Below, piece after piece: positions 1 to 64,000 of a DNA stretch of 64,000 bases. Every line of letters begins with the position of its first letter. Positions within the stretch are counted from its first letter, which is position 1. The notes below the pieces were generated by a model. The model saw only the letters and a list, made by a program, of their open reading frames with translations. It had not been told where the DNA came from and did no database searches. The stretch comes from an uncultured Verrucomicrobiota bacterium. Lineage in GTDB: Bacteria > Verrucomicrobiota > Kiritimatiellia > CAIQIC01 > Lenti-01. Both the position numbers and the translations under genes were made by a program. The DNA is taken from contig CALMBO010000029.1 in the NCBI GenBank assembly GCA_937860055.1, positions 1-64,000 of the forward strand. The letters are read 5' to 3'.

Positions 1-50
1 GAGTTATTGGATAGTATTTCTATAGAAAATAGAAACAAATGGGAAATCCG

Positions 51-1010
51 ATGAGCAGAATCTTCAAGGATAATTCGGAATCGATTGGCAACACCCCGCT
101 GGTTCGCCTCAACCGGGTCACCCAGGGAGCCAAGGCGACCATCTTGGCCAAGGTCGAGGGCCGCAACCCCTCTTATTCCGTCAAGTGCCGCATCGGGGCC
201 GCCATGATCTGGGATGCCGAGAAACGCGGTGTCCTCAAACCCGGCGTCGAAATCATCGAGCCCACCAGCGGCAATACCGGCATCGCCCTCGCCTATGTCG
301 CCGCCGCCCGCGGCTACAAGCTCACGCTGACCATGCCCGAGACCATGAGCATCGAGCGGCGACGCGTCCTGGCCGCCCTCGGCGCCAACTTGATCCTCAC
401 CCCCGGCGTGGAAGGCATGAAAGGCGCCATCCAGCAGGCCGAGGCGCTGGCCGCCTCCGATCCCCGGCGCTTCTTCCTTCCCCAGCAGTTCAAGAACCCC
501 GCCAATCCGGCCATCCACGAAAAGACCACCGGCCCGGAAATCTGGAACGACACCGATGGAGGCGTCGATGTGCTCGTCGCCGGCGTCGGCACCGGCGGCA
601 CCCTTACCGGAATCTCCCGCTTCATCAAGAAGACAAAGGGCAAAAACATCCTGTCCGTGGCGGTCGAGCCCCGGGAAAGCCCGGTCATCTCGCAGAAGCT
701 CGCCGGGCAGGAACTCAAACCCGGACCGCACAAGATCCAAGGCATCGGAGCGGGATTCATCCCCGACACCCTGGACTTGTCGCTCGTGGATCGCGTCGAG
801 CAGGTGGATGCCGCCGAAGCCGTGGACATGGCCCGGCGCCTCGCGAAGGAAGAAGGCATGCTGGTCGGCATCTCCTGCGGCGCCGCCGCGGCCGCCGCCG
901 TGCGCCTGGCGAAGCGGGATGAATTCGAAGGCCAGACGATCGTGGCGATCCTCCCCGATGCCGGCGAACGCTATCTGTCCACCGTCCTCTTCGAAGGCAT
1001 CGGCACCTAG
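51..1010 (+). CDS. cysK: cysteine synthase A (O-acetylserine sulfhydrylase)
   Basis: Near-colinear with E. coli Cys[102 protein letters not shown] at 51 matches the E. coli start better than the ATG at 39. Confidence 0.96.
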
Positions 1011-1046
1011 AACATTTTCACATTTATTGAAGCCGCAAGATCCCGA

Positions 1047-1104
1047 TGTAGGCCGGGTGCCCTCACCCGGCGAAATCCCGCCCGGTCAGGGGACCGGGCC
1101 TACA
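1047..1104. repeat. REP-like imperfect palindrome: two hairpins inside an outer stem
   Basis: TGTAGG(1047-1052)/CCTACA(1099-1104) outer arms; hairpin GCCGGGTG-CCCT-CACCCGGC (1052-1071); hairpin CCCGGTC-AGGG-GACCGGG (1081-1098). Lies between convergent genes. Confidence 0.6.
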
Positions 1105-1184
1105 ACCTGGAATTCAATCGCTTTGATGAACGGTTGCAGAATGTCCATATTCGCTCTAGAAGCGCCCCCGCCCACCGGCCTTCC

Positions 1185-2606
1185 CTATTGGGCTTCGGCG
1201 ACGGCGATCAATGACTGGCCCGGGAAGGGCAGCCAACGATCGATCTTCTTCAGGACCGGCACCATCATGTCGAATAATTTCAGCTGGAGCCGCCCCATCT
1301 GGCTTCGATTGCACACCACGGCGTTCCACCACCAGCCGGGCGTGCTGGCGCGGTTGAACCCCTGGAGGCGGCGGACGCGGAATCCCGCCTCTTCCAATTT
1401 CCCCCGCAGGTCGTCTGGATCGTAGCGCCGATAGTGCCCGACCAGCCGGTCATACGAACCAAACAGCCATTTGCATTGCGGAACCAGCAGGAGAAGCCTC
1501 CCGCCCGGTTTCAGGATGCCGCGCATCCGCCGCAGGGCCGCGCCATCGTCCTCGATATGCTCCAGCACGTTCAGACAGACGATGGTGTCATGCCCCAGCC
1601 CGCGCAAGCGGTCGGCATCGGCATCGCAGGTGAGGTCGAATTTCTCCACGGAAACCAGTTCATTCCCTTCGAAGGCCGACCTCAATATCTCCAGATATTC
1701 GGCGTTGAAGTCCGACACCGTCAGATGCTCCCGCTTGGGCAGCAGGCGGCTGATGTTGCCGATGCCCGATCCGATTTCCAGCACCCGTTCCCCCATGTCG
1801 GACAGGAGGGCCGCCACCTGCCATTCCGCATACCGCCTCGCATGGGAAAGGGAATGGAGGATGGCGTGGCCGTACTTTTCATCGAAACAGTCGTCCAGCA
1901 ACCCGTATTTGAAGATCGTCCACAGCGCCGAGAAACCGTCTTTCCACCCGATCTTCTTTCCTTCCGCATATCCCCGCCCGTAATAGCTGATGGGGACCTC
2001 GTAGACGGTAGCGTTCCGCTTCGCGATCTTCGCCGTGATTTCCGGCTCGATGCCGAACCGGCAGGAACGCAGGGGGATGGTCCGCAGCAGATCGGACCGG
2101 AACGCCTTGTAGCAGGTCTCCATGTCCGTCAGGTTCAATCCGGTGAACCAATTGGAGCAGAACGTGAGGAATCGGTTTCCCATCTCGTGGTGGAAATTCA
2201 GGACCCGCCGCTGCTGGCTCCCCGCGAAGCGGGAACCATAGACCACGTCGGCCCCGTGCTGCAGGATCGGAGCGAGGATCCGCCCGTATTCGGCGGGGTC
2301 GTACTCCAGGTCCGCATCCTGGATGATGGCGATGTCGCCGCGCATCTCCGATATCGCACGGCGGATGGCCGCCCCCTTCCCCTGGTTCCGCTCCTGATAG
2401 AACGCGCGGATCTGCGCGGGATATTGGGCGGCCAGCTCCTGGAGACGTTCCCGGGAACCGTCCGTCGAGGCATCGTCGACGACGACGATTTCCCGGTCCA
2501 GCCCCGGCGGCAAGGGCGAGGACAAGACCCGTTCGAGGACATGGCGCAGATAGGCCCGCTCGTTGTAGACCGGCACCAATACGGACAGCAGCTTGGATTC
2601 GCTCAT
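1185..2606 (-). CDS. bifunctional protein: GT2 (polyprenyl-P-mannose synthase-like) glycosyltransferase fused to a class I SAM methyltransferase
   Basis: N-term LLSVLVPVYNERAYL...VVDDASTDGS...[14 protein letters not shown]...[24 protein letters not shown]-term VLEIGSGIGNISRLL...VCLNVLEHIEDD...LKPGGRLLLLVP. Confidence 0.88.
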   Translation of the reverse strand: MSESKLLSVLVPVYNERAYLRHVLERVLSSPLPPGLDREIVVVDDASTDGSRERLQELAAQYPAQIRAFYQERNQGKGAAIRRAISEMRGDIAIIQDADLEYDPAEYGRILAPILQHGADVVYGSRFAGSQQRRVLNFHHEMGNRFLTFCSNWFTGLNLTDMETCYKAFRSDLLRTIPLRSCRFGIEPEITAKIAKRNATVYEVPISYYGRGYAEGKKIGWKDGFSALWTIFKYGLLDDCFDEKYGHAILHSLSHARRYAEWQVAALLSDMGERVLEIGSGIGNISRLLPKREHLTVSDFNAEYLEILRSAFEGNELVSVEKFDLTCDADADRLRGLGHDTIVCLNVLEHIEDDGAALRRMRGILKPGGRLLLLVPQCKWLFGSYDRLVGHYRRYDPDDLRGKLEEAGFRVRRLQGFNRASTPGWWWNAVVCNRSQMGRLQLKLFDMMVPVLKKIDRWLPFPGQSLIAVAEAQ

Positions 2607-4189
2607 CAGGTCCCCTCCGTCGGTCCCGCCGGGGACCGCCGTTCGTAGATCCGGCACTTCTCGGCCACCCGTCCGGTCGTTTCGTCCGCCGGAAAGGCCA
2701 GTTCCTCCCTCAGGATCCAGTTCTCCGGAGCGGACACTCCCTTGTCAAACAACCGCGCCACGGGCCAATGGGCCCGGAACGCATCGGAAACCACGACGAA
2801 GCGGACCTGGTGGCGCTGGGCAACCTCCTCCACTTGCGCGATGGTCCCAAACGGGACCTCCACCCACTTCAACGGATTCGTCTGGTTGAACTCCACGGCC
2901 AGGTGGGGGCCATAGTTCATCACCACATCCTCGTCCGTCCCCCCATGCGCCTTGAGCGCCTTGGCGCACGCCTCGATGTTGGCATAGCGCCACCAGACGA
3001 ATTCGGACCTGAACGCATGGACGGCATATCGCGCGTTGACCGATATGAAAACCAGCAGGATCAGGCCCGACAGCCATCGCCGGGCGCGGGAGGATTCCGC
3101 GGGCCAAACCTCCGGCCATGCGAGAAAGACCAGCAGGAAAACCCACGGCAGGCTCGGCACCAGGTTCCGCCGGTCCACATAGGCCAGGCAGGTCAGTCCC
3201 ACCTGGAATCCCAGCAGGCATAGGGGCAGAAGAGCCTCCCGGCGTTTCTTCTTCCACAGCAAAATTCCGATGCCGATCAGGCCCAGGGAAAACCAGACGG
3301 TTCCAATCCGGAACCCCTTCCAGAACATCTGCTCATTGAAGATGCGCGCGGCATCCGCGACATTGCGAGGCGCTCTCCGGGGAAGGGCCCGCGCCACTTC
3401 CGGCCAAGTCCGGTCGTACAGTTTCGATCCGCCGGCGGCATAATGCTGCTTGGAATCCGCCCAGTCGGGCCCGCCGGCGAAATGGGCCCAGCCCTTGGAG
3501 CCCGGAGTGAACTTCCCGGCCTGGGCATAGGTGAAAACGCACAACGGCAGGAGCACCAGAAAAGCAGCCGCGAGGATCCCTGCGGGAAACATCCAATGCT
3601 TCTTCCAGTCTTTCCCCGCGCGCAACAGCACGAAGAGGCTGAATCCAAAAGCCGCCACCGCCGCGTCCAAACCTTTGAAATAGCCGCCTGCCCCGATCAG
3701 CGCTCCCGCCAGCGCATATCGCAAGAGCGGATTCAGGCGCCGGGAGAGCCCCAGGCATACCCCCGCCAGCAGGAATGCCATATAGGACATTTCCGAATAA
3801 CCGGTGATGGAATAGTGGACCATCGTTGGATTGGTCGCGACCACCAGTCCCCCGGCAAAAGCCAATGCGGGGGATCTCGTCAGCAATCCCACGATGCCCG
3901 CGAACAGAAGGACCATGCCGACACCGGCAACCACGGTCGTCGCTTGCATCGCATATCGCGGATCCCAGCCCATCTTCACCGCGCCGGCGGCAAGGACGAC
4001 CATCCCCTGCGACCAATAGGTGGACAACGCACCCGGCACGCCATGGGCGAGGGCCACCCCGTACTGGACGAAATGCCCGGCATCTCCGGAGGCCGGGTAG
4101 GCCTGGCGGGCTCCCGCGAGGCGTATTCCCAGCGCCACTCCCGCCAGGATCACGGCGGCGGCAAAGATTCTCCAGAAATTCGTCTTCAT
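2606..4189 (-). CDS. polytopic membrane protein, GT-C/ArnT-PMT-like glycosyltransferase candidate
   Basis: About 527 aa from MKTNFWRIFAAAVILAGV with many hydrophobic segments; early loop SGDAGHFVQYGVALAHG resembles the GT-C acidic first loop. Only the C-terminal third of ORF 2606..7489 is taken as real. Confidence 0.7.
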   Translation of the reverse strand: MKTNFWRIFAAAVILAGVALGIRLAGARQAYPASGDAGHFVQYGVALAHGVPGALSTYWSQGMVVLAAGAVKMGWDPRYAMQATTVVAGVGMVLLFAGIVGLLTRSPALAFAGGLVVATNPTMVHYSITGYSEMSYMAFLLAGVCLGLSRRLNPLLRYALAGALIGAGGYFKGLDAAVAAFGFSLFVLLRAGKDWKKHWMFPAGILAAAFLVLLPLCVFTYAQAGKFTPGSKGWAHFAGGPDWADSKQHYAAGGSKLYDRTWPEVARALPRRAPRNVADAARIFNEQMFWKGFRIGTVWFSLGLIGIGILLWKKKRREALLPLCLLGFQVGLTCLAYVDRRNLVPSLPWVFLLVFLAWPEVWPAESSRARRWLSGLILLVFISVNARYAVHAFRSEFVWWRYANIEACAKALKAHGGTDEDVVMNYGPHLAVEFNQTNPLKWVEVPFGTIAQVEEVAQRHQVRFVVVSDAFRAHWPVARLFDKGVSAPENWILREELAFPADETTGRVAEKCRIYERRSPAGPTEGT

Positions 4190-4471
4190 CCTCGTGGTCT
4201 TTTCCTGCCCGACGGGGAGTCCGGAACACATGCGCGGCGCCCCACGGAATTGCGCTTCAACATGGCGGCATCTTCTCAAGGCTCCCTTCCTGCCGCAAGT
4301 TGAAACCACTCCTGGAACCAGCGGAAACACGGTTGTCCGGAGCCACGCCGGACCGGAGGCGCCATATTTGGTTTGGCTTTTCCGCCATAAACCAAATACA
4401 GTGTGAAAGCATGTGAGGGGCCGCTCCCTTGCACGCATGAGTTCCGTTTGAACAGCCGAAGGAATCGAAGC

Positions 4472-5638
4472 ATGAGCAATTCCGACATCGAGGTTTCCGT
4501 TGTCATCCCCTGCCTGAACGAGGCCGATACGCTGGAGACATGCCTCCAGAAGGCCCACCGTTCGCTCTCGGAAGCGGGAATCCAGTATGAAATCGTCGTG
4601 GCGGACAATGGAAGCACGGACGCCTCCCCCCAGATCGCCCGGTCCAACGGAGCACGGGTGGTGGCGGTTTCCAGGCGCGGCTATGGATCCGCCCTGATGA
4701 GCGGGATCGAGGCGTCCCACGGGCGCTACATCATCATGGGCGACGCGGATGACAGCTACGACTTCCTGGAGTGCCCGAAGTTCGTGAAGGAACTGCGCAA
4801 AGGGAACGAGCTGGTCCAGGGCTGCCGACTTCCCTCCGGAGGAGGAACGGTGTTGCCCGGCGCCATGCCCTGGTCCCACCGGTGGATTGGCAATCCCCTG
4901 TTCTCCTTCCTCGCCCGCCACTGGTTCTCCGCGCCGATCCATGACATCTATTGCGGCCTCCGCGCCTTCACCAAGGAGTTCTATCAGCAATTGGGCCTGC
5001 GCTGCATGGGCATGGAGTTCGCGACGGAAATGATCGTCAAGGCCAGCATCCGGGAGGCCCGGATCTCGGAAATCCCGATTTCCCTGCACCCCGACGGACG
5101 AAAAGCCCACGCGCCGCACCTGAAGACCATCCGGGACGGCTGGCGCACCCTGCGGCTGCTGCTGATGTGTTCGCCCCATTGGCTGTTTGTCATCCCCGGC
5201 CTCGCCCTGATGCTGGCGGGCGCCCTGGGCTATGTGCTGGTGTTTGGGGGCATCCGCATCGGCCCGGCAACGCCGGATGCGCACACCCTGCTGTTTTCCA
5301 GCGCCATCTTCCTGTGCGGCTACCTGTCGGCCTCGTTCTCCTTCATCATGAAGACCTTTGCCCTGCGCGAAGGCTGGCAGAAAGACAGCCGGCTGATGGG
5401 ACGGCTCTATGAGTGGTTCAACCTCGAGCGCGGCCTGCTGGCCGGGCTCGCCTGCACGTTCGCCGGACTGGCCTTGATGGCCTGGGCGATCTTCCGATGG
5501 GCACAAGCCGATTTCGGCGAGCTGGACTATCGCAGCACCATGCGGATTGCCATCCCGGGCGCAACCCTGCTGACGCTGGGAGTCCAGACCTGCTTCTTCA
5601 GTTTCTTCTCCAGCAGCGTGGGGATGTGGCGCAAGTAA
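4472..5638 (+). CDS. GT2 family glycosyltransferase with C-terminal TM segments (dolichyl/polyprenyl-phosphate sugar synthase-like)
   Basis: MSNSDIEVSVVIPCLNEADTLETCL...VVADNGSTDAS...IIMGDADDSYDFLE...DIYCGLRAFTKEFY, then hydrophobic segments. Confidence 0.88.
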   Translation: MSNSDIEVSVVIPCLNEADTLETCLQKAHRSLSEAGIQYEIVVADNGSTDASPQIARSNGARVVAVSRRGYGSALMSGIEASHGRYIIMGDADDSYDFLECPKFVKELRKGNELVQGCRLPSGGGTVLPGAMPWSHRWIGNPLFSFLARHWFSAPIHDIYCGLRAFTKEFYQQLGLRCMGMEFATEMIVKASIREARISEIPISLHPDGRKAHAPHLKTIRDGWRTLRLLLMCSPHWLFVIPGLALMLAGALGYVLVFGGIRIGPATPDAHTLLFSSAIFLCGYLSASFSFIMKTFALREGWQKDSRLMGRLYEWFNLERGLLAGLACTFAGLALMAWAIFRWAQADFGELDYRSTMRIAIPGATLLTLGVQTCFFSFFSSSVGMWRK

Positions 5639-6342
5639 TGGATGCGCGACCGGACAAGGGACCATTCCAGCAGGCCGATCTGGCCACCTATGATGCCGAA
5701 TTGAACCAGGGGATTTCCTTGTCCGGCGAAGACAAGGATTTCTTCGCGGCGGGCCGGCTGGAGATCCTGGCCCGATGCCTGCAGTCGCAGGGATCCGCCG
5801 CTCCGTCGGCCATCCTGGACTATGGATGCGGCGCGGGCGACACCACCGTCCGCCTCGCCCGCCTATGGCCTGGATCGCGAGTCGTTGGCGTGGACACCTC
5901 CGAATCGCTGCTCTCCATTGCGCGTTCGCGGACACCAGAGGCCTCCCGCTGCGAATTTCACACCCCTGCTTCGGTGCCGGAAGGGCTTCGTTTCGATCTG
6001 GTCTATTGCAATGGAGTCTTCCACCACATCCCCCCCGCCGAGCGAGGTGCCTCGCTGAATTGGATCCGGTCCCGGATGGCGCCTTCCGCCTGGTTCTCCC
6101 TGTGGGAGAACAACAGCTGGAATCCAGGCACCCGCTGGGTGATGAGCCGGATTCCCTTCGATCGCGACGCCGTCCCCTTGTCTCCAGCCTGTGCGGTCCG
6201 CATGTTGAAGCGCCATGGATTCTCCGTGCGGCGCCGGGACTTCGCCTTTGTTTTTCCGAAGTGCCTGAAAAAGCTGCGCCTGCTGGAGCCCTGGCTCCGC
6301 AAGCTGCCGCTCGGGGCGCAATATCAAGTCCTGAGCCAGTAG
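5638..6342 (+). CDS. class I SAM-dependent methyltransferase
   Basis: ILDYGCGAGDTTVRLARLWPGSRVVGVDTSESLL and FDLVYCNGVFHHIPP; start codon overlaps the upstream stop (TAATG). Confidence 0.88.
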   Translation: MDARPDKGPFQQADLATYDAELNQGISLSGEDKDFFAAGRLEILARCLQSQGSAAPSAILDYGCGAGDTTVRLARLWPGSRVVGVDTSESLLSIARSRTPEASRCEFHTPASVPEGLRFDLVYCNGVFHHIPPAERGASLNWIRSRMAPSAWFSLWENNSWNPGTRWVMSRIPFDRDAVPLSPACAVRMLKRHGFSVRRRDFAFVFPKCLKKLRLLEPWLRKLPLGAQYQVLSQ

Positions 6343-6393
6343 TCCCCTGCCCCAACCCCGCCTCCCGCCGGAGACTACGCCGGGACGGCGAGA

Positions 6394-8025
6394 TTATGGG
6401 GAAGCCGTATCGCCATTTCGATAGCGATAGACCTGGGTTTCCAGATAGGGAGAGGTATAGACCCGTTCGAAACGGGATTCTTCTTTTTGCAGGCGGGGCA
6501 GGATGTCCGTGACTTTTGCGCGGCCGTAGGCATTGGCTTCGGGGAAGGAATCCAGCACCACATAAAGCGGGATGCTCTTCTCGCGGGATTGCCGCATGGC
6601 CTCTTCCAGCCCGCGGGGATACTCGGTATAGCGGCGGGCGCTGATCTGGACAAACAGGGCCTTGCTGGACACCACCCAGCTGTTGGACGGGGAATGCATC
6701 CCGATCCATGCGCCGGCATCCAGCAGCCCGGCAAAATCCAGTTCGGAAGTGGGGACGTAGCGTTCGGGGTGCCAAGGGGGAAACTCCTTCAACCGCCAGA
6801 TCGTCTGGATGTTCTTCCGGGCCGCAAAGACGTCGGTCGCCACTTGGAAGCCAATCCATGCCAGCAAGAGAAAGGCAACCGTTTTGGCCGATCGGGATCC
6901 GGCGATCCGCCCGATCTGCAGAAAACCCAGGAGGGTGAGCCAGAGCAAGACGGGAAGCAACGGCGCGAAATAGCGGTTGTCCCGGTAGGGACAGGCCAGG
7001 AAAACCAGTACGCTGACAGCCGCATACAGGCTGCTGATTCTCCCCTCCGCCTGCGCCGGTCCGAAAACCTTCACGGTTCCCCATGCCAGCACGGCATAGA
7101 GAGCCAACGCCAGCGGAAAGGCGAGAAACGACAGGTTCAGCAGTTCCAAAACACCGGAAGTCCCAAAACATTTGGGCAGGACAACCGACGGGTATGTCCA
7201 GCGATAGGCGGCGAGGCTGTCGGCCAGGATTTGCAGGAACGGGGGACGCGGAGCCTCCACGGCCTCGGGATTGGCAAAGAAATACACCAGATAGGTTGGA
7301 TTCGTGAACACCGCGATCAGAAGCGAGAAAATCAACGGCGCCCCGGCGGCCAGATACGCCGAACGGCGCCATGAGGGGGAATGCTGTTTCCGATGGAGGA
7401 AAATATAGGCCATGGCCGCAACCGGAATCGCCATCCCGATCTGGCGGGCCTGGATCGCCGCCAGCGTGGACACGGATGCCGCCAGCCACAGCTTGAGGGA
7501 TGGTTTATCCTGCTGGCCCGCCCTCTCCCATGCCACCAGCGCGAGCAAGGAACAGCATATGAACAGGGGTTCCGATCCGATGATGGAGAACTGAACCATC
7601 AGGAATTGCGATGTGGACAGCAACAGCCCGAGCAGGAAGGGAAACGGCGCCTTGACCTGACGCAGCCACGCCAGAACCGCCACGAACGAGGGAATGACCA
7701 GGCAAACGCCCAGTCCTTTGGCCGCGGCAACCGTTGCCGGAGACAACGTGAACAGGTCCCCGCGCGGCGCCTGGCCCGTCAGCCAAAGCCAAATGGAAAG
7801 AAGATAGGGATACCCAACGGGAAACCGCCATTTGAAGGGATGAAAGCCATCCCGCGAAATCGTCTGCCATGCGATATACAGGTAATCCAGGTTGTCGCCA
7901 TTGGTCATCAGCCGATGGACATAGATCGCCAAGGACACGAGTAAGCCCGCCCCCACGATCGTCCACAGGATAAAACGCGGAATCGGCTGGCCGGACTCCA
8001 TCGGTTTGGCGGTCAACAGGTTCAT
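6394..8025 (-). CDS. polytopic membrane protein, GT-C-like glycosyltransferase candidate
   Basis: 543 aa with many hydrophobic segments; N-terminal loop MTNGDNLDYLYIAWQTISRDGFHPFKWRFPVGYPYLLS is GT-C-like. Confidence 0.65.
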   Translation of the reverse strand: MNLLTAKPMESGQPIPRFILWTIVGAGLLVSLAIYVHRLMTNGDNLDYLYIAWQTISRDGFHPFKWRFPVGYPYLLSIWLWLTGQAPRGDLFTLSPATVAAAKGLGVCLVIPSFVAVLAWLRQVKAPFPFLLGLLLSTSQFLMVQFSIIGSEPLFICCSLLALVAWERAGQQDKPSLKLWLAASVSTLAAIQARQIGMAIPVAAMAYIFLHRKQHSPSWRRSAYLAAGAPLIFSLLIAVFTNPTYLVYFFANPEAVEAPRPPFLQILADSLAAYRWTYPSVVLPKCFGTSGVLELLNLSFLAFPLALALYAVLAWGTVKVFGPAQAEGRISSLYAAVSVLVFLACPYRDNRYFAPLLPVLLWLTLLGFLQIGRIAGSRSAKTVAFLLLAWIGFQVATDVFAARKNIQTIWRLKEFPPWHPERYVPTSELDFAGLLDAGAWIGMHSPSNSWVVSSKALFVQISARRYTEYPRGLEEAMRQSREKSIPLYVVLDSFPEANAYGRAKVTDILPRLQKEESRFERVYTSPYLETQVYRYRNGDTASP

Positions 8026-8041
8026 GCCTTGCCTTTGTCCC

Positions 8042-9163
8042 TCAAGAGGCCCCCGAACGCAAGACTTCGCGAATCGCCATCTGGACTTCTTCGATGGACA
8101 CGGCCTTCATGCAGGCGTGGTCATGGCGGCAGGTTTCGCGGTAATCCCAGTAGATGCAACCTTCGCACCGTTCGACCTTCCGGATTTGCCGGTGGATGGC
8201 TCCCTTGGGCCCCCACTTCCCGGGATTCGTCGGGCCCCAGACCGAAACCGTCGGCACATCCAGAGCGGCGGCCATATGCAACAGGCCGCCATCATTGCCG
8301 ACGAACAATTTTGCCCGCTCCATCAAGGCGGCTAGCAACGGAAGCGGGGTTTTCCCCGCCCAGTTGAAATCGCTTGCGCGGGATGCCGGCACCAGCGACT
8401 GTTCGCCGCCGCCCCCTACCCATGCGACCTGGAATCCCTTTTCGCGCGCCAGCCACTCCGCCACCGCTCCGAAACGCTCCGGAAGCCAATTCTTTCCGCT
8501 CCAGCCCGAGCCGGGAGCCATCAAGGCCAGCGGACGCGACGGATCCACCTTTTCTGCCGCCAGGAAATCCGCGGCCGACTTCCGCTCCTCCGGTGCCACC
8601 GCATACTCCAACCGGCCGGCATGTGCTTCAATGCCCAGCGGTCTCAGCAATCCCGCCAGCGCATCCGCCTCGTAGCGATCCTTTTCATACGGCTGGAAAA
8701 GCGTTTGCACCTCGGCCCTCACCCGCGGCGGGCGCCACTCCCCGATCCCAACCCATTGCTTCGGACAAATCGCATTGGCAAGGAAGCGCCCCACCCCATC
8801 GGCCGGAGCAATCAGATACTCCGCGCCTTCCTTGCGCAACGACAGCGCTGTTTTCCATTGTTCCCGCGCGCTTTGGCGCCATTCGCGATGCCCACGAACA
8901 TATCGCGGCAATTGGGGCCCAAATATGCGGATTTCATCGGCATATCCGGCATGTCGACGCGCCAACGCCTCGCTCCACGGCCCCACCAGCCATATGATTT
9001 TGGCCTCCGGTTTTCCTCCCCGCAATGCCTTCAGCATCGGAATCGCATGGAGGATGTCCCCGAGATGCCCCGGAGAAAAGACGATGATTGAACCTCCCTT
9101 CATGGCAGGCGGCGGCCATCTCCGCGCCAGGGAATCCAGAAGCAGATAGCGCCACTCCTTCAC
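8042..9163 (-). CDS. glycosyltransferase family 9 (heptosyltransferase-like)
   Basis: IIVFSPGHLGDILHAIPMLKALR...FVGNDGGLLHMAAALDVPTVSVWGPTNPGKWGP, plus late Cys/His cluster CEGCIYWDYRETCRHDHACM. Confidence 0.9.
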   Translation of the reverse strand: MKEWRYLLLDSLARRWPPPAMKGGSIIVFSPGHLGDILHAIPMLKALRGGKPEAKIIWLVGPWSEALARRHAGYADEIRIFGPQLPRYVRGHREWRQSAREQWKTALSLRKEGAEYLIAPADGVGRFLANAICPKQWVGIGEWRPPRVRAEVQTLFQPYEKDRYEADALAGLLRPLGIEAHAGRLEYAVAPEERKSAADFLAAEKVDPSRPLALMAPGSGWSGKNWLPERFGAVAEWLAREKGFQVAWVGGGGEQSLVPASRASDFNWAGKTPLPLLAALMERAKLFVGNDGGLLHMAAALDVPTVSVWGPTNPGKWGPKGAIHRQIRKVERCEGCIYWDYRETCRHDHACMKAVSIEEVQMAIREVLRSGAS

Positions 9164-10617
9164 CGAACCACCCCGTCAATCTGGACTTTCAGCGCCTCCA
9201 CCAGAGGCCGGGCCGCCACGGCCCAGTCCAATGTGGACGCCACCCATTCCCGCGCCCGGCGGCAGGAATCCGTGAATGCATCGGGCGCCTCCGCCAGCCG
9301 CGTCAGCACCCTCTCCAAGTCATCCCCGATATTCTCCGAGACAATGATGGACGGGAATCCCTTTCCCGCCTCGAACCCCCGCAGGCCGAGGGAAGTGCCC
9401 ACCACGATCTTGCCGTGCGCGATGTAATCGGGAATTTTGAGGCTGGAACCGGTTCCGCTTTTCATCGGCGCCAGGGCCACCTCCGCCAAGGAAAACACCG
9501 CCTCCTTGATTTCCTCGGAAACCGGCCCGGTGAACACCATGTTGGCGCCCGGTTCCGCACCACCCGATTCCCGGTAAGGCGCCAGATGCATCCCCATCAC
9601 GACAAAGAGGGCGCGGGGAAACATCGGCGCCCATTCGCGGGCGATCCAATCCACCGCTTCGTAGTTCGGCTTGTGGTGCGCCCCCGCGAAAAGCACCACC
9701 GGCCGGTCCACGCCGGCCATCTGGCGATTCTGCCCGGCCTGCGCGGGAAATGCCGCATGGCAGGCCTCCACATCCACGCCATTGGGAACCATCACGATCT
9801 TTTCCCGGGCCTCCGGATGGCGGAGCCGGGTTGCCGCCGCGTCTTCGGCGGTGCAAAACGCCGCATGGGAAGCCTGCTTCAGCACCTCGCCTTCCATGGC
9901 TTCTGCACGCTCCAGAAGCGGTCCATCCGTGCAACCCAGCACCACACCCAAAAACCGTGGCAGGTCGTCATGGACATCATAGATCAGACGCTGCCGGTCC
10001 GGCATGAAAAACCGCTGGACGGGCGGCCACGCCATCGGCGAAGACAGCGCCCATGTGCGAACATCCCGGGACAATGCTCCGAGCACGGCATGGAATTCCG
10101 GCAGTTGCTCGAAATGGTCGGCAAAGGCGAACAAGGGGGCGGCACCGCCGCCGGCCACCGTTTGTTCGCGCGCACTCTCCTCGAATTCCTCACTCGCGGG
10201 AATGGCCACCATCCAGACCCCCGGCGCAATCCCCTTTACGGAGAAGGGCCTTGAACCCGGCGACAGGGAAAGAATGAACACCCTGAATTCCGCGCCCAGG
10301 GCTCTGGCAATCCCGGCGATCCGCTTGCCTCCGCCCGTCTGCAATTTGACGATGTCGTAGGGCACCACATAGGCCAGGATCGGCTTGCCGGGGATCCCGA
10401 TTTCCTGCCGGATCAGCGCCAAGCCATCGCCCAACTGTTTTTTCCGCTGCACCCGTTGCCAGCGCCATTCCCCCATGCACCGGCGACGGCAGGACTGCCA
10501 CCCCCTTCTCCAGACAGATGCCGGCGTTGGCAGTCCGGACAGATCCCGGGAGGCGTTCCCGGGCAAGATCCTCCCTGTTGCCGCCGCAAAACCCGCTGGA
10601 TCGAAGGGAAACTCCAT
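9160..10617 (-). CDS. glycosyltransferase family 4/group 1
   Basis: VPNGVDVEACHAAFP...RPVVLFAGAHHKPNYEAVDWIAREWAP...VALAPMKSGTGSSLKIPDYIAHGKIVVGTSLGLRGFE; 4-nt overlap with the downstream gene; the first ~47 aa may be 5' of the true start. Confidence 0.85.
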   Translation of the reverse strand: MEFPFDPAGFAAATGRILPGNASRDLSGLPTPASVWRRGWQSCRRRCMGEWRWQRVQRKKQLGDGLALIRQEIGIPGKPILAYVVPYDIVKLQTGGGKRIAGIARALGAEFRVFILSLSPGSRPFSVKGIAPGVWMVAIPASEEFEESAREQTVAGGGAAPLFAFADHFEQLPEFHAVLGALSRDVRTWALSSPMAWPPVQRFFMPDRQRLIYDVHDDLPRFLGVVLGCTDGPLLERAEAMEGEVLKQASHAAFCTAEDAAATRLRHPEAREKIVMVPNGVDVEACHAAFPAQAGQNRQMAGVDRPVVLFAGAHHKPNYEAVDWIAREWAPMFPRALFVVMGMHLAPYRESGGAEPGANMVFTGPVSEEIKEAVFSLAEVALAPMKSGTGSSLKIPDYIAHGKIVVGTSLGLRGFEAGKGFPSIIVSENIGDDLERVLTRLAEAPDAFTDSCRRAREWVASTLDWAVAARPLVEALKVQIDGVVR

Positions 10618-10644
10618 TCCACGCCCTCGCCGGTCAATTTCCGC

Positions 10645-11583
10645 CTAGCCCGGCAACTCGTCAAAGCCAAAATAGTTCCCCGGCACGCGCAATTTCTCCT
10701 CCGGGATCAAGAGGTAGTCCGTGTAGTTCCGTTGCTTGTCCATATCCGCCGCCGAAACCCGGAACAGGCCCTCGCGGCAAATCGCCAGCATTTCATACCG
10801 CGCCTCCGAGAGGATCCGCGCGATATCGCCGGTCTTTGCAACGTCCGGCAGGATTTCGCAAAGAACAACCGGCCGGCGAATCTCCAGCAATTTCCGAGCC
10901 CCTGCCAGCACATGGTTCTCGTGGCCTTCCACATCGATCTTGATGAACAAGCGCTCCATCGGCTTCAAGGTTGCGGCCTGCACGTCCAAGGTGGTGGTGG
11001 CCACCTTCAAGACCGTCGAAGAAGCCCCCTGGCTGAGGTTGACGTTTTTCTCCAGGCTGGAGGTCGGCTCCACTTCCGTCACCTCGGCGTATTTGCGGAT
11101 GGTGATTTCGGCGCCGTTTTCGTGATCGCTCATGGCCATCTCGAGGACCTCGACGCCGCTTCCATTCGCCTCCTGGAATTTCCGGTTGGCGGCGGCCAGC
11201 GACGGCACCGGCTCGAAAGCCCGCACTTGCAACGCGGGCCTGATTTTCCGCGCCAGGGCCGAATACAGGCCGATGTTGGAACCCACGTCCCAAAACACAT
11301 CCGCACGCTGGAGGCAGGCTTTCATGGTCTGCCACGTGGCCGGTTCGTAGCCCGCCGCCCCTTGCCACCATCCGAGGGTGCAATAGGCGATGCCCACATT
11401 GGCCGGAAAAACCAGCGGGATGCCGTCGAAATCGATGGTTCCCCCGTTCACCCGGATCGCCCACGGCACCCGGCGGACAACCCAGCAGGCCATTCGATAA
11501 ACAGGCCGGACCGACCGGGACAATATCCACGAGACAATCGGGTTCTCTCTGAATATCTTGAGTCGGGCACACACTGTCTTCAT
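10645..11583 (-). CDS. FkbM family methyltransferase
   Basis: VFWDVGSNIGLYSALARKIRPALQVRAFEPVPSLAAANRKF...LDVQAATLKPMERLFIKIDVEGHENHVLAGARKLL. Confidence 0.92.
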   Translation of the reverse strand: MKTVCARLKIFRENPIVSWILSRSVRPVYRMACWVVRRVPWAIRVNGGTIDFDGIPLVFPANVGIAYCTLGWWQGAAGYEPATWQTMKACLQRADVFWDVGSNIGLYSALARKIRPALQVRAFEPVPSLAAANRKFQEANGSGVEVLEMAMSDHENGAEITIRKYAEVTEVEPTSSLEKNVNLSQGASSTVLKVATTTLDVQAATLKPMERLFIKIDVEGHENHVLAGARKLLEIRRPVVLCEILPDVAKTGDIARILSEARYEMLAICREGLFRVSAADMDKQRNYTDYLLIPEEKLRVPGNYFGFDELPG

Positions 11584-11638
11584 GGATGTTTTTCCTTTGG
11601 CACGCGATGGGGCCTCGCCGTCGCCGGCGGCGAACTCG

Positions 11639-12172
11639 TCACTGGATATCGAGATCCTTCACTTTTCGCGCCGGCACCCCGGCATACAGGGCTCCGGGCT
11701 CCACATCGCCCAGGACCACGGAACCCGCCCCGACCACCGCGTGCTTGCCGATGGTGGCGGGACCGACGACGATGACACGTGTCGCCAGCCAGGCCCCCTG
11801 CTCAATCCGGATGTCGCGTCCGGAACACAGATCCGCCGAGCTCTCCTTCCGTTCCGCGTCGATCTTGTGGGGATCATGGGTTCCCGTCAGCAGGCACACG
11901 TCATGGCCGAAAAACGCCTGCGGCCCAACGAAGATCTCGCCTCCCACGGTGTTCAGCAAGGCATTGTTGACGACGGCGGTCTTGTCAACATGCACGCGCG
12001 CCGACGGCCCGTAGACAAGCGGTTGCGTCAGGCGGTTCTCCCGAATGAGGGAGGAAATCTGTCCGCGGTGCCGCCAGAGGAGGCCTTGCATCACCTCGTC
12101 CGACAGGCATCGTTGCAGTATCGCGCCGATCCAGCGCTCTTTCGCCCTTCTCCACCGCTCACGAATCCGCAT
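11639..12172 (-). CDS. hexapeptide-repeat (LbH) acyltransferase, WbbJ/maltose acetyltransferase-like
   Basis: FFGHDVCLLTGTHDP...IRIEQGAWLATRVIVVGPATIGKHAVVGAGSVVLGDVEPGALYAGVPARKVKDL. Confidence 0.9.
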   Translation of the reverse strand: MRIRERWRRAKERWIGAILQRCLSDEVMQGLLWRHRGQISSLIRENRLTQPLVYGPSARVHVDKTAVVNNALLNTVGGEIFVGPQAFFGHDVCLLTGTHDPHKIDAERKESSADLCSGRDIRIEQGAWLATRVIVVGPATIGKHAVVGAGSVVLGDVEPGALYAGVPARKVKDLDIQ

Positions 12173-13454
12173 ATCGCACCTTCCAATCCAGATAGGGGCG
12201 GACCACCCCCGGCCATCCGGTCCCGGCATATTCCCCCCGGGATCCGGTCCCTTCCGTCCGGTCCACGACCCGGAAGGAAACCGCATCCCTCTCCATGGCG
12301 TGGCAAGTGACAGGGCTGAACGTCCCCACGGCGGCCAGGACGAAGAAAGAGCCCTCCGCCATGAAATTGGGGGGAATGACACAACGCGAGATCACCACCC
12401 CCGGGCGCCGGGCGGAATTGTGCCAATGCTGGTTGTTCCAGTCGTTCGACGCAAAAAGGACCACGCCATCGGAATTGATCAGGTGGATGATGACGGTCGG
12501 CCGCAGGCTTGTCGTCGCATTCCAATACTCCACTTCGACATAGATCGGCTTGTCAATATCGACGACCTCGGCGGGTTTTTCCTCCGCATTGAGAATGCGG
12601 ACGGCTTTTAGTCGCGCAACGGCATCTCCCGGGGCCTGTTGCCAATCCGGCCACGTGCGCTCGGCCGTGGTTCCTTTATCGGACATGCCATACATGGCGG
12701 CGATTCGATTGACCTCTCCTTGCGCGGCCACCCGTCCGTGGTCAAGCAGGATCGCCTTCTGGCACAGCCGCGTGATGGTCTGCATGTTGTGGGAAACAAA
12801 CAGCACCGTCCGTCCCGTCTGCCCGATGTCCTGCATCTTGCCCAGGCATTTCTTCTGGAAAGCGAGGTCGCCGACCGCCAGCACCTCGTCCACGACGAGG
12901 ATTTCCGGCTCCAGGTGCGCCGCCACGGCAAAGGCCAGGCGCACATACATGCCGCTCGAGTAGCGCTTGACGGGAGTATCAATGAACGTCTCAAGCTCGG
13001 AAAACGCCACGATCTCGTCGAGTTTCCGTGCCACTTCCGCCTTGGTCATGCCGAGAATCGCACCGTTCAGGAAGATGTTCTCGCGGCCCGTCAGCTCGGG
13101 ATGGAATCCCGTTCCGACCTCCAGCAGGCTGGCCACCCGCCCCTTGACCCGGATGCGGCCCGATGTCGGCGCCGTCACCCGCGACAGGATTTTCAGCAAC
13201 GTGCTCTTGCCTGCGCCATTGCGCCCGATGATCCCCCATACTTCGCCCTGCTGGATCTCCAGCGAGACGTTTTGCAGCGCCCACAGGGTGTGCCCCTCCA
13301 CCGGCAGATGGGACTGGTCGAGGCGCCGGTTGGGATCCGGAAGCCCCCTCACCCGGTGCCACCAGCTCTGCAAATCCTCCCGCAGCGTCCCGCTCCCGAT
13401 CACGCCGAGATGATAGGACTTGGAAATGTTTTCGATGGAAATGACGGGAGGCAT
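12159..13454 (-). CDS. wzt: polysaccharide ABC exporter ATP-binding protein with C-terminal Wzt-like domain
   Basis: Walker A GRNGAGKSTLLK, signature YSSGMYVRLAFAVAAHLEPEILVVDEVLAVGD, ~170-aa C-terminal extension; GLPDPNRRLDQ region before Walker A is teichoic/O-antigen exporter-like. Confidence 0.9.
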   Translation of the reverse strand: MPPVISIENISKSYHLGVIGSGTLREDLQSWWHRVRGLPDPNRRLDQSHLPVEGHTLWALQNVSLEIQQGEVWGIIGRNGAGKSTLLKILSRVTAPTSGRIRVKGRVASLLEVGTGFHPELTGRENIFLNGAILGMTKAEVARKLDEIVAFSELETFIDTPVKRYSSGMYVRLAFAVAAHLEPEILVVDEVLAVGDLAFQKKCLGKMQDIGQTGRTVLFVSHNMQTITRLCQKAILLDHGRVAAQGEVNRIAAMYGMSDKGTTAERTWPDWQQAPGDAVARLKAVRILNAEEKPAEVVDIDKPIYVEVEYWNATTSLRPTVIIHLINSDGVVLFASNDWNNQHWHNSARRPGVVISRCVIPPNFMAEGSFFVLAAVGTFSPVTCHAMERDAVSFRVVDRTEGTGSRGEYAGTGWPGVVRPYLDWKVRYADS

Positions 13455-13457
13455 GGT

Positions 13458-13487
13458 TAGACTAGAGACAATAGACCACAGACTATA
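13458..13487. repeat. left heptanucleotide array (4 units, GACNANA on + strand)
   Basis: gactaga gacaata gaccaca gactata at 13460-13487; reverse complement matches the right array. Confidence 0.85.
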
Positions 13488-13509
13488 GCCTGAAGAATGG
13501 GGGCGTTCA

Positions 13510-13884
13510 CTACCTGAGCTCGCTGTCGATTTGTTTTTCAACCGTGCGGATTAGGCCGGTCAGAACCTTGGAAACTTCGTCTGCCTGAAGGGATAACCGC
13601 ACATGTGCATCGTCTTTTAAATAGCTCAATCGCTGGGAAAGGTGAATGAAATAGGCAACCTCCGAGGCTGAACCACGGGCGATATACAGGAAGTGAAGAT
13701 AGTCCTTCCGGGAATTGCGGGAAGCACCTTCCGCAATGTTGGCCGGGATGGAATAGGCGGATCGCCGCAACTGACTCGTCAACGAATAGGCTTCCTCTTT
13801 GGGAAACGACCGCGAGACTTCATACAGGGCCACGGTCAAATCGTCCGCCTTCTGCCAAGCCAAAATGTTCTTATAATTCCGCAT
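13510..13884 (-). CDS. four-helix-bundle protein (23S rRNA intervening-sequence/S23, Avd-like family)
   Basis: MRNYKNILAWQKADDLTVALYEVSRSFPKEEAYSLTSQLRRSAYSIPANIAEGASRNSRKDYLHFLYIARGSASEVAYFIHLSQRL is diagnostic for this family. Confidence 0.95.
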   Translation of the reverse strand: MRNYKNILAWQKADDLTVALYEVSRSFPKEEAYSLTSQLRRSAYSIPANIAEGASRNSRKDYLHFLYIARGSASEVAYFIHLSQRLSYLKDDAHVRLSLQADEVSKVLTGLIRTVEKQIDSELR

Positions 13885-13895
13885 GTTTTTCTTTC

Positions 13896-13958
13896 GTCTC
13901 TGGCCCCTGGTCTTTGGTCGGTAGTCTATGGTCTGTGGTCTCTAGTCTGTTGTCTTCT
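13896..13958. repeat. right heptanucleotide array (9 degenerate units, GTCTNTR on + strand)
   Basis: gtctctg gcccctg gtctttg gtcggta gtctatg gtctgtg gtctcta gtctgtt gtcttct read at strict 7-nt period. Confidence 0.88.
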
Positions 13959-13973
13959 CTTCGCGCTTCGCAC

Positions 13974-14831
13974 TCAGACCGTATCCATGAATGTCCGCTC
14001 CACGCGGTTGAAGACGGCCATGCCGGCCAGCAGCAGGAGGACCATGAACCCCGCCGAGTATCCCAGATAGGCCCACGAAAACACGCCCGTGCCGAAAAAG
14101 GCGTAGCGGAAGGTCTCCACAATGGCGGTCATGGGGTTGGCCACGATCAGCCAGCGGTATTTCTCGCCCATGGTGGACAGCGGATAGATCACCGGCGTCG
14201 CGTACATCCAAAGCTGCACGCCGAACTGCACCAGCACCTGCAGATCGCGGTATTTCGTTGTCAGCGACGAGATGATGACGCCGAAGCCCAGCCCCAGGCC
14301 GGCCATCATGGCCAGCAGGACCGGCAACAGCAGGATCGCCCAGTTGGGCTGGACCGGGGCCCCCCGCGCCCAGAACAGGCCATAGACAGCCAGGAAAAAT
14401 CCAAACTGGATGGCAAAGGCGATCAGTTGCGAAATCACCACCGACACCGGAACGACCATCCGGGGAAAATACACCTTCCCGAAGATGCCGGCATTGGCAA
14501 TGAATGTGTTGGATGTCCGCGTCAGGCACTGGGCGAAATAGTTCCAGACCGTGGTCCCCGCCATGTAGAAGACGAATTGGGGAACGCCGTCCGTCGGAAG
14601 CCCCGCGATCCGCCCGAACACCACGGTGAACATCAGGGTGGTCAAAAGAGGTTGGATGACGTGCCAGAGAGGCCCCAGGATGGTCTGCTTGTAGGTCGCC
14701 ACGAAATCCCGGCGGACGAAAAGGCCGGCCAGGTCCCGGTAGCGCCACAGGTCGCGCAAGTGCAGGGCCAGCCACCCCCTGGGAGGCTCGATGACCAGAT
14801 CCCATCCATTTTCCTGTGCCGGCAACGCCAT
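13974..14831 (-). CDS. wzm: polysaccharide/O-antigen ABC exporter permease (ABC-2 family)
   Basis: LWRYRDLAGLFVRRDFVATYKQTILGPLWHVIQPLLTTLMFTVVFGRIAGLPTDGVPQFVFYMAGTTVWNYFA...YATPVIYP...NPMTAIVETFRYAF. Confidence 0.93.
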   Translation of the reverse strand: MALPAQENGWDLVIEPPRGWLALHLRDLWRYRDLAGLFVRRDFVATYKQTILGPLWHVIQPLLTTLMFTVVFGRIAGLPTDGVPQFVFYMAGTTVWNYFAQCLTRTSNTFIANAGIFGKVYFPRMVVPVSVVISQLIAFAIQFGFFLAVYGLFWARGAPVQPNWAILLLPVLLAMMAGLGLGFGVIISSLTTKYRDLQVLVQFGVQLWMYATPVIYPLSTMGEKYRWLIVANPMTAIVETFRYAFFGTGVFSWAYLGYSAGFMVLLLLAGMAVFNRVERTFMDTV

Positions 14832-14908
14832 ACGGCCCACAGCATCCAAAACATCCCCCCGAAAGTCAAGAACACCGCCGGTCCGCCGCCGTTCCAAACC
14901 GCCGGGAA

Positions 14909-17473
14909 ATGGCTTTTCCCCATCGGACAAAACAATTAGGATGTTTTCCGTTGAATCCGGCATCCAAAACCGATCAAGCGAAATGCCGCCCCTGGGGCCG
15001 GCGCTTTGCGGCATTCCTTCTGCGGGCGGTCCGTCACTCGTCCAGCTGGCTCCTGCGCCTCGTCTTCTTCCTCCTGTCCCTGCTGATCGTCCTTTTCGCC
15101 TATCTCCACCTGGTCGGCATGCCGGCCTATTTCACCGATCTGTTCCTGGATCGCATGGCCGCCGAAGGCTACTTCCTCCAGATCGAGCGCCTGACGCTGG
15201 AAATCGACCGAGGCCTGGTCGCCAAGAACGTGCGGTTGTTCGCCGCCGCCAACGCCCCGAATCCGTTCATGGAGGCCCGCGAGTTCGCCGTGACCCTCCA
15301 TCCCGTGGCCTTGCTGCGGAACCGGGAAGTCACGCCCGTCCTGGCCATCGTGGACGGCTCCCTGCGCGCCCAGCTTGGACAGGAAAAATTCGGGGCGAGA
15401 CAAGGTTCCCGGTCCGTCCTCCTGGAGAACATCAATCTCCGCTTTTCCGCCTCCCGGGAAGAGGCCCATCTGAGGGAGTTTTCGGCGGACTTCCTGGGCA
15501 TCCATTTCCGGGGACGCGGCGCCATCCATCTTTCAGCCAAAAGCCGCCGCCCCACGCTCCGCAATCCGCTCGTCCTCGCGGTCGATACCATCGAAAACGT
15601 CCCCGTTTGGGTTTTGAAGCTGGTGGAACAGGCAAACGAGATTGCTTTCCACGCCCCGCCGTCCGCGGATTTCGCCTTCGCCATCTATGCCGATCATCCG
15701 CAGGACAATGAAATCTCCATCCAGCTGGAAAACTCCGATGGCGGAAGCATCCGGGGGGTGGAGTTCCGCCAGTTCCGCGTGGATGTCTCCTGGAAGGACC
15801 AGCAGCTCCGCCTGCCCGATCTGCAGATCCACAAGGGGGAGGGCGTCCTCGGCCTCTCGGGTTGGTATGACGCGACCAACCAGATGATTTCGGTCCATCT
15901 GCTCAACACCCTCCCTCCCGACACCTTTCTCGCCCTCCTGCCCGGCGACATCCAGAAAAAGGCCTCCGCCATCGTCGCCGACTACCGTTTTCCCCTCCGC
16001 CTGGAGATGCAGGTCGGCCCCGCGCCCCTGGCCGGAGCCGCGGAACATTTCACGGGCCGCCTGTCCTTTGCCAAGGCCAATGTGCGCGACGTCCCCATCG
16101 AAAGCCTGGACGCCGTCTTTTCCCGTGACGCCGCCGAGGTGAAGCTCGAAAAGGCTTCCGTCCAGCTGGGAGCCGGACCGGACGCCAGCCGCCTGAAGAT
16201 CCAGGACGGGTTCTTCCATCTCGACACCCGCCGGTTCCAGGCCCGTGTCGGCGGCACCATCAACCCCCACGTGGTCAAACCGGTGCTGACGCCAAGCATG
16301 CGCAACATCGTCAACTGGTTCGGCATCCAGGAACCCCTCCAGGGCGATGTCGTCGTGGGAGGCGTGGCCGGAGACCCCGCCATCTACTGTTTCGGCCCCG
16401 TGCAAGCGACCAACTTCACGATCAACGGTGTCGCCGTGCAATCCATGCAGGGGAACCTCAACATCACCAACGAAGTCATGCACATCACCGGAGCCGCCCT
16501 CGTCCGCCCGGAGGGCATTGCGCGCGGCGACGTCCACATGGCGTTTTCCAACCAGACCCTCCGGCTGGATGTCGACAGCACGCTGGATCCGCGCGCCACC
16601 GCGGACATGATCGGCCCGGCCGTGGCCCGGTTCATGAAGCCTTTCCGGCTCAACGGTCCGACTCGCCTCCAGGTCGAAGGGCTCCTCGACTACTGCAATT
16701 TCTCGCTGAACCAGCTGCAGGCCCATGTCGAGGCCCAGCGCTTCGGCTACGACCGATGGGAGGCCGACACCGCCACGTTCGACCTGGCCGTGCTCGGCCG
16801 CCGGCTCCGCTTCACCAACGCCGTCGCCACCGCCTACGGGGGCCAATTCGCCGGCACGGGGAATCTCTATCCCGTCGCCTCCGATGCGAACTGGCGCTAC
16901 GAAGTCGATCTGGCCGCGACCAACGCCAGCCTCGCCGATCTCCTCTTCGCCTCCTTCCAGAAACCGGCCAAGGACCTGCGAGGAACCCTGGACGGCACCG
17001 CCCGCATCGGCGGCTACATCGGCAAAGGCACCGGCCCGGGCGTCACCGGCTGGGGCCGCGCCAGCATCCGCGGCGGCCTGCTCTTCCAGACGAAGCTCTT
17101 CAGCGGCCTTTCGGCCATCCTGGCCAGGATCATCCCCGACTTCACCCTTTTCGCCCAGACCGACGCCAGCGGGGACTACACCATCCGGAACAGCCGCCTC
17201 CACTCCCGGAACATCCAGCTCCAAGGAACGGTCTTCAGCGTGAAGGCCTACGGTTCGTATGCCTTCGATGGCGCGCTCGACTACCGCGTCGAAGTCCAGC
17301 TCCTGCGCGGCGGCCCTGTCGCCGCCATCGTCCGTTTGGCTACCCTGCCCGTCACCCGCCTTCTCAAATTCGGGTTGACCGGCACGTTCGAAGATCCCCA
17401 TTGGCGCCCGCTCAATCTCAACCCCGCCGAACTTTTCTCCGGCGAGGACAAGGGGGAAGGCAAACAGCCCTGA
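14909..17473 (+). CDS. AsmA/TamB-like membrane-anchored protein
   Basis: One N-terminal TM (SSWLLRLVFFLLSLLIVLFAYLHLVG) then a long beta-rich region ending with an AsmA-like tail (GWGRASIRGGLLFQTKLFSGLSAILARIIPDFTLF...LDYRVEVQLLRGGPVAAIVRLATLPVTRLLKFGLTGTFEDPHWRP). TTG at 14951 is an alternative start. Confidence 0.75.
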   Translation: MAFPHRTKQLGCFPLNPASKTDQAKCRPWGRRFAAFLLRAVRHSSSWLLRLVFFLLSLLIVLFAYLHLVGMPAYFTDLFLDRMAAEGYFLQIERLTLEIDRGLVAKNVRLFAAANAPNPFMEAREFAVTLHPVALLRNREVTPVLAIVDGSLRAQLGQEKFGARQGSRSVLLENINLRFSASREEAHLREFSADFLGIHFRGRGAIHLSAKSRRPTLRNPLVLAVDTIENVPVWVLKLVEQANEIAFHAPPSADFAFAIYADHPQDNEISIQLENSDGGSIRGVEFRQFRVDVSWKDQQLRLPDLQIHKGEGVLGLSGWYDATNQMISVHLLNTLPPDTFLALLPGDIQKKASAIVADYRFPLRLEMQVGPAPLAGAAEHFTGRLSFAKANVRDVPIESLDAVFSRDAAEVKLEKASVQLGAGPDASRLKIQDGFFHLDTRRFQARVGGTINPHVVKPVLTPSMRNIVNWFGIQEPLQGDVVVGGVAGDPAIYCFGPVQATNFTINGVAVQSMQGNLNITNEVMHITGAALVRPEGIARGDVHMAFSNQTLRLDVDSTLDPRATADMIGPAVARFMKPFRLNGPTRLQVEGLLDYCNFSLNQLQAHVEAQRFGYDRWEADTATFDLAVLGRRLRFTNAVATAYGGQFAGTGNLYPVASDANWRYEVDLAATNASLADLLFASFQKPAKDLRGTLDGTARIGGYIGKGTGPGVTGWGRASIRGGLLFQTKLFSGLSAILARIIPDFTLFAQTDASGDYTIRNSRLHSRNIQLQGTVFSVKAYGSYAFDGALDYRVEVQLLRGGPVAAIVRLATLPVTRLLKFGLTGTFEDPHWRPLNLNPAELFSGEDKGEGKQP

Positions 17474-17649
17474 TCCGCTTCCGGCGCGGGAAGGCGCCTC
17501 CCATGTCCACTGCGCGGGTTTTCTCCGCCAGGGAAAAACCGCGATGGATTCTTCCCCGCTGCGCCCCCCGTTCGGTGCCTTTCCGCACGGGCAAAGAAGT
17601 TTGGTTTCCATGGTTGCAACACAAAACCGGCCGTGGTAGCTTCTTCTCC

Positions 17650-17757
17650 GTCTTCAGGGCGTGGTGAAATTCCCGACCGGCGGTACAGCCCGCGAGCCAA
17701 TAGGCAGACAAGGTGCGATTCCTTGGCCGACAGTATACAGTCTGGATGGAAGAAGAC
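17650..17757 (+). promoter_or_regulatory. FMN riboswitch (RFN element)
   Basis: Conserved RFN core: GTCTTCAGGGCGTGGTGAAATTCCCGACCGGCGGTACAGCCCGCGAGCC...GGCAGACAAGGTGCGATTCCTTGGCCGACAGTATACAGTCTGGATGGAAGAAGAC; directly upstream of ribBA. Confidence 0.97.
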
Positions 17758-17787
17758 TTGCAGCGGTTTCTTTCGCTGCCCCCTCGC

Positions 17788-17815
17788 CCGAAGACAGGAA
17801 GGTCTTCGGTTTTTA
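17788..17815 (+). terminator. intrinsic-terminator-like expression platform of the FMN riboswitch
   Basis: CCGAAGAC-AGGAAG-GTCTTCGG followed by TTTTT, immediately before the ribBA ATG. Confidence 0.8.
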
Positions 17816-17816
17816 T

Positions 17817-19034
17817 ATGGAAAAATCCGGGCAAGAGTCCGTCTTCTGCTCCGTGGAGGAGGCTCTCGACATCATCCGCGCCGGCCAGATGCTCCTGGTC
17901 GTGGACGATGAAAACCGCGAGAACGAAGGCGACCTCGTCGCCGCCGGCGAAAAGGTCACGCCGGAGATCATCAACTTCATGGCCACGCACGGCCGGGGCC
18001 TGATCTGCGTTCCCATGGAGGAACAGCGCCTGTGCCGGCTCGGCCTCGGCCGCATGGTCCCCCTGGATGAACGCGACCGCTACCGCACCGCCTTCACCGT
18101 TTCCGTCGATGCCCGCGAAGGCATCTCCACCGGTATCAGCGCCTTCGATCGCGCCCGGACCGTCCGCTTGCTGGCCGACGAAAAATCCACCGCCTGCGAC
18201 TTCATCCGCCCCGGCCACATGTTCCCGCTGCAGGCGGTTCCCGGCGGCGTCCTCCGCCGCACCGGCCACACCGAGGCTTCCATCGATCTGGCCACGCATG
18301 CCGGACTCAAGCCCGTCGCCGTCATCTGCGAAGTCATGCGCGACAACGGAGAAATGGCCCGCCTGCCGGATCTGGTGGAATTCGCGAACCGCCACCATCT
18401 CCGCATCCTGACCGTTGCTTCGCTCGTCGCCTGGCGCCGGGCGCGCGAAAGGACCGTCCGCCGCGATTCCGTCGTCCAGCTCCCCACGGAATACGGCGAT
18501 TTCATGCTCCACCTCTATCTCGACGAACTGACCGGTGAACACCATGTGGCCCTCGTCCATGGCGAACCGGCCAGGCAGGACGCTCCGCTGGTGCGCATCC
18601 ATTCCGAATGCCTGACGGGCGACGTCTTCGCCTCGCGCCGCTGCGACTGCGGCAGCCAGCTCCACGCCGCGATGCGCCAGATCGTCGCCGCCGGCCATGG
18701 CGCCATCCTTTACATGCGCCAGGAAGGCCGCGGCATTGGCCTGGCCGGCAAGATCCGCGCCTATGCCCTCCAGGAACAGGGGCTCGACACCGTCGAAGCC
18801 AATCTCAAGCTGGGGTTCGCCCCCGACCTCCGCGACTATGGCGTCGGAGCCCAGATGCTCCTCGACCTCGGGATCACCCGCATGCGCCTCCTGACCAACA
18901 ACCCCCGCAAGGTCGTCGGCATCCAGGGCTACGGCATCGAAATCGTGGAACGTGTTCCCATCGCCTTCCCCCCCACCCCCCACAACGCCAAATATCTGAA
19001 AACGAAAAAAGAGAAACTGGGCCACCTGATCTGA
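17817..19034 (+). CDS. ribBA: bifunctional 3,4-dihydroxy-2-butanone-4-phosphate synthase / GTP cyclohydrolase II
   Basis: [39 protein letters not shown]...RPGHMFPL...HTEASIDL...[23 protein letters not shown]...[11 protein letters not shown]...[12 protein letters not shown]. Confidence 0.97.
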
Positions 19035-19049
19035 CCCGGAAAGGACACC

Positions 19050-19520
19050 ATGAACTGCAAGGAATACAGCGGACAACTCAACGCCAAGGGACTCAAGTTC
19101 GGCATCGTCGTCAGCCGATTCAACGATCTGTTCACCGGACAGCTCCTGAAAGGCGCCTTGGATTGCCTGGCCCGCCATGGCGCGAATGAAAAGGACATCG
19201 AGGTCGTCTGGGTCCCCGGCGCCTACGAACAGCCCATCGCCCTCAAGAAACTGGCCCAGGCCGGAAAGCACAACTCGCTCATCGCGCTCGGCGCCGTCAT
19301 CCAGGGGGCCACGTCCCATGCCGGCCTCATCAATGCCCAGGTCGCCCGGGCCCTGACCCAGATCAGCCTCGACAGCGGCATCCCGGTCGTCGACGGCATC
19401 GTGGCCGCCGAAAACCTCGACCAGGCCATCGAGCGCTGCGGCAGCAAATCCGGCAACCGCGGATGGAACGCGGCGCAGACCGCCATCGAGATGGCCTCCC
19501 TCTTCCAGCAGCTTCCCTGA
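19050..19520 (+). CDS. ribH: 6,7-dimethyl-8-ribityllumazine synthase
   Basis: FGIVVSRFNDLFTGQLLKGALDCL...VVWVPGAYEQPIALKKLA...IALGAVIQGATSHAGLI...DQAIERCGSKSGNRGWNAAQTAIEMASL; operon context. Confidence 0.92.
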   Translation: MNCKEYSGQLNAKGLKFGIVVSRFNDLFTGQLLKGALDCLARHGANEKDIEVVWVPGAYEQPIALKKLAQAGKHNSLIALGAVIQGATSHAGLINAQVARALTQISLDSGIPVVDGIVAAENLDQAIERCGSKSGNRGWNAAQTAIEMASLFQQLP

Positions 19521-19583
19521 GGATTGCATCTTCCGGCCAATCTGATTCAATCCATCCGTCGCAACCAACGAAAGGACCCTCCC

Positions 19584-20090
19584 ATGGGAATCCGCCACGA
19601 GGCCCGCGAATGGGCGCTGCAGTTCCTCTTCCAATCCGAATTCAACCGGGAGGAATCCGTCGACGAGGGCTTCAAGCTCTTCTGGGAACATCAGAACGAA
19701 GAGGCGGCCGCGCCGCCGTCCCGCCCACCCGCCAAGGAGGACCGCATGCGCGCCAAGGCGCGGCAGTTTGCCGAGGAACTGGCGCGCGGCGTCATCGCCC
19801 ACCACCAGGAGATCGATCCACTCATTTCCAAGTACGCGGAAAACTGGGAAATCGACCGCATGGGCACCGTGGACCGCAACGCCATGCGCATCGCGGTCTT
19901 CGAGATGCTCTACCGGAACGACATCCCCCCCGTCGTTTCCATCAACGAGGCGGTCGAGCTGGCCAAGTCCTATAGCTCCGTCGAATCCGGAAAGTTCGTC
20001 AACGGCATCCTGGATCGCATCCGCAAAGGGCTCGACCGCCCCGCGCGCGGCCCCAACGCCTCGGCTGAACCCGTCGAAGGACAGGAATAG
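19584..20090 (+). CDS. nusB: transcription antitermination factor NusB
   Basis: MGIRHEAREWALQFLFQSEFN...RMGTVDRNAMRIAVFEMLYRNDIPPVVSINEAVELAKSYSSVESGKFVNGILDRI. Confidence 0.93.
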   Translation: MGIRHEAREWALQFLFQSEFNREESVDEGFKLFWEHQNEEAAAPPSRPPAKEDRMRAKARQFAEELARGVIAHHQEIDPLISKYAENWEIDRMGTVDRNAMRIAVFEMLYRNDIPPVVSINEAVELAKSYSSVESGKFVNGILDRIRKGLDRPARGPNASAEPVEGQE

Positions 20091-20098
20091 CCCGGAAC

Positions 20099-20998
20099 AT
20101 GGGCTCCTGGTTCAACAGCCTCCGCAAGACACGCGAACGCTTCTCCGGCGCGCTGAAGGGGCTGTTTTCCTCTCCCGGGCCCGATGAAGCCACGGCCGAG
20201 GAACTCGCCGATCTGCTCATCATGGCGGATGTTCCCATGCGGCTGGTGCAAACGCTTTCCAAGGAGCTGGAACGATCCGCCTCGCGCAAGGAACCGCTCC
20301 TGACCACGTTCCAGCGGGTCCTCGTGGATGCCCTCGGGCAGAATCCACCGCTGGATTGGGCCGCCTTGCCTTCTCCGGGCGTCGTGCTGCTGGTCGGCAT
20401 CAATGGTTCCGGCAAGACCACCACCGCCGCCAAATTGGCCCGCATGGCACTGCTCGCCGGCCGCCGCCCCCTCCTTGGCGCCGCCGACACCTTTCGCGCC
20501 GCCGGATCCCACCAGCTCAAGCTGTGGGCCGACAAAATCGGCTGCGAGTCCGTCATCGGCGCCACCGGCGGCGATGCGGCCGCCGTCGCCTACGATGCCA
20601 TCGACGCCGCATTGGCGCGCCGATGCGACGTCGTCTTTGTGGATACCGCCGGACGCATGCATACCAAGGAGCCGCTGATGCGCGAACTCCAGAAGGTGCG
20701 CGCCGCCATGGACAAGCGCCTGCCCGGAGCCCCTCACCACACCTGGGTCGTGCTGGATGCCATGCTGGGCCAGAATGCCGTGGTCCAGGCACGCCAGTTC
20801 CATGAAATGACCCCCCTGACCGGCGCCATCGTTACCAAACTGGACGGCAGTTCCAAGGCCGGCTTCCTTTTTGCCATCCGCCAGGAACTGAATCTCCCCA
20901 TCCTCTATGCCGGCCTTGGGGAGAGCGCGGACGATCTCGCGCCTTTCGACGCCGCCGCCTTCGTCAATGCCCTCCTGGATCTGGATGAATCAAAATGA
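20099..20998 (+). CDS. ftsY: signal recognition particle receptor FtsY (SRP-type GTPase)
   Basis: LLVGINGSGKTTTAAKLARMALLAGRRPLLGAADTFRAAGSHQLKLWADKIG...VFVDTAGRMHTKEPLMRELQKV...TKLDGSSKAGFLFAI...GLGESADDLAPFD. Confidence 0.94.
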   Translation: MGSWFNSLRKTRERFSGALKGLFSSPGPDEATAEELADLLIMADVPMRLVQTLSKELERSASRKEPLLTTFQRVLVDALGQNPPLDWAALPSPGVVLLVGINGSGKTTTAAKLARMALLAGRRPLLGAADTFRAAGSHQLKLWADKIGCESVIGATGGDAAAVAYDAIDAALARRCDVVFVDTAGRMHTKEPLMRELQKVRAAMDKRLPGAPHHTWVVLDAMLGQNAVVQARQFHEMTPLTGAIVTKLDGSSKAGFLFAIRQELNLPILYAGLGESADDLAPFDAAAFVNALLDLDESK

Positions 20999-22092
20999 AG
21001 GTCTTTCCGGAATCCGATCTGAAGTGGATGCGCCGGGCGCTGGCCCTGGCCCGGCGGGCGGAAGGCATGACACGACCCAATCCGCCCGTGGGCGCGGTGG
21101 TGGTCAAGAATGGCCGGAAGATTGGAGAAGGCTTCCACAAAAAGGCCGGCGGCCCCCATGCCGAGGTCTTTGCCCTTCGGCAGGCGGGCAAGGCGGCGCG
21201 CGGCGCCACCTTGTATGTCACCTTGGAGCCCTGCTCCACCCATGGCCGCACCCCCCCCTGCACGGAGGCGGTCATCCAGGCCGGGATCTCGCGGGTCGTG
21301 GTTGGAACGGCCGATCCCAATCCCAGGCATGCGGGGCGCGGCCTGCGCCTGTTGCGCAAGGGTGGCATCCGTGTCGATGTCGGCGCCTGCGGCGAAGAAG
21401 CCGGCAGGCTCATCGGTCCGTTTGCCTGCCACATGCGGCGCCACCGCCCGTTCTTCACCCTGAAGCTCGGTCTCTCGCTGGATGGCCGCATTGCCGACCA
21501 TACCCGTTCCTCCCGCTGGATCACCGGTCCAGAAGCCCGCGAAGAGGTCCAAGCCATGCGGCGGGCCGCCGACGCCATCATGGTCGGTGCCGGAACGGTC
21601 CGGCATGACAATCCCTCCCTGTGGCCCCGACCAGACGGCAGGCGGAATCCATGGCGGATCATCGTGGTCCGGAACGGCCCCCTGCTCCTCAAGGCCCAGC
21701 TCTTCACGGACGCGCATGCCGGCCGCACTCTTGTTGCAGCACCAAAAGGCTGGCACCCGGCCTGCGCCCGCCGGATCCGGCAGACAGGTGCCACGGTTCT
21801 GGAACTGCCCCGGGATCATTTTCTTCCCTCCTTGGCCAAGGAACTCGGCAAGCTGGGCCTCCTGCGCGTCCTTTGCGAAGGCGGCGGCATCTTGGCCGGC
21901 GAATTGATCCGGGCCGGCCTGGCCGATGAATTGTGCGTTTTCTCGTCCCCCATGCTGATCGGCGGTCCGGTTGGCGCCACGGGAAATGCCGAGTGGCTAT
22001 TGGATCAGGCCCCCCGATTCAACCGGGCGGAATGCCGCCCCGTCGGCCGGGATCTGTTCATGAGATTTTCTCCTGCGGACAAGGAGGGCTGA
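20995..22092 (+). CDS. ribD: diaminohydroxyphosphoribosylaminopyrimidine deaminase / 5-amino-6-(5-phosphoribosylamino)uracil reductase
   Basis: MRRALALARRAEGMTRPNPPVGAVVVKNGRKIGEGFHKKAGGPHAEVFAL...TLEPCSTHGRTPPCTEAVI...LSLDGRIADHTRSSRWITGPEAREEVQAMRRAADAIMVGAGTV; ATGA overlap with ftsY. Confidence 0.96.
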   Translation: MKVFPESDLKWMRRALALARRAEGMTRPNPPVGAVVVKNGRKIGEGFHKKAGGPHAEVFALRQAGKAARGATLYVTLEPCSTHGRTPPCTEAVIQAGISRVVVGTADPNPRHAGRGLRLLRKGGIRVDVGACGEEAGRLIGPFACHMRRHRPFFTLKLGLSLDGRIADHTRSSRWITGPEAREEVQAMRRAADAIMVGAGTVRHDNPSLWPRPDGRRNPWRIIVVRNGPLLLKAQLFTDAHAGRTLVAAPKGWHPACARRIRQTGATVLELPRDHFLPSLAKELGKLGLLRVLCEGGGILAGELIRAGLADELCVFSSPMLIGGPVGATGNAEWLLDQAPRFNRAECRPVGRDLFMRFSPADKEG

Positions 22093-22734
22093 ATGTTCAC
22101 GGGCCTTATCCAACAGGTCGGGCGATTGGAACAGATCTCCTTCCAGGGCGAGGCGGGGCACCTGATTCTTTCCGCCCGGTTCGATGCCCCCCTGCAGATC
22201 GGCGAAAGCGTCGCCATCAACGGAGCCTGCCTCACCTTGGTCGAACAGCATGGAGACCAGATGGTTTTCGATGTCCTCCGGGAAACCTTCGACAAAACCT
22301 CTCTCCGCGACAAGGCGACGGGGGCGCCGCTGAACCTGGAACGGGCTCTCCGCGTGGGCGATTCTCTCGGGGGCCATCTCGTCAGCGGCCATGTGGATGG
22401 CACCGGCGAGTTGCGGCGGGTGGAAACGGCCGGCCGCGACAAGGTGCTGGCCATCTCGGCGCCGCCCCTGATGCCGGAGATCGTCCCCAAGGGTTCGATA
22501 GCCGTCGACGGCATCAGCCTGACCGTCGTGGGAGTGAATCCGGCCGATGGCCTGTTTTCCGTCCATGTCATCCCCCACACCTGGGCTCAAACCGCGCTTT
22601 CCTCGCTGTCTCCCGGAGCGCGCGTCAATCTGGAAACCGACATGATCGGCAAGTATGTCCGCAAAATGGCGGCGGCGGATTCTGCGCCGCGGGTCACCTG
22701 GGACAAACTGCGCGACGCCGGCTTCCTGTCCTGA
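22093..22734 (+). CDS. ribE: riboflavin synthase (alpha chain)
   Basis: MFTGLIQQVGRLEQIS...GESVAINGACLTLV...GDSLGGHLVSGHVDGTGEL...GSIAVDGISLTVVGV...VHVIPHTWAQT...VNLETDMIGKYV. Confidence 0.96.
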   Translation: MFTGLIQQVGRLEQISFQGEAGHLILSARFDAPLQIGESVAINGACLTLVEQHGDQMVFDVLRETFDKTSLRDKATGAPLNLERALRVGDSLGGHLVSGHVDGTGELRRVETAGRDKVLAISAPPLMPEIVPKGSIAVDGISLTVVGVNPADGLFSVHVIPHTWAQTALSSLSPGARVNLETDMIGKYVRKMAAADSAPRVTWDKLRDAGFLS

Positions 22735-23433
22735 TCAATCCGCAAACGCGTATTTGACGATGCAGCGCAGGGCGCTGAAGCCGTCCTTCCAGCCGATCTT
22801 CTTCCCTTCGGAATAATCGCGGCCGTAATAGGAAATCGGCACTTCGTAGATCTTCAGCTTTCGCCGGGCGACCTTGGCGGTGATTTCGACCTCGAATCCG
22901 AACCGGTTTTCCTTCAGCGGAATGGACTGGATCACCTCGCGCTTGAAGACCTTGTAGCAGACCTCCATGTCCGTGAGGTTCAGGTTGGTGGTCATGTTGG
23001 AGAGCGTGGTCAGAAGCCAGTTGCCCAGGTAGTGCCAATAGAACACGACGCGATGCGCCCCGCCGCCCAGGAAGCGGGAACCATACACGACATCCGCATG
23101 CCCATCCACGATAGGCTGCAGGAGCCGGGAATATTCCTTCGGGTCGTATTCCAGATCGGCGTCCTGGATCAGCACGACGTCGCCCGTGGCGGCGGCAAAA
23201 CCCGTCCGCAGGGCCGCCCCCTTCCCGCGATTCACCTCGTGGAACAGGACCTTCAAATCGGATTGTTCCTTCGCCATCTTCTCCAATACCTCGCGGGTTC
23301 CGTCGCGGGAACAATCATCCACCAGGAGAATCTCCTTCTCCATGCCGACATCGACCGACCGGACCAGGGCGACGATTTCGGAAATGGTCACCGCCTCGTT
23401 GTACACGGGAATCACGATTGACAGTTTCTTCAT
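22735..23433 (-). CDS. GT2 polyprenyl-phosphate mannosyltransferase-like (DPM1-like)
   Basis: [21 protein letters not shown]...[18 protein letters not shown]...[41 protein letters not shown]...[22 protein letters not shown]. Confidence 0.92.
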
Positions 23434-24329
23434 GGACCCTCCTCTTTCCGCTCCAGCCGCACGTTGCGTATGAGAAAATAGTCGAAGCAGACATCTGAAA
23501 CAAGAAAAACGCCCCACCGGCGGATATCATCCAAGCGCATCGGTCTCCCTCCGGAGGCCCATGCCATCTCTTCCGCAGGGATCTGTATGGAGTTCCACCC
23601 CTGCGTAACGGACAATTCCCGCTGGAAACGTTCCGCATAAGGAGGGTTCTCGGGCCGGTCATCCACCCGGACCGCGAAAATGGCGGGAATGGCCTCCGGC
23701 CAGAACAACTCCAAATTCAAGGATTGGGTTCCACGCCAATCCTTGCAGGCCGGCTCCCGGAAAGCCCCGGGATAGGCGCCGCCTTTGCCGCGGGGAAGAC
23801 CGTTCAGCCTGAATCCTTTCCGGCGGGAGATGGAAAGATCCACCCCGTTCAGGCTCCACCCCCGTTCTGCCCACAAGGCGCCGGGTTTCGCCAGCACGGG
23901 AAAGGCATGGAACTCCATTCCGAACATGGCCCCTTCCCAGACGAGAGGGACAAGGCAAAGAGCCGAAAGCGCCGCCCAGCGCAAAATCCGCCGCCATCGC
24001 CAAGTCGCGCATACGCTGGCCGCTCCCGCCCAGCCATACAGGACATCCGTCCATTCGAAAGACCGGCCCACAAGGGGCTGGAGCCATTCCGCCGCCGCGG
24101 AAAAGATGGCCAGTCCGCCGAAAACCAGCCACCCCCGGCGGCCCAAGGGCAACAACCTCCCCACCAGCCAAGCCAAGCCGGCGAACAATCCCACGTGTAT
24201 CGATCCTCCCATGGCACGCCAGGCATACCCGGATGGAGGAATCGGCAGAGGAATCATAAGCAAAAACAGGGCGGCGGCGCCTCCCAGCGCCGCCGTCCAC
24301 CATCCCCCTCCAGCACCCCGTGCTCCCAT
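23430..24329 (-). CDS. VanZ-like membrane protein with C-terminal soluble domain
   Basis: N-terminal ~5 hydrophobic helices with [17 protein letters not shown]...[26 protein letters not shown] (VanZ-type E-x-x-Q...R-x-x-x-x-x-D-x-x-x-N/Y); ~150-aa C-terminal domain. Confidence 0.7.
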
Positions 24330-24342
24330 GGACCCGTGTCCG

Positions 24343-27300
24343 TTATTCGTCGAACTGATAGATCCGGTACCACCGGGTCCGGCGGAGGTAGGACGTGCGA
24401 TCCTCGAACGTATACGACAGCTGCGATCCGCCAACCGGAATGACGAAGTTGCTCTTGTTGATGGGCGCCGGTCCGTTGTACTTCGGCTCCCAGAGATGCC
24501 AGGTCTGGCCGAAGTCGTCCGAGTACCGGATCTCATAGCGCCGGCCTTGGATGCCGCCTTCCCACTCGAAGCGCATCAGGCCGGAGACGGCGTACGGACG
24601 CGTCAGGATTCCGAGGTCGCGATACTGGACGAGGAAATCGTTCTCGTTCATGTCGACCAGGTTGGTATTGGTCACGCCAATGACCCGCCAGCGGCCCTGC
24701 GCCGTCTGGAAGGCAACCGTGGCCTGCCAGATGTAGTATTCCGTGTAGGCGCTGACGTTGGTCAGGGTGGTCCAGCTCATTCCGCCATCGCCGGAGAACT
24801 GCACCTGCACCCATTCGGCGCCGTCCACCAGATGCGCGGACCAGACCAGGGGCCAAACCTGATCGCTTTGCGAAACCCGCAGGCCCGGCTCGTTCAGCGT
24901 CCGGACCTCGAAGAAGATATTCGTGCTTCCCTGGCTGGCCTGGACGGTGTTGCCATACATGCCGATATTGATGCGTTCCCCGTTATTGGTCGGTTCCTGG
25001 CTGTAATCCGAATCCGGATATCCGTGATCCACCGCCCACGAAGTGGTGGCGTCCAGCGTCCAACCGCCCGGAGTCCAGCGGCCATATTCCGACTTCGGAT
25101 GGAAATCGCCGGTGAATTCGATTTCCGCCAGATCGGCGTTGGTGATGGCGCTCCGGAAATCCCGGTTCAAACCCAGCTGCCAGTGGCGGAGGGAATTGCT
25201 CGTGCCCGCGTAGAATCCCGAGTCGAGATTGCCGAAATCATAGAGGTTGTAGTCCATGGTGGCGCTGGACAGCAGCGAGGTCGCCGTGCCCACGGCATAG
25301 GCATAGGCGCCTGCCGCCGGGATGAAGATGTTGTTCTGCAAGGTATCAACGACCGTGTTGACCATCTGGATGCCTGCAGCCGTGGATCCGGCAAAGGTCA
25401 GGTTTTCCAGCACGGAGGTCCGCGTGTTTTCCAAACTGACGCCATAGCCGGTCTTCCAAAGGGCGGAGTTCCGGATTTCCGTTCCGTGCGCGCCTTCCAC
25501 GTCAACGCCGGTGGACGCATCGCTCACCACCATGCCCTCCACCGTCACATTCCGGTTGGATTCCAGCCAGATGCCGCGATCCACGCCGCGGATGGCCAGA
25601 TGGGACAGGCGGACATGGGAAGCCTTGACATCGATCCCCGCCGCCGGATAGTTGGTCGAACCCGAACGGGTCAGGATGGTATGGGCGCCATTGGTATTAC
25701 CCTGGATCACCACATCGGCATTCGTGCTGCCGCCGCGGGACCAGATGATGCGGATGTCCGCATTGGTGGCATAGGTGCCCGTATCCAGATAGACCGTGTC
25801 GCCCCCTTCCAGATCATAGGCATCCAGGATGGCTTGCAGGGACAGCTTGGGCGTGGCGGGTGTCAGACCGTCGTTGCCCAGGGCGCCAATCGCGCTGCAA
25901 TAGATGTCGCCGGTCAGGTCGTTGTCGTTCACGTAGAAGGCATGGGTCTGGTTGCGCAGTTCGAAGGTGGAGTCCGTCTGGTCGGAGATCCCCGAACCAT
26001 CCTCGGCCACCACGCGCCACAGGGCGGCAAAGCTGTCCGGGAAGGCCACCGTGTTCCACGCATAGGTCCCCAGCGTGGCGGAGACACCGGTGGCGATGTT
26101 CGTCCACGTGCTGCCATCATAGTATTGCAAGGTGACGGTCTTGCCTCCGGCATTGCCCGCCGCCCAGCGCAGCACCACGTTCGTTCCTGCCAGCACGCCG
26201 CCATCGTTCTGCGTCAGCGCCGTCAGCCAAAGGGTCGAGAGGCTCTTGCTGGCATATTCCGTCCCGCCATACGCCCCGAGATTGAGGCGGTATCCGTTGG
26301 GCATGGGCTCGCTTGCGGTCCCGAGCCAGGGATCGCCCAGGTCGATCACCGGCGAATGGTTGCCCGGAGGATCCACATCCCAGCCGCCGAGGATCGGGCT
26401 CCAGCGCCCCACCTCCGAATTCAAATGGAAATCGCCCGACGCCTCATTCTGGAAACGGGGCTCGAACGAAACGCTGTTGGCATCCTGCCCGGAGGCCGCC
26501 TGCCAATAGGACAGCTTCTCCCATTTGCCGTTCCGCTGCCCCATCCATGCCGAATCCCGGGCCAGCAGATTGTTCCAATCGGATATCAGCCCGCCATCGT
26601 GCCACGCGATGACGCTGTTGGTCGTTGTTCCTCCGGCCACGAGGATGTTATGCCCCAGCCGCAAGGTTCCGTATCCAAGCTTGCCGATGGCCGACCCGTG
26701 GGTCGACACGACCGTGCAATTCGAGATCACGGCGCCCACGGCGCTGACCCAGACGCCTGTCTTGGAATAGTTGGTGGTGAAAATCACCGAGTGCCGCATG
26801 ATCGCGTTGGTCCCGATGATGGCGGTCTCGCCCCATCGCTGCGCCAACCGGTCGATCACGTTGCCTTGGCCCGACAGGGAGAGAGAACCCCGGTCGATCT
26901 GGACATCCTCGAAAGTTGAATCCACGCTGGTCACCCGCATCGATCCGTTGCTCAGCGCCAAGTTGCGGATTTCCAGGCCGGTGCCCTTGAATTCCATGGC
27001 CTCGCCCACGAACTGCAGGTCCTGCATGTCCACATAGCTGGCTTCCATGAAGAAGGCGCCGCCCGTGGAGAACCGGTTGGTCGCCAAAAAGCGAGAGCCG
27101 TCTGCATGGGTGCTGCCATAGGCGGAAACCGACTCGCCCTCCTCGCCGCCGTCCGACGCTTCCCAGAGGATGGGCGTGTTGGTGTCCGCGAGATGATAAA
27201 CGCCCGTGTCCACATAGACCTCGTCGGTCGGTTCCAGATCCACGTCGCCCAGCAGGGCGATCAGGGAAAGCTTTGGAGCGGCGGGATAGAACCCCATGTT

Positions 27301-30300
27301 GGTGTCGCTGCCGATCGCGGTGGTATAGACGTCGTTCACCGTCGAGGTATCGTTGACATAGTACTTGAACGGACTGTTGCGCAGGCCGAAGTAGGTGTCC
27401 GTCATGTCCCACACATTGGTGTCGCCCAGGAGATAGAGGCGCCAGCGCGCGCCGGGGCTGGTCAGCCAGATTTCCACGCCCGCCTGTTTCAGGTCGCTCT
27501 GCCAGTAGTATTCGCCGGCCCCCGCCGCCGCCTCGCCGATGCGCACCCAGTCCACTCCGTTGTTGTAGGAATATTCCAGCCGCAGCAGCGCATTGGTGGC
27601 GATTCCGCCGCCATAGCCCCAGATCAGGTTGATTCCGCCATACAGGATGCCGCCCGACATCGCCGTGACGGTCTGCAACCACTGGTTGGTATTGCTCTTG
27701 CTGGCCTGCCAGGTATTCCCGTACAAGCCGATGTTTCGCCGGCTGCCGTTCGGCGTGGGCTCATTGCTCCAGGCGAGGCGGGCCGCGCTCATGTCGATCA
27801 GCGGCGAGTAATCATTCGTCCCCGCGGCGGGCGCATCCTGGACCCAACCCGTTCCCGGTTGGTATCGTCCGGCAACGCTACGCAGATGGAAATCGCCATT
27901 GGCCGGATCATGGAACAACGGATCCGTACTCAAGGAATGCCGGTCCTGGGAGCTTCCCTTGACCCATTGCGGGAGTTTTTCATACTGCAGATCGGCGGCC
28001 ATGCTGATCTGGGCTCCGCCCTGGATAAAGAGATCGTTGTAATCCGCCTGGAGAAGGGCGCCGGTGGACACTTCATAGCAGAACACCCCGGCACCCGATG
28101 CCGCGAGGACTGAATTGGACACCACGGCCAGGACGCTGTCGCCTAGCTTGACCGCAGACAAGCGGTTGGACCAGAGGACACAGCCATCCGCGACAAAGCG
28201 GCTCAGCCCCACCTCGATTCCGTTCGCCAAGCCTTCCCGCAGCAGCACGCGGTCCAGACGGATGTAGGTGGCCTTGTCCATCAGGACTCCTGCGCCCACC
28301 GAACCCTGGATGTCCAGGTCGGATATCGTGCACTGGTAGGCGCCTTCGGCGAAGGAGGCGCCATTCGTGAATCCGCTGAGACGGAAATTGGAGAGGTTCA
28401 CATCGTGCGCGCCATGGAACTGGAATGCGGGAATCATGAGGCCCGGCGCGGGCTGCATCCAGGAACCGCCTGCCGCGAGATTGGTGGAACCTACGATGCC
28501 GATCCGGTTGGTGCTGTCACCGCTGTTCAGCAGGGAGATGAACACGCTGTTCGAAAGCGCGAACGAACCCGTATCCACCTTGATCTGGTCGCCGCCGGCC
28601 AGCTGGTACCGGTTCAGAACGGCTTCGATGGACTGGAGCGGGCTGTTGGAAACATAGCCGCGGTTGGTGGAAGCGCCGATCACGGTGGTGTAGACATCCC
28701 CCGCGGTATTCGTGTCGTTCACATAGTAGGTCAGCGCGCGGGTCCGAAGCGTGAAGGGCTGGATCGTGACGCCCATGACATTGGTATTGGACTGCAGGAG
28801 AATCCGCCACAGCGCTTCCGGCGTCGGATCCACCGAACTGAACCAGTAATAAGGCGCGGAACCCACCTGGATGCCGTTGTCCACCAGGATCCACGTCGCG
28901 CCCCCATCCGGCGAATATTCAATCTGGATTTCGTTGGTCGAGGAGATTCCGCGATACAACCAATACAACGGCTGGCCGTTCGGCGCGACGCCGCCATCCC
29001 TCAAGGTGGTCGGCAACAGCTCCGCCATGGAATAATCGCTATGCGACGCTTCTTCCGTCCCGCCATAGGCCCCCAGGTTGATCCGGTTGCCGTTCGGCGA
29101 AGGTTCGTTGGACACGGCTAGCGAAACCGGATCGCCTGCGTCAATGGCCCACGAGGTGTTGGCCGAGGTCGCCCATGTCCCGTTGCTCCAATACCCCGCA
29201 CGGCTCTGCAGATGGAAATTGCCGTTGGTCGGATCGACAAACAGCGGATCCGTCACCACGCTGTGCAGGTCCCGGTCCTTGGCCTGCCACTGCCGCAGGT
29301 TCGCATAGGAAACTTTTTCGGACGAGTTGGTGCCGATCGTTGCTCCGGAAACCGTTCCGTACAGATTGTAGTCGCCGGCCATGTCGGATGCCGATCCGTC
29401 TTCGCTGTAGACGGGCACCGCGTTCGTCACGCACAGGATGCTGTTGGAAACGCTGACCACGCCGATGCCGGCATTCCAGACCGCGCCCATCGCATTTCCC
29501 CAGAAGGTGGAATTCTGGATGTTCCGGAATCCCGACTGGTTGTTGGCGGTGAAATAGCCGTACCGGCGGTTGTTCCACAGCCGGGAGTTTCTCATCTCCA
29601 CATCGCCGCCGCCCGAGACCAGCACGCCGTTGGTCAGGTTGTTGAACGCCTCGATCCCTTCCAGCGTGATGCTCGACACGTTCTGGAGAGCGATGCCGTT
29701 GCGGGCATTGGCCACCCGGATGTCGTGGATCTCGATGTTGCGGGTGTTCTGGATATCGAACCCGTTGGCGGTTCCGTTGCCGAACAGCAGCGTGCCGCCA
29801 GCCTGGACATTGGTGCTCCCGTAGATCCTCACCGGCGATTCCGCGGTTCCCATGTTCTGGTCGTCCAGCAGGATGCGGGAGCCGTCCGTCACCGGATACA
29901 CGCCGGTGTCCACATAGACGCGGTCCCCGGCGCTCACGGGATAGTTGGCGAACAGGGAGGCAAGGCTGTTCAGAGGGGTGGCGGCATTGGTGCCATAGGA
30001 TTCATTGGGATCCCACTCTAGGCCGGGACCCATGCACCAAACGTCGCCGCTGGTGTTCGTATCGTTCACAAAGTAGTCGTAGGTTCCGGTCTTGATCACG
30101 ACCGGCGCATCCGAAACGTCCCACACGTTGGAATGGGACTGGGAAGTCACCCGCCAATTCAACGCCAGGCTCAGGGGCATTCCGCTCACATCCCAGAGGT
30201 ATTCGCGCGAGCCCGCCAGGACATTGCTGGCGATGGGATGCCAGCTGATCTCGTAGTCGGTGGAGTATTCCAGCCGGACCGGGGTGTCGGCGGGCATGCC

Positions 30301-33300
30301 GCCGTGCAGCCAGTACAGCAGGACGTTCCCGGACATGACACCTTCGTCGTTGTAGGAAATCGCGCGCAGCCAGGGAGGATTGGTTTGCGTCATGGAAGCC
30401 TGCACCGTATTCCCGTAGGCACCGATGTTGATGATGCCTCCGTTCGGCGCGGGCTCGTTCGTGGACGGCCACGCCGGGGCGCCGGCATCCACCAGCGGAG
30501 ACAGCGTCGAGTCATTGGTCCATGCGGTTCCCGTAAACCGCCCCTGCGTGCTTTGGGGATGGAAATCGCCCGAGGTTTCATTCGCAAAAGCCGGATCGAT
30601 CGTCATGCTGTGTTGTTCGGAAGAGACCGCCGCACCCCACCCCGGCAAGTCGTTGTAGTAGTCGCTGCCGCCCACCAGGGTCTGTTGCTCGCAGATCAAG
30701 GCGCCGTTCTTTCGAGAATAGTTGTTATAGTCGCCGCGGAACCCGTTGGTCGCACTGGCCGTCTGCGCGAACAAGTAGATGCGGCCGCCCGAACCCGTGG
30801 CATCCAGCACGCTGTTCGTGACCGTCAGGGTGCTTTGTCCGATGGAGAAGGCAATCGGGCTGCCCCAAATCACGCTGTTTTCCACGGCGATCGAACTTTG
30901 GTAAAGAACCGCCGCCACACCCCCCGTCGGGCTGGTGTTCTTCCAAAGGACGGACTTCACCAGACGGGTGCCCTCGCTCCGGACCAGGTTCAAGCCGACG
31001 GAACGGTTGTTCTCGATGCGGACTCCGTTGAATTCGCATCCGATCGTCTGGTAGGTCTCCACGCCGACGCTGGCATTCCGGATCGTCAGATCCTTCAGGC
31101 GGACATTGACCGCGTATTGCAGGGAGAACACATGGGGGGTCGAGAAGGACGGGGCCACATAGACCGTGGGCGCCGCCGGGTTGGTGCTGCCCTGGATGGT
31201 CACATACAGGTTGCTCCAGCCGGAATCCGTCTGGTTGATCAGGATGGGAGGCGCCCCGGCCGTGTAGGTGCCGGCATCCACATACACCACGTCTTCCGGC
31301 GCCAGCTCGTAGGCGTCGAGAATCGACTGCAGGCTGGCCTTCGGCGTGGCCGGGGTCAGTCCGTTGTTGGCGTCGTCGCCAATGACGGTGCAATAGACGT
31401 CGCCGGTGGTGCTCGAATCGTTCACGTAATAAGGAATGGATCCACCGTTGCGCAGGATGAACGTGGATTGGCTGGCGGCGGAAATCCCCGAGTCCTCCAC
31501 GCAGAAGGCCCGCCACAGGCCCATTGCGGACCGCCCATAGGGCACGCTGTCCCACAGATAGCTTCCCGTGATGGCAGGCCAGCCGCACACGATGTTGGTC
31601 CAGGTGATGCCGTTGTCCGGAGAATACTCGAGGCAGACCGTGTAGTTGCTGGCGGCACCTCCCACCGTCCACTGCAGGTCGACATCGCCCGACGCATAAC
31701 CGCCATCGTTGAGGGTCACCAGCGTGATCCAGCCACCCAGCGCCGTCTTGCTGGCTTCGGGGGATCCGCCATACCGGCCGATGTTCAACCGGCGCCCGTT
31801 GGGGTCGGGTTCCAGAAGCCAGGCGGTGGACAAGGGGCTCCCCGCGTCGATCAGGGGCGAGGAGACCGAATCATACACCCATCCGGAACCCGGCACATAC
31901 CGCCCGCCGGCGCTCTTGAGATGATAGTCTCCGTTCCCTGGATCGGCCAGTTGCGGGTTGTGGGCCAGGGAATGGGTGTCCTTCCCCGTTCTCAACGCCC
32001 ATGCGGAAACCGAGACGTACACGGATGTGCGCGCCGTCGTCTCCACGCCCGTCTGCAACCCGCCCGCCGCACCTCCCGACGAGGGCGAGACATACAGATT
32101 GTTGTAATCGCCCGAGATCCCCGTGAGGGGACGGTCCTCAAGCATGTAGTAACCGAATGAATTGGGCGCAACCATGCCGAAGATGGTGTTGGACGCCTCG
32201 GCATATCCGCCCCCGACATAGAGGCCATAGCGATTCGACCACAGCAGGCCGGATTCCACACGCATGCCTTCTTGCATGTTGCCGGAGAAGTAGATTCCGG
32301 CATTCCGATTCCCCACCATCGCGGAATGGGAGAAGAGGATGTTGGAGGACGACGAGCTGTTGACGCCGTTCTCGCAGCCGGAGATATCCAGCCATTCGCC
32401 GGCAATGAAATAGCTGTCGTCGAGGGCAAGCCCGTTGCTGGCCCCCATGATGCCGATCCGACTGAGGCGGACGCCATAGGTCCCGTCCATCTGGAATCCG
32501 GCCACGGTGGGATCGGAAATGATGTAGAGGCTGCCTCCTTCCACGACATTGGTGCTGCCGACGATGTTCACCTGCTCGCTGGCATTCTGGGAAATGTCGC
32601 CGGCATCCAAGTCGCCGATCGTGGTCGGTTCCGAAGTCTGGTAGCGACCGGTGTCCACATAGACCACATCGCCCGCCTCCAGATTGTAGGTGTCCAGGAT
32701 TTCGGAAATCCAGCGTTTGGGAGCGGTGGGTGAAACCCCCGTGTTGGTGGAACTTCCAACGGCGGAGCAGTAGACATCGCCGTCTGTAAATTCATCGTTC
32801 ACGTAGTAATAGACCGGCCCATTGTGGAGAACAAAGTTGAGGGCGCTGGTGGCACTAACACCAGCTTCCACCTCATCCTGCACCCGCCACAAGGCCAGGG
32901 GCGACGAAGGCTGGCTTGAGCTGTTCCACACCACGCCGCCAAGGCCGGCTGGAATGCCCGCACCCACGAGGGTCCAAGTGGCTCCATTGTCGATGGAAAC
33001 CTCGATGCGGACGGTATGCCCGGTGGCCTGGCCAGTGGCGGACCAATTGAGAGAGACCTGTCCAGACGCCACCCCTCCCCGGTTCAGCGAAAGCAGATGC
33101 AAGGCCGAGTTGGTGATGGATTTCGACGCCCAGGCCGTCCCTCCATACAACCCGATATTCAGGCGGCTTCCATTGGGCGAGGGTTCATTGGTCCACGCCG
33201 TCGAACTGGCATCGCCCGCATCGATCAAGGGGGAGGAAACAGCGTCGTTTGTCCACGTCCCGGCAGCGGGGAGCCAGCGGCCGCCGCGGCTCTTCAGGTG

Positions 33301-36300
33301 GAAATCCAAACCCGCCGGATTCGCCAGCAACGGATCGCCTTCGTAGGAGTGCAAATCCTGCCCGGAATCCGAGGCCCAGGCTCCGACGGTATCGTAAATG
33401 ATGGGCACCGGAGAAACGGTGCGGCTCTGCTCCCGCTGGAATACCCGGCCTCCGCTCCCCAGCCAGATGGCGTTGTAGTCCGCAAAGAGCTCGTCGTAAG
33501 GGCCCAGTTCATAGACATATTGCCCCGCCGCAACAGAGAGGATGTTGTGTTGGACGGTTGCCTCGTTCATGCCCCCCACCTCGATCGCGCTGTCCGCGGT
33601 TTCCCAGAACACGTTGTGCTCGATCACGGGGAACACGGTGTTGGTGGCCCGGGTCCAGTTTTCAACGAGGACGCCCTGGTTGGAGTTGTAGACCAGGCTG
33701 TTGGCAACGCGAAGCTGGCTGCCCGCGTTCAGACGGAAGCCGATGTTGCCGATGCCGACCGCGATCCACTCCGCCGCGGCGTCGTAGCAATCGTTGAACA
33801 CCACGGCGCTTGACACGGTGTTGGAGATCGCGATGTTCCTCAGACGGATGCCCACGGCGTAATCCGCCTGGATGCCGATGGCATTGAACGAACGCTCCAG
33901 GACGGTCCCGTTCACCATCGACTGGGTGCTGCCCTGGAACACAACCGGATCCATATCCAGCGTTCCCGCAGAATCGGCCTGCGTGATCCGCCACGGGTCG
34001 TTTCCGCGATAGACGCCCGTGTCGATATAGACGACATCCCCGCCTTCCAGATCGTACTTGGCCAGCAGGGCGTTGAAATCGGCCATGGGGGCGTTGTTGG
34101 ACAATCCGCTGTTCACGCCCTGGCCCACGGCGGTGCAATACACGTCGTTGCTGGTGGAATTGTCATTGATGTAAAACGAGAAGGGCGCGTTGCGTACGGC
34201 GAAGAGTCCGCTGCTCTGCGCGACGCTGCCGTCGGCGCCCTCGATCTTCAGCTTGCCCTGGACCGACTGGGCACTGAGGGTCGAATCCCAGATCCAGTAG
34301 CCGGTCGCCGCCAACACCCCATTGGTCAACAGCGTCCATGTCGAACCGCCATCGGCGGAATATGAAATAGTGACCGTGGTGCCAGTCGAGACCCCCCGGG
34401 CCAACCATGTGATCCACACATTGGTGCCGGACGCCCGACCGCCATCGTTGAAACTGATCAGCGTAAGCGCGCCGTTGGTCGGCGTTTTGGAAGCTTCCGC
34501 CGTGTTGCCGTACCGGCCGATATTGACCCGGTTCCCGTTCGGCGAAGGCTCGATGCAGGCGATCGCCGGATCGCCCGCGTCGATCAGCGGAGAGTTGGTC
34601 GCGGCCGAATCCAGCACGAAACTACCGGTGGAAGGATCGAACCGGCCGGCGGAGCTTCTCAGATGGAAATCGCCCGAAGCGGCATCCGCAAAGCGGGGAT
34701 CGAGTGAAAGGCTCATGCCGTCCAGCCCCGTCTCGCTCGACCAACTTCCGACGGAATCGAACTCCCGCCCGAAACCGGCTTCGTAGGACAGCGCCGCCAG
34801 TGCGCCTCCCACCAGATAGAAATTGTTGTAGTTGGCGTACAAGGTCCCGCGGACCTCATAGGCGGGCACGCGGACGCCGAACGCCCCCATCACGCAGTTG
34901 CTCACTGCCACGAAAGCCGCCTCGCGGTTCAGGTCGTAGCCGCTCGGCAACTGGTTGCGGATCAGCACCTGGGCCACGCCGTTGGACCAGAGCGTTCCGA
35001 ACTCCAGCCGCGTATTGAACGAAGCCATGCTGGAAACACCATTGGTCGCCATGCCCGCAACGGAGAAATTGCGCAGGAGGATGTTGGAGCTCGAGTTGAT
35101 CCCCACCCCGTTATGCGTTCCTTCGCGAATATCCACCTGTTCGACAACGATATCCTCCGAGCGGGAAATCATCGTCGCGTCATACGAAGAGGTCTGGGCC
35201 TGGAACCGGATGTTCCGCAGGGTCACGCCACGGGCGTTTTCAAACTGGACACCGGCCCCGAAAAACACGCTGCCAGCCACGTTCGTGCTCCCCTGGATTG
35301 TCACGGGTTCGGCAACCGTTCCGCTGTCCGGGAGCCCGACCGTTGCGGAGGAATCCAGGAGATAATCCCCCGTATCGATCAGGATCCGGTCTCCCGGCTC
35401 CACATCGTACCGCGCCAGGACATCCGCCAGGGAGGAGAGAGGGGACGAAGGTGACAACCCGGTGTTCTCCTCCGAACCCGCAGCCGTGGAGTAGACGTCG
35501 TCGTCGGTCGATGCATCGTTCACATAGAACGTGATGTTGGTGTTGTGGATCACGAAATCCCGCTCGGAAACCGTGACCCAGGAGGCCTGGCTCTGGCTTT
35601 GCACGCGCCACCGGGCCGTCTGGATCGAAGGGTGGGCCGTAGAATTCCAGGCATAGGAGCCCACGGTGGCCAGGCTCGAAGCAATGGTCTGGAAACTGGC
35701 TCCGCTGTTGGTGGACAGCTGGATGTTCACCATGTGGCCCGCATTGGTCGCCCCGCCGCGAGCCTGCCATCTCAGCGTATAGGTCCCCCGCGCCACTCCG
35801 CCCTGGTTCAGGGACAGGAGCACGAAAGTTCCGTTGGTGGGCGTGCGGCTGGCCTGCGGATTGTTGCCATAGATTCCAAGGTTGGCTCTCTGGCCGTTCG
35901 GTTCGGACTCCGCGCTCCAGGCGGCCGTTGGATCGGCGGTGTCGATCAACGGGGAGCTTTCCGGATCTTCCACGAAATCATCCAAGACGACGGAATAGCG
36001 CCCTCCTGCGCTCTGGGGGTGCACATCGGCGCCGGCCAGGTCCGCGAACAGCGGATCAGCCGCCAGCGAATGGCTGTCGCTCTGGTTCCATGCCGACCAG
36101 GTCTCGAGGTTTTCCATGTCCATCCGGTCCATTCCGAACACCGTGCCGTCCACGGAGACGGAGGCGATCAGGGCATTGGAATAGGGACGGTGGTAGCAAT
36201 TGTAGTCGCCCCGGATCACGTTCGAGGCCGCCACATAGATGTCGTGCGCAGGACCGTTGGCCACAAACACGCTGTTGCTCACATAGATCCGCCCGGACAA

Positions 36301-39300
36301 GGCCCCCATCAAGGTGCCCGTGGAGACCGCCGTTCCATTGGATGCGGCCGGAACAGGGGAAATCACGCCGTTGATCCAGTAATTGGTGGCCGGCGGGGTC
36401 AGGAGGGCGCTCGGCGTTTTCGCCATGTGGAACCCCGTGCTGAAGAAGCTGAGCGCCGCGCACTGGATGAATTGGTTCTGGTCAGACAGCGTGCTCAGTT
36501 CAAACGCATTGCCCCGGGCCCCCACCGAACGCACGCGCAGGATGCGGTTGTCGCTGGATTGCGTGAACAAGAGTCCCTTGTCGCCGCCATGGAGGCGCAG
36601 GTCGCGCAATTCCACGGCGCTGGTGTCCTGCAGATCGATCACGGCCCCGCTGGAATTGGTGAACACGCTGCCGCCCGCCGCCTCGTTGGTGCTGCCCTGG
36701 ATGATCAGGAAATTCGTTGCGGCCACCGAGGGGACGGAGATCACGAGCGGCGTGCTGCGGGAGTAGATGCCGGTATCGACGTAGACGGTATCGCCCGGCT
36801 CCACCTTGTAGCGTCCCATCAGGGTTTCCAGGGAGGTCAAGGGGGAGTCCGCAGCCAGGCCCGTGTTGGCGGCGCTGCCGGCCGCCGAACAATAGATGTC
36901 GCCATTGGTGCTGGCATCGTTGACGTAATAGGCCAGCGGATCGTTCTTGATGGCGAACAGGGTCTCGGTCTGGCCCACGATGGCGCCGTTGGTCGTCATG
37001 ACCTGCCAGACGCCCATGGCGGTGCTGGGGAAATTCGTGGTGATCCAGGTTAATCCGGAGCTGCCCACGTCCGCATAGATGTTCGTGGCGATGTTGGTCC
37101 AGGTGACACCGCCATCCGCGGAAAACTGGACATCGACCCGTTCATTGGCGGCAATGCCGTTCCACGCCCAGTACAGTTCGGCCTCGCCACGGATGGTGCC
37201 GCCATCGGACATGGTCAAAGGAACCAGCGATCCCGTGCCCGGGCTCTTGCTGGCCTCCGCGGTATTGCCGTACAGCCCCGCGTTGATCCGGCTGCCGTTG
37301 GGCGCCGGTTCATTGGTGTACGCCGATGCGGGATCCCCCAGATCGATCAGGCGGGAAGTCTCGGTGTCGTTGGTCGTGAAAGCGCCAACCGCGGGGTCAT
37401 ATCGCCCGTATTCGCTTTCCAAATGGAAATCCAGGGCGTCTTCATCGGCAAAGCGCGCTTCATAGCCGAAGCTGCTCATGTCGTTCGAGAAGGAAGTGCT
37501 GATCTGCCAGTCGATCAGGAAGCGGTCCGGCGAGCGGGTGTCTCCGCCGGCCACGTTGGCGCCTTCGGCCACCCGGATGTTGTTGTAGTCCGAGGACAAC
37601 CGGCCTCCCCCGCCCCAATAATAGACATACCGCTGGCTGCCGGAGGCTTCCAAAACGCTGCTCTTGAGCTCCACATCGCCGCCCCGGATGAAGAGGTTTG
37701 CCCGGGTGTTGTCGCGGAGCAGGCTGTTGTGGACCCTCACGGCAGATCCGGTGAAGGCAAACAGGCCAGAAGACAGGCTTTGCTCGACGATGCTCCCCCT
37801 CAGTTGCATGCCGGCACCGTTGCCCGCATAGATGGAATTGGTCACGCAATAGCCCACCCTCACGCGCTCCAGCGTCACATTCGTGCTGCTCTCCGCATGG
37901 ATTCCGATGTAGGCGTTGGAAATCATCAGCGAACTGAATTGAACCCCCTGCGCATAGGACAATTGAACCACATAGGCGCCCAATGTCCGGCTGGCACGGC
38001 TCAAGACCGTTCCGCTGTAGGGAAGGCTTTGGTTGCCGATCACCCGCACCGGGTTGTTGCTCGCGCCGGAATCCTTCAGGCCGACCATGACCGGGACCGT
38101 TTCCCCATAGGCGCCGGTGTCCACCCAGATTTGGTCCCCGGCCTCCAGGTCGAAGCGCTCGAAAACGGTCACCACGGAATTCAACGGGGCATTGGATGCC
38201 GCCGTCCAGTTGTTGGAAGTCCCGGGCGCCGTCGTATAGACCGTTTCATTGGTGTCCGCGTTGTTCACGAAAATGTTCAGCGGACTGTTGCGGATGGCGA
38301 AGAAATTGGTGGAACGAGCCCAGACATTGGTGCTTTCCAGGCAGACCACCCGCCAAGCGCCCGCCGGCGTGTCCGGCAAGCCGGAAACGGTCCAGTCCGC
38401 CATTCCGTTCGTGGCCGGGATTCCCGAAGTGACCATCGTGCCCCAGGTGTTGCCGCCATCCACCGAAACCTCAACCTTCACGGTTTCCGTGGTGAACCCG
38501 CCGCCAGCCGTCCAGAGCAAGGACACCACGCCGTTCGTCACCCCTCCCGCATCTCCGAAGCTGACGGTCTTGAGCCACGGGGTCGCCAGCGCGATGCTGG
38601 CCTCCCATGTCCCGCCGTACTTCCCGATGTTCACGCGGCTGCCATTCGGGGCCGGCTCATCCGCCACATCCGAAGCGGGATTGCCGGCATCCAGCAGGGG
38701 GGAAGACACGGAATCCGAAATCTGCTGACCGTTCGGCAACCGGCGGCCCAGCGTCTGCTCGGTCTTCAGGTGGTAGTCGAACTGGCCAGGATCCGCCAGT
38801 TGCGGATTGCCCGGAACGCTGTGGACATCCCGCCCCCCGGAGAGGGCTTGCCACGCCGCCAGATTGTCCGCGTACCCGCCGGATGTCCGGTTCGCCCCGA
38901 CCCGCGCGTATTCCCCCGCATAGAGGCCATTGTAGTCGGACGAGAACCCGTTCGCCGGCGAGGCCAGGGAGATCAATGCCGAATACCCGTTGGTGGACGC
39001 CAGGACACTGTTTTCCACCAACGCCCCGACCTGGCTTCCCACGTAGATCGCGTTGGTCTTGTTCTGCCAGAAGACGGAGTGGTGGATGGTCACGTTGGTG
39101 ACCTGCTGTAGGTAGGCACCGATCCCCCCGCCATGCGCCACGCAGCGGACCAGTTCGACATCCCGGGCATTGGCCATCAGATCAAAGGACCGTTCCAGGC
39201 CGCCGCGGACCTCCACCCCATCCAACGTGATGCCCGATGCATTCGAGACCGCCACGCCGCGGACCATGTTGGTCAACACGATGTTGCGCAGCGTGATGTT

Positions 39301-42300
39301 GGAAGCCCCGGCCTGGAAGACAAAGCCGAGCGTCGTCGGCAGAGGATAGGTGGGCCGGCCGAAAACGCTGCCGCCCGCCACGCGGTTGGTGCTGCCCAGG
39401 ATCACGACGGGATTGGTCGCCAACCCGGAATCCTGGGAGGTGAAGGCGGTTGCGGCCGAGTTGGTAAAAGAGCCGGTGTCCACATACACCCGGTCGCCGG
39501 GCCCCAGTTTGTATTTCACAAGCAGCTGGCCGAGGGTCTCCATCGGCGCCCCGGGGGTGACGCCCAGATTCCCGTCGTTGCCGACCGCCGTGCAATACAC
39601 GTCCCCGCTCGTCGAACCATCGTTGAGGTAGTAGGAGAAGGCGCCGTTCTTATAGCTGAAATTGGTCGGCGTCTGGCTGAAAACCTCGGGGCTGGCGCCA
39701 TCCAACGTCACCTTCCACAGGGAGAAGAGCGACGAAGGATCGTTGGTCGACGTGTTCTGGTACCAATACGCCCCGTTGGTGGCGCTCACGCCGACGGCGA
39801 GGTTCGTCCAGCTTGCGCCGTTGTCCCGCGACAGCGAAATCGTCACCGTGCTGGTCGAGGCATACGCCCCCCCGTTCCATCGCAACCAGGAACCCACCAC
39901 GGCATCCAGCGTACCGCCGTCCATGTAGCTCAGCGTCTGCAGCCATGCGTTGGTGCGCGACTTGCTCGCCTGCGCCGTGCCGCCATACAGGCCCGCGTTC
40001 AGGCGGCTTCCGTTGGGCGACGGTTCATTGGTGTAGGCCGTCGACAGCGGATGGCCGAAGTCGATGGCCGGAGAATGGACCGCATCGTTGGTCACAAAGG
40101 TCTCGGTGTCCGGATCGTAGCGGCCCATCAGACTCTTCAAGTGGTAGTCGCCGCCCGCCTCGTCGGCGAACTGGGGATCAGCAAACAGGCTCCAATCCCA
40201 TCCCCGCCCCAGCCCCGCGTTCTGCAGCGCCGAGAACGTCGAATAGCCCAATCCCACCTGGACGTCCCAGACCAGGTTGTAGTCGCCGGGGACCACGGCG
40301 GTTCCAAACAGGGTCGTCGCGCCGCCCAGAATGCTGTTGGAAACCGACAGGGGCGCATTCGTATGGGCTGAAATGAGGGTGGGGCCGCCCCACATCACGC
40401 CGTTCACCCAGTGGTTCGAACGGGTTTGGACAACGCCTGCAAAGAACGCCCCCAGTTCGCTGTCCGCCGCCAAGCAGCCGTCGAAAAGGTTCTGGTATGT
40501 GGTGCCGGCCAGATAGAATCCCCAGCGATTGGCGGTGGAGAGCACATTCCTCACCACAAGGTCCGCCACGCCATTGCCATAGAAGCCATAGCGGCCGGGC
40601 CCGGTCAGCTGGAAGTTGGAAATCTCGATGAAGCGGGCGACGCTGACTTCCAGCGTGTCCCGGGAGGTGCTGCTGCTGCTCAAAACCGATCCATCGGGGC
40701 TTCCGATGATGCGCACCGTCTTTCCCGTGGAACCGGTGTCGTAGGAAGTGATGGACGTGGTGAAATTGGTCGCGTAGTTCCCCGTGTCCACATACACCGT
40801 GTCGCCGCCCGCCAGCACATAGGCCTCCAGGATGGCTTGCAGACTGCGTTTGGGGGTGGCGGGGGTCAGCCCGTTGTAGGCATTGTCGCCGATCCCCGAG
40901 CAGTACACGTCACCGACCAGGCTGCCGTCGTTCACATAGTAGGTGAACGACGCATTCGTCGCCACGCGGACGCTGAAGGGCTTGGCATTGGTCGAGACCG
41001 CCGCGGTGTTGGTGCTGCTCACCACCCGCCACAGGACTGCCGGATGCTGCTGCGAGAGTGTCGGCACCCAGACATAGCTCTCGTTGGTCGCAGGCACCCC
41101 CGTGGCGATGTTGCTCCACGAGGCGCCGGCGTTGGTGCTCATCTGCAGGTTCACGGTTCCCGCTCCCAGGTTCCCACCCACCCACTCCAGCCGTCCGGTC
41201 TGGACCAGCGCGCCGCCGTCGTTGAAAGACATGGCGAACAGCCAATCATTGGTGCGCCCCTTGCTCGCCTCCTCCGTCCCGGCATACCGCCCGATGTTCA
41301 CCCGGCCGCCGTTGGGCGCCGGCTCGTTGGTATAGGCCGTGCTGGCCACCGGGCCGAAATCGATGGCCGGGCTGTATCCCAGCGCCGCGTTCGTCACCCA
41401 GACCCCGTTGGACAGGAAGCCCGCCGCGCTCTGCACGTGGAAATCCAGCCCCGTGGAGTTCACGAACATCGGATCCCCGTAGGTGTTGCCATACCAATTG
41501 GTGTGAATCCGCTGCAGGTCGAAAACCGTCTCGGCGTTCTGGTGGATGCCGTTCGTCGTGAAGAACAGGTTGCGGGAACCGCCGTCGGGAACATACTGCT
41601 CCAGCCCGAAAGCGGAGCTGGCAACGCCGATACAGCCCACCATGTTGGAAATTACGCCGATATTGGCAGTGCAGAAGGTCCCGTTGGGGACCACCGCCAC
41701 ACAGGAATCGAAATAGTTTCCCTTGCCGCCGGACGCGGAAATTCCGGTGTTTTGCGACACCAGGACGCAATGCCGGAATACGTTGCTGTTTGCGGTTCCA
41801 AAAGTCTGGACGGAAACGGAGACGTTGGAAATGGCTTGGATACGCACGAATTCGCAATAGGCTGCATTGTACGGCACCAGCCCGCGGCTGCCCCCCACGC
41901 ACCGGATGTCCCGGAAATGCGCATAACGGGCATAGACCGTCAGGAGATCGCCACTCCCCGTGAATGTCGTTCCCCCCGACGCGAAATTGGTGCTGCCCTG
42001 GAAAACGATGGGGTTCCCGTTCGTCCCCACGACCGTGTTGCTGATGATGGTTCCGGAGGGATAGCTTCCCGTATCGATGTAGACCACGTCCCCCGGTTGC
42101 AGGCTGCAGGTGCCAATCACGTTGCCCAGCGTCAATTTGGGAGCCACGGCGGTGCCCGAGTTGGCATCGTTTCCAGTCGCGGAAGTATAGATGTCGCCCG
42201 ACGTGGAGTTGTCGTTGACGTAGTAGCTGGCCGCATAGCCGGTCGCTCCTCCCAACGCAAGACATACCACTGCACTCTGCATCCATATTCGCAACTTCAT
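24343..42300 (-). CDS. giant secreted repeat protein (~5,985 aa): 13 x [parallel beta-helix + Ig-like module]
   Basis: Uninterrupted frame; signal peptide MKLRIWMQSAVVCLALGGATGYAAS; recurring Y(Y/F)VND-x-ST-x-DVYC-x-A-x-G...LEAGDVVYVDTG, then SPLIDAGDP-x-EP-x-PNG-x-R-x-NIG-x-YGGT-x-EASKS, then DGG-x-TW...LWRV. SD-like GCGAGG sits 6-7 nt upstream of the ATG at 42300. Confidence 0.9.
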   Translation of the reverse strand: MKLRIWMQSAVVCLALGGATGYAASYYVNDNSTSGDIYTSATGNDANSGTAVAPKLTLGNVIGTCSLQPGDVVYIDTGSYPSGTIISNTVVGTNGNPIVFQGSTNFASGGTTFTGSGDLLTVYARYAHFRDIRCVGGSRGLVPYNAAYCEFVRIQAISNVSVSVQTFGTANSNVFRHCVLVSQNTGISASGGKGNYFDSCVAVVPNGTFCTANIGVISNMVGCIGVASSAFGLEQYVPDGGSRNLFFTTNGIHQNAETVFDLQRIHTNWYGNTYGDPMFVNSTGLDFHVQSAAGFLSNGVWVTNAALGYSPAIDFGPVASTAYTNEPAPNGGRVNIGRYAGTEEASKGRTNDWLFAMSFNDGGALVQTGRLEWVGGNLGAGTVNLQMSTNAGASWSNIATGVPATNESYVWVPTLSQQHPAVLWRVVSSTNTAAVSTNAKPFSVRVATNASFTYYVNDGSLVGDVYCSGIGDNAYNGLTPATPKRSLQAILEAYVLAGGDTVYVDTGNYATNFTTSITSYDTGSTGKTVRIIGSPDGSVLSSSSTSRDTLEVSVARFIEISNFQLTGPGRYGFYGNGVADLVVRNVLSTANRWGFYLAGTTYQNLFDGCLAADSELGAFFAGVVQTRSNHWVNGVMWGGPTLISAHTNAPLSVSNSILGGATTLFGTAVVPGDYNLVWDVQVGLGYSTFSALQNAGLGRGWDWSLFADPQFADEAGGDYHLKSLMGRYDPDTETFVTNDAVHSPAIDFGHPLSTAYTNEPSPNGSRLNAGLYGGTAQASKSRTNAWLQTLSYMDGGTLDAVVGSWLRWNGGAYASTSTVTISLSRDNGASWTNLAVGVSATNGAYWYQNTSTNDPSSLFSLWKVTLDGASPEVFSQTPTNFSYKNGAFSYYLNDGSTSGDVYCTAVGNDGNLGVTPGAPMETLGQLLVKYKLGPGDRVYVDTGSFTNSAATAFTSQDSGLATNPVVILGSTNRVAGGSVFGRPTYPLPTTLGFVFQAGASNITLRNIVLTNMVRGVAVSNASGITLDGVEVRGGLERSFDLMANARDVELVRCVAHGGGIGAYLQQVTNVTIHHSVFWQNKTNAIYVGSQVGALVENSVLASTNGYSALISLASPANGFSSDYNGLYAGEYARVGANRTSGGYADNLAAWQALSGGRDVHSVPGNPQLADPGQFDYHLKTEQTLGRRLPNGQQISDSVSSPLLDAGNPASDVADEPAPNGSRVNIGKYGGTWEASIALATPWLKTVSFGDAGGVTNGVVSLLWTAGGGFTTETVKVEVSVDGGNTWGTMVTSGIPATNGMADWTVSGLPDTPAGAWRVVCLESTNVWARSTNFFAIRNSPLNIFVNNADTNETVYTTAPGTSNNWTAASNAPLNSVVTVFERFDLEAGDQIWVDTGAYGETVPVMVGLKDSGASNNPVRVIGNQSLPYSGTVLSRASRTLGAYVVQLSYAQGVQFSSLMISNAYIGIHAESSTNVTLERVRVGYCVTNSIYAGNGAGMQLRGSIVEQSLSSGLFAFTGSAVRVHNSLLRDNTRANLFIRGGDVELKSSVLEASGSQRYVYYWGGGGRLSSDYNNIRVAEGANVAGGDTRSPDRFLIDWQISTSFSNDMSSFGYEARFADEDALDFHLESEYGRYDPAVGAFTTNDTETSRLIDLGDPASAYTNEPAPNGSRINAGLYGNTAEASKSPGTGSLVPLTMSDGGTIRGEAELYWAWNGIAANERVDVQFSADGGVTWTNIATNIYADVGSSGLTWITTNFPSTAMGVWQVMTTNGAIVGQTETLFAIKNDPLAYYVNDASTNGDIYCSAAGSAANTGLAADSPLTSLETLMGRYKVEPGDTVYVDTGIYSRSTPLVISVPSVAATNFLIIQGSTNEAAGGSVFTNSSGAVIDLQDTSAVELRDLRLHGGDKGLLFTQSSDNRILRVRSVGARGNAFELSTLSDQNQFIQCAALSFFSTGFHMAKTPSALLTPPATNYWINGVISPVPAASNGTAVSTGTLMGALSGRIYVSNSVFVANGPAHDIYVAASNVIRGDYNCYHRPYSNALIASVSVDGTVFGMDRMDMENLETWSAWNQSDSHSLAADPLFADLAGADVHPQSAGGRYSVVLDDFVEDPESSPLIDTADPTAAWSAESEPNGQRANLGIYGNNPQASRTPTNGTFVLLSLNQGGVARGTYTLRWQARGGATNAGHMVNIQLSTNSGASFQTIASSLATVGSYAWNSTAHPSIQTARWRVQSQSQASWVTVSERDFVIHNTNITFYVNDASTDDDVYSTAAGSEENTGLSPSSPLSSLADVLARYDVEPGDRILIDTGDYLLDSSATVGLPDSGTVAEPVTIQGSTNVAGSVFFGAGVQFENARGVTLRNIRFQAQTSSYDATMISRSEDIVVEQVDIREGTHNGVGINSSSNILLRNFSVAGMATNGVSSMASFNTRLEFGTLWSNGVAQVLIRNQLPSGYDLNREAAFVAVSNCVMGAFGVRVPAYEVRGTLYANYNNFYLVGGALAALSYEAGFGREFDSVGSWSSETGLDGMSLSLDPRFADAASGDFHLRSSAGRFDPSTGSFVLDSAATNSPLIDAGDPAIACIEPSPNGNRVNIGRYGNTAEASKTPTNGALTLISFNDGGRASGTNVWITWLARGVSTGTTVTISYSADGGSTWTLLTNGVLAATGYWIWDSTLSAQSVQGKLKIEGADGSVAQSSGLFAVRNAPFSFYINDNSTSNDVYCTAVGQGVNSGLSNNAPMADFNALLAKYDLEGGDVVYIDTGVYRGNDPWRITQADSAGTLDMDPVVFQGSTQSMVNGTVLERSFNAIGIQADYAVGIRLRNIAISNTVSSAVVFNDCYDAAAEWIAVGIGNIGFRLNAGSQLRVANSLVYNSNQGVLVENWTRATNTVFPVIEHNVFWETADSAIEVGGMNEATVQHNILSVAAGQYVYELGPYDELFADYNAIWLGSGGRVFQREQSRTVSPVPIIYDTVGAWASDSGQDLHSYEGDPLLANPAGLDFHLKSRGGRWLPAAGTWTNDAVSSPLIDAGDASSTAWTNEPSPNGSRLNIGLYGGTAWASKSITNSALHLLSLNRGGVASGQVSLNWSATGQATGHTVRIEVSIDNGATWTLVGAGIPAGLGGVVWNSSSQPSSPLALWRVQDEVEAGVSATSALNFVLHNGPVYYYVNDEFTDGDVYCSAVGSSTNTGVSPTAPKRWISEILDTYNLEAGDVVYVDTGRYQTSEPTTIGDLDAGDISQNASEQVNIVGSTNVVEGGSLYIISDPTVAGFQMDGTYGVRLSRIGIMGASNGLALDDSYFIAGEWLDISGCENGVNSSSSSNILFSHSAMVGNRNAGIYFSGNMQEGMRVESGLLWSNRYGLYVGGGYAEASNTIFGMVAPNSFGYYMLEDRPLTGISGDYNNLYVSPSSGGAAGGLQTGVETTARTSVYVSVSAWALRTGKDTHSLAHNPQLADPGNGDYHLKSAGGRYVPGSGWVYDSVSSPLIDAGSPLSTAWLLEPDPNGRRLNIGRYGGSPEASKTALGGWITLVTLNDGGYASGDVDLQWTVGGAASNYTVCLEYSPDNGITWTNIVCGWPAITGSYLWDSVPYGRSAMGLWRAFCVEDSGISAASQSTFILRNGGSIPYYVNDSSTTGDVYCTVIGDDANNGLTPATPKASLQSILDAYELAPEDVVYVDAGTYTAGAPPILINQTDSGWSNLYVTIQGSTNPAAPTVYVAPSFSTPHVFSLQYAVNVRLKDLTIRNASVGVETYQTIGCEFNGVRIENNRSVGLNLVRSEGTRLVKSVLWKNTSPTGGVAAVLYQSSIAVENSVIWGSPIAFSIGQSTLTVTNSVLDATGSGGRIYLFAQTASATNGFRGDYNNYSRKNGALICEQQTLVGGSDYYNDLPGWGAAVSSEQHSMTIDPAFANETSGDFHPQSTQGRFTGTAWTNDSTLSPLVDAGAPAWPSTNEPAPNGGIINIGAYGNTVQASMTQTNPPWLRAISYNDEGVMSGNVLLYWLHGGMPADTPVRLEYSTDYEISWHPIASNVLAGSREYLWDVSGMPLSLALNWRVTSQSHSNVWDVSDAPVVIKTGTYDYFVNDTNTSGDVWCMGPGLEWDPNESYGTNAATPLNSLASLFANYPVSAGDRVYVDTGVYPVTDGSRILLDDQNMGTAESPVRIYGSTNVQAGGTLLFGNGTANGFDIQNTRNIEIHDIRVANARNGIALQNVSSITLEGIEAFNNLTNGVLVSGGGDVEMRNSRLWNNRRYGYFTANNQSGFRNIQNSTFWGNAMGAVWNAGIGVVSVSNSILCVTNAVPVYSEDGSASDMAGDYNLYGTVSGATIGTNSSEKVSYANLRQWQAKDRDLHSVVTDPLFVDPTNGNFHLQSRAGYWSNGTWATSANTSWAIDAGDPVSLAVSNEPSPNGNRINLGAYGGTEEASHSDYSMAELLPTTLRDGGVAPNGQPLYWLYRGISSTNEIQIEYSPDGGATWILVDNGIQVGSAPYYWFSSVDPTPEALWRILLQSNTNVMGVTIQPFTLRTRALTYYVNDTNTAGDVYTTVIGASTNRGYVSNSPLQSIEAVLNRYQLAGGDQIKVDTGSFALSNSVFISLLNSGDSTNRIGIVGSTNLAAGGSWMQPAPGLMIPAFQFHGAHDVNLSNFRLSGFTNGASFAEGAYQCTISDLDIQGSVGAGVLMDKATYIRLDRVLLREGLANGIEVGLSRFVADGCVLWSNRLSAVKLGDSVLAVVSNSVLAASGAGVFCYEVSTGALLQADYNDLFIQGGAQISMAADLQYEKLPQWVKGSSQDRHSLSTDPLFHDPANGDFHLRSVAGRYQPGTGWVQDAPAAGTNDYSPLIDMSAARLAWSNEPTPNGSRRNIGLYGNTWQASKSNTNQWLQTVTAMSGGILYGGINLIWGYGGGIATNALLRLEYSYNNGVDWVRIGEAAAGAGEYYWQSDLKQAGVEIWLTSPGARWRLYLLGDTNVWDMTDTYFGLRNSPFKYYVNDTSTVNDVYTTAIGSDTNMGFYPAAPKLSLIALLGDVDLEPTDEVYVDTGVYHLADTNTPILWEASDGGEEGESVSAYGSTHADGSRFLATNRFSTGGAFFMEASYVDMQDLQFVGEAMEFKGTGLEIRNLALSNGSMRVTSVDSTFEDVQIDRGSLSLSGQGNVIDRLAQRWGETAIIGTNAIMRHSVIFTTNYSKTGVWVSAVGAVISNCTVVSTHGSAIGKLGYGTLRLGHNILVAGGTTTNSVIAWHDGGLISDWNNLLARDSAWMGQRNGKWEKLSYWQAASGQDANSVSFEPRFQNEASGDFHLNSEVGRWSPILGGWDVDPPGNHSPVIDLGDPWLGTASEPMPNGYRLNLGAYGGTEYASKSLSTLWLTALTQNDGGVLAGTNVVLRWAAGNAGGKTVTLQYYDGSTWTNIATGVSATLGTYAWNTVAFPDSFAALWRVVAEDGSGISDQTDSTFELRNQTHAFYVNDNDLTGDIYCSAIGALGNDGLTPATPKLSLQAILDAYDLEGGDTVYLDTGTYATNADIRIIWSRGGSTNADVVIQGNTNGAHTILTRSGSTNYPAAGIDVKASHVRLSHLAIRGVDRGIWLESNRNVTVEGMVVSDASTGVDVEGAHGTEIRNSALWKTGYGVSLENTRTSVLENLTFAGSTAAGIQMVNTVVDTLQNNIFIPAAGAYAYAVGTATSLLSSATMDYNLYDFGNLDSGFYAGTSNSLRHWQLGLNRDFRSAITNADLAEIEFTGDFHPKSEYGRWTPGGWTLDATTSWAVDHGYPDSDYSQEPTNNGERINIGMYGNTVQASQGSTNIFFEVRTLNEPGLRVSQSDQVWPLVWSAHLVDGAEWVQVQFSGDGGMSWTTLTNVSAYTEYYIWQATVAFQTAQGRWRVIGVTNTNLVDMNENDFLVQYRDLGILTRPYAVSGLMRFEWEGGIQGRRYEIRYSDDFGQTWHLWEPKYNGPAPINKSNFVIPVGGSQLSYTFEDRTSYLRRTRWYRIYQFDE
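25900..42240 (-). repeat. 13-copy diverged tandem repeat within the giant gene, period ~1.29-1.42 kb
   Basis: Approximate positions of the YVND-like motif: 42220, 40935, 39625, 38265, 36920, 35520, 34165, 32800, 31418, 30065, 28712, 27352, 25930. Confidence 0.85.
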
Positions 42301-42359
42301 AATCATCCTCGCATTTGGCCCGGCACGAAGGAGAAGTCCCAAGGGAAGGGCATAATTTG

Positions 42360-42389
42360 AATATAATATATGCCCCGGATCCCTGACAA
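42360..42389 (-). promoter_or_regulatory. candidate sigma70-type promoter for the giant repeat protein gene
   Basis: On the minus strand TTGTCA (42389-42384), 18-nt spacer, TATATT (42365-42360), ~60 nt upstream of the start codon in an AT-rich pocket. Confidence 0.35.
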
Positions 42390-42766
42390 GCATATCCCCT
42401 CGTTTTTTGCATCTTTTTTGTCCCCCTAACCCTCTCGGACCCAATGCAGAAACCCCAGCCAGGGATCCCTCTTCTGTTCATGCGGAAAACCGCCTTCCGC
42501 ATGGTGCAGGTTTCATGGCGGGAAGGCGCCCCCTGATGGCAGATTTTAGTGTCCGTCTTTTCGCGCCTGCCGCTCCGTCTGACACGCGATATATTTCACT
42601 TTTATTCAATTTGGCAACAACGAGTTGCAATGAATCGGCCATGGGATAGTTTTCGTTTCCAACCCGCGAAAATCGTTGGAGTTCAACGCGGGCCGGCCCC
42701 CTCTTGCATTCTCGTGTCACTGGGCCTGGTTGGAAGTGACCAAACTCAAATTCGCCCGTGAGGGAA

Positions 42767-43945
42767 CTACTTTTCCGCCGATTCCCACGCGGCGTTCTTT
42801 TCGAGATATCGCCAGGTGGTCAGCGCATCGATATAGATGCTTTCCAGAACGACATCTGGCTTTGCATCAAGCACTTGCCGGCACCCGGCTGGCGCACCTA
42901 GAATATTTTCCCATGTCCCTGCCCTGTCAACAGATGCAAAGGACAGAATTTCCGGTGACCGGTCGGACAACACCTCCATGAAGGAATCCGAAGCGTACAC
43001 CATCGTCAACGGACTCCGGCTCCGATCCGCCTGCAACCGCCGGTATTCCTCTGTCCATGCAGGCGATGTCTTCTCGATCATCGGAACCGGAAAGGCGTCG
43101 AAAGCCACTCCCAGCGCACGTAGATCATACCAGAATTCCTGGTCTTCCGGTACGGACACAAAAGGAACCGCCTCGGGATCCAGCGGAGGCAAGGCCGGGA
43201 ATTCCGCTCTCAGAAAGCGGATGATCTCGGCGGCGGCGACCGTTCGGCCCCATTCGTTCCAATGGCAGTCGCGTTTGTAAAACAGCAGGCGCTCCGGATG
43301 CCGGGCCTGGGCCTCGCGCATCGCTCCGTCCGGCACGATGTAGTATTTCCGGATGTCCTCCGGCATCCGCTCGTCGATCCGCGTCGACAGCACATGCCGG
43401 TCCGGCAGGCGGAAGGCTCCGCGGAACAGGTCCCGGCAGAAATCCAGCCGGCTCGGTGCCATGACGAAATAGTAGGAAATGCCCGCCTTCCGGAAGAATT
43501 CGCGCTTCAGGCGGATGATTTCCAGGAAGCGATCGATTTCACCGTCGCGGAGCATGATCTTGCCGCGGTATCGGTCGATATGGGCGAGGCCGAACACATA
43601 GCCATCCTCCAGGAAGATGCTTTCCAATCCATTGGCGCCCAGCGTGCGGTGGCGCACATGGGCCTGGACCCGGATCAGCGGGCCGCGGTACGGGAAGGCA
43701 TCGCGCCAATAGTCGTCCCACTGCCATGGGAACCTCATCCCTTCGGCGATTCCGAGAGGGAACGCCGGCCTGGGCGAAGGCTTCCGGTATTCGGATTGCG
43801 ACAGGATCCGATCGTCGCGCCCAAGGCCCGCTCCGCTCAACGCCAGCGGAGTGAACAAGGCGGCCAGGAAGAACGCGCATGTGGCCACGGTCTCAACGGC
43901 CTTCCGCCTCGGATATGCGCTCGAAGATTGGAATTCCGGGTTCAT
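42767..43945 (-). CDS. AlgX/AlgJ-like SGNH-type O-acetyltransferase partner
   Basis: Single N-terminal TM; SIFLEDGYVFGLAHIDRYRG...YYFVMAPSRLDFCRDLF...LLFYKRDCHWNEWGRTVAAAEIIRFL...TMVYASDSFMEVL; adjacent to an MBOAT gene. Confidence 0.8.
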   Translation of the reverse strand: MNPEFQSSSAYPRRKAVETVATCAFFLAALFTPLALSGAGLGRDDRILSQSEYRKPSPRPAFPLGIAEGMRFPWQWDDYWRDAFPYRGPLIRVQAHVRHRTLGANGLESIFLEDGYVFGLAHIDRYRGKIMLRDGEIDRFLEIIRLKREFFRKAGISYYFVMAPSRLDFCRDLFRGAFRLPDRHVLSTRIDERMPEDIRKYYIVPDGAMREAQARHPERLLFYKRDCHWNEWGRTVAAAEIIRFLRAEFPALPPLDPEAVPFVSVPEDQEFWYDLRALGVAFDAFPVPMIEKTSPAWTEEYRRLQADRSRSPLTMVYASDSFMEVLSDRSPEILSFASVDRAGTWENILGAPAGCRQVLDAKPDVVLESIYIDALTTWRYLEKNAAWESAEK

Positions 43946-43946
43946 T

Positions 43947-45485
43947 CTAGAATCGGAAATAGATGAAGGGGTTGTAGGTTTCCGCCACCAGGCACGGGAC
44001 GCACGCCCCAAACAACGCCAGGATCACCGCAAGCCGGAGCGCCAGATAGACCGCCGTCTCGCCGTTCGCGCCCTCCGCCGTCCGCGCGCCGGCAAGGACG
44101 CCCTGGATCCGCCGGGCCAGAACGGGAGCCGTCGGCAGGGAGAACAGAATGCCGGCGGCCATGGCCAACCGGACATCGCCACCGAACCAGAACCAGACTT
44201 CGCTGCCGCCGGGCAATGTCTCTCCGAGTCCAATCATCGCTTTCCAGAAGGCCATCGCCTGGCTCCACGTTTCCGCGCGGAACAAGACCCATCCGAACAT
44301 CACCACCAGCAGCGTGTAGAGGTGCCCGAGGAAGCGGATCCTCGTCCCGCGGCCGCGGAAGGCCCGTTCCAGAACCAGGAAAAGGCCATGGTACATCCCC
44401 CACAGCAGGAAATTCAGGCTGGCGCCGTGCCAGAATCCGCACAGGGCAAAAACGACCCACAGATTGAAATAGGTCCGGACCCTCGTGCACCGGTTTCCCC
44501 CCAGAGGGATATAAAGGTAGTCCCGGAACCAGGTGGACAGCGAGATGTGCCATCGCCGCCAGAATTCCTGCACCGACCGCGAGATGTACGGATAGTTGAA
44601 ATTCTCGAGGAACTCGAAGCCGAACATCCGCCCCAGTCCGATCGCCATGTCGGAATATCCGCTGAAATCGAAATAGATCTGCAGCGTGTAGGCGAGCGTC
44701 CCGATCCACGCCGCGCCGAAGGTCACCTCATCGGCAGCCAGCCCGAACGCCTTGTCCGCCAGGATGGCGACCTGGTTCGCGATGAGCACCTTCTTGGCCA
44801 GGCCGATGATGAACCGCCGGATTCCCGATGCCGCCTTTTCCGGACTCAGCACCCGGCGCCGGAGCTGGCTCGCCACGTCGCAATAGCGGACGATGGGACC
44901 CGCCACCAGCTGCGGAAACATCGTGATGTAGCAGGCGAACGCCACCAGTCCGCGGGCGGGCGGCACCGTCCCTTGATACACGTCGATCGTGTAGCTCATC
45001 GCCTGGAAAATGAAGAAGCTGATGCCCAGCGGAAGAGCGATGGATTCCATCGACAGCGGGATGCCCGCGTTGCCCAGGATCCCCACCAGGAAATTCATGT
45101 ACTTGAAATAGATCAGCATCCCCAGGTTGCCGGCCACTGCCAGAAGCAAAATCCACAGCCGTCCCCGCCGCCTTCGCGGACTGTCCGACGGATTCCGCTC
45201 CCCCAGCAGCGCCCCCGCCACGTAGTTCAACCCAATGGCCGCGAACAGGATGTATATCCGCTTCTGCTCCCCCCAGAAATAGAAAAGCAGGCTGGCCGCC
45301 AGCAGGCAGAAATTCCCCGCCCATGTTCCCGCCGAAGACGAAAGTTCCCGCGCCCCCCATCCTTCTCCGGACGAATCGCGCGATCCGGGACTTGTCCGCC
45401 GCCACCAAAGGAATGTGCCGGCATAGTAGGTGGCCAAAACCAATGGCAGAAACCAAAACAAGAATGTGATGGAACTGAATACCAT
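43947..45485 (-). CDS. MBOAT family O-acyltransferase (AlgI-like)
   Basis: MVFSSITFLFWFLPLVLATYY...LGISFFIFQAMSYTIDVYQG...QLVAGPIVRY...YFDFSGYSDMAIGLGRMFGFEFLENFNYPYISRSVQEFWRRWHISLSTWFRDYLYIPLGGNR...CGFWHGASLNFLLWGMYHG. Confidence 0.96.
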   Translation of the reverse strand: MVFSSITFLFWFLPLVLATYYAGTFLWWRRTSPGSRDSSGEGWGARELSSSAGTWAGNFCLLAASLLFYFWGEQKRIYILFAAIGLNYVAGALLGERNPSDSPRRRRGRLWILLLAVAGNLGMLIYFKYMNFLVGILGNAGIPLSMESIALPLGISFFIFQAMSYTIDVYQGTVPPARGLVAFACYITMFPQLVAGPIVRYCDVASQLRRRVLSPEKAASGIRRFIIGLAKKVLIANQVAILADKAFGLAADEVTFGAAWIGTLAYTLQIYFDFSGYSDMAIGLGRMFGFEFLENFNYPYISRSVQEFWRRWHISLSTWFRDYLYIPLGGNRCTRVRTYFNLWVVFALCGFWHGASLNFLLWGMYHGLFLVLERAFRGRGTRIRFLGHLYTLLVVMFGWVLFRAETWSQAMAFWKAMIGLGETLPGGSEVWFWFGGDVRLAMAAGILFSLPTAPVLARRIQGVLAGARTAEGANGETAVYLALRLAVILALFGACVPCLVAETYNPFIYFRF

Positions 45486-45610
45486 TCGAACGGATCCGCC
45501 GCCTGTTGTTGAAGGCGGGAATATCGTCGATTCCCGCAGGAGTGACAAGGGAAAAGCTCGCCGCCGGCCCTTCTTGATTTCCTGCCGCGATGGGTTGTAG
45601 AGTCCCTCCT

Positions 45611-46282
45611 ATGAAGCGGATGCCGATTCTCCTGTGCCTGGCCTGCGTCGCCCATGCGGCGTCCCTTGAAGCGGCCCCCCTGCGCGTGGCCTGCGTGGGC
45701 GACAGCATCACCTACGGCGCCTTCATTCCCGACCGTGAAAACGCCTCCTATCCCGCCCTCCTCCAAACCCTCTCCGGCGGCAGGATCGTCGTCACCAATC
45801 TCGGCGTCAGCGGCCACACCCTCGTCAAGACCGGCAAGCTGTCCTGGTGGAATTCCCCCGCCTTCGCCGAATCGGCCGCCTTCGCGCCCGATGTGGTCGT
45901 CATCATGCTGGGAACCTGCGACACCGCCGAACCCGAAAAACTGGACGACTACGAACCCGACCTGAACGCCCTGCTGGATCATTTCGCCGGCCTCCCCTCC
46001 TCCCCGCGAATCCTGGTCGCGACGCCTCCCCCCGTCACCACGATCCGGGAATGGAAACTGAACTGGCGGCTGAATCACCGCATCATTCCCGCCATCCGGC
46101 GCACCTGCAAGGCCCGGAATATTCCCGTCGTCGATGTGAATTCCGCCTTCAAAGGCCGGCACCACTTGATCCCCGACGCCCTGCATCCCAACGCGGAGGG
46201 TGCCGCGATCATCGCCCGCACCGTCCTGGACGCCTTGCAATCCCTCCAGTTTCTCCAGCCGGTGCCGTCGACGATTCCATAG
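45611..46282 (+). CDS. SGNH/GDSL hydrolase, secreted
   Basis: Signal-like MKRMPILLCLACVAHAASLEA; block I VACVGDSITYGA, block V DALHPNAEGAAIIA, LGTCD. Confidence 0.88.
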   Translation: MKRMPILLCLACVAHAASLEAAPLRVACVGDSITYGAFIPDRENASYPALLQTLSGGRIVVTNLGVSGHTLVKTGKLSWWNSPAFAESAAFAPDVVVIMLGTCDTAEPEKLDDYEPDLNALLDHFAGLPSSPRILVATPPPVTTIREWKLNWRLNHRIIPAIRRTCKARNIPVVDVNSAFKGRHHLIPDALHPNAEGAAIIARTVLDALQSLQFLQPVPSTIP

Positions 46283-46333
46283 GGAATCGGGACCGGTGCC
46301 TGTCCCCCCGGCAATCCCGGGTGGCTGGGCGGA

Positions 46334-47521
46334 TCACTTCTGCCACTTGGCTTCGAATCTTCTGGTCCCGGCATCCCATGCCGCCTGGAGCAAGGCTTTG
46401 TTCACTCCCCAAAACGCCCCCAGTACACCGAGGAAGCGGGATTGGATGCGCCGTCCGGCGAGAAACGACAGGCCGCTGATTCCGATTCCCGCCGCCAGCC
46501 CGGCAAAAAGAGCCTTGGCCACCCCGCCGCCTTTCCACGCCATGATTCCCGCCGAACCGAACATCAGCAGGACCATAAACGGCGTCCACAACCTCAGGTA
46601 CTTGTGGGAGAGCCATTGGAACCAGACCGGATTCGCAAAAACAGAATAGATGGAGGGCTCTAATTTCCCCAATTGCCAGATTCCCGCCAAGGTCCGGCGC
46701 TTCCGGATGCCTTCCTGGCCGAAACGGGCGGAGGGCAGGTCGAACGCGCGCGCGTCCGGCTCGAAAAGACATCGAAACCCCGCCAAAACCGCCCGCATGG
46801 GAATCAAGACGTCATCCACCAGGGTGTTTTCCGGAATGGGCCGGCACAGTTCCTTCCGGATCGCATAGAGCGCGCCGGTCGCGCCCGGAACCGCCCAGAA
46901 ACGGCTTTCGCACCGCCGGATGAACTTCTCGTATCCCCAGTAGGATTCCGCCCCCTTCTGCGCCCCGCCCTCCGCCGATTCATAGACCAGCGCCCCCGAC
47001 ACCACTCCGACCTGGGCATCCGCAAAATTCTCCAGCAGCCGGGAAATCGCCCCTTCTTCCACCCGCTGCCGGGCATCCATCATCACCAGGATCGGCTGCG
47101 CCGCCTTCTCCATCAGCTTGTTCAACACCGCCGCCTTGCCCCGGCGGCGGTCGAAATCGAGAATGTGGATCGAAGGTTGAAGGTTGCCGGTTGGAGGTTG
47201 CAGGTTGGCTCCATCCTGAATTCTGAATTCTGAATTCTGAATTCTCTCCTTGGCCAGCTCTCCCGTCCCATCCGTGCACCCATCCAGCCCGATCCAGATT
47301 TCGCGGATGGGTTCGCTCTTCGCCAGGGCCAGCAGGTTCTCCAGTTTCCGCGGCAAGGTGGCGGCTTCGTTGTGCGCGGCGATCAGCACCGAAACGCCGC
47401 CCTCGAACCTCCCCTTTCCCGCGGGCCGGCCCCGAAGCCCCGCCAGCAGCCAGATCAACGCGGGATATCCCGCATAGGCGTAGGCGAGAAGCGCGACGGA
47501 AATGGAGAACACGATCCACAT
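46334..47521 (-). CDS. membrane GT2 glycosyltransferase carrying an in-frame heptanucleotide-repeat insertion
   Basis: VSVLIAAHNEAATLPRKLENLL...IWIGLDGCTDGTGELA...FDRRRGKAAVLNKLMEKAAQPILVMMDARQRVEEGAI; C-terminal TM segments; insertion ERIQNSEFRIQDGANLQPPTGNLQPS. Confidence 0.9.
   Translation of the reverse strand: MWIVFSISVALLAYAYAGYPALIWLLAGLRGRPAGKGRFEGGVSVLIAAHNEAATLPRKLENLLALAKSEPIREIWIGLDGCTDGTGELAKERIQNSEFRIQDGANLQPPTGNLQPSIHILDFDRRRGKAAVLNKLMEKAAQPILVMMDARQRVEEGAISRLLENFADAQVGVVSGALVYESAEGGAQKGAESYWGYEKFIRRCESRFWAVPGATGALYAIRKELCRPIPENTLVDDVLIPMRAVLAGFRCLFEPDARAFDLPSARFGQEGIRKRRTLAGIWQLGKLEPSIYSVFANPVWFQWLSHKYLRLWTPFMVLLMFGSAGIMAWKGGGVAKALFAGLAAGIGISGLSFLAGRRIQSRFLGVLGAFWGVNKALLQAAWDAGTRRFEAKWQK
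47176..47243. repeat. two adjacent heptanucleotide arrays (GTTGNNG x5 and CTGAATT x4) inside CDS
   Basis: gttgaag gttgccg gttggag gttgcag gttggct (47176-47210), ccatc, then ctgaatt x4 perfect (47216-47243). Confidence 0.95.
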
Positions 47522-47647
47522 GCCTCTTCCTCTATATCAAATCCGCGGGCGCTTCAATCCGGGAGTGCTTCCGATGAACCGGCCGGCCCGCCCCGCCGCG
47601 CCAAATTGTCTTGATTTCGGCTCCGTTTCCTTGGACAAGACAGAGAT

Positions 47648-48607
47648 ATGAATCCGCTCATTTCCGTGGTCACGCCCGTCTACAAGGCCGAAGCCTGCGT
47701 GGATGAACTCTGCCGGCGCCTCGTCGCCGCCCTCGAACCCATTTCCCCGGACTTCGAAATCATCATGGTCGAGGATGCCAGCCCGGATGCCTCGTGGGAC
47801 GCCATGGCCCGGATCATGGCCGCAGAGCCCCGGTGCAAAGGGATCCGCCTCTCGCGAAATTTCGGGCAGCACTACGCCATCACGGCCGGCCTCGAACACG
47901 CTTCCGGCGAATGGATCGTGGTCATGGATTGCGACCTGCAGGACCAGCCGGAGGAAATCGCGAAGCTGTACCAGGCCGCCACGCATGGCGGTTTCGACGT
48001 GGTCTTCGGCCGCCGGACCCGGCGCCGGGACCGCTGGCTCAAGCGGATGTCGTCCACGTGCTTCTATGCCATCTACAACTACTTCACCGACTCCCGGTTC
48101 GACCACACCGTGGCCAATTTCAGCATCTCCCGCCGGCCGGTGATCGAGGAATTCCTCCGGATGCGCGAGCACAACCGGTCCTTTCCCCTTTTCATCCGCT
48201 GGCTCGGATTCTCCGTCGGCTACGTCGAGGTGGCCCACGCAGAGCGGTTCTCGGGCGAAACCTCCTACACCCTCCGCAAACTGTTCCAGCTCTCGGCCGA
48301 AAGCATCCTGTCGCAATCCAACAAGCCGCTCCACCTCTCCATTGCGGCAGGCCTCCTGCTGGCCGCCGGCGCATTCCTGATGGCGCTATATTATGTCATC
48401 AAGTATTTTCTCTATGGCATCCCCGTGACCGGCTGGACCAGCATGATGGTTTCGCTGTGGTTCATCGGCGGCGTCCTTCTCGCCAACCTCGGCATCCTGG
48501 GACTCTACCTGGGGCGCGTCTTCAACGAGGTCAAGAACCGGCCCCTCTATGTGGTTCGGCAGCGGGTCGGGTTCCCCTCCCCCGGGACGCGGCAGGGAGG
48601 CCCCTGA
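47648..48607 (+). CDS. GT2 glycosyltransferase, ArnC/GtrB-like, with C-terminal TM pair
   Basis: MNPLISVVTPVYKAEACVDELC...MVEDASPDASWDAM...GIRLSRNFGQHYAITAGLEHASGEWIVVMDCDLQDQPEEI. Confidence 0.93.
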   Translation: MNPLISVVTPVYKAEACVDELCRRLVAALEPISPDFEIIMVEDASPDASWDAMARIMAAEPRCKGIRLSRNFGQHYAITAGLEHASGEWIVVMDCDLQDQPEEIAKLYQAATHGGFDVVFGRRTRRRDRWLKRMSSTCFYAIYNYFTDSRFDHTVANFSISRRPVIEEFLRMREHNRSFPLFIRWLGFSVGYVEVAHAERFSGETSYTLRKLFQLSAESILSQSNKPLHLSIAAGLLLAAGAFLMALYYVIKYFLYGIPVTGWTSMMVSLWFIGGVLLANLGILGLYLGRVFNEVKNRPLYVVRQRVGFPSPGTRQGGP

Positions 48608-49341
48608 TGCCCATCGAGAACCGCGAATGGGATTCCCGGTTTTTCGGCTATCCCGTGGCTTCGGCATCGTTCGGCCCCGCCCTCCCCCGGCTCCCGGACA
48701 TCCTCGCCGCGCGGGACGAGGCGCGGCAGGCCGCTGTCCGCCTCTTGTACCTCTTCCTGCCTCCCGTCGACGCGGCTCTCCGAAGCTCCATCGAGCAGGC
48801 GGGTTTCCTCCCGGTGGGTCAAAAAGTGGAATACGCCAGGAAGGTCGGCATGCCGCCCCCGATGGAACCGGGACCGGACATCGCCTTGTGCCGCGAAAGC
48901 AGCGCTCCGCTGGAACAACTCGCACTGGAAAGCGGCTCCCACAGCCGCTTCCGTCTCGACCCGGGCTTCCGGAACCGTGAATTCGAACGCTTGTACGGGG
49001 AATGGCTGGCCTCTTCCTTGCGCGGCGACCAGGGCAAGCAGGTCTTCGTGGCGGGAAGCGCGGCGCGCCCGCTCGGCCTCGTCACGCTGGAGCCCGGGCC
49101 CTCCGCGGCCCGGATCGGCCTTCTGGCCGTGGATGCCTCCCAGCGGGGACGCGGCCTCGGCCGCCGCCTCGTGGCCGAAGCGGAGCGCTTCTGCGTCCGC
49201 AACCGGATCGCCGAGCTCCAGGTGGCCACGCAATCGGCCAATCGCGGCGCCTGCCGCTTCTACGAAACCTGCGGCTTCGGAAAATCCTCCGAGACCGATG
49301 TCTTCCATGCCTGGCTGATGCCCTCACAAGCCGGCCCGTAA
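48607..49341 (+). CDS. GNAT family acetyltransferase (WecD-like candidate)
   Basis: N-term ENREWDSRFFGYPVA (WecD-like WD-S-x-FFG), C-term IGLLAVDASQRGRGLGRRLVAEAERFC...LQVATQSANRGACRFYETCGF; adjacent to the rffA-like gene. Confidence 0.85.
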   Translation: MPIENREWDSRFFGYPVASASFGPALPRLPDILAARDEARQAAVRLLYLFLPPVDAALRSSIEQAGFLPVGQKVEYARKVGMPPPMEPGPDIALCRESSAPLEQLALESGSHSRFRLDPGFRNREFERLYGEWLASSLRGDQGKQVFVAGSAARPLGLVTLEPGPSAARIGLLAVDASQRGRGLGRRLVAEAERFCVRNRIAELQVATQSANRGACRFYETCGFGKSSETDVFHAWLMPSQAGP

Positions 49342-49363
49342 ACCCAGATCGCGCGAGACGAAC

Positions 49364-50494
49364 ATGCCACAGATTCCATTCAACAAACCGTTCCTGACCG
49401 GCAAGGAAACCGACTACATCCGCCAGGCCGTGGAATCCGGAAAGATCTCCGGCAACGGGGCGTTCACCCAGAAATGCCAGCGCTTCCTGGAACAGCGCTA
49501 CGGATTCCGGAAAGTCCTGCTGACGACCAGCTGCACGGATGCGCTGGAAATGGCGGCCATCCTGTCGGAGACCGGCCCCGGCGACGAAGTCATCGTGCCT
49601 TCCTACACCTTTGTCTCGTCCGCCCTGGCGTTTGTGCGGCAGGGAACGAAGATCGTGTTCGCCGACAGCCGGCCGGACCATCCCAACCTGGACCTGGACC
49701 GGGTGGAAGCGCTGATCACCCCGCGCACGAAGGTGCTCGTGGTCGTGCACTACGCCGGCGTGGCCTGCGACATGGACCGCGCCATGGCCCTGGCGCAAAA
49801 GCACAACCTGCTGGTGGTGGAGGATGCCGCGCAGGCCATCGACGCCACCTGCAAGGGCCGCCCCCTGGGCGGCATCGGACACTTCGGCTGCTTCTCCTTC
49901 CACGAAACCAAGAACATCATCTCCGGCGAAGGCGGCGCGCTCGCCATCAACGACCCGCGCTTCTGCCGCCGCTCGGAGATCATCTGGGAAAAGGGAACGA
50001 ACCGCGCCGAATTCTTCCGCGGCGAGGTGAACAAGTACGGCTGGGTGGACACGGGATCCTCCTTCCTGCCCTCCGAGATCATCGCCGCGTTCCTCTTTGC
50101 CCAGCTCGAACAGTTGGAGCCCATCCAGGCGAAACGAAAAGCCCTTTGGAATGCCTATGCCAGGGAACTTGTCCCCCTCGCCGCGCAGGGCCGGATCCTC
50201 CTGCCCGGCATCCCCGCCGATGCCAGCAACAACGCCCACATGTTCTACATCGTCTGCCGCTCGCTGGAGGAACGCACCGCCCTCATCGCCCACCTGAAGC
50301 AGCACGGCATTCTGGCCGTGTTCCATTATCTCTCGCTGCACAAGAGCCCCTTCTACGCCCCCAGGCACGACGGCCGCGAACTGCCGCATGCGGACCGCTT
50401 TGCCGATTGCCTCCTGCGCCTGCCCATGTATTTCGATCTGTCCATCGGACAGGTGGAGGAAATCTGCGGCCGGATCCGGCGGTTCTTCGCCTAG
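49364..50494 (+). CDS. rffA: dTDP-4-amino-4,6-dideoxygalactose transaminase-like (DegT/DnrJ/EryC1 family)
   Basis: IPFNKPFLTGKETDYIRQAVESGKISGNGAFTQKCQRFLEQRYG...EVIVPSYTFVSSALAFV...HYAGVACDMDRAMALAQKHNLLVVEDAAQAI...GCFSFHETKNIISGEGGAL...EKGTNRAEFFRGEVNKYGWVDTGSS is colinear with E. coli WecE/RffA. Confidence 0.93.
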   Translation: MPQIPFNKPFLTGKETDYIRQAVESGKISGNGAFTQKCQRFLEQRYGFRKVLLTTSCTDALEMAAILSETGPGDEVIVPSYTFVSSALAFVRQGTKIVFADSRPDHPNLDLDRVEALITPRTKVLVVVHYAGVACDMDRAMALAQKHNLLVVEDAAQAIDATCKGRPLGGIGHFGCFSFHETKNIISGEGGALAINDPRFCRRSEIIWEKGTNRAEFFRGEVNKYGWVDTGSSFLPSEIIAAFLFAQLEQLEPIQAKRKALWNAYARELVPLAAQGRILLPGIPADASNNAHMFYIVCRSLEERTALIAHLKQHGILAVFHYLSLHKSPFYAPRHDGRELPHADRFADCLLRLPMYFDLSIGQVEEICGRIRRFFA

Positions 50495-50553
50495 GCCGCC
50501 CCCGCCGGTTTGCCCTTGTTTTCGCCCCTTGTTCTGGGCCATTCTCGCATCCA

Positions 50554-51555
50554 GTGAACAGCGCTCCGTCCATCCTGACCAACATGGCGTTCCTCCAAAG
50601 CCGGACCTGGCGCGAGGCGGTCGCGACCATCTGCCGGGAGGACGAATCGCCGGACGACTTGTGCCCGTTCCAACAGGCCTTCCGCCTGCTGCGCCGGCGC
50701 AAGGATTTCGACGTGGTGGTCACGCTGGGCGCCCGCCCCTCCCTCGTCTATGGTTTGCTCTGCGGCATCCTGCGCCTTCCCTCCAGGCAGGTCATGACAG
50801 AGGTTTTTTTGGATTTTTCCCGGCCCCGTTCCATGGCGTGGAGAATCAAGACCGCCTTGTTCCGGTGGATTTCCCGCCGCTCGTTCGGCATCTTGACCAA
50901 CAGCTCCGCCGAGGTGGGGCTGATTGCCCGGCGCTTCGCCATCCCGGAGGGCAAATTGCGGTTCGTTCCCATGTACACGACCATCCAGGACCCCAGCCTG
51001 AGGCCGGGAAACGACGGAACCGTGGTGTCCATCGGACGGACGCTGCGGGATCTGGACACGTTGATCGAGGCGGCGCGGCACATCCGGGCTCCGGTCGTCA
51101 TCGTGGCGGGACGGCGCGACCGGATGCCGGCCGCCCTCCCGTCCAATGTGCAGGTTCTTCGCGAAATTTCGCTCAAGAAAAGCCACGAGTTGCTTTCCCG
51201 CTCGGCGGTGGCGGCGGCGCCCTTGCTGCCGGCGGAGCGGTCCACCGGACAGGTCTTCGTCTTCGAAGCCATGGCCATGGGAAAACCCGTGGTGGCCACC
51301 CGGAGCCTCGGCACCATCGACTATGTCCGCGACGGTGAAAACGGCCTGCTGGTCGAAGCCGGCGACGCCCCCGGGCTGGCCAGCGCCGTCAACCGTCTCC
51401 TCGAGGATTCCGCGCTGGCCCGGCGCCTCGCTTCCGCCGCCGTGGCCGATTGCCGCAGCGAATGGAATGCCGAAACCCACGCCACCCGTAAAATCGCCGC
51501 CATCCAGTCGCTTTGGGCGGCGGGAAAACCCACCCTGCGGGATGCCCCTCCGTGA
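50554..51555 (+). CDS. glycosyltransferase family 4
   Basis: GTG start; VVSIGRTLRDLDTLIEAARHI...VQVLREISLKKSHELLSRSAVAAAPLLPAERSTGQVFVFEAMAMGKPVVATRSLGTIDYVRDGENGLLVEAGDAPGLASAV. Confidence 0.87.
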   Translation: MNSAPSILTNMAFLQSRTWREAVATICREDESPDDLCPFQQAFRLLRRRKDFDVVVTLGARPSLVYGLLCGILRLPSRQVMTEVFLDFSRPRSMAWRIKTALFRWISRRSFGILTNSSAEVGLIARRFAIPEGKLRFVPMYTTIQDPSLRPGNDGTVVSIGRTLRDLDTLIEAARHIRAPVVIVAGRRDRMPAALPSNVQVLREISLKKSHELLSRSAVAAAPLLPAERSTGQVFVFEAMAMGKPVVATRSLGTIDYVRDGENGLLVEAGDAPGLASAVNRLLEDSALARRLASAAVADCRSEWNAETHATRKIAAIQSLWAAGKPTLRDAPP

Positions 51556-53534
51556 TCGCTCTCCACCGATTTTCCCGCCGATTCGCGACGTGGCTCCAGG
51601 TCTGCGGCTTGTTCTTCATCGGAGGCGGTTTGGCCTTGGCGTGGGGAGCGGCCGCATGGAATTTCGCCGGCCATGCCTCGTCATCCAATTCCATCTGGTT
51701 GGGCGCCGCGGCCTATCTGGCGTTGGCGGGCGCAGGGTTGGCCGGATTGAGGCGGATCCATCGCCGGTTCGGCCCCCGGGCATTCCTTTGGACCGCCATG
51801 GCCGCCGCCATGCTGATCCAGGCGGCGGCCATCCTGGCCTCCGACCGGCAATGGGAATGGACAGGCGACGCCCGCATTTTTTCCCACTATCTGGACCGCT
51901 TGTCCGAGAATGGCTACTCGCCGCAAACCCTCGGGGAACTGAGCCGAAACTACGACTATCCCATCTGGACGCGGCGGGCCCTGCCCTTCCACTACCTCCT
52001 CCGCGTGTCGGCCGGCGACCATTTCGTCCGTGCCGTCCAGTTCTTCCAGGCGCTGCTGATCTCCCTTTCCCTGCCGCTCGCCTGGCGGATGGCGCGCCTC
52101 CTGTTCGGCAAGCGGGTGGCCTTCTGGGCGACCAGCCTTCAATTCCTCATGCCGTTCCGCTGGTTCATCTGCCTGGACCTCAACCATTACATCTCCGGCG
52201 GATTCTATTTCTTGTCCGCTCTCTGGGTGCTGGTCGAATGGTCGCGGACGGATCGCCGCCGGCTCGGTTCCTGGGGCCTGGCCCTTTGCGCCGCGGCGTT
52301 GTTCCCCTTGATGCGGCTGGAAGGCGGCATCGACCAGATCTATCTCGCCGCCGCCGCCGGCATCATCCTGTTATGTTGGACCGGCGGCACCTGGACCGCC
52401 CGGCAATCGGCACAGGCAGGCCTCGCCTGGATCGCGGCCCCGTTCCTGGTCTCCGCCCTTCTCCTGCCTCCCCTTTCCTCCCGCATCGATGAAGCGAATC
52501 GGCATCGGCTGTCCAGCGGAACGATCGCCTTCATGGCGCGGGGCTGGATGCCCGAAACCGGCGGGGAATATTCCGCCACCTATGAGCAAATCGATTGGCT
52601 GACGCCGGCCGGCCGCAAGGAATCGGTGCAGGCCTCCCTCCTGGCCTCGCAAGCCTTCTACAATCCACGCCCGTTGCTTTTCCGCCTCCTCCCGGTGAAA
52701 TGGGCGAAATACTTCCTGCTGGGCTACGCCTCCGGCGCCGAGGAAATGCTGGTCCACAACGGCGCGGAAAGGGCGGCGCTCCTGGCCAAGGGCGCGCGGA
52801 TCGCCTATCTGCTGGCGGCGCTTCCCTGCATGCTTTGGGGCGCCCTGCTCTGCCTTCCGCTTTTGCGCAAGGCCAACCGGCTCTGCTGGACGCTGCCAGG
52901 CCTCCTCTTCTGCGCCTCCACCGCGCTGGTCGGCGAAACCTCGCCGCGCTATTCCATCTACATCCAGCCGTTCCTGTTCATGCTGGGAGCGCTGCCGCTG
53001 GCTTGGAGCGCCGGGCGGCGCAGGGTCCTCGCCCGCGCGGCCGGACGCCCCGGCCTGTGGGCCTTGGCGTCCGGTCTGGCTCTCTTCTTCTTCGCCGCGG
53101 CCCTTCTCCACGCCGCACGGCCATGGCTGCGCCCGCAATCGGTCCTGGACATGCGGTCCTGGACTTTGGCATCCGGGACGCAGGCCGGCAACATCCCCTC
53201 CACCCTCGCTCCGCTCGAAATCCATTTGATGCCACAGGTGTCGCCGGACAAAACCGACTGGGGAACGCTGCAGCTTCCCGCGGCCCCCGACACGCCCGGA
53301 ACCCTTTCGTTCTATGCCTTGCCAGCGGGGGTTTCCGTTGGAAGCCTGCAAGGAACGCTCCTCGTCGCGGAATACGCCTTCCCCGGCGGAACGCGAACGC
53401 AGACCCATTCCCTGCCCGCCCGCATCCAGCTGGAATATTCCCCCTCCTCGACGGGCTCGCTGCGGCTGTGGTCGCCCGCGGCGGCAACCTTCCCCCTAAG
53501 CATTGGATATGCCACCTGCGAGGCGGCGGAGTAA
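51552..53534 (+). CDS. large polytopic membrane protein, GT-C-like candidate
   Basis: GTG start overlapping the previous stop; ~660 aa, many hydrophobic helices, DARIFSHYLDRLSENGYSPQTLGELSRNYDYPIWTRRALPFHYLL loop. Confidence 0.7.
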   Translation: MIALHRFSRRFATWLQVCGLFFIGGGLALAWGAAAWNFAGHASSSNSIWLGAAAYLALAGAGLAGLRRIHRRFGPRAFLWTAMAAAMLIQAAAILASDRQWEWTGDARIFSHYLDRLSENGYSPQTLGELSRNYDYPIWTRRALPFHYLLRVSAGDHFVRAVQFFQALLISLSLPLAWRMARLLFGKRVAFWATSLQFLMPFRWFICLDLNHYISGGFYFLSALWVLVEWSRTDRRRLGSWGLALCAAALFPLMRLEGGIDQIYLAAAAGIILLCWTGGTWTARQSAQAGLAWIAAPFLVSALLLPPLSSRIDEANRHRLSSGTIAFMARGWMPETGGEYSATYEQIDWLTPAGRKESVQASLLASQAFYNPRPLLFRLLPVKWAKYFLLGYASGAEEMLVHNGAERAALLAKGARIAYLLAALPCMLWGALLCLPLLRKANRLCWTLPGLLFCASTALVGETSPRYSIYIQPFLFMLGALPLAWSAGRRRVLARAAGRPGLWALASGLALFFFAAALLHAARPWLRPQSVLDMRSWTLASGTQAGNIPSTLAPLEIHLMPQVSPDKTDWGTLQLPAAPDTPGTLSFYALPAGVSVGSLQGTLLVAEYAFPGGTRTQTHSLPARIQLEYSPSSTGSLRLWSPAAATFPLSIGYATCEAAE

Positions 53535-53676
53535 GCGCCCGCTTCTCCGGAATCGCCTCGCCGATTTCTTCTGTTGCCCATCCGGCTTTGATTCGGCTAG
53601 GATTGGAAATTCGATGTGACAGCAAATGGAGCTTCCGCCGGATCGGGGCTTCGCAGATTGGAAAGGAAAACGTCCG

Positions 53677-54549
53677 ATGGAACAGATCAAACTCGGCCTG
53701 CCCAAGGGCAGCCTGCAGGAAAGCACGTTCGCGCTGATGAAGAAAGCCGGATGGAACTTCAAGGTCAGCTCCCGTTCCTATGTGCCCTCGGTGGACGACC
53801 CTTCCATCGCGGCGCGGCTCATCCGCCCGCAGGAAATCGCCCGCTATGTCGAACTGGGGCTCCTCGATGCCGGCCTCACCGGCTATGACTGGATCTACGA
53901 AAACGGCGCCGATGTCGTGGAAGTCGCCGAACTCTGCTACTCCAAGGCGACGAGCAATCCCGTCCGCTGGGTCGTCGCCGTCCCCAACGATTCCCCCATC
54001 CAGGGCGTCAAGGATCTCCAGGGCAAGCGCATCGCCACCGAAGCCGTCGGCCTCACCAAGCGTTATCTCGCCGACCACGGCGTCACCGCCGAGATCGAAT
54101 TCTCCTGGGGCGCCACCGAGGTCAAGGCCCCCGAGCTTGTCGATGCCATCGTCGAGCTCACGGAAACCGGCTCCTCCCTGCGCGCCAACCAGCTGCGCAT
54201 CGTGGATACCGTCCTGACTTCCACGACCCGCCTCATCGCCAACAAGGACACCTGGGCCGATGCCGAAAAGCGGGCCAAGATCGAGCAGATGGCCCTCCTG
54301 CTCTGCGGCGCCCTCAACGCCGAGAACAAGGTGCTGATCAAGATGAACTCCAAGAAGGGAGATGTCGCCGCCATCTGCAGCGTGCTGCCCGCGCTGCACG
54401 CCCCCACCGTCAATCCCCTCGGCGACCCCAGCTGGGTCGCCATCGAGACCGTCGTGGACGAGTCCATCGTCCGCGAAATCATCCCCCAGCTCAAGACCGC
54501 CGGCGCCTCAGGCATTATTGAACTTGCATTGAACAAGGTTGTGCCGTAA
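53677..54549 (+). CDS. hisG: ATP phosphoribosyltransferase (long form)
   Basis: [23 protein letters not shown]...[24 protein letters not shown]...[24 protein letters not shown]...[34 protein letters not shown], plus C-terminal regulatory domain. Confidence 0.96.
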
Positions 54550-54585
54550 AACCGTCCGGCATCGTTATATCAGGAGGAAACAAGC

Positions 54586-54675
54586 ATGGGTTCCGTCAAA
54601 AAGAAACGCCGCTTGAAGATGGCCAAGCACAAACGCCGCAAACGTCTGCGCGCGGACCGTCACAAGAAGAAATAA
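54586..54675 (+). CDS. 29-aa highly basic AURKAIP1/COX24-domain-like ribosome-associated small protein
   Basis: MGSVKKKRRLKMAKHKRRKRLRADRHKKK with a strong SD (AGGAGGA at 54572-54578); matches the MGSV-KKRR-K-KHRK-R pattern. Absent from the ORF track because of length. Confidence 0.85.
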   Translation: MGSVKKKRRLKMAKHKRRKRLRADRHKKK

Positions 54676-54701
54676 GGGGATTCGCCCGTCACGGGCGTGC
54701 C

Positions 54702-56618
54702 ATGCGCGGCTCTCACCAATGGCGGCTTGCGCTCGGCCTGGTTCTCTTCGGCGTCGCGGCCGGTTGCCGCTCGCTGCCTAGCCCTCCGTCTTTGCTGGAC
54801 GGGGGGCTTGTTTCGTCTCCCTCCCTCCTCTCGCCCGGCCAGGAACGGCAGGCGCAGGCCCATGCCTTCTACTCGATCGGCATCCACCACGAACTGGCCG
54901 ACGAATACGCCCCCGCCTTCGAGGCCTACCGGAAGGCCGCCGAGCTCGATCCCGGCAACGAACGCCTCGTCCTGCGCATGGCCTCCACCCTCGTCCTCCA
55001 GCGCAAGACCGAGGACGCCCTCCGCGTGGTCGAGGATTTCCTCCAGCGCAATCCCGCCTCCGAAAGCGCCCTCCTCTGGCTCGCCACCTTCTACGGCAGC
55101 ACCGGCGACCAGGCCCGCGTCGTCGACCTCTTCCGGCAGATGACGCGCCGCTTCCCGGCCAAACCCCTTGGCTGGCTGCAGCTCGCCGCCGCCACCGGAC
55201 GCTCCGGCGATACCAACTCCGTCGAAAAAATCCTCCAGGAAGGCCTCGCCAAGGCCCAGCCGCCCACCGCCCTCCGCCAGGAACTCGTCCGCCTCCAGTT
55301 CGGACGCATGGAGGCGGCGGAAAACGACGAGGCCCTGCGCGCCGCCCGGCGGGAGGCCATCGCCCTTCTCCGGCAGATCTCCGACGAACTCCCCGGCGAC
55401 AGCGACACCCTCTATAGCCTCGGCGACCTGCTCGTGAAGGACGAACAGTTCGAGGAAGCCATCCGCATCTACGAGAGGATCGAGCGCCTCCAGCCCGACG
55501 ACCTGCAGGTCAAGCCGCGCCTCGCCAAGGCCTTCCTCGCCATGGACGACCAGCCCAAGGCCATCGCAGTCCTCGAAAAACTGGCCCGGAACCAGAAGGG
55601 CCCCTCCAATGTCCATTATTACCTCGCCGAGCTCTATCTGCAGGCCGGCGATTCCACCAATGCCATCACCCATTTCCGTGTCGCCGCCGAAAATTCGCCC
55701 GGCGACCCCTCCCCCTGGCTCAAGCTCGCCGCCCTCCAGGCCGAGGAAGATGCCGACCAGGCCGTCGCCACCCTCTCCGGGGCGCTCGAAAAAATGCCCG
55801 GCAATCCCAAGCTCCTCGAAGTTTTCGGCCTCGTGCGCCTGCAGCAGAAGCGCTACGGCGAGGCCGCCGAGCTCATGCAGCGCGCCTACGATTCCGCCAC
55901 CCAGAAGGATCCCGAGGCCGTTCTTTCCCATCTTTTCTTCTACAACTACGCCGTGATCTGCACCCATCTGCGGCGCTCCCAAGACGCCGCCCGCTGGCTC
56001 GGGCGCGGCATCGACCAGGAACCCGCCCTGCTGGACCTCTACATGCAGCGCACCATGACGGGCACCACCACCTTCCGCCGCAACGCCGCCAGCGTCCTCC
56101 GCGCGCTGGCCGAACAGCCCAGCACCGAGTCCGCCGCCGTCCACGCCGCCCTGGCCACCCTCTACCTCTCCCAGGAGAAGAACGGCCGCGCCATCCTCGA
56201 GTTCGAGGCCGCCATCGACATCGTCCGGAAAGAGCCCCTGCAGGCGGCCATCCTCACCCCCCGCTTCTATTTCTGGTTCGGCGTCGCCCTCGACCAGGAC
56301 AAGCAAGCCGACCGCGCCGTCGAGATGTTCGAAACCAGCATCGAACTCGATCCGCAATACGCCGACGCCCTCAACTACCTCGCCTACCTCTGGGCCAGCC
56401 GGGGCATCCGCCTCGATGAAGCCCTCCGCCACATCCAGGCCGCCCTGGCCATCGACCCCGGAAACGCCGCCTACCTCGACACCCTCGGCTGGATCTACTA
56501 CCAGCAGGGAAGCTACGCCGACGCCCTCAAGTTCCTCCAGCAGGCCGACACCCTTCGCCCCGACGACCCCGAAATCCGCGAGCACATCGAAAAGGCCCGG
56601 GAAAAGCTCGCGCCCTGA
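54702..56618 (+). CDS. TPR-repeat lipoprotein
   Basis: Lipobox LVLFGVAAGC; repeated TPR motifs (YADALNYLAYLWASRGIRLDEALRHIQAALAIDPGNAAYLDTLGWIYYQQGSYADALKFLQQA). Confidence 0.9.
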   Translation: MRGSHQWRLALGLVLFGVAAGCRSLPSPPSLLDGGLVSSPSLLSPGQERQAQAHAFYSIGIHHELADEYAPAFEAYRKAAELDPGNERLVLRMASTLVLQRKTEDALRVVEDFLQRNPASESALLWLATFYGSTGDQARVVDLFRQMTRRFPAKPLGWLQLAAATGRSGDTNSVEKILQEGLAKAQPPTALRQELVRLQFGRMEAAENDEALRAARREAIALLRQISDELPGDSDTLYSLGDLLVKDEQFEEAIRIYERIERLQPDDLQVKPRLAKAFLAMDDQPKAIAVLEKLARNQKGPSNVHYYLAELYLQAGDSTNAITHFRVAAENSPGDPSPWLKLAALQAEEDADQAVATLSGALEKMPGNPKLLEVFGLVRLQQKRYGEAAELMQRAYDSATQKDPEAVLSHLFFYNYAVICTHLRRSQDAARWLGRGIDQEPALLDLYMQRTMTGTTTFRRNAASVLRALAEQPSTESAAVHAALATLYLSQEKNGRAILEFEAAIDIVRKEPLQAAILTPRFYFWFGVALDQDKQADRAVEMFETSIELDPQYADALNYLAYLWASRGIRLDEALRHIQAALAIDPGNAAYLDTLGWIYYQQGSYADALKFLQQADTLRPDDPEIREHIEKAREKLAP

Positions 56619-56700
56619 TTCCGCCTCCCCCCCGCCCCTCCATCCCCCTGCGCGGCGGAAAGGCGCCGGAAGAGGAAACTCTCCGCCCATCCGGCGGCCG

Positions 56701-57624
56701 CTAGGCCCTCGGCCGCATTCCATCCTTGCGCATCGGCTCGATATGGATGGAAACGAACGTCGATGGCCCGAACCGCTCGCGGATACGCGCCTCCAGCAGG
56801 GAGGCGATGTCATGGGCTTCCTGCACATGCAGGTCGGGGTCGACGCGGATGTGGAGGTCCACTGCGATGTCGTGTCCGATGCGCCGCGTCCGCAGGTTGT
56901 GGGGATCGCCCACCCCTGGAATGCCCGCCGCCATCGCGATGATCTCATCCTCCTCCGCATCGTCCAACGAGCTCTCGACCAACTCCTTGACGCTGCCCGA
57001 CGAGATTTCGATGGCCACCTTGATGATGAACAGGCTGACGACGATGGCCGCCAGGGGATCCAAAATATGCCATTTTTCGCCCAGCAGGATGGCCCCGCCA
57101 ATGCCCAGCATCGTGCCGATCGAGGAAAAGGCGTCGGAACGGTGGTGCCAGGCGTTCGCAACCACCGCCTGGCTTTCGATCTTCTTTCCGACCTTCACCG
57201 TGTAGCGGTACAGCCATTCCTTGGCGACAATGGAAACCACCGCGGCCACCAGCGCGACATAGCCCGGAGCCGGCATGTGTTCGCCCTTGACGACGCTGGC
57301 CCAGATCTTGCACGCCCCGCCCCAGAAGATTCCGGCGCCGACCAGCAGGAGGGCGATGCCGATGATGGCCGTCGCCAGCGTTTCGTACTTGCCGTGGCCG
57401 TAGTCGTGGTCCTTGTCGATGGGCTTGCCCACGATCCGGAAACTGGCCAGCACGACGATATCCGTCGCAAAATCGGAAAGCGAGTGGACGGCATCCGCGA
57501 TCATGGCGCCGCTGTGGCCGATGATGCCCGCCGCCAGTTTTCCGGCGGTCAATACCAGGTTCGCAAAGAATCCGACCCAGGTGACCCGGTTCGCGGATGC
57601 GGTTCTTTCGTTCATTTCCGTCAT
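56701..57624 (-). CDS. cation diffusion facilitator (CDF) family metal transporter
   Basis: AMIADAVHSLSDFATDIVVL...DHDYGHGKYETLA...NAWHHRSDAFSSIGTMLGIGGAIL, with C-terminal cytosolic domain. Confidence 0.94.
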   Translation of the reverse strand: MTEMNERTASANRVTWVGFFANLVLTAGKLAAGIIGHSGAMIADAVHSLSDFATDIVVLASFRIVGKPIDKDHDYGHGKYETLATAIIGIALLLVGAGIFWGGACKIWASVVKGEHMPAPGYVALVAAVVSIVAKEWLYRYTVKVGKKIESQAVVANAWHHRSDAFSSIGTMLGIGGAILLGEKWHILDPLAAIVVSLFIIKVAIEISSGSVKELVESSLDDAEEDEIIAMAAGIPGVGDPHNLRTRRIGHDIAVDLHIRVDPDLHVQEAHDIASLLEARIRERFGPSTFVSIHIEPMRKDGMRPRA

Positions 57625-57740
57625 GCGGCCTTCGTCTTCCAACCGTCGGCAAAACCCTGCCAACTGCCTGAAGAGAATGCCGACCCCGATGCCGGAAAGC
57701 AACGAAAACCACAACGGATCCCCTCCGCTGTTCCGCCGCC

Positions 57741-57917
57741 TTATTCCTGTTTTTCCCCGCAGGTTTTCGCGAACGGACAGCCTTCGCAAGGAGCCCCGCA
57801 AGGGCCGGGCCGGTTCTTCTTCCGGCGCAGGTGGTGCCGCATGTGCAGGACCAGCCAGATCGCCGCGCCCGCCACCGCCAGACCCACCACGACCCAATCC
57901 GCCCACGACGTGTTCAT
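57741..57917 (-). CDS. small FeoB-associated Cys-rich membrane protein
   Basis: One TM then CGAPCEGCPFAKTC; immediately downstream of feoB. Confidence 0.8.
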   Translation of the reverse strand: MNTSWADWVVVGLAVAGAAIWLVLHMRHHLRRKKNRPGPCGAPCEGCPFAKTCGEKQE

Positions 57918-57918
57918 T

Positions 57919-60033
57919 TCACAGCGCCCCCCGCCCCAGCCATTGGCCAAGCTGGAAAACGACGAACGTGGCAACCCACGCGATCGCCGTCATGCCCAGC
58001 AGCATCCCCGCCGCCCAGCCCCAGGATTCCGTTTCGCGCTTCGTCGCCGCGATGGTCGCCACGCACGGCGCGCTCAGCAGGCAGAAAAGCATCATCGCCA
58101 GGCCCTGCAACGGCGTGTAGTTCTTCCGCAACGCCTGCCGCAACCCCTCCGGATCCCCGTCCGGGTCTCCCAGCGAAAAGACGATGCCCATCTGCGCCAC
58201 GAACACTTCCTTCGCCGCAAATGCGCCGAGCAGCGCCGTTCCCACGCGCCAATCGAAACCCAGAGGACGGATCGCCGGCTCCAGCCATTTCCCGAGGCGC
58301 CCGATGGCCGTGATCTCCAAGGTCTCCGTTTGCCAGGCCGCCTTCAATGCGACCGCCTCTTCCGACGTGCCGGCCTGGCCGATCGCCGCCTCGTAGCGGC
58401 GGTCGAGTTCCGGAGACCGCGGGAATGTCCCCAGCGCCCAGAGCAGGATCGAGATGGCCAGGATCACGGTCCCCGCCTTCTGCAGATACATCCAGGCCCG
58501 GTCCCACATGTGGATGCCGACGGAACGCCAGGTCGGCAGGCGGTAGGGCGGCAGCTCCATCACGAACGGCGCGCTTTCCCCGCGGAACAGCGTCCCCCGC
58601 AGCACCCGCGCCACGAGCACCGCCGCAAGGATGCCGGCCATGTAGATGCCCCACAGCACCCAGCCCCGCCAGCGCGGCGCGAAAAAGGCCGGAATCAGCA
58701 GCGCGTAGATCGTCATGCGCGCGCCGCAGCTCACGAACGGCGCCACCAGGATCGTCGTGAACCGGTCGCGCCGGTGCTCCAGCGTGCGCGTGGCCAGGAT
58801 CGCCGGCACCGTGCAGCCAAGGCCGATCAGCATCGGGATGAAGCTCTTCCCGTGCAGGCCCATCTTGTGCATCACCCGGTCCATCAGGAACGCCACGCGC
58901 GCCATGTAGCCGGTGTCCTCCAGGAACGCGATCGCCAGGAACAGCAGCAGGATGTTCGGCAGGAACGAAATCACGCCCCCCACGCCGCCGATCACCCCGT
59001 CCACCACCAGCGACTGCAAAAGCGGCGTCGCGCCGTCGGGCCAGGCCGACACCAGCCAGCCCGACAAGCTTTCCAGCCCCGCCTCGATCCAGCGCATCGG
59101 CGGCTCGCCCAGCGCAAAAACCAGGTTGAACACGCCCCACATCAGGAAAACGAAGATCGGCAGCCCCCAGACGCGGTGCAGCAGGAGGTTGTCGAGGCGC
59201 AGCGTGCGCGCGCGCCGCACATGGGGCGACGACTCCTGCGTCGCCTCCGTCGCCGCGCCGAGCGCGAAACCGTAGCGCGCCTCCGCGATCTGCACATCCA
59301 GCGGCCGCCCGCCACGTTTTTCCAGCCGCGCGGTTTCGCGGGCGGCGGCCTCCCGCGCCCCCGCCGGCGCATGCGGATCCGAAAGGCCGTCCAGGAGGGC
59401 GATGGCCCGCCGCCGGGCCGATACCGCGTCGTCGCCCTCGAACTGCTCCGCCACGGCCGCGATCGAACACTCGATATCCAGGCCGTAGTTCACCCGGCTG
59501 GTGCAGGGCTGCCCCTCGGCCGCCACCCGCAGCGCCGCCGACAGCAGGGCCGCCGTGCCCTCGCCGTTGCTCCCGTTCGTCGGCACCACCGGCCCGCCCA
59601 GCAGCGTGGACATCAGCTCCAAATCGAATTTCAGCCCGTTGGCCGCAGCCTCGTCGCTCATGTTCAGCGCATACGCCACCGGCACGCCCATCTCCGCCAG
59701 CTGAGCCGTCAGATGCAGGTTGCGCTCCAGGTTCGTCGCGTCCAGCACCTGGATCACCACCCCCGCGTTCCCGGCCAGGATCTCGTCGCGCGCGATTTCC
59801 TCCTCCGGCGAAGCCGCCAGCAGGCTATACACCCCCGGCAGATCCACCAGTTCGATCTCGGCGCCGTCGCACTCGAACACCGCCGATTTCTTCTCGACGG
59901 TCACGCCGGGATAATTTCCCACGTGCTGGTGCGCGCCCGCCAGCCAGTTGAACAGGCTCGTCTTGCCGCTGTTCGGATTGCCCGCCAGCAGCACAACCCG
60001 CCTGTCCGCCTTGGATGTTCCTTTTCCCTTCAT
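57919..60033 (-). CDS. feoB: ferrous iron transport protein B
   Basis: G1 LLAGNPNSGKTSLFNWL; HVGNYPGVTVEKK; DLPGVYSL; gate motifs and C-terminal TM region with FCLLSAPCVATIAATKRETESW. Confidence 0.97.
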   Translation of the reverse strand: MKGKGTSKADRRVVLLAGNPNSGKTSLFNWLAGAHQHVGNYPGVTVEKKSAVFECDGAEIELVDLPGVYSLLAASPEEEIARDEILAGNAGVVIQVLDATNLERNLHLTAQLAEMGVPVAYALNMSDEAAANGLKFDLELMSTLLGGPVVPTNGSNGEGTAALLSAALRVAAEGQPCTSRVNYGLDIECSIAAVAEQFEGDDAVSARRRAIALLDGLSDPHAPAGAREAAARETARLEKRGGRPLDVQIAEARYGFALGAATEATQESSPHVRRARTLRLDNLLLHRVWGLPIFVFLMWGVFNLVFALGEPPMRWIEAGLESLSGWLVSAWPDGATPLLQSLVVDGVIGGVGGVISFLPNILLLFLAIAFLEDTGYMARVAFLMDRVMHKMGLHGKSFIPMLIGLGCTVPAILATRTLEHRRDRFTTILVAPFVSCGARMTIYALLIPAFFAPRWRGWVLWGIYMAGILAAVLVARVLRGTLFRGESAPFVMELPPYRLPTWRSVGIHMWDRAWMYLQKAGTVILAISILLWALGTFPRSPELDRRYEAAIGQAGTSEEAVALKAAWQTETLEITAIGRLGKWLEPAIRPLGFDWRVGTALLGAFAAKEVFVAQMGIVFSLGDPDGDPEGLRQALRKNYTPLQGLAMMLFCLLSAPCVATIAATKRETESWGWAAGMLLGMTAIAWVATFVVFQLGQWLGRGAL

Positions 60034-60043
60034 CTGGCCCTGT

Positions 60044-60733
60044 TCAAATCAACCCCGGCCGCCACTTCACCCGGACATGCGCCGCCTCGGACTTGCGCAT
60101 CGACAGCCGGTATCCGCGCACCTCCACGGCGATGGGATCGCCCAGCGGCGCCACGCGCTCCACCGCGATCAGCACCCCCGGCGTCACCCCCATCTCCACC
60201 AGCCGCTTCCGCAAGGCGCATTCCATGTCCACCGACATCACCACGCCGCGCACGCCCGGCGGCAGCTCGTCCAGCCCCGATTCCACTCCCGGCGCGCGCT
60301 CGCCCTTGGCCGTCTCCCGGACCTTGACCCATTTTTCCAGCATCCCCGGGTGCTCCCGCAGGAAATCCCCCAGCAAACCCATGCGCTCCAGGACCAGCGG
60401 CGTCGCATCGTGCTCCATGCCGCAGGCCACGACCTCGGCATCCTCCTGCGCCAGCCCCAGGGTTTCCGTGAAGAACCGCCTCAACGCCACATGGCGGCCC
60501 GAAATGTCCTCCGCCACCTGGCGGCCTTTCGGAGTCAACCCCACCGCCCCATAGGGCGTGTATTCCGCCAGGCCTTGCTCCTTCAGCGACTTCAGCGCCG
60601 CGGAAACCGTCGAGGGCTGCACGTCCATCGTCTCCGCGATGTCTCCGGTCCTTGCTCCGCGCGGCGTCTCCGAAAGCCGCAGGATGGTTTCCAGATAGTC
60701 TTCCGCCTTTGCGCTCAACCGCTCGATCTTCAT
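60044..60733 (-). CDS. DtxR/MntR-family metalloregulator with C-terminal FeoA-like domain
   Basis: LSAKAEDYLETILRLSE...GDIAETMDVQPSTVSAALKSLKEQGLAEYTPYGAVGLTPKGR; FeoA-like end LRKRLVEMGVTPGVLIAVERVAPLGDPIAVEVRGYRLSMRKSEAAHVRV. Confidence 0.92.
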   Translation of the reverse strand: MKIERLSAKAEDYLETILRLSETPRGARTGDIAETMDVQPSTVSAALKSLKEQGLAEYTPYGAVGLTPKGRQVAEDISGRHVALRRFFTETLGLAQEDAEVVACGMEHDATPLVLERMGLLGDFLREHPGMLEKWVKVRETAKGERAPGVESGLDELPPGVRGVVMSVDMECALRKRLVEMGVTPGVLIAVERVAPLGDPIAVEVRGYRLSMRKSEAAHVRVKWRPGLI

Positions 60734-60867
60734 CTGGGTTTTCGTTTCCTCTCGAATTGTTTGATTGACCGAACATTATCACAATCCCCTTGGGGCGCAA
60801 GTCGAACGGCCGACAATGTCGGCCGTGATTGACAGGCCCATCCCTCCGGCGTATCGTCGCCGCCTCG

Positions 60868-61668
60868 ATGAATACCCCCTTGCCTGCCGACTACCACACC
60901 CACACCCGGCTCTGCCGCCATGCCGGCGGCCTGCCCATCGATTATGCCCGCGCCGCCGCCGACCGCGGCATTCCCGAAATCGCCTGCACCGACCACATTC
61001 CCTTCCCCAACGACCCCCATCCCTCCATCCGCATGACGCAGGCCGAATTCGCCGCCTATCTGGACCATGTCCGCGAGGCCCGCGAGACCGGCTTCTGCCA
61101 GGTCCTCCTCGGCATCGAGGCCGATTACCAGCGGGATCTCGTCCACGGCCATATCCAGTCCGTGCTCGACTCCGCCGATTTCGACCTCGTCCTGGGCTCC
61201 CTCCACACCGGCCCCTTCTGGGACCTCTCCCCCGGCGATCCGACCGCCACGCCCGAATTCGTCGAGCAGATGAACCGCACCTACTACCTGCGCATGGCCG
61301 AACTGGCCCGCACCGGCCTCTATGATGTCTGCTCGCATTTCGACATCGTCAAACGCACCGGCATCCATGCCCCGGCGGCCCTGCTCGCCGAAATCGTCCC
61401 CCCCGCCCTCGATGCCGTCGCCGACGCCGGCATGGCCATCGAAATCAACACCAGCGGCTTCGACCACGGCGCCGCCGAGGCCTATCCCTCGCTCCAGATC
61501 CTCTCCTGGATGAAGGAACGCGGTATCCCGATCACCTTCGGCTCCGATTCCCACGACCCCTCCCAAATCGGCCGCCACTTCGAAAAGGCCATGGAACTCG
61601 CCCGCGCCGCCGGCTACACCTCCCGCGCCGCCTTCCGCCGCCGGAAAAAGGCCCTCGTCCCCTTCTAG
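60868..61668 (+). CDS. PHP-domain histidinol-phosphatase family protein
   Basis: [14 protein letters not shown]...[12 protein letters not shown]...GIEADYQRD...GSLHTG...HFDIVKR...EINTSGF...[18 protein letters not shown]. Confidence 0.88.
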
Positions 61669-61683
61669 ACCCTCTTCTCCTGT

Positions 61684-61710
61684 GCGGAAGGCGCCGCATG
61701 CGCCTTCCGC
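61684..61710. repeat. perfect 11-bp-stem hairpin
   Basis: GCGGAAGGCGC-CGCAT-GCGCCTTCCGC in the intergenic region between convergent PHP and hppA genes. Confidence 0.7.
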
Positions 61711-61714
61711 CGGT

Positions 61715-61748
61715 CAAAAAAAAGCCCCCGCGCTTGCGGCGCGGGGGC
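61715..61748 (-). terminator. intrinsic terminator of hppA
   Basis: GCCCCCGCGC-TTGCG-GCGCGGGGGC (61724-61748) followed on the minus strand by T-tract (A-run at 61716-61723 on +). Confidence 0.9.
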
Positions 61749-61764
61749 TTGTCTCCTCCAGCGG

Positions 61765-63891
61765 TTACCAGTTGGCCAGGAATCGCTTGATGATCGGCTC
61801 CCAACCCAGCAGGACCGGCGCGATGACCAGCGCCACCACGCTCATCAGCTTCATCAGGATGTTCAGCGAGGGACCGGCCGTGTCCTTGAAGGGATCACCC
61901 ACGGTGTCGCCCACCACGGCTGCCTTGTGCGACGGCGACCCCTTGCCGCCATGCGCACCACCTTCGATGTGCTTCTTGGCGTTGTCCCAGCAACCGCCCG
62001 CGTTGCTCATGAAAAGCGCCATCAGCACGCCCGAGGCCGTCACGCCCGCCAGCAAGCCGCCCAGCATCTCCTTGCCGAACACAAAGCCGACCAGCACCGG
62101 CGTCAGGATGCCCAGCAGCGCCGGAACCGTCATCTTCTTGATGGCGGCCGCCGTGGAGATGTCCACGCAACGGGCGTAGTCGGCCTTGGCGCCTTCCTTG
62201 CCCTCAAGCAGCCCCGGGATCTCCTTGAACTGGCGGCGCACTTCCTCGACCATGGCAAAGGCCGCCTTGCCCACGGCCTTCATCGCGAAGGCCGAAAACA
62301 GGAACGGCATCATCGAACCCACCAGCAACCCGGCCATGACCTTGGGATCCGTCACGTCGATAACCTTCAGGTCCACGATTTCGCGGAACGCCGCAAACAG
62401 GGCCAGCGCCGTCAACGCCGCCGAACCAATGGCAAATCCCTTGCCGATGGCCGCCGTGGTGTTGCCCACCGCGTCGAGCTTGTCGGTGCGCTGCCGGACT
62501 TCCTTCTCCAGATGCGCCATCTCTGCCAGGCCGCCCGCGTTGTCCGCGATCGGCCCGTAGGCGTCCACCGCCAGCTGGATGCCGGTCGTCGCCAGCATGC
62601 CGAGGCCGCCCATGGCGATGCCGTAGAGGCCCGCGAAGTAGTAGCAGGCAATCGTCGCCACCGCCAGCACCACCACCGGTGCCGCCGTCGAAATCATGCC
62701 CACGCCCAGGCCCGCGATGATGTTCGTCGCCGCGCCAGTCTCGGAGGAATCGGCCACCCCGTTGGACGGCCCCTTGCCTTCCGCCGTGTAGTACTCGGCC
62801 AGCAGGCCGATGATCGCACCCGCCACCAGGCCCACCACCGTCGCCAGGAACACGCCGCCGCTCGTGCAGGTCAGCAGGCCCGCGCCGGCCACTGCCGATT
62901 CAATGTTGAATTCGCCCGGCAGCATCCGGTTGCAGATGAAATACGTCGCCACGGCCATGATGAGGCAGGCGCCGAACGTACCCTGGTTCAGGGCCGCCTG
63001 CGGATTGCCTCCCTCTTTCGTCCGAACGAGAAACGTCCCGGCGATGGAGAAGAGGATGCCCGCGCCCGCAATCACCAGCGGCAGCAGCACGAAGGTCATG
63101 TCCCGGACGCCGTTGACCGTGATCGTCGCACCCAGCACCATGGCCGCCACGATCGCGCCCACGTAGGATTCGAACAGGTCGGCGCCCATGCCGGCCACGT
63201 CGCCCACGTTGTCGCCCACGTTGTCCGCGATGACCGCCGGGTTGCGGGGGTCATCCTCGGGAATCCCGGCTTCCACCTTGCCGACCAGGTCGGCGCCCAC
63301 GTCCGCCGCCTTCGTGTAGATGCCGCCACCCACGCGCGCAAACAGCGCGATCGAGCTGGCTCCCATCGAGAAGCCCGTGATGATGGGTAGCACCGAGGCC
63401 TTGACCGCCTCCACATCCGCGCCAAACTTGCGAACCAGTACCAGCATGGTCAGCGCCAGCCCCGTCAGGCCCAGGCCCACCACGCACATGCCCATCACCG
63501 CCCCTCCCGAGAACGCCACCTGCAGGGCCGCCGGAAGACCTGTCCGCGCCGCGTTGGTCGTCCGCATGTTGGCGGCCGTCGCCACCCGCATCCCAAAGAA
63601 CCCCGACAGCGCCGAACAGAACGCGCCGAACATGAATGCCAGCGAAACCAGCCGGATGGCCCCCTGATTGATGATGGCCAACAGGACGGCCAACAGCACC
63701 ACCACCAGCGAGAGAACCTTGTACTCGCGCTTCAGGAACGCCATGGCGCCCTCGCGGACCGCCGCGCCGATCTCCAGCATCCGGGCCGTCCCCGGATCCT
63801 GCTTGTTGATCCATTGCGTCTTCCACCAAGCGAACAACAGCGCCACCAACCCTGACCCCAATGCCGCGTACAGCAGCTTGTCGATGTTCAT
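61765..63891 (-). CDS. hppA: membrane-bound ion-pumping pyrophosphatase (K+-dependent type by signature)
   Basis: [99 protein letters not shown]...[28 protein letters not shown]. Confidence 0.97.
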
Positions 63892-64000
63892 AGTTAAACG
63901 TTTCTCCTGTTTGTTTTTCTAAATCGTCGCGGCGAAAGTAGGGGATTTGCCCCCCTCCTGTCAAACCCGAACCGCCCCCCTACATCAAATCCCCGATCTT

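Follow-up and report, generated by a model that had tools for sequence, protein, structure and literature searches.

Two tandem arrays of unlike heptamers lie in frame within a glycosyltransferase (GT2) gene of an uncultured Verrucomicrobiota bacterium, and our analysis of the window (the whole 64,000-nt stretch of DNA under study) and of related genomes suggests that they are the remnant of a DNA element, both widespread and seldom described, and not an on/off switch. We consider it probable that they derive from a heptamer-armed element resembling the intervening sequences (IVS) of 23S rRNA genes, as a partly decayed, ORF-less copy or as a by-product, and that they are tolerated in a permissive loop of the enzyme. 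The loop is unconserved in sequence, is modelled with low confidence, and bears other heptamer arrays in four relatives; elsewhere, genes for the 23S rRNA intervening-sequence protein (IVP, or S23p) are bracketed by complementary heptamer arms, and paired arrays without such a gene recur in the source genome. The sequence-only reading, which had proposed either a phase-variable contingency locus or a tolerated insertion of a dispersed heptamer, is partly supported by these results; it had overlooked that an IVP gene lies 34 kb from the GT2 insert in the same window and that such arms are usually paired and complementary.

The GT2 gene (46334-47521, minus strand; Pfam Glycos_transf_2, E = 2.2e-16) codes for a membrane-anchored protein of 395 aa. 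As the sequence-only reading described them, GTTGNNG x5 and CTGAATT x4 are both in frame in the gene (47176-47243), between the segments DGCTDGTGELA and FDRRRGKAAV, where they encode ERIQNSEFRIQDGANLQPPTGNLQPS. All features of the insert are given here on the minus strand. The 5' arm (47216-47245) is built of four GAATTCA units, equivalent to CTGAATT on the plus strand and perfect over 28 nt (47216-47243). A spacer of 5-6 nt, depending on the register (47210-47215, TCCATC on the plus strand), separates it from the 3' arm (47175-47209), which comprises five CNNCAAC/AACCTNC-type units (GGTTGNN on the plus strand) and whose coding strand is C-rich (GC skew -0.68). The GC content across 47170-47245 is 46%, versus 63% for the window. 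In a calculation that treats bases as independent, a perfect 28-nt heptamer array is expected by chance about 7e-8 times in 64 kb of the same composition. With only the short spacer between the arrays, the insert holds no S23p/IVP (PF05635) ORF, and pairing between its two arms is absent (complementarity score 3, matched by 195 of 200 shuffles). A hairpin role in the GT2 mRNA of the source genome was considered and is unsupported (RNA fold z = -0.78).

The entire heptamer-built stretch (47170-47251, minus strand) encodes approximately residues 92-117, which in an AlphaFold2 model fall between a helix (residues 86-95) and a strand (residues 117-123). The model is of good overall confidence (mean pLDDT 82), with a drop to about 51 at residues 101-110 and to below 50 at residues 108-112; the modelling that had been proposed for this loop returned low confidence exactly there, and the array-encoded segment is predicted to be a disordered surface loop. 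In distant orthologues from Planctomycetota and Omnitrophota a simple turn is found at this position, and the nearest solved structure (PDB 6yv7) has 16 residues fewer in the aligned stretch, in agreement with the earlier remark that GT2 relatives possess only a short loop. Conservation of the peptide in distant orthologues, which the sequence-only reading had raised as an argument against itself, is absent. Most likely, the insert occupies a permissive loop in which nearly any peptide can be accommodated.

Of the 16 other genomes examined from the family, 14 possess an orthologue of the GT2 gene. Period-7 arrays occupy the loop in 5 of 16 orthologous sequences, the window included (0/500 shuffles in each case). 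The window copy combines GAATTCA with AACCTNC, G010 and G013 carry AGACYAG followed by its inverse, G012 carries GGGCAGA followed by TGCACCC, and the second GT2 copy of G003 carries TCAATAT; the remaining 11 sequences have loops of 17-36 residues without arrays. Since the loop bears other heptamers or none in orthologues, its peptide is not conserved. That the two heptamer families are unrelated, as had been claimed, is true of the window copy, but in G010, G012 and G013 (L023, L024 and L026) the two arrays complement each other (0/200 shuffles each), and the RNA of the G010 loop is predicted to fold with -68.9 kcal/mol (z = -5.9). Both G010 and G013 have an IVP element in the neighbouring operon, at a distance of 1.1-1.4 kb from GT2, with arms made of the heptamer that also occupies the loop, AGACYAG. 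Parsimony requires two changes on the tree to explain the loop arrays, and the tree is compatible both with several insertions and with a single one followed by turnover. Alignment of orthologues, which had been put forward as a means of defining the insertion boundaries, distinguished arrays from ordinary loops but yielded neither a target-site duplication nor an exact boundary at the GT2 loop, because the native loop is itself variable in length.

The IVP gene of the window (13510-13884, minus strand; PF05635/TIGR02436, four-helix bundle, E = 5.3e-37 in Pfam and TIGR02436) is flanked on the same strand by a 5' arm of AGACCAN-type heptamers (13896-13956) and a 3' arm of GTCTNTR-type heptamers (13458-13491), and these arms are mutually complementary (score 21, 0/200 shuffles). 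The element lies between the permease and the ATPase genes of an ABC transporter. The gap between these two genes, containing arms and ORF, measures 522 nt in the source genome (G000), 832 nt in G010 and 624 nt in G013, while in G008 (L163) the site is empty and the genes are 19 nt apart. With a PF05635 ORF, complementary arms and a vacant orthologous site, positions 13458-13956 constitute a heptamer-armed IVP element. A paralogous ABC operon of the source genome (L170, G000 C13, approximately 89217-89444) harbours, at the equivalent junction, another IVP gene whose heptamers are not those of the window element. The source genome has five IVP genes, all of them outside its 23S rRNA genes.

Of 38 relatives, 35 contain matches to PF05635, the largest number in a single genome being 16; none of 14 control genomes has a match. 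Arms were analysed around 61 IVP genes, all but one from Verrucomicrobiota relatives that had been reached via the window's own lineage search. Using a threshold of 16 of 21 that was fixed after examples had been seen, period-7 arrays were identified in the 150-bp flanks on the 5' side of 32 of 61 genes and on the 3' side of 27 of 60, versus 0-6 of about 60 in bins that were larger and lay farther out. The 5' arm finds its best match in the complement of its own 3' arm in 35 of 60 elements, where about one is expected (mean score 23.6 for the own partner versus 10.6), and the heptamer itself varies from element to element. The 5' arms are the more purine-rich in 35 of 44 elements (p = 4e-6), with a positive GC skew in 36 versus 5. 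When neighbouring genes were called crudely by their longest ORF, those upstream ran in the direction of the IVP gene in 45 of 60 cases and those downstream in 44 of 59. A set of 30 IVP genes from Omnitrophota replicates the pattern, with arrays in 18/30 and 19/30 flanks and the own partner ranked first in 21/30; this set and the arm-partner ranking represent independent checks on the period-7 test. Planctomycetota IVP loci display the arm pattern by eye. As judged from these sequences, IVP genes thus appear to be associated with heptamer arms; in the literature searched (preprints and most subscription papers being outside its scope) no paper joins IVP genes located outside rRNA with such arms. 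Period-8 arrays were also seen beside IVP genes (6/61 and 6/60) and almost never elsewhere; it may be that some IVP elements are armed with octamers or with mixtures of the 7/14 type.

Heptamer arrays are not confined to IVP genes. In 464 kb of the source genome, a sample that includes stretches picked for their hits and whose period-7 density is therefore not unbiased, 22 arrays of period 7 were counted versus 5 in one block-shuffled copy; periods 4, 5, 8, 10 and 11 were at or near shuffled counts. Several heptamer families recur, mostly in intergenic regions, and at least one further array lies inside coding sequence; together with the orthologous loops that bear other heptamers or none, this favours the earlier suggestion of a tolerated insertion of a dispersed heptamer. 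Outside the window insert, three paired arrays without an ORF were seen in the source genome, and in two of them (L138 and L155) the arms are clearly complementary. An ORF for a fused solute-binding protein/permease (L156:14244-17639, minus strand) contains an in-frame heptamer pair encoding SIQNSGFRIQN, a peptide nearly identical to that of GT2, and another array is present further upstream in the same open frame. The in-gene array pairs show the purine polarity of IVP arms. The words of the GT2 insert are themselves weakly enriched in IVP arms (GAATTCA, 1.9x) or not enriched (AACCTNC, 1.1x), these ratios being calculated without a formal background. Common heptamer words are weak proof of kinship, as enrichment in IVP arms is limited to some families and does not extend to AACCTNC. 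A short 12-mer tandem, GTCGCCCACGTT, is found at 63183-63225 of the window.

If the GT2 insert belongs to the same class, its architecture would be that of elements carrying IVP/S23p: 5' and 3' arms of tandem heptamers, usually complementary, with a polarity along the transcript such that the 5' arm is purine- or G-rich and the 3' arm C-rich. It would have arrived as an insertion, either here or in an ancestor, after which slippage, replacement and mutation would have swapped heptamers and brought pairing in the window copy to an end, with the avoidance of stops in all three frames as the sole constraint on change within GT2. We infer the link to IVP elements from the existence of ORF-less pairs, from the common purine polarity and from the AGACYAG heptamer common to loop and neighbouring element in G010 and G013. 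Against it stand the window insert's want of an ORF and of pairing arms, and the scant enrichment of its words among IVP arms. A resident reverse transcriptase (RT) is unlikely to be required for the spread of the element: an RT domain is present in 17 of 38 genomes, and none was detected in the IVP-rich G017, G020, G021 and G025, all as represented by incomplete assemblies, so that an RT partner as a necessity is disfavoured.

The main rival to a decayed element is plain local slippage, whereby two short heptamer seeds would have grown by polymerase slippage where the permissive loop allowed it, without any contribution from a mobile or IVS-type element. Over-representation of heptamers is a general feature of bacterial simple repeats, and footprint slippage of the polymerase has been proposed as the cause in the available text of PMC4692102. 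The non-complementary arms of the window copy fit this explanation, as does the great variation of array length among orthologous IVP sites: the left (5') AGACYAG arm of G010 (L159), for instance, has several times the length of its counterparts in G000 and G013. However, slippage alone accounts neither for paired, often complementary arrays at one and the same loop in several species nor for the complementary arms that bracket IVP genes, and we regard it as unlikely, albeit a competitor to be taken seriously.

Considerably less plausible, judging from the sequences compared, is a contingency locus in which the number of CTGAATT units would toggle the glycosyltransferase by frameshift. GT2 genes are common targets of phase variation. 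The unit length is not divisible by 3, and the frameshift foreseen by the sequence-only reading is confirmed by computation: a change of -2, -1, +1 or +2 units places the first stop after 175, 130, 182 or 137 residues, respectively, instead of 395. The number of heptamers upstream of Coxiella S23p also differs between strains (2 versus 3 units; PMC4990558). Among the loci compared here, the gene is identical in L023 and L068 and again in L025 and L069, and neither pair counts as independent. Nevertheless, the units are few (four perfect ones, next to a degenerate second array); full-length orthologues keep the functional motifs yet bear different heptamers; and comparable arrays are mostly intergenic, where they are unable to switch a frame. 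In L023 and L026, moreover, units due to read GAC-TAG in frame read GAC-CAG, GAC-CGG or GAC-CAA instead, which holds the frame open, albeit in a small sample. A functional peptide, selected for example for acceptor or partner binding, is scarcely credible and was rejected: the gene remains open and the insert is in frame, but the loop peptide differs in every orthologue unless the heptamer is shared, gives way to a simple turn in distant ones, and coincides with the lowest core confidence of the model.

The GT2 insert as a tolerated relic of a heptamer-armed element would have implications that go beyond the gene itself, for which the practical message is modest. Role and origin have been called unexplained both for the S23p/IVP family and for the over-represented bacterial heptamer repeats (PMC4990558 and the available text of PMC4692102 and PMC4679880). 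Joined together, they become one testable object, namely a gene within complementary heptamer arms together with its ORF-less relatives, and they outline a route by which new coding sequence may enter protein loops. A 7-nt unit is read in all three frames, and therefore only stop-free units survive within genes. We further propose, tentatively and with less confidence than we place in the reading of the GT2 insert, that IVP/S23p genes belong to a widespread class of mobile or selfish elements that would be defined by complementary arms of element-specific heptamers, act at the RNA or DNA level, insert co-directionally into operons and repeatedly leave ORF-less copies in coding loops, in Verrucomicrobiota, Planctomycetota and Omnitrophota at least. 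The 23S rRNA IVS would then occupy one niche and be a special case of a dispersed element.

Among known systems, the 23S rRNA IVS of Coxiella burnetii and Leptospira (PMC4990558) resemble the IVP elements described here in their complementary arms and in a sense-oriented S23p/IVP ORF for a four-helix bundle. The Coxiella IVS, with its complementary termini, S23p ORF and upstream GACAGAT heptamers in strain-variable number, also shares with them the tandem heptamers just before the ORF; its origin was left open by the authors, earlier proposals being a transposition remnant or a mobile element (PMC4990558). The IVP elements studied here differ from 23S rRNA IVS in that they are sited in protein-coding operons. 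The GT2 insert departs further, since it lacks an S23p/IVP ORF, has non-complementary arms and is located in the coding sequence of a protein gene rather than in a 23S rRNA helix from which RNase III removes IVS, whereas the orthologous inserts L023, L024 and L026 are like IVS in the complementarity of their terminal arms. Short IVS without an ORF are also known, for example in Salmonella. MITEs and REPINs combine terminal inverted repeats with target-site duplication and a cognate transposase in the genome; here the boundaries are blurred by slippage. The IVP fold is related to that of Avd, the accessory protein of diversity-generating retroelements (DGRs), and PF05635 is described as Avd-like and common in DGR-related neighbourhoods (PMC10053308). 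The IVP of the window nevertheless scores far below the NCBIfam Avd cut-off (29 bits against 80; E = 1e-6), and DGRs have a cognate RT, whereas many IVP-rich genomes show no detected RT. In the accessible part of PMC10910872, the 23S rRNA IVP appears in a figure on novel associations of CRISPR adaptation modules; the association may be genuine, or array callers might be misled by short tandem arms.

Dispersed heptamers have been reported as TAACTGA in Beggiatoaceae, cyanobacteria and Bacteroidetes (PMC4679880) and as GGGAATC/GGGGAYT in Xanthomonas and Nostoc (PMC4692102). The TCAGTAA-type arms of one IVP element (L102, G019) resemble the Beggiatoaceae repeats. A connection between heptamers and IVP/S23p was not found in the available text of either report. 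As far as that text goes, these repeats, including the cyanobacterial STRR, are like the arrays described here in being short, built of 7-base units and mostly intergenic, sometimes within ORFs; they differ in that one unit dominates each genome, whereas here each element has its own unit and complementary paired arms bracket an IVP gene. Finally, SSR contingency loci share with the GT2 insert an in-frame repeat in a glycosyltransferase gene with a unit that is not a multiple of 3, but the insert differs from them in its few units, its two unlike arrays and the degeneracy of its units.
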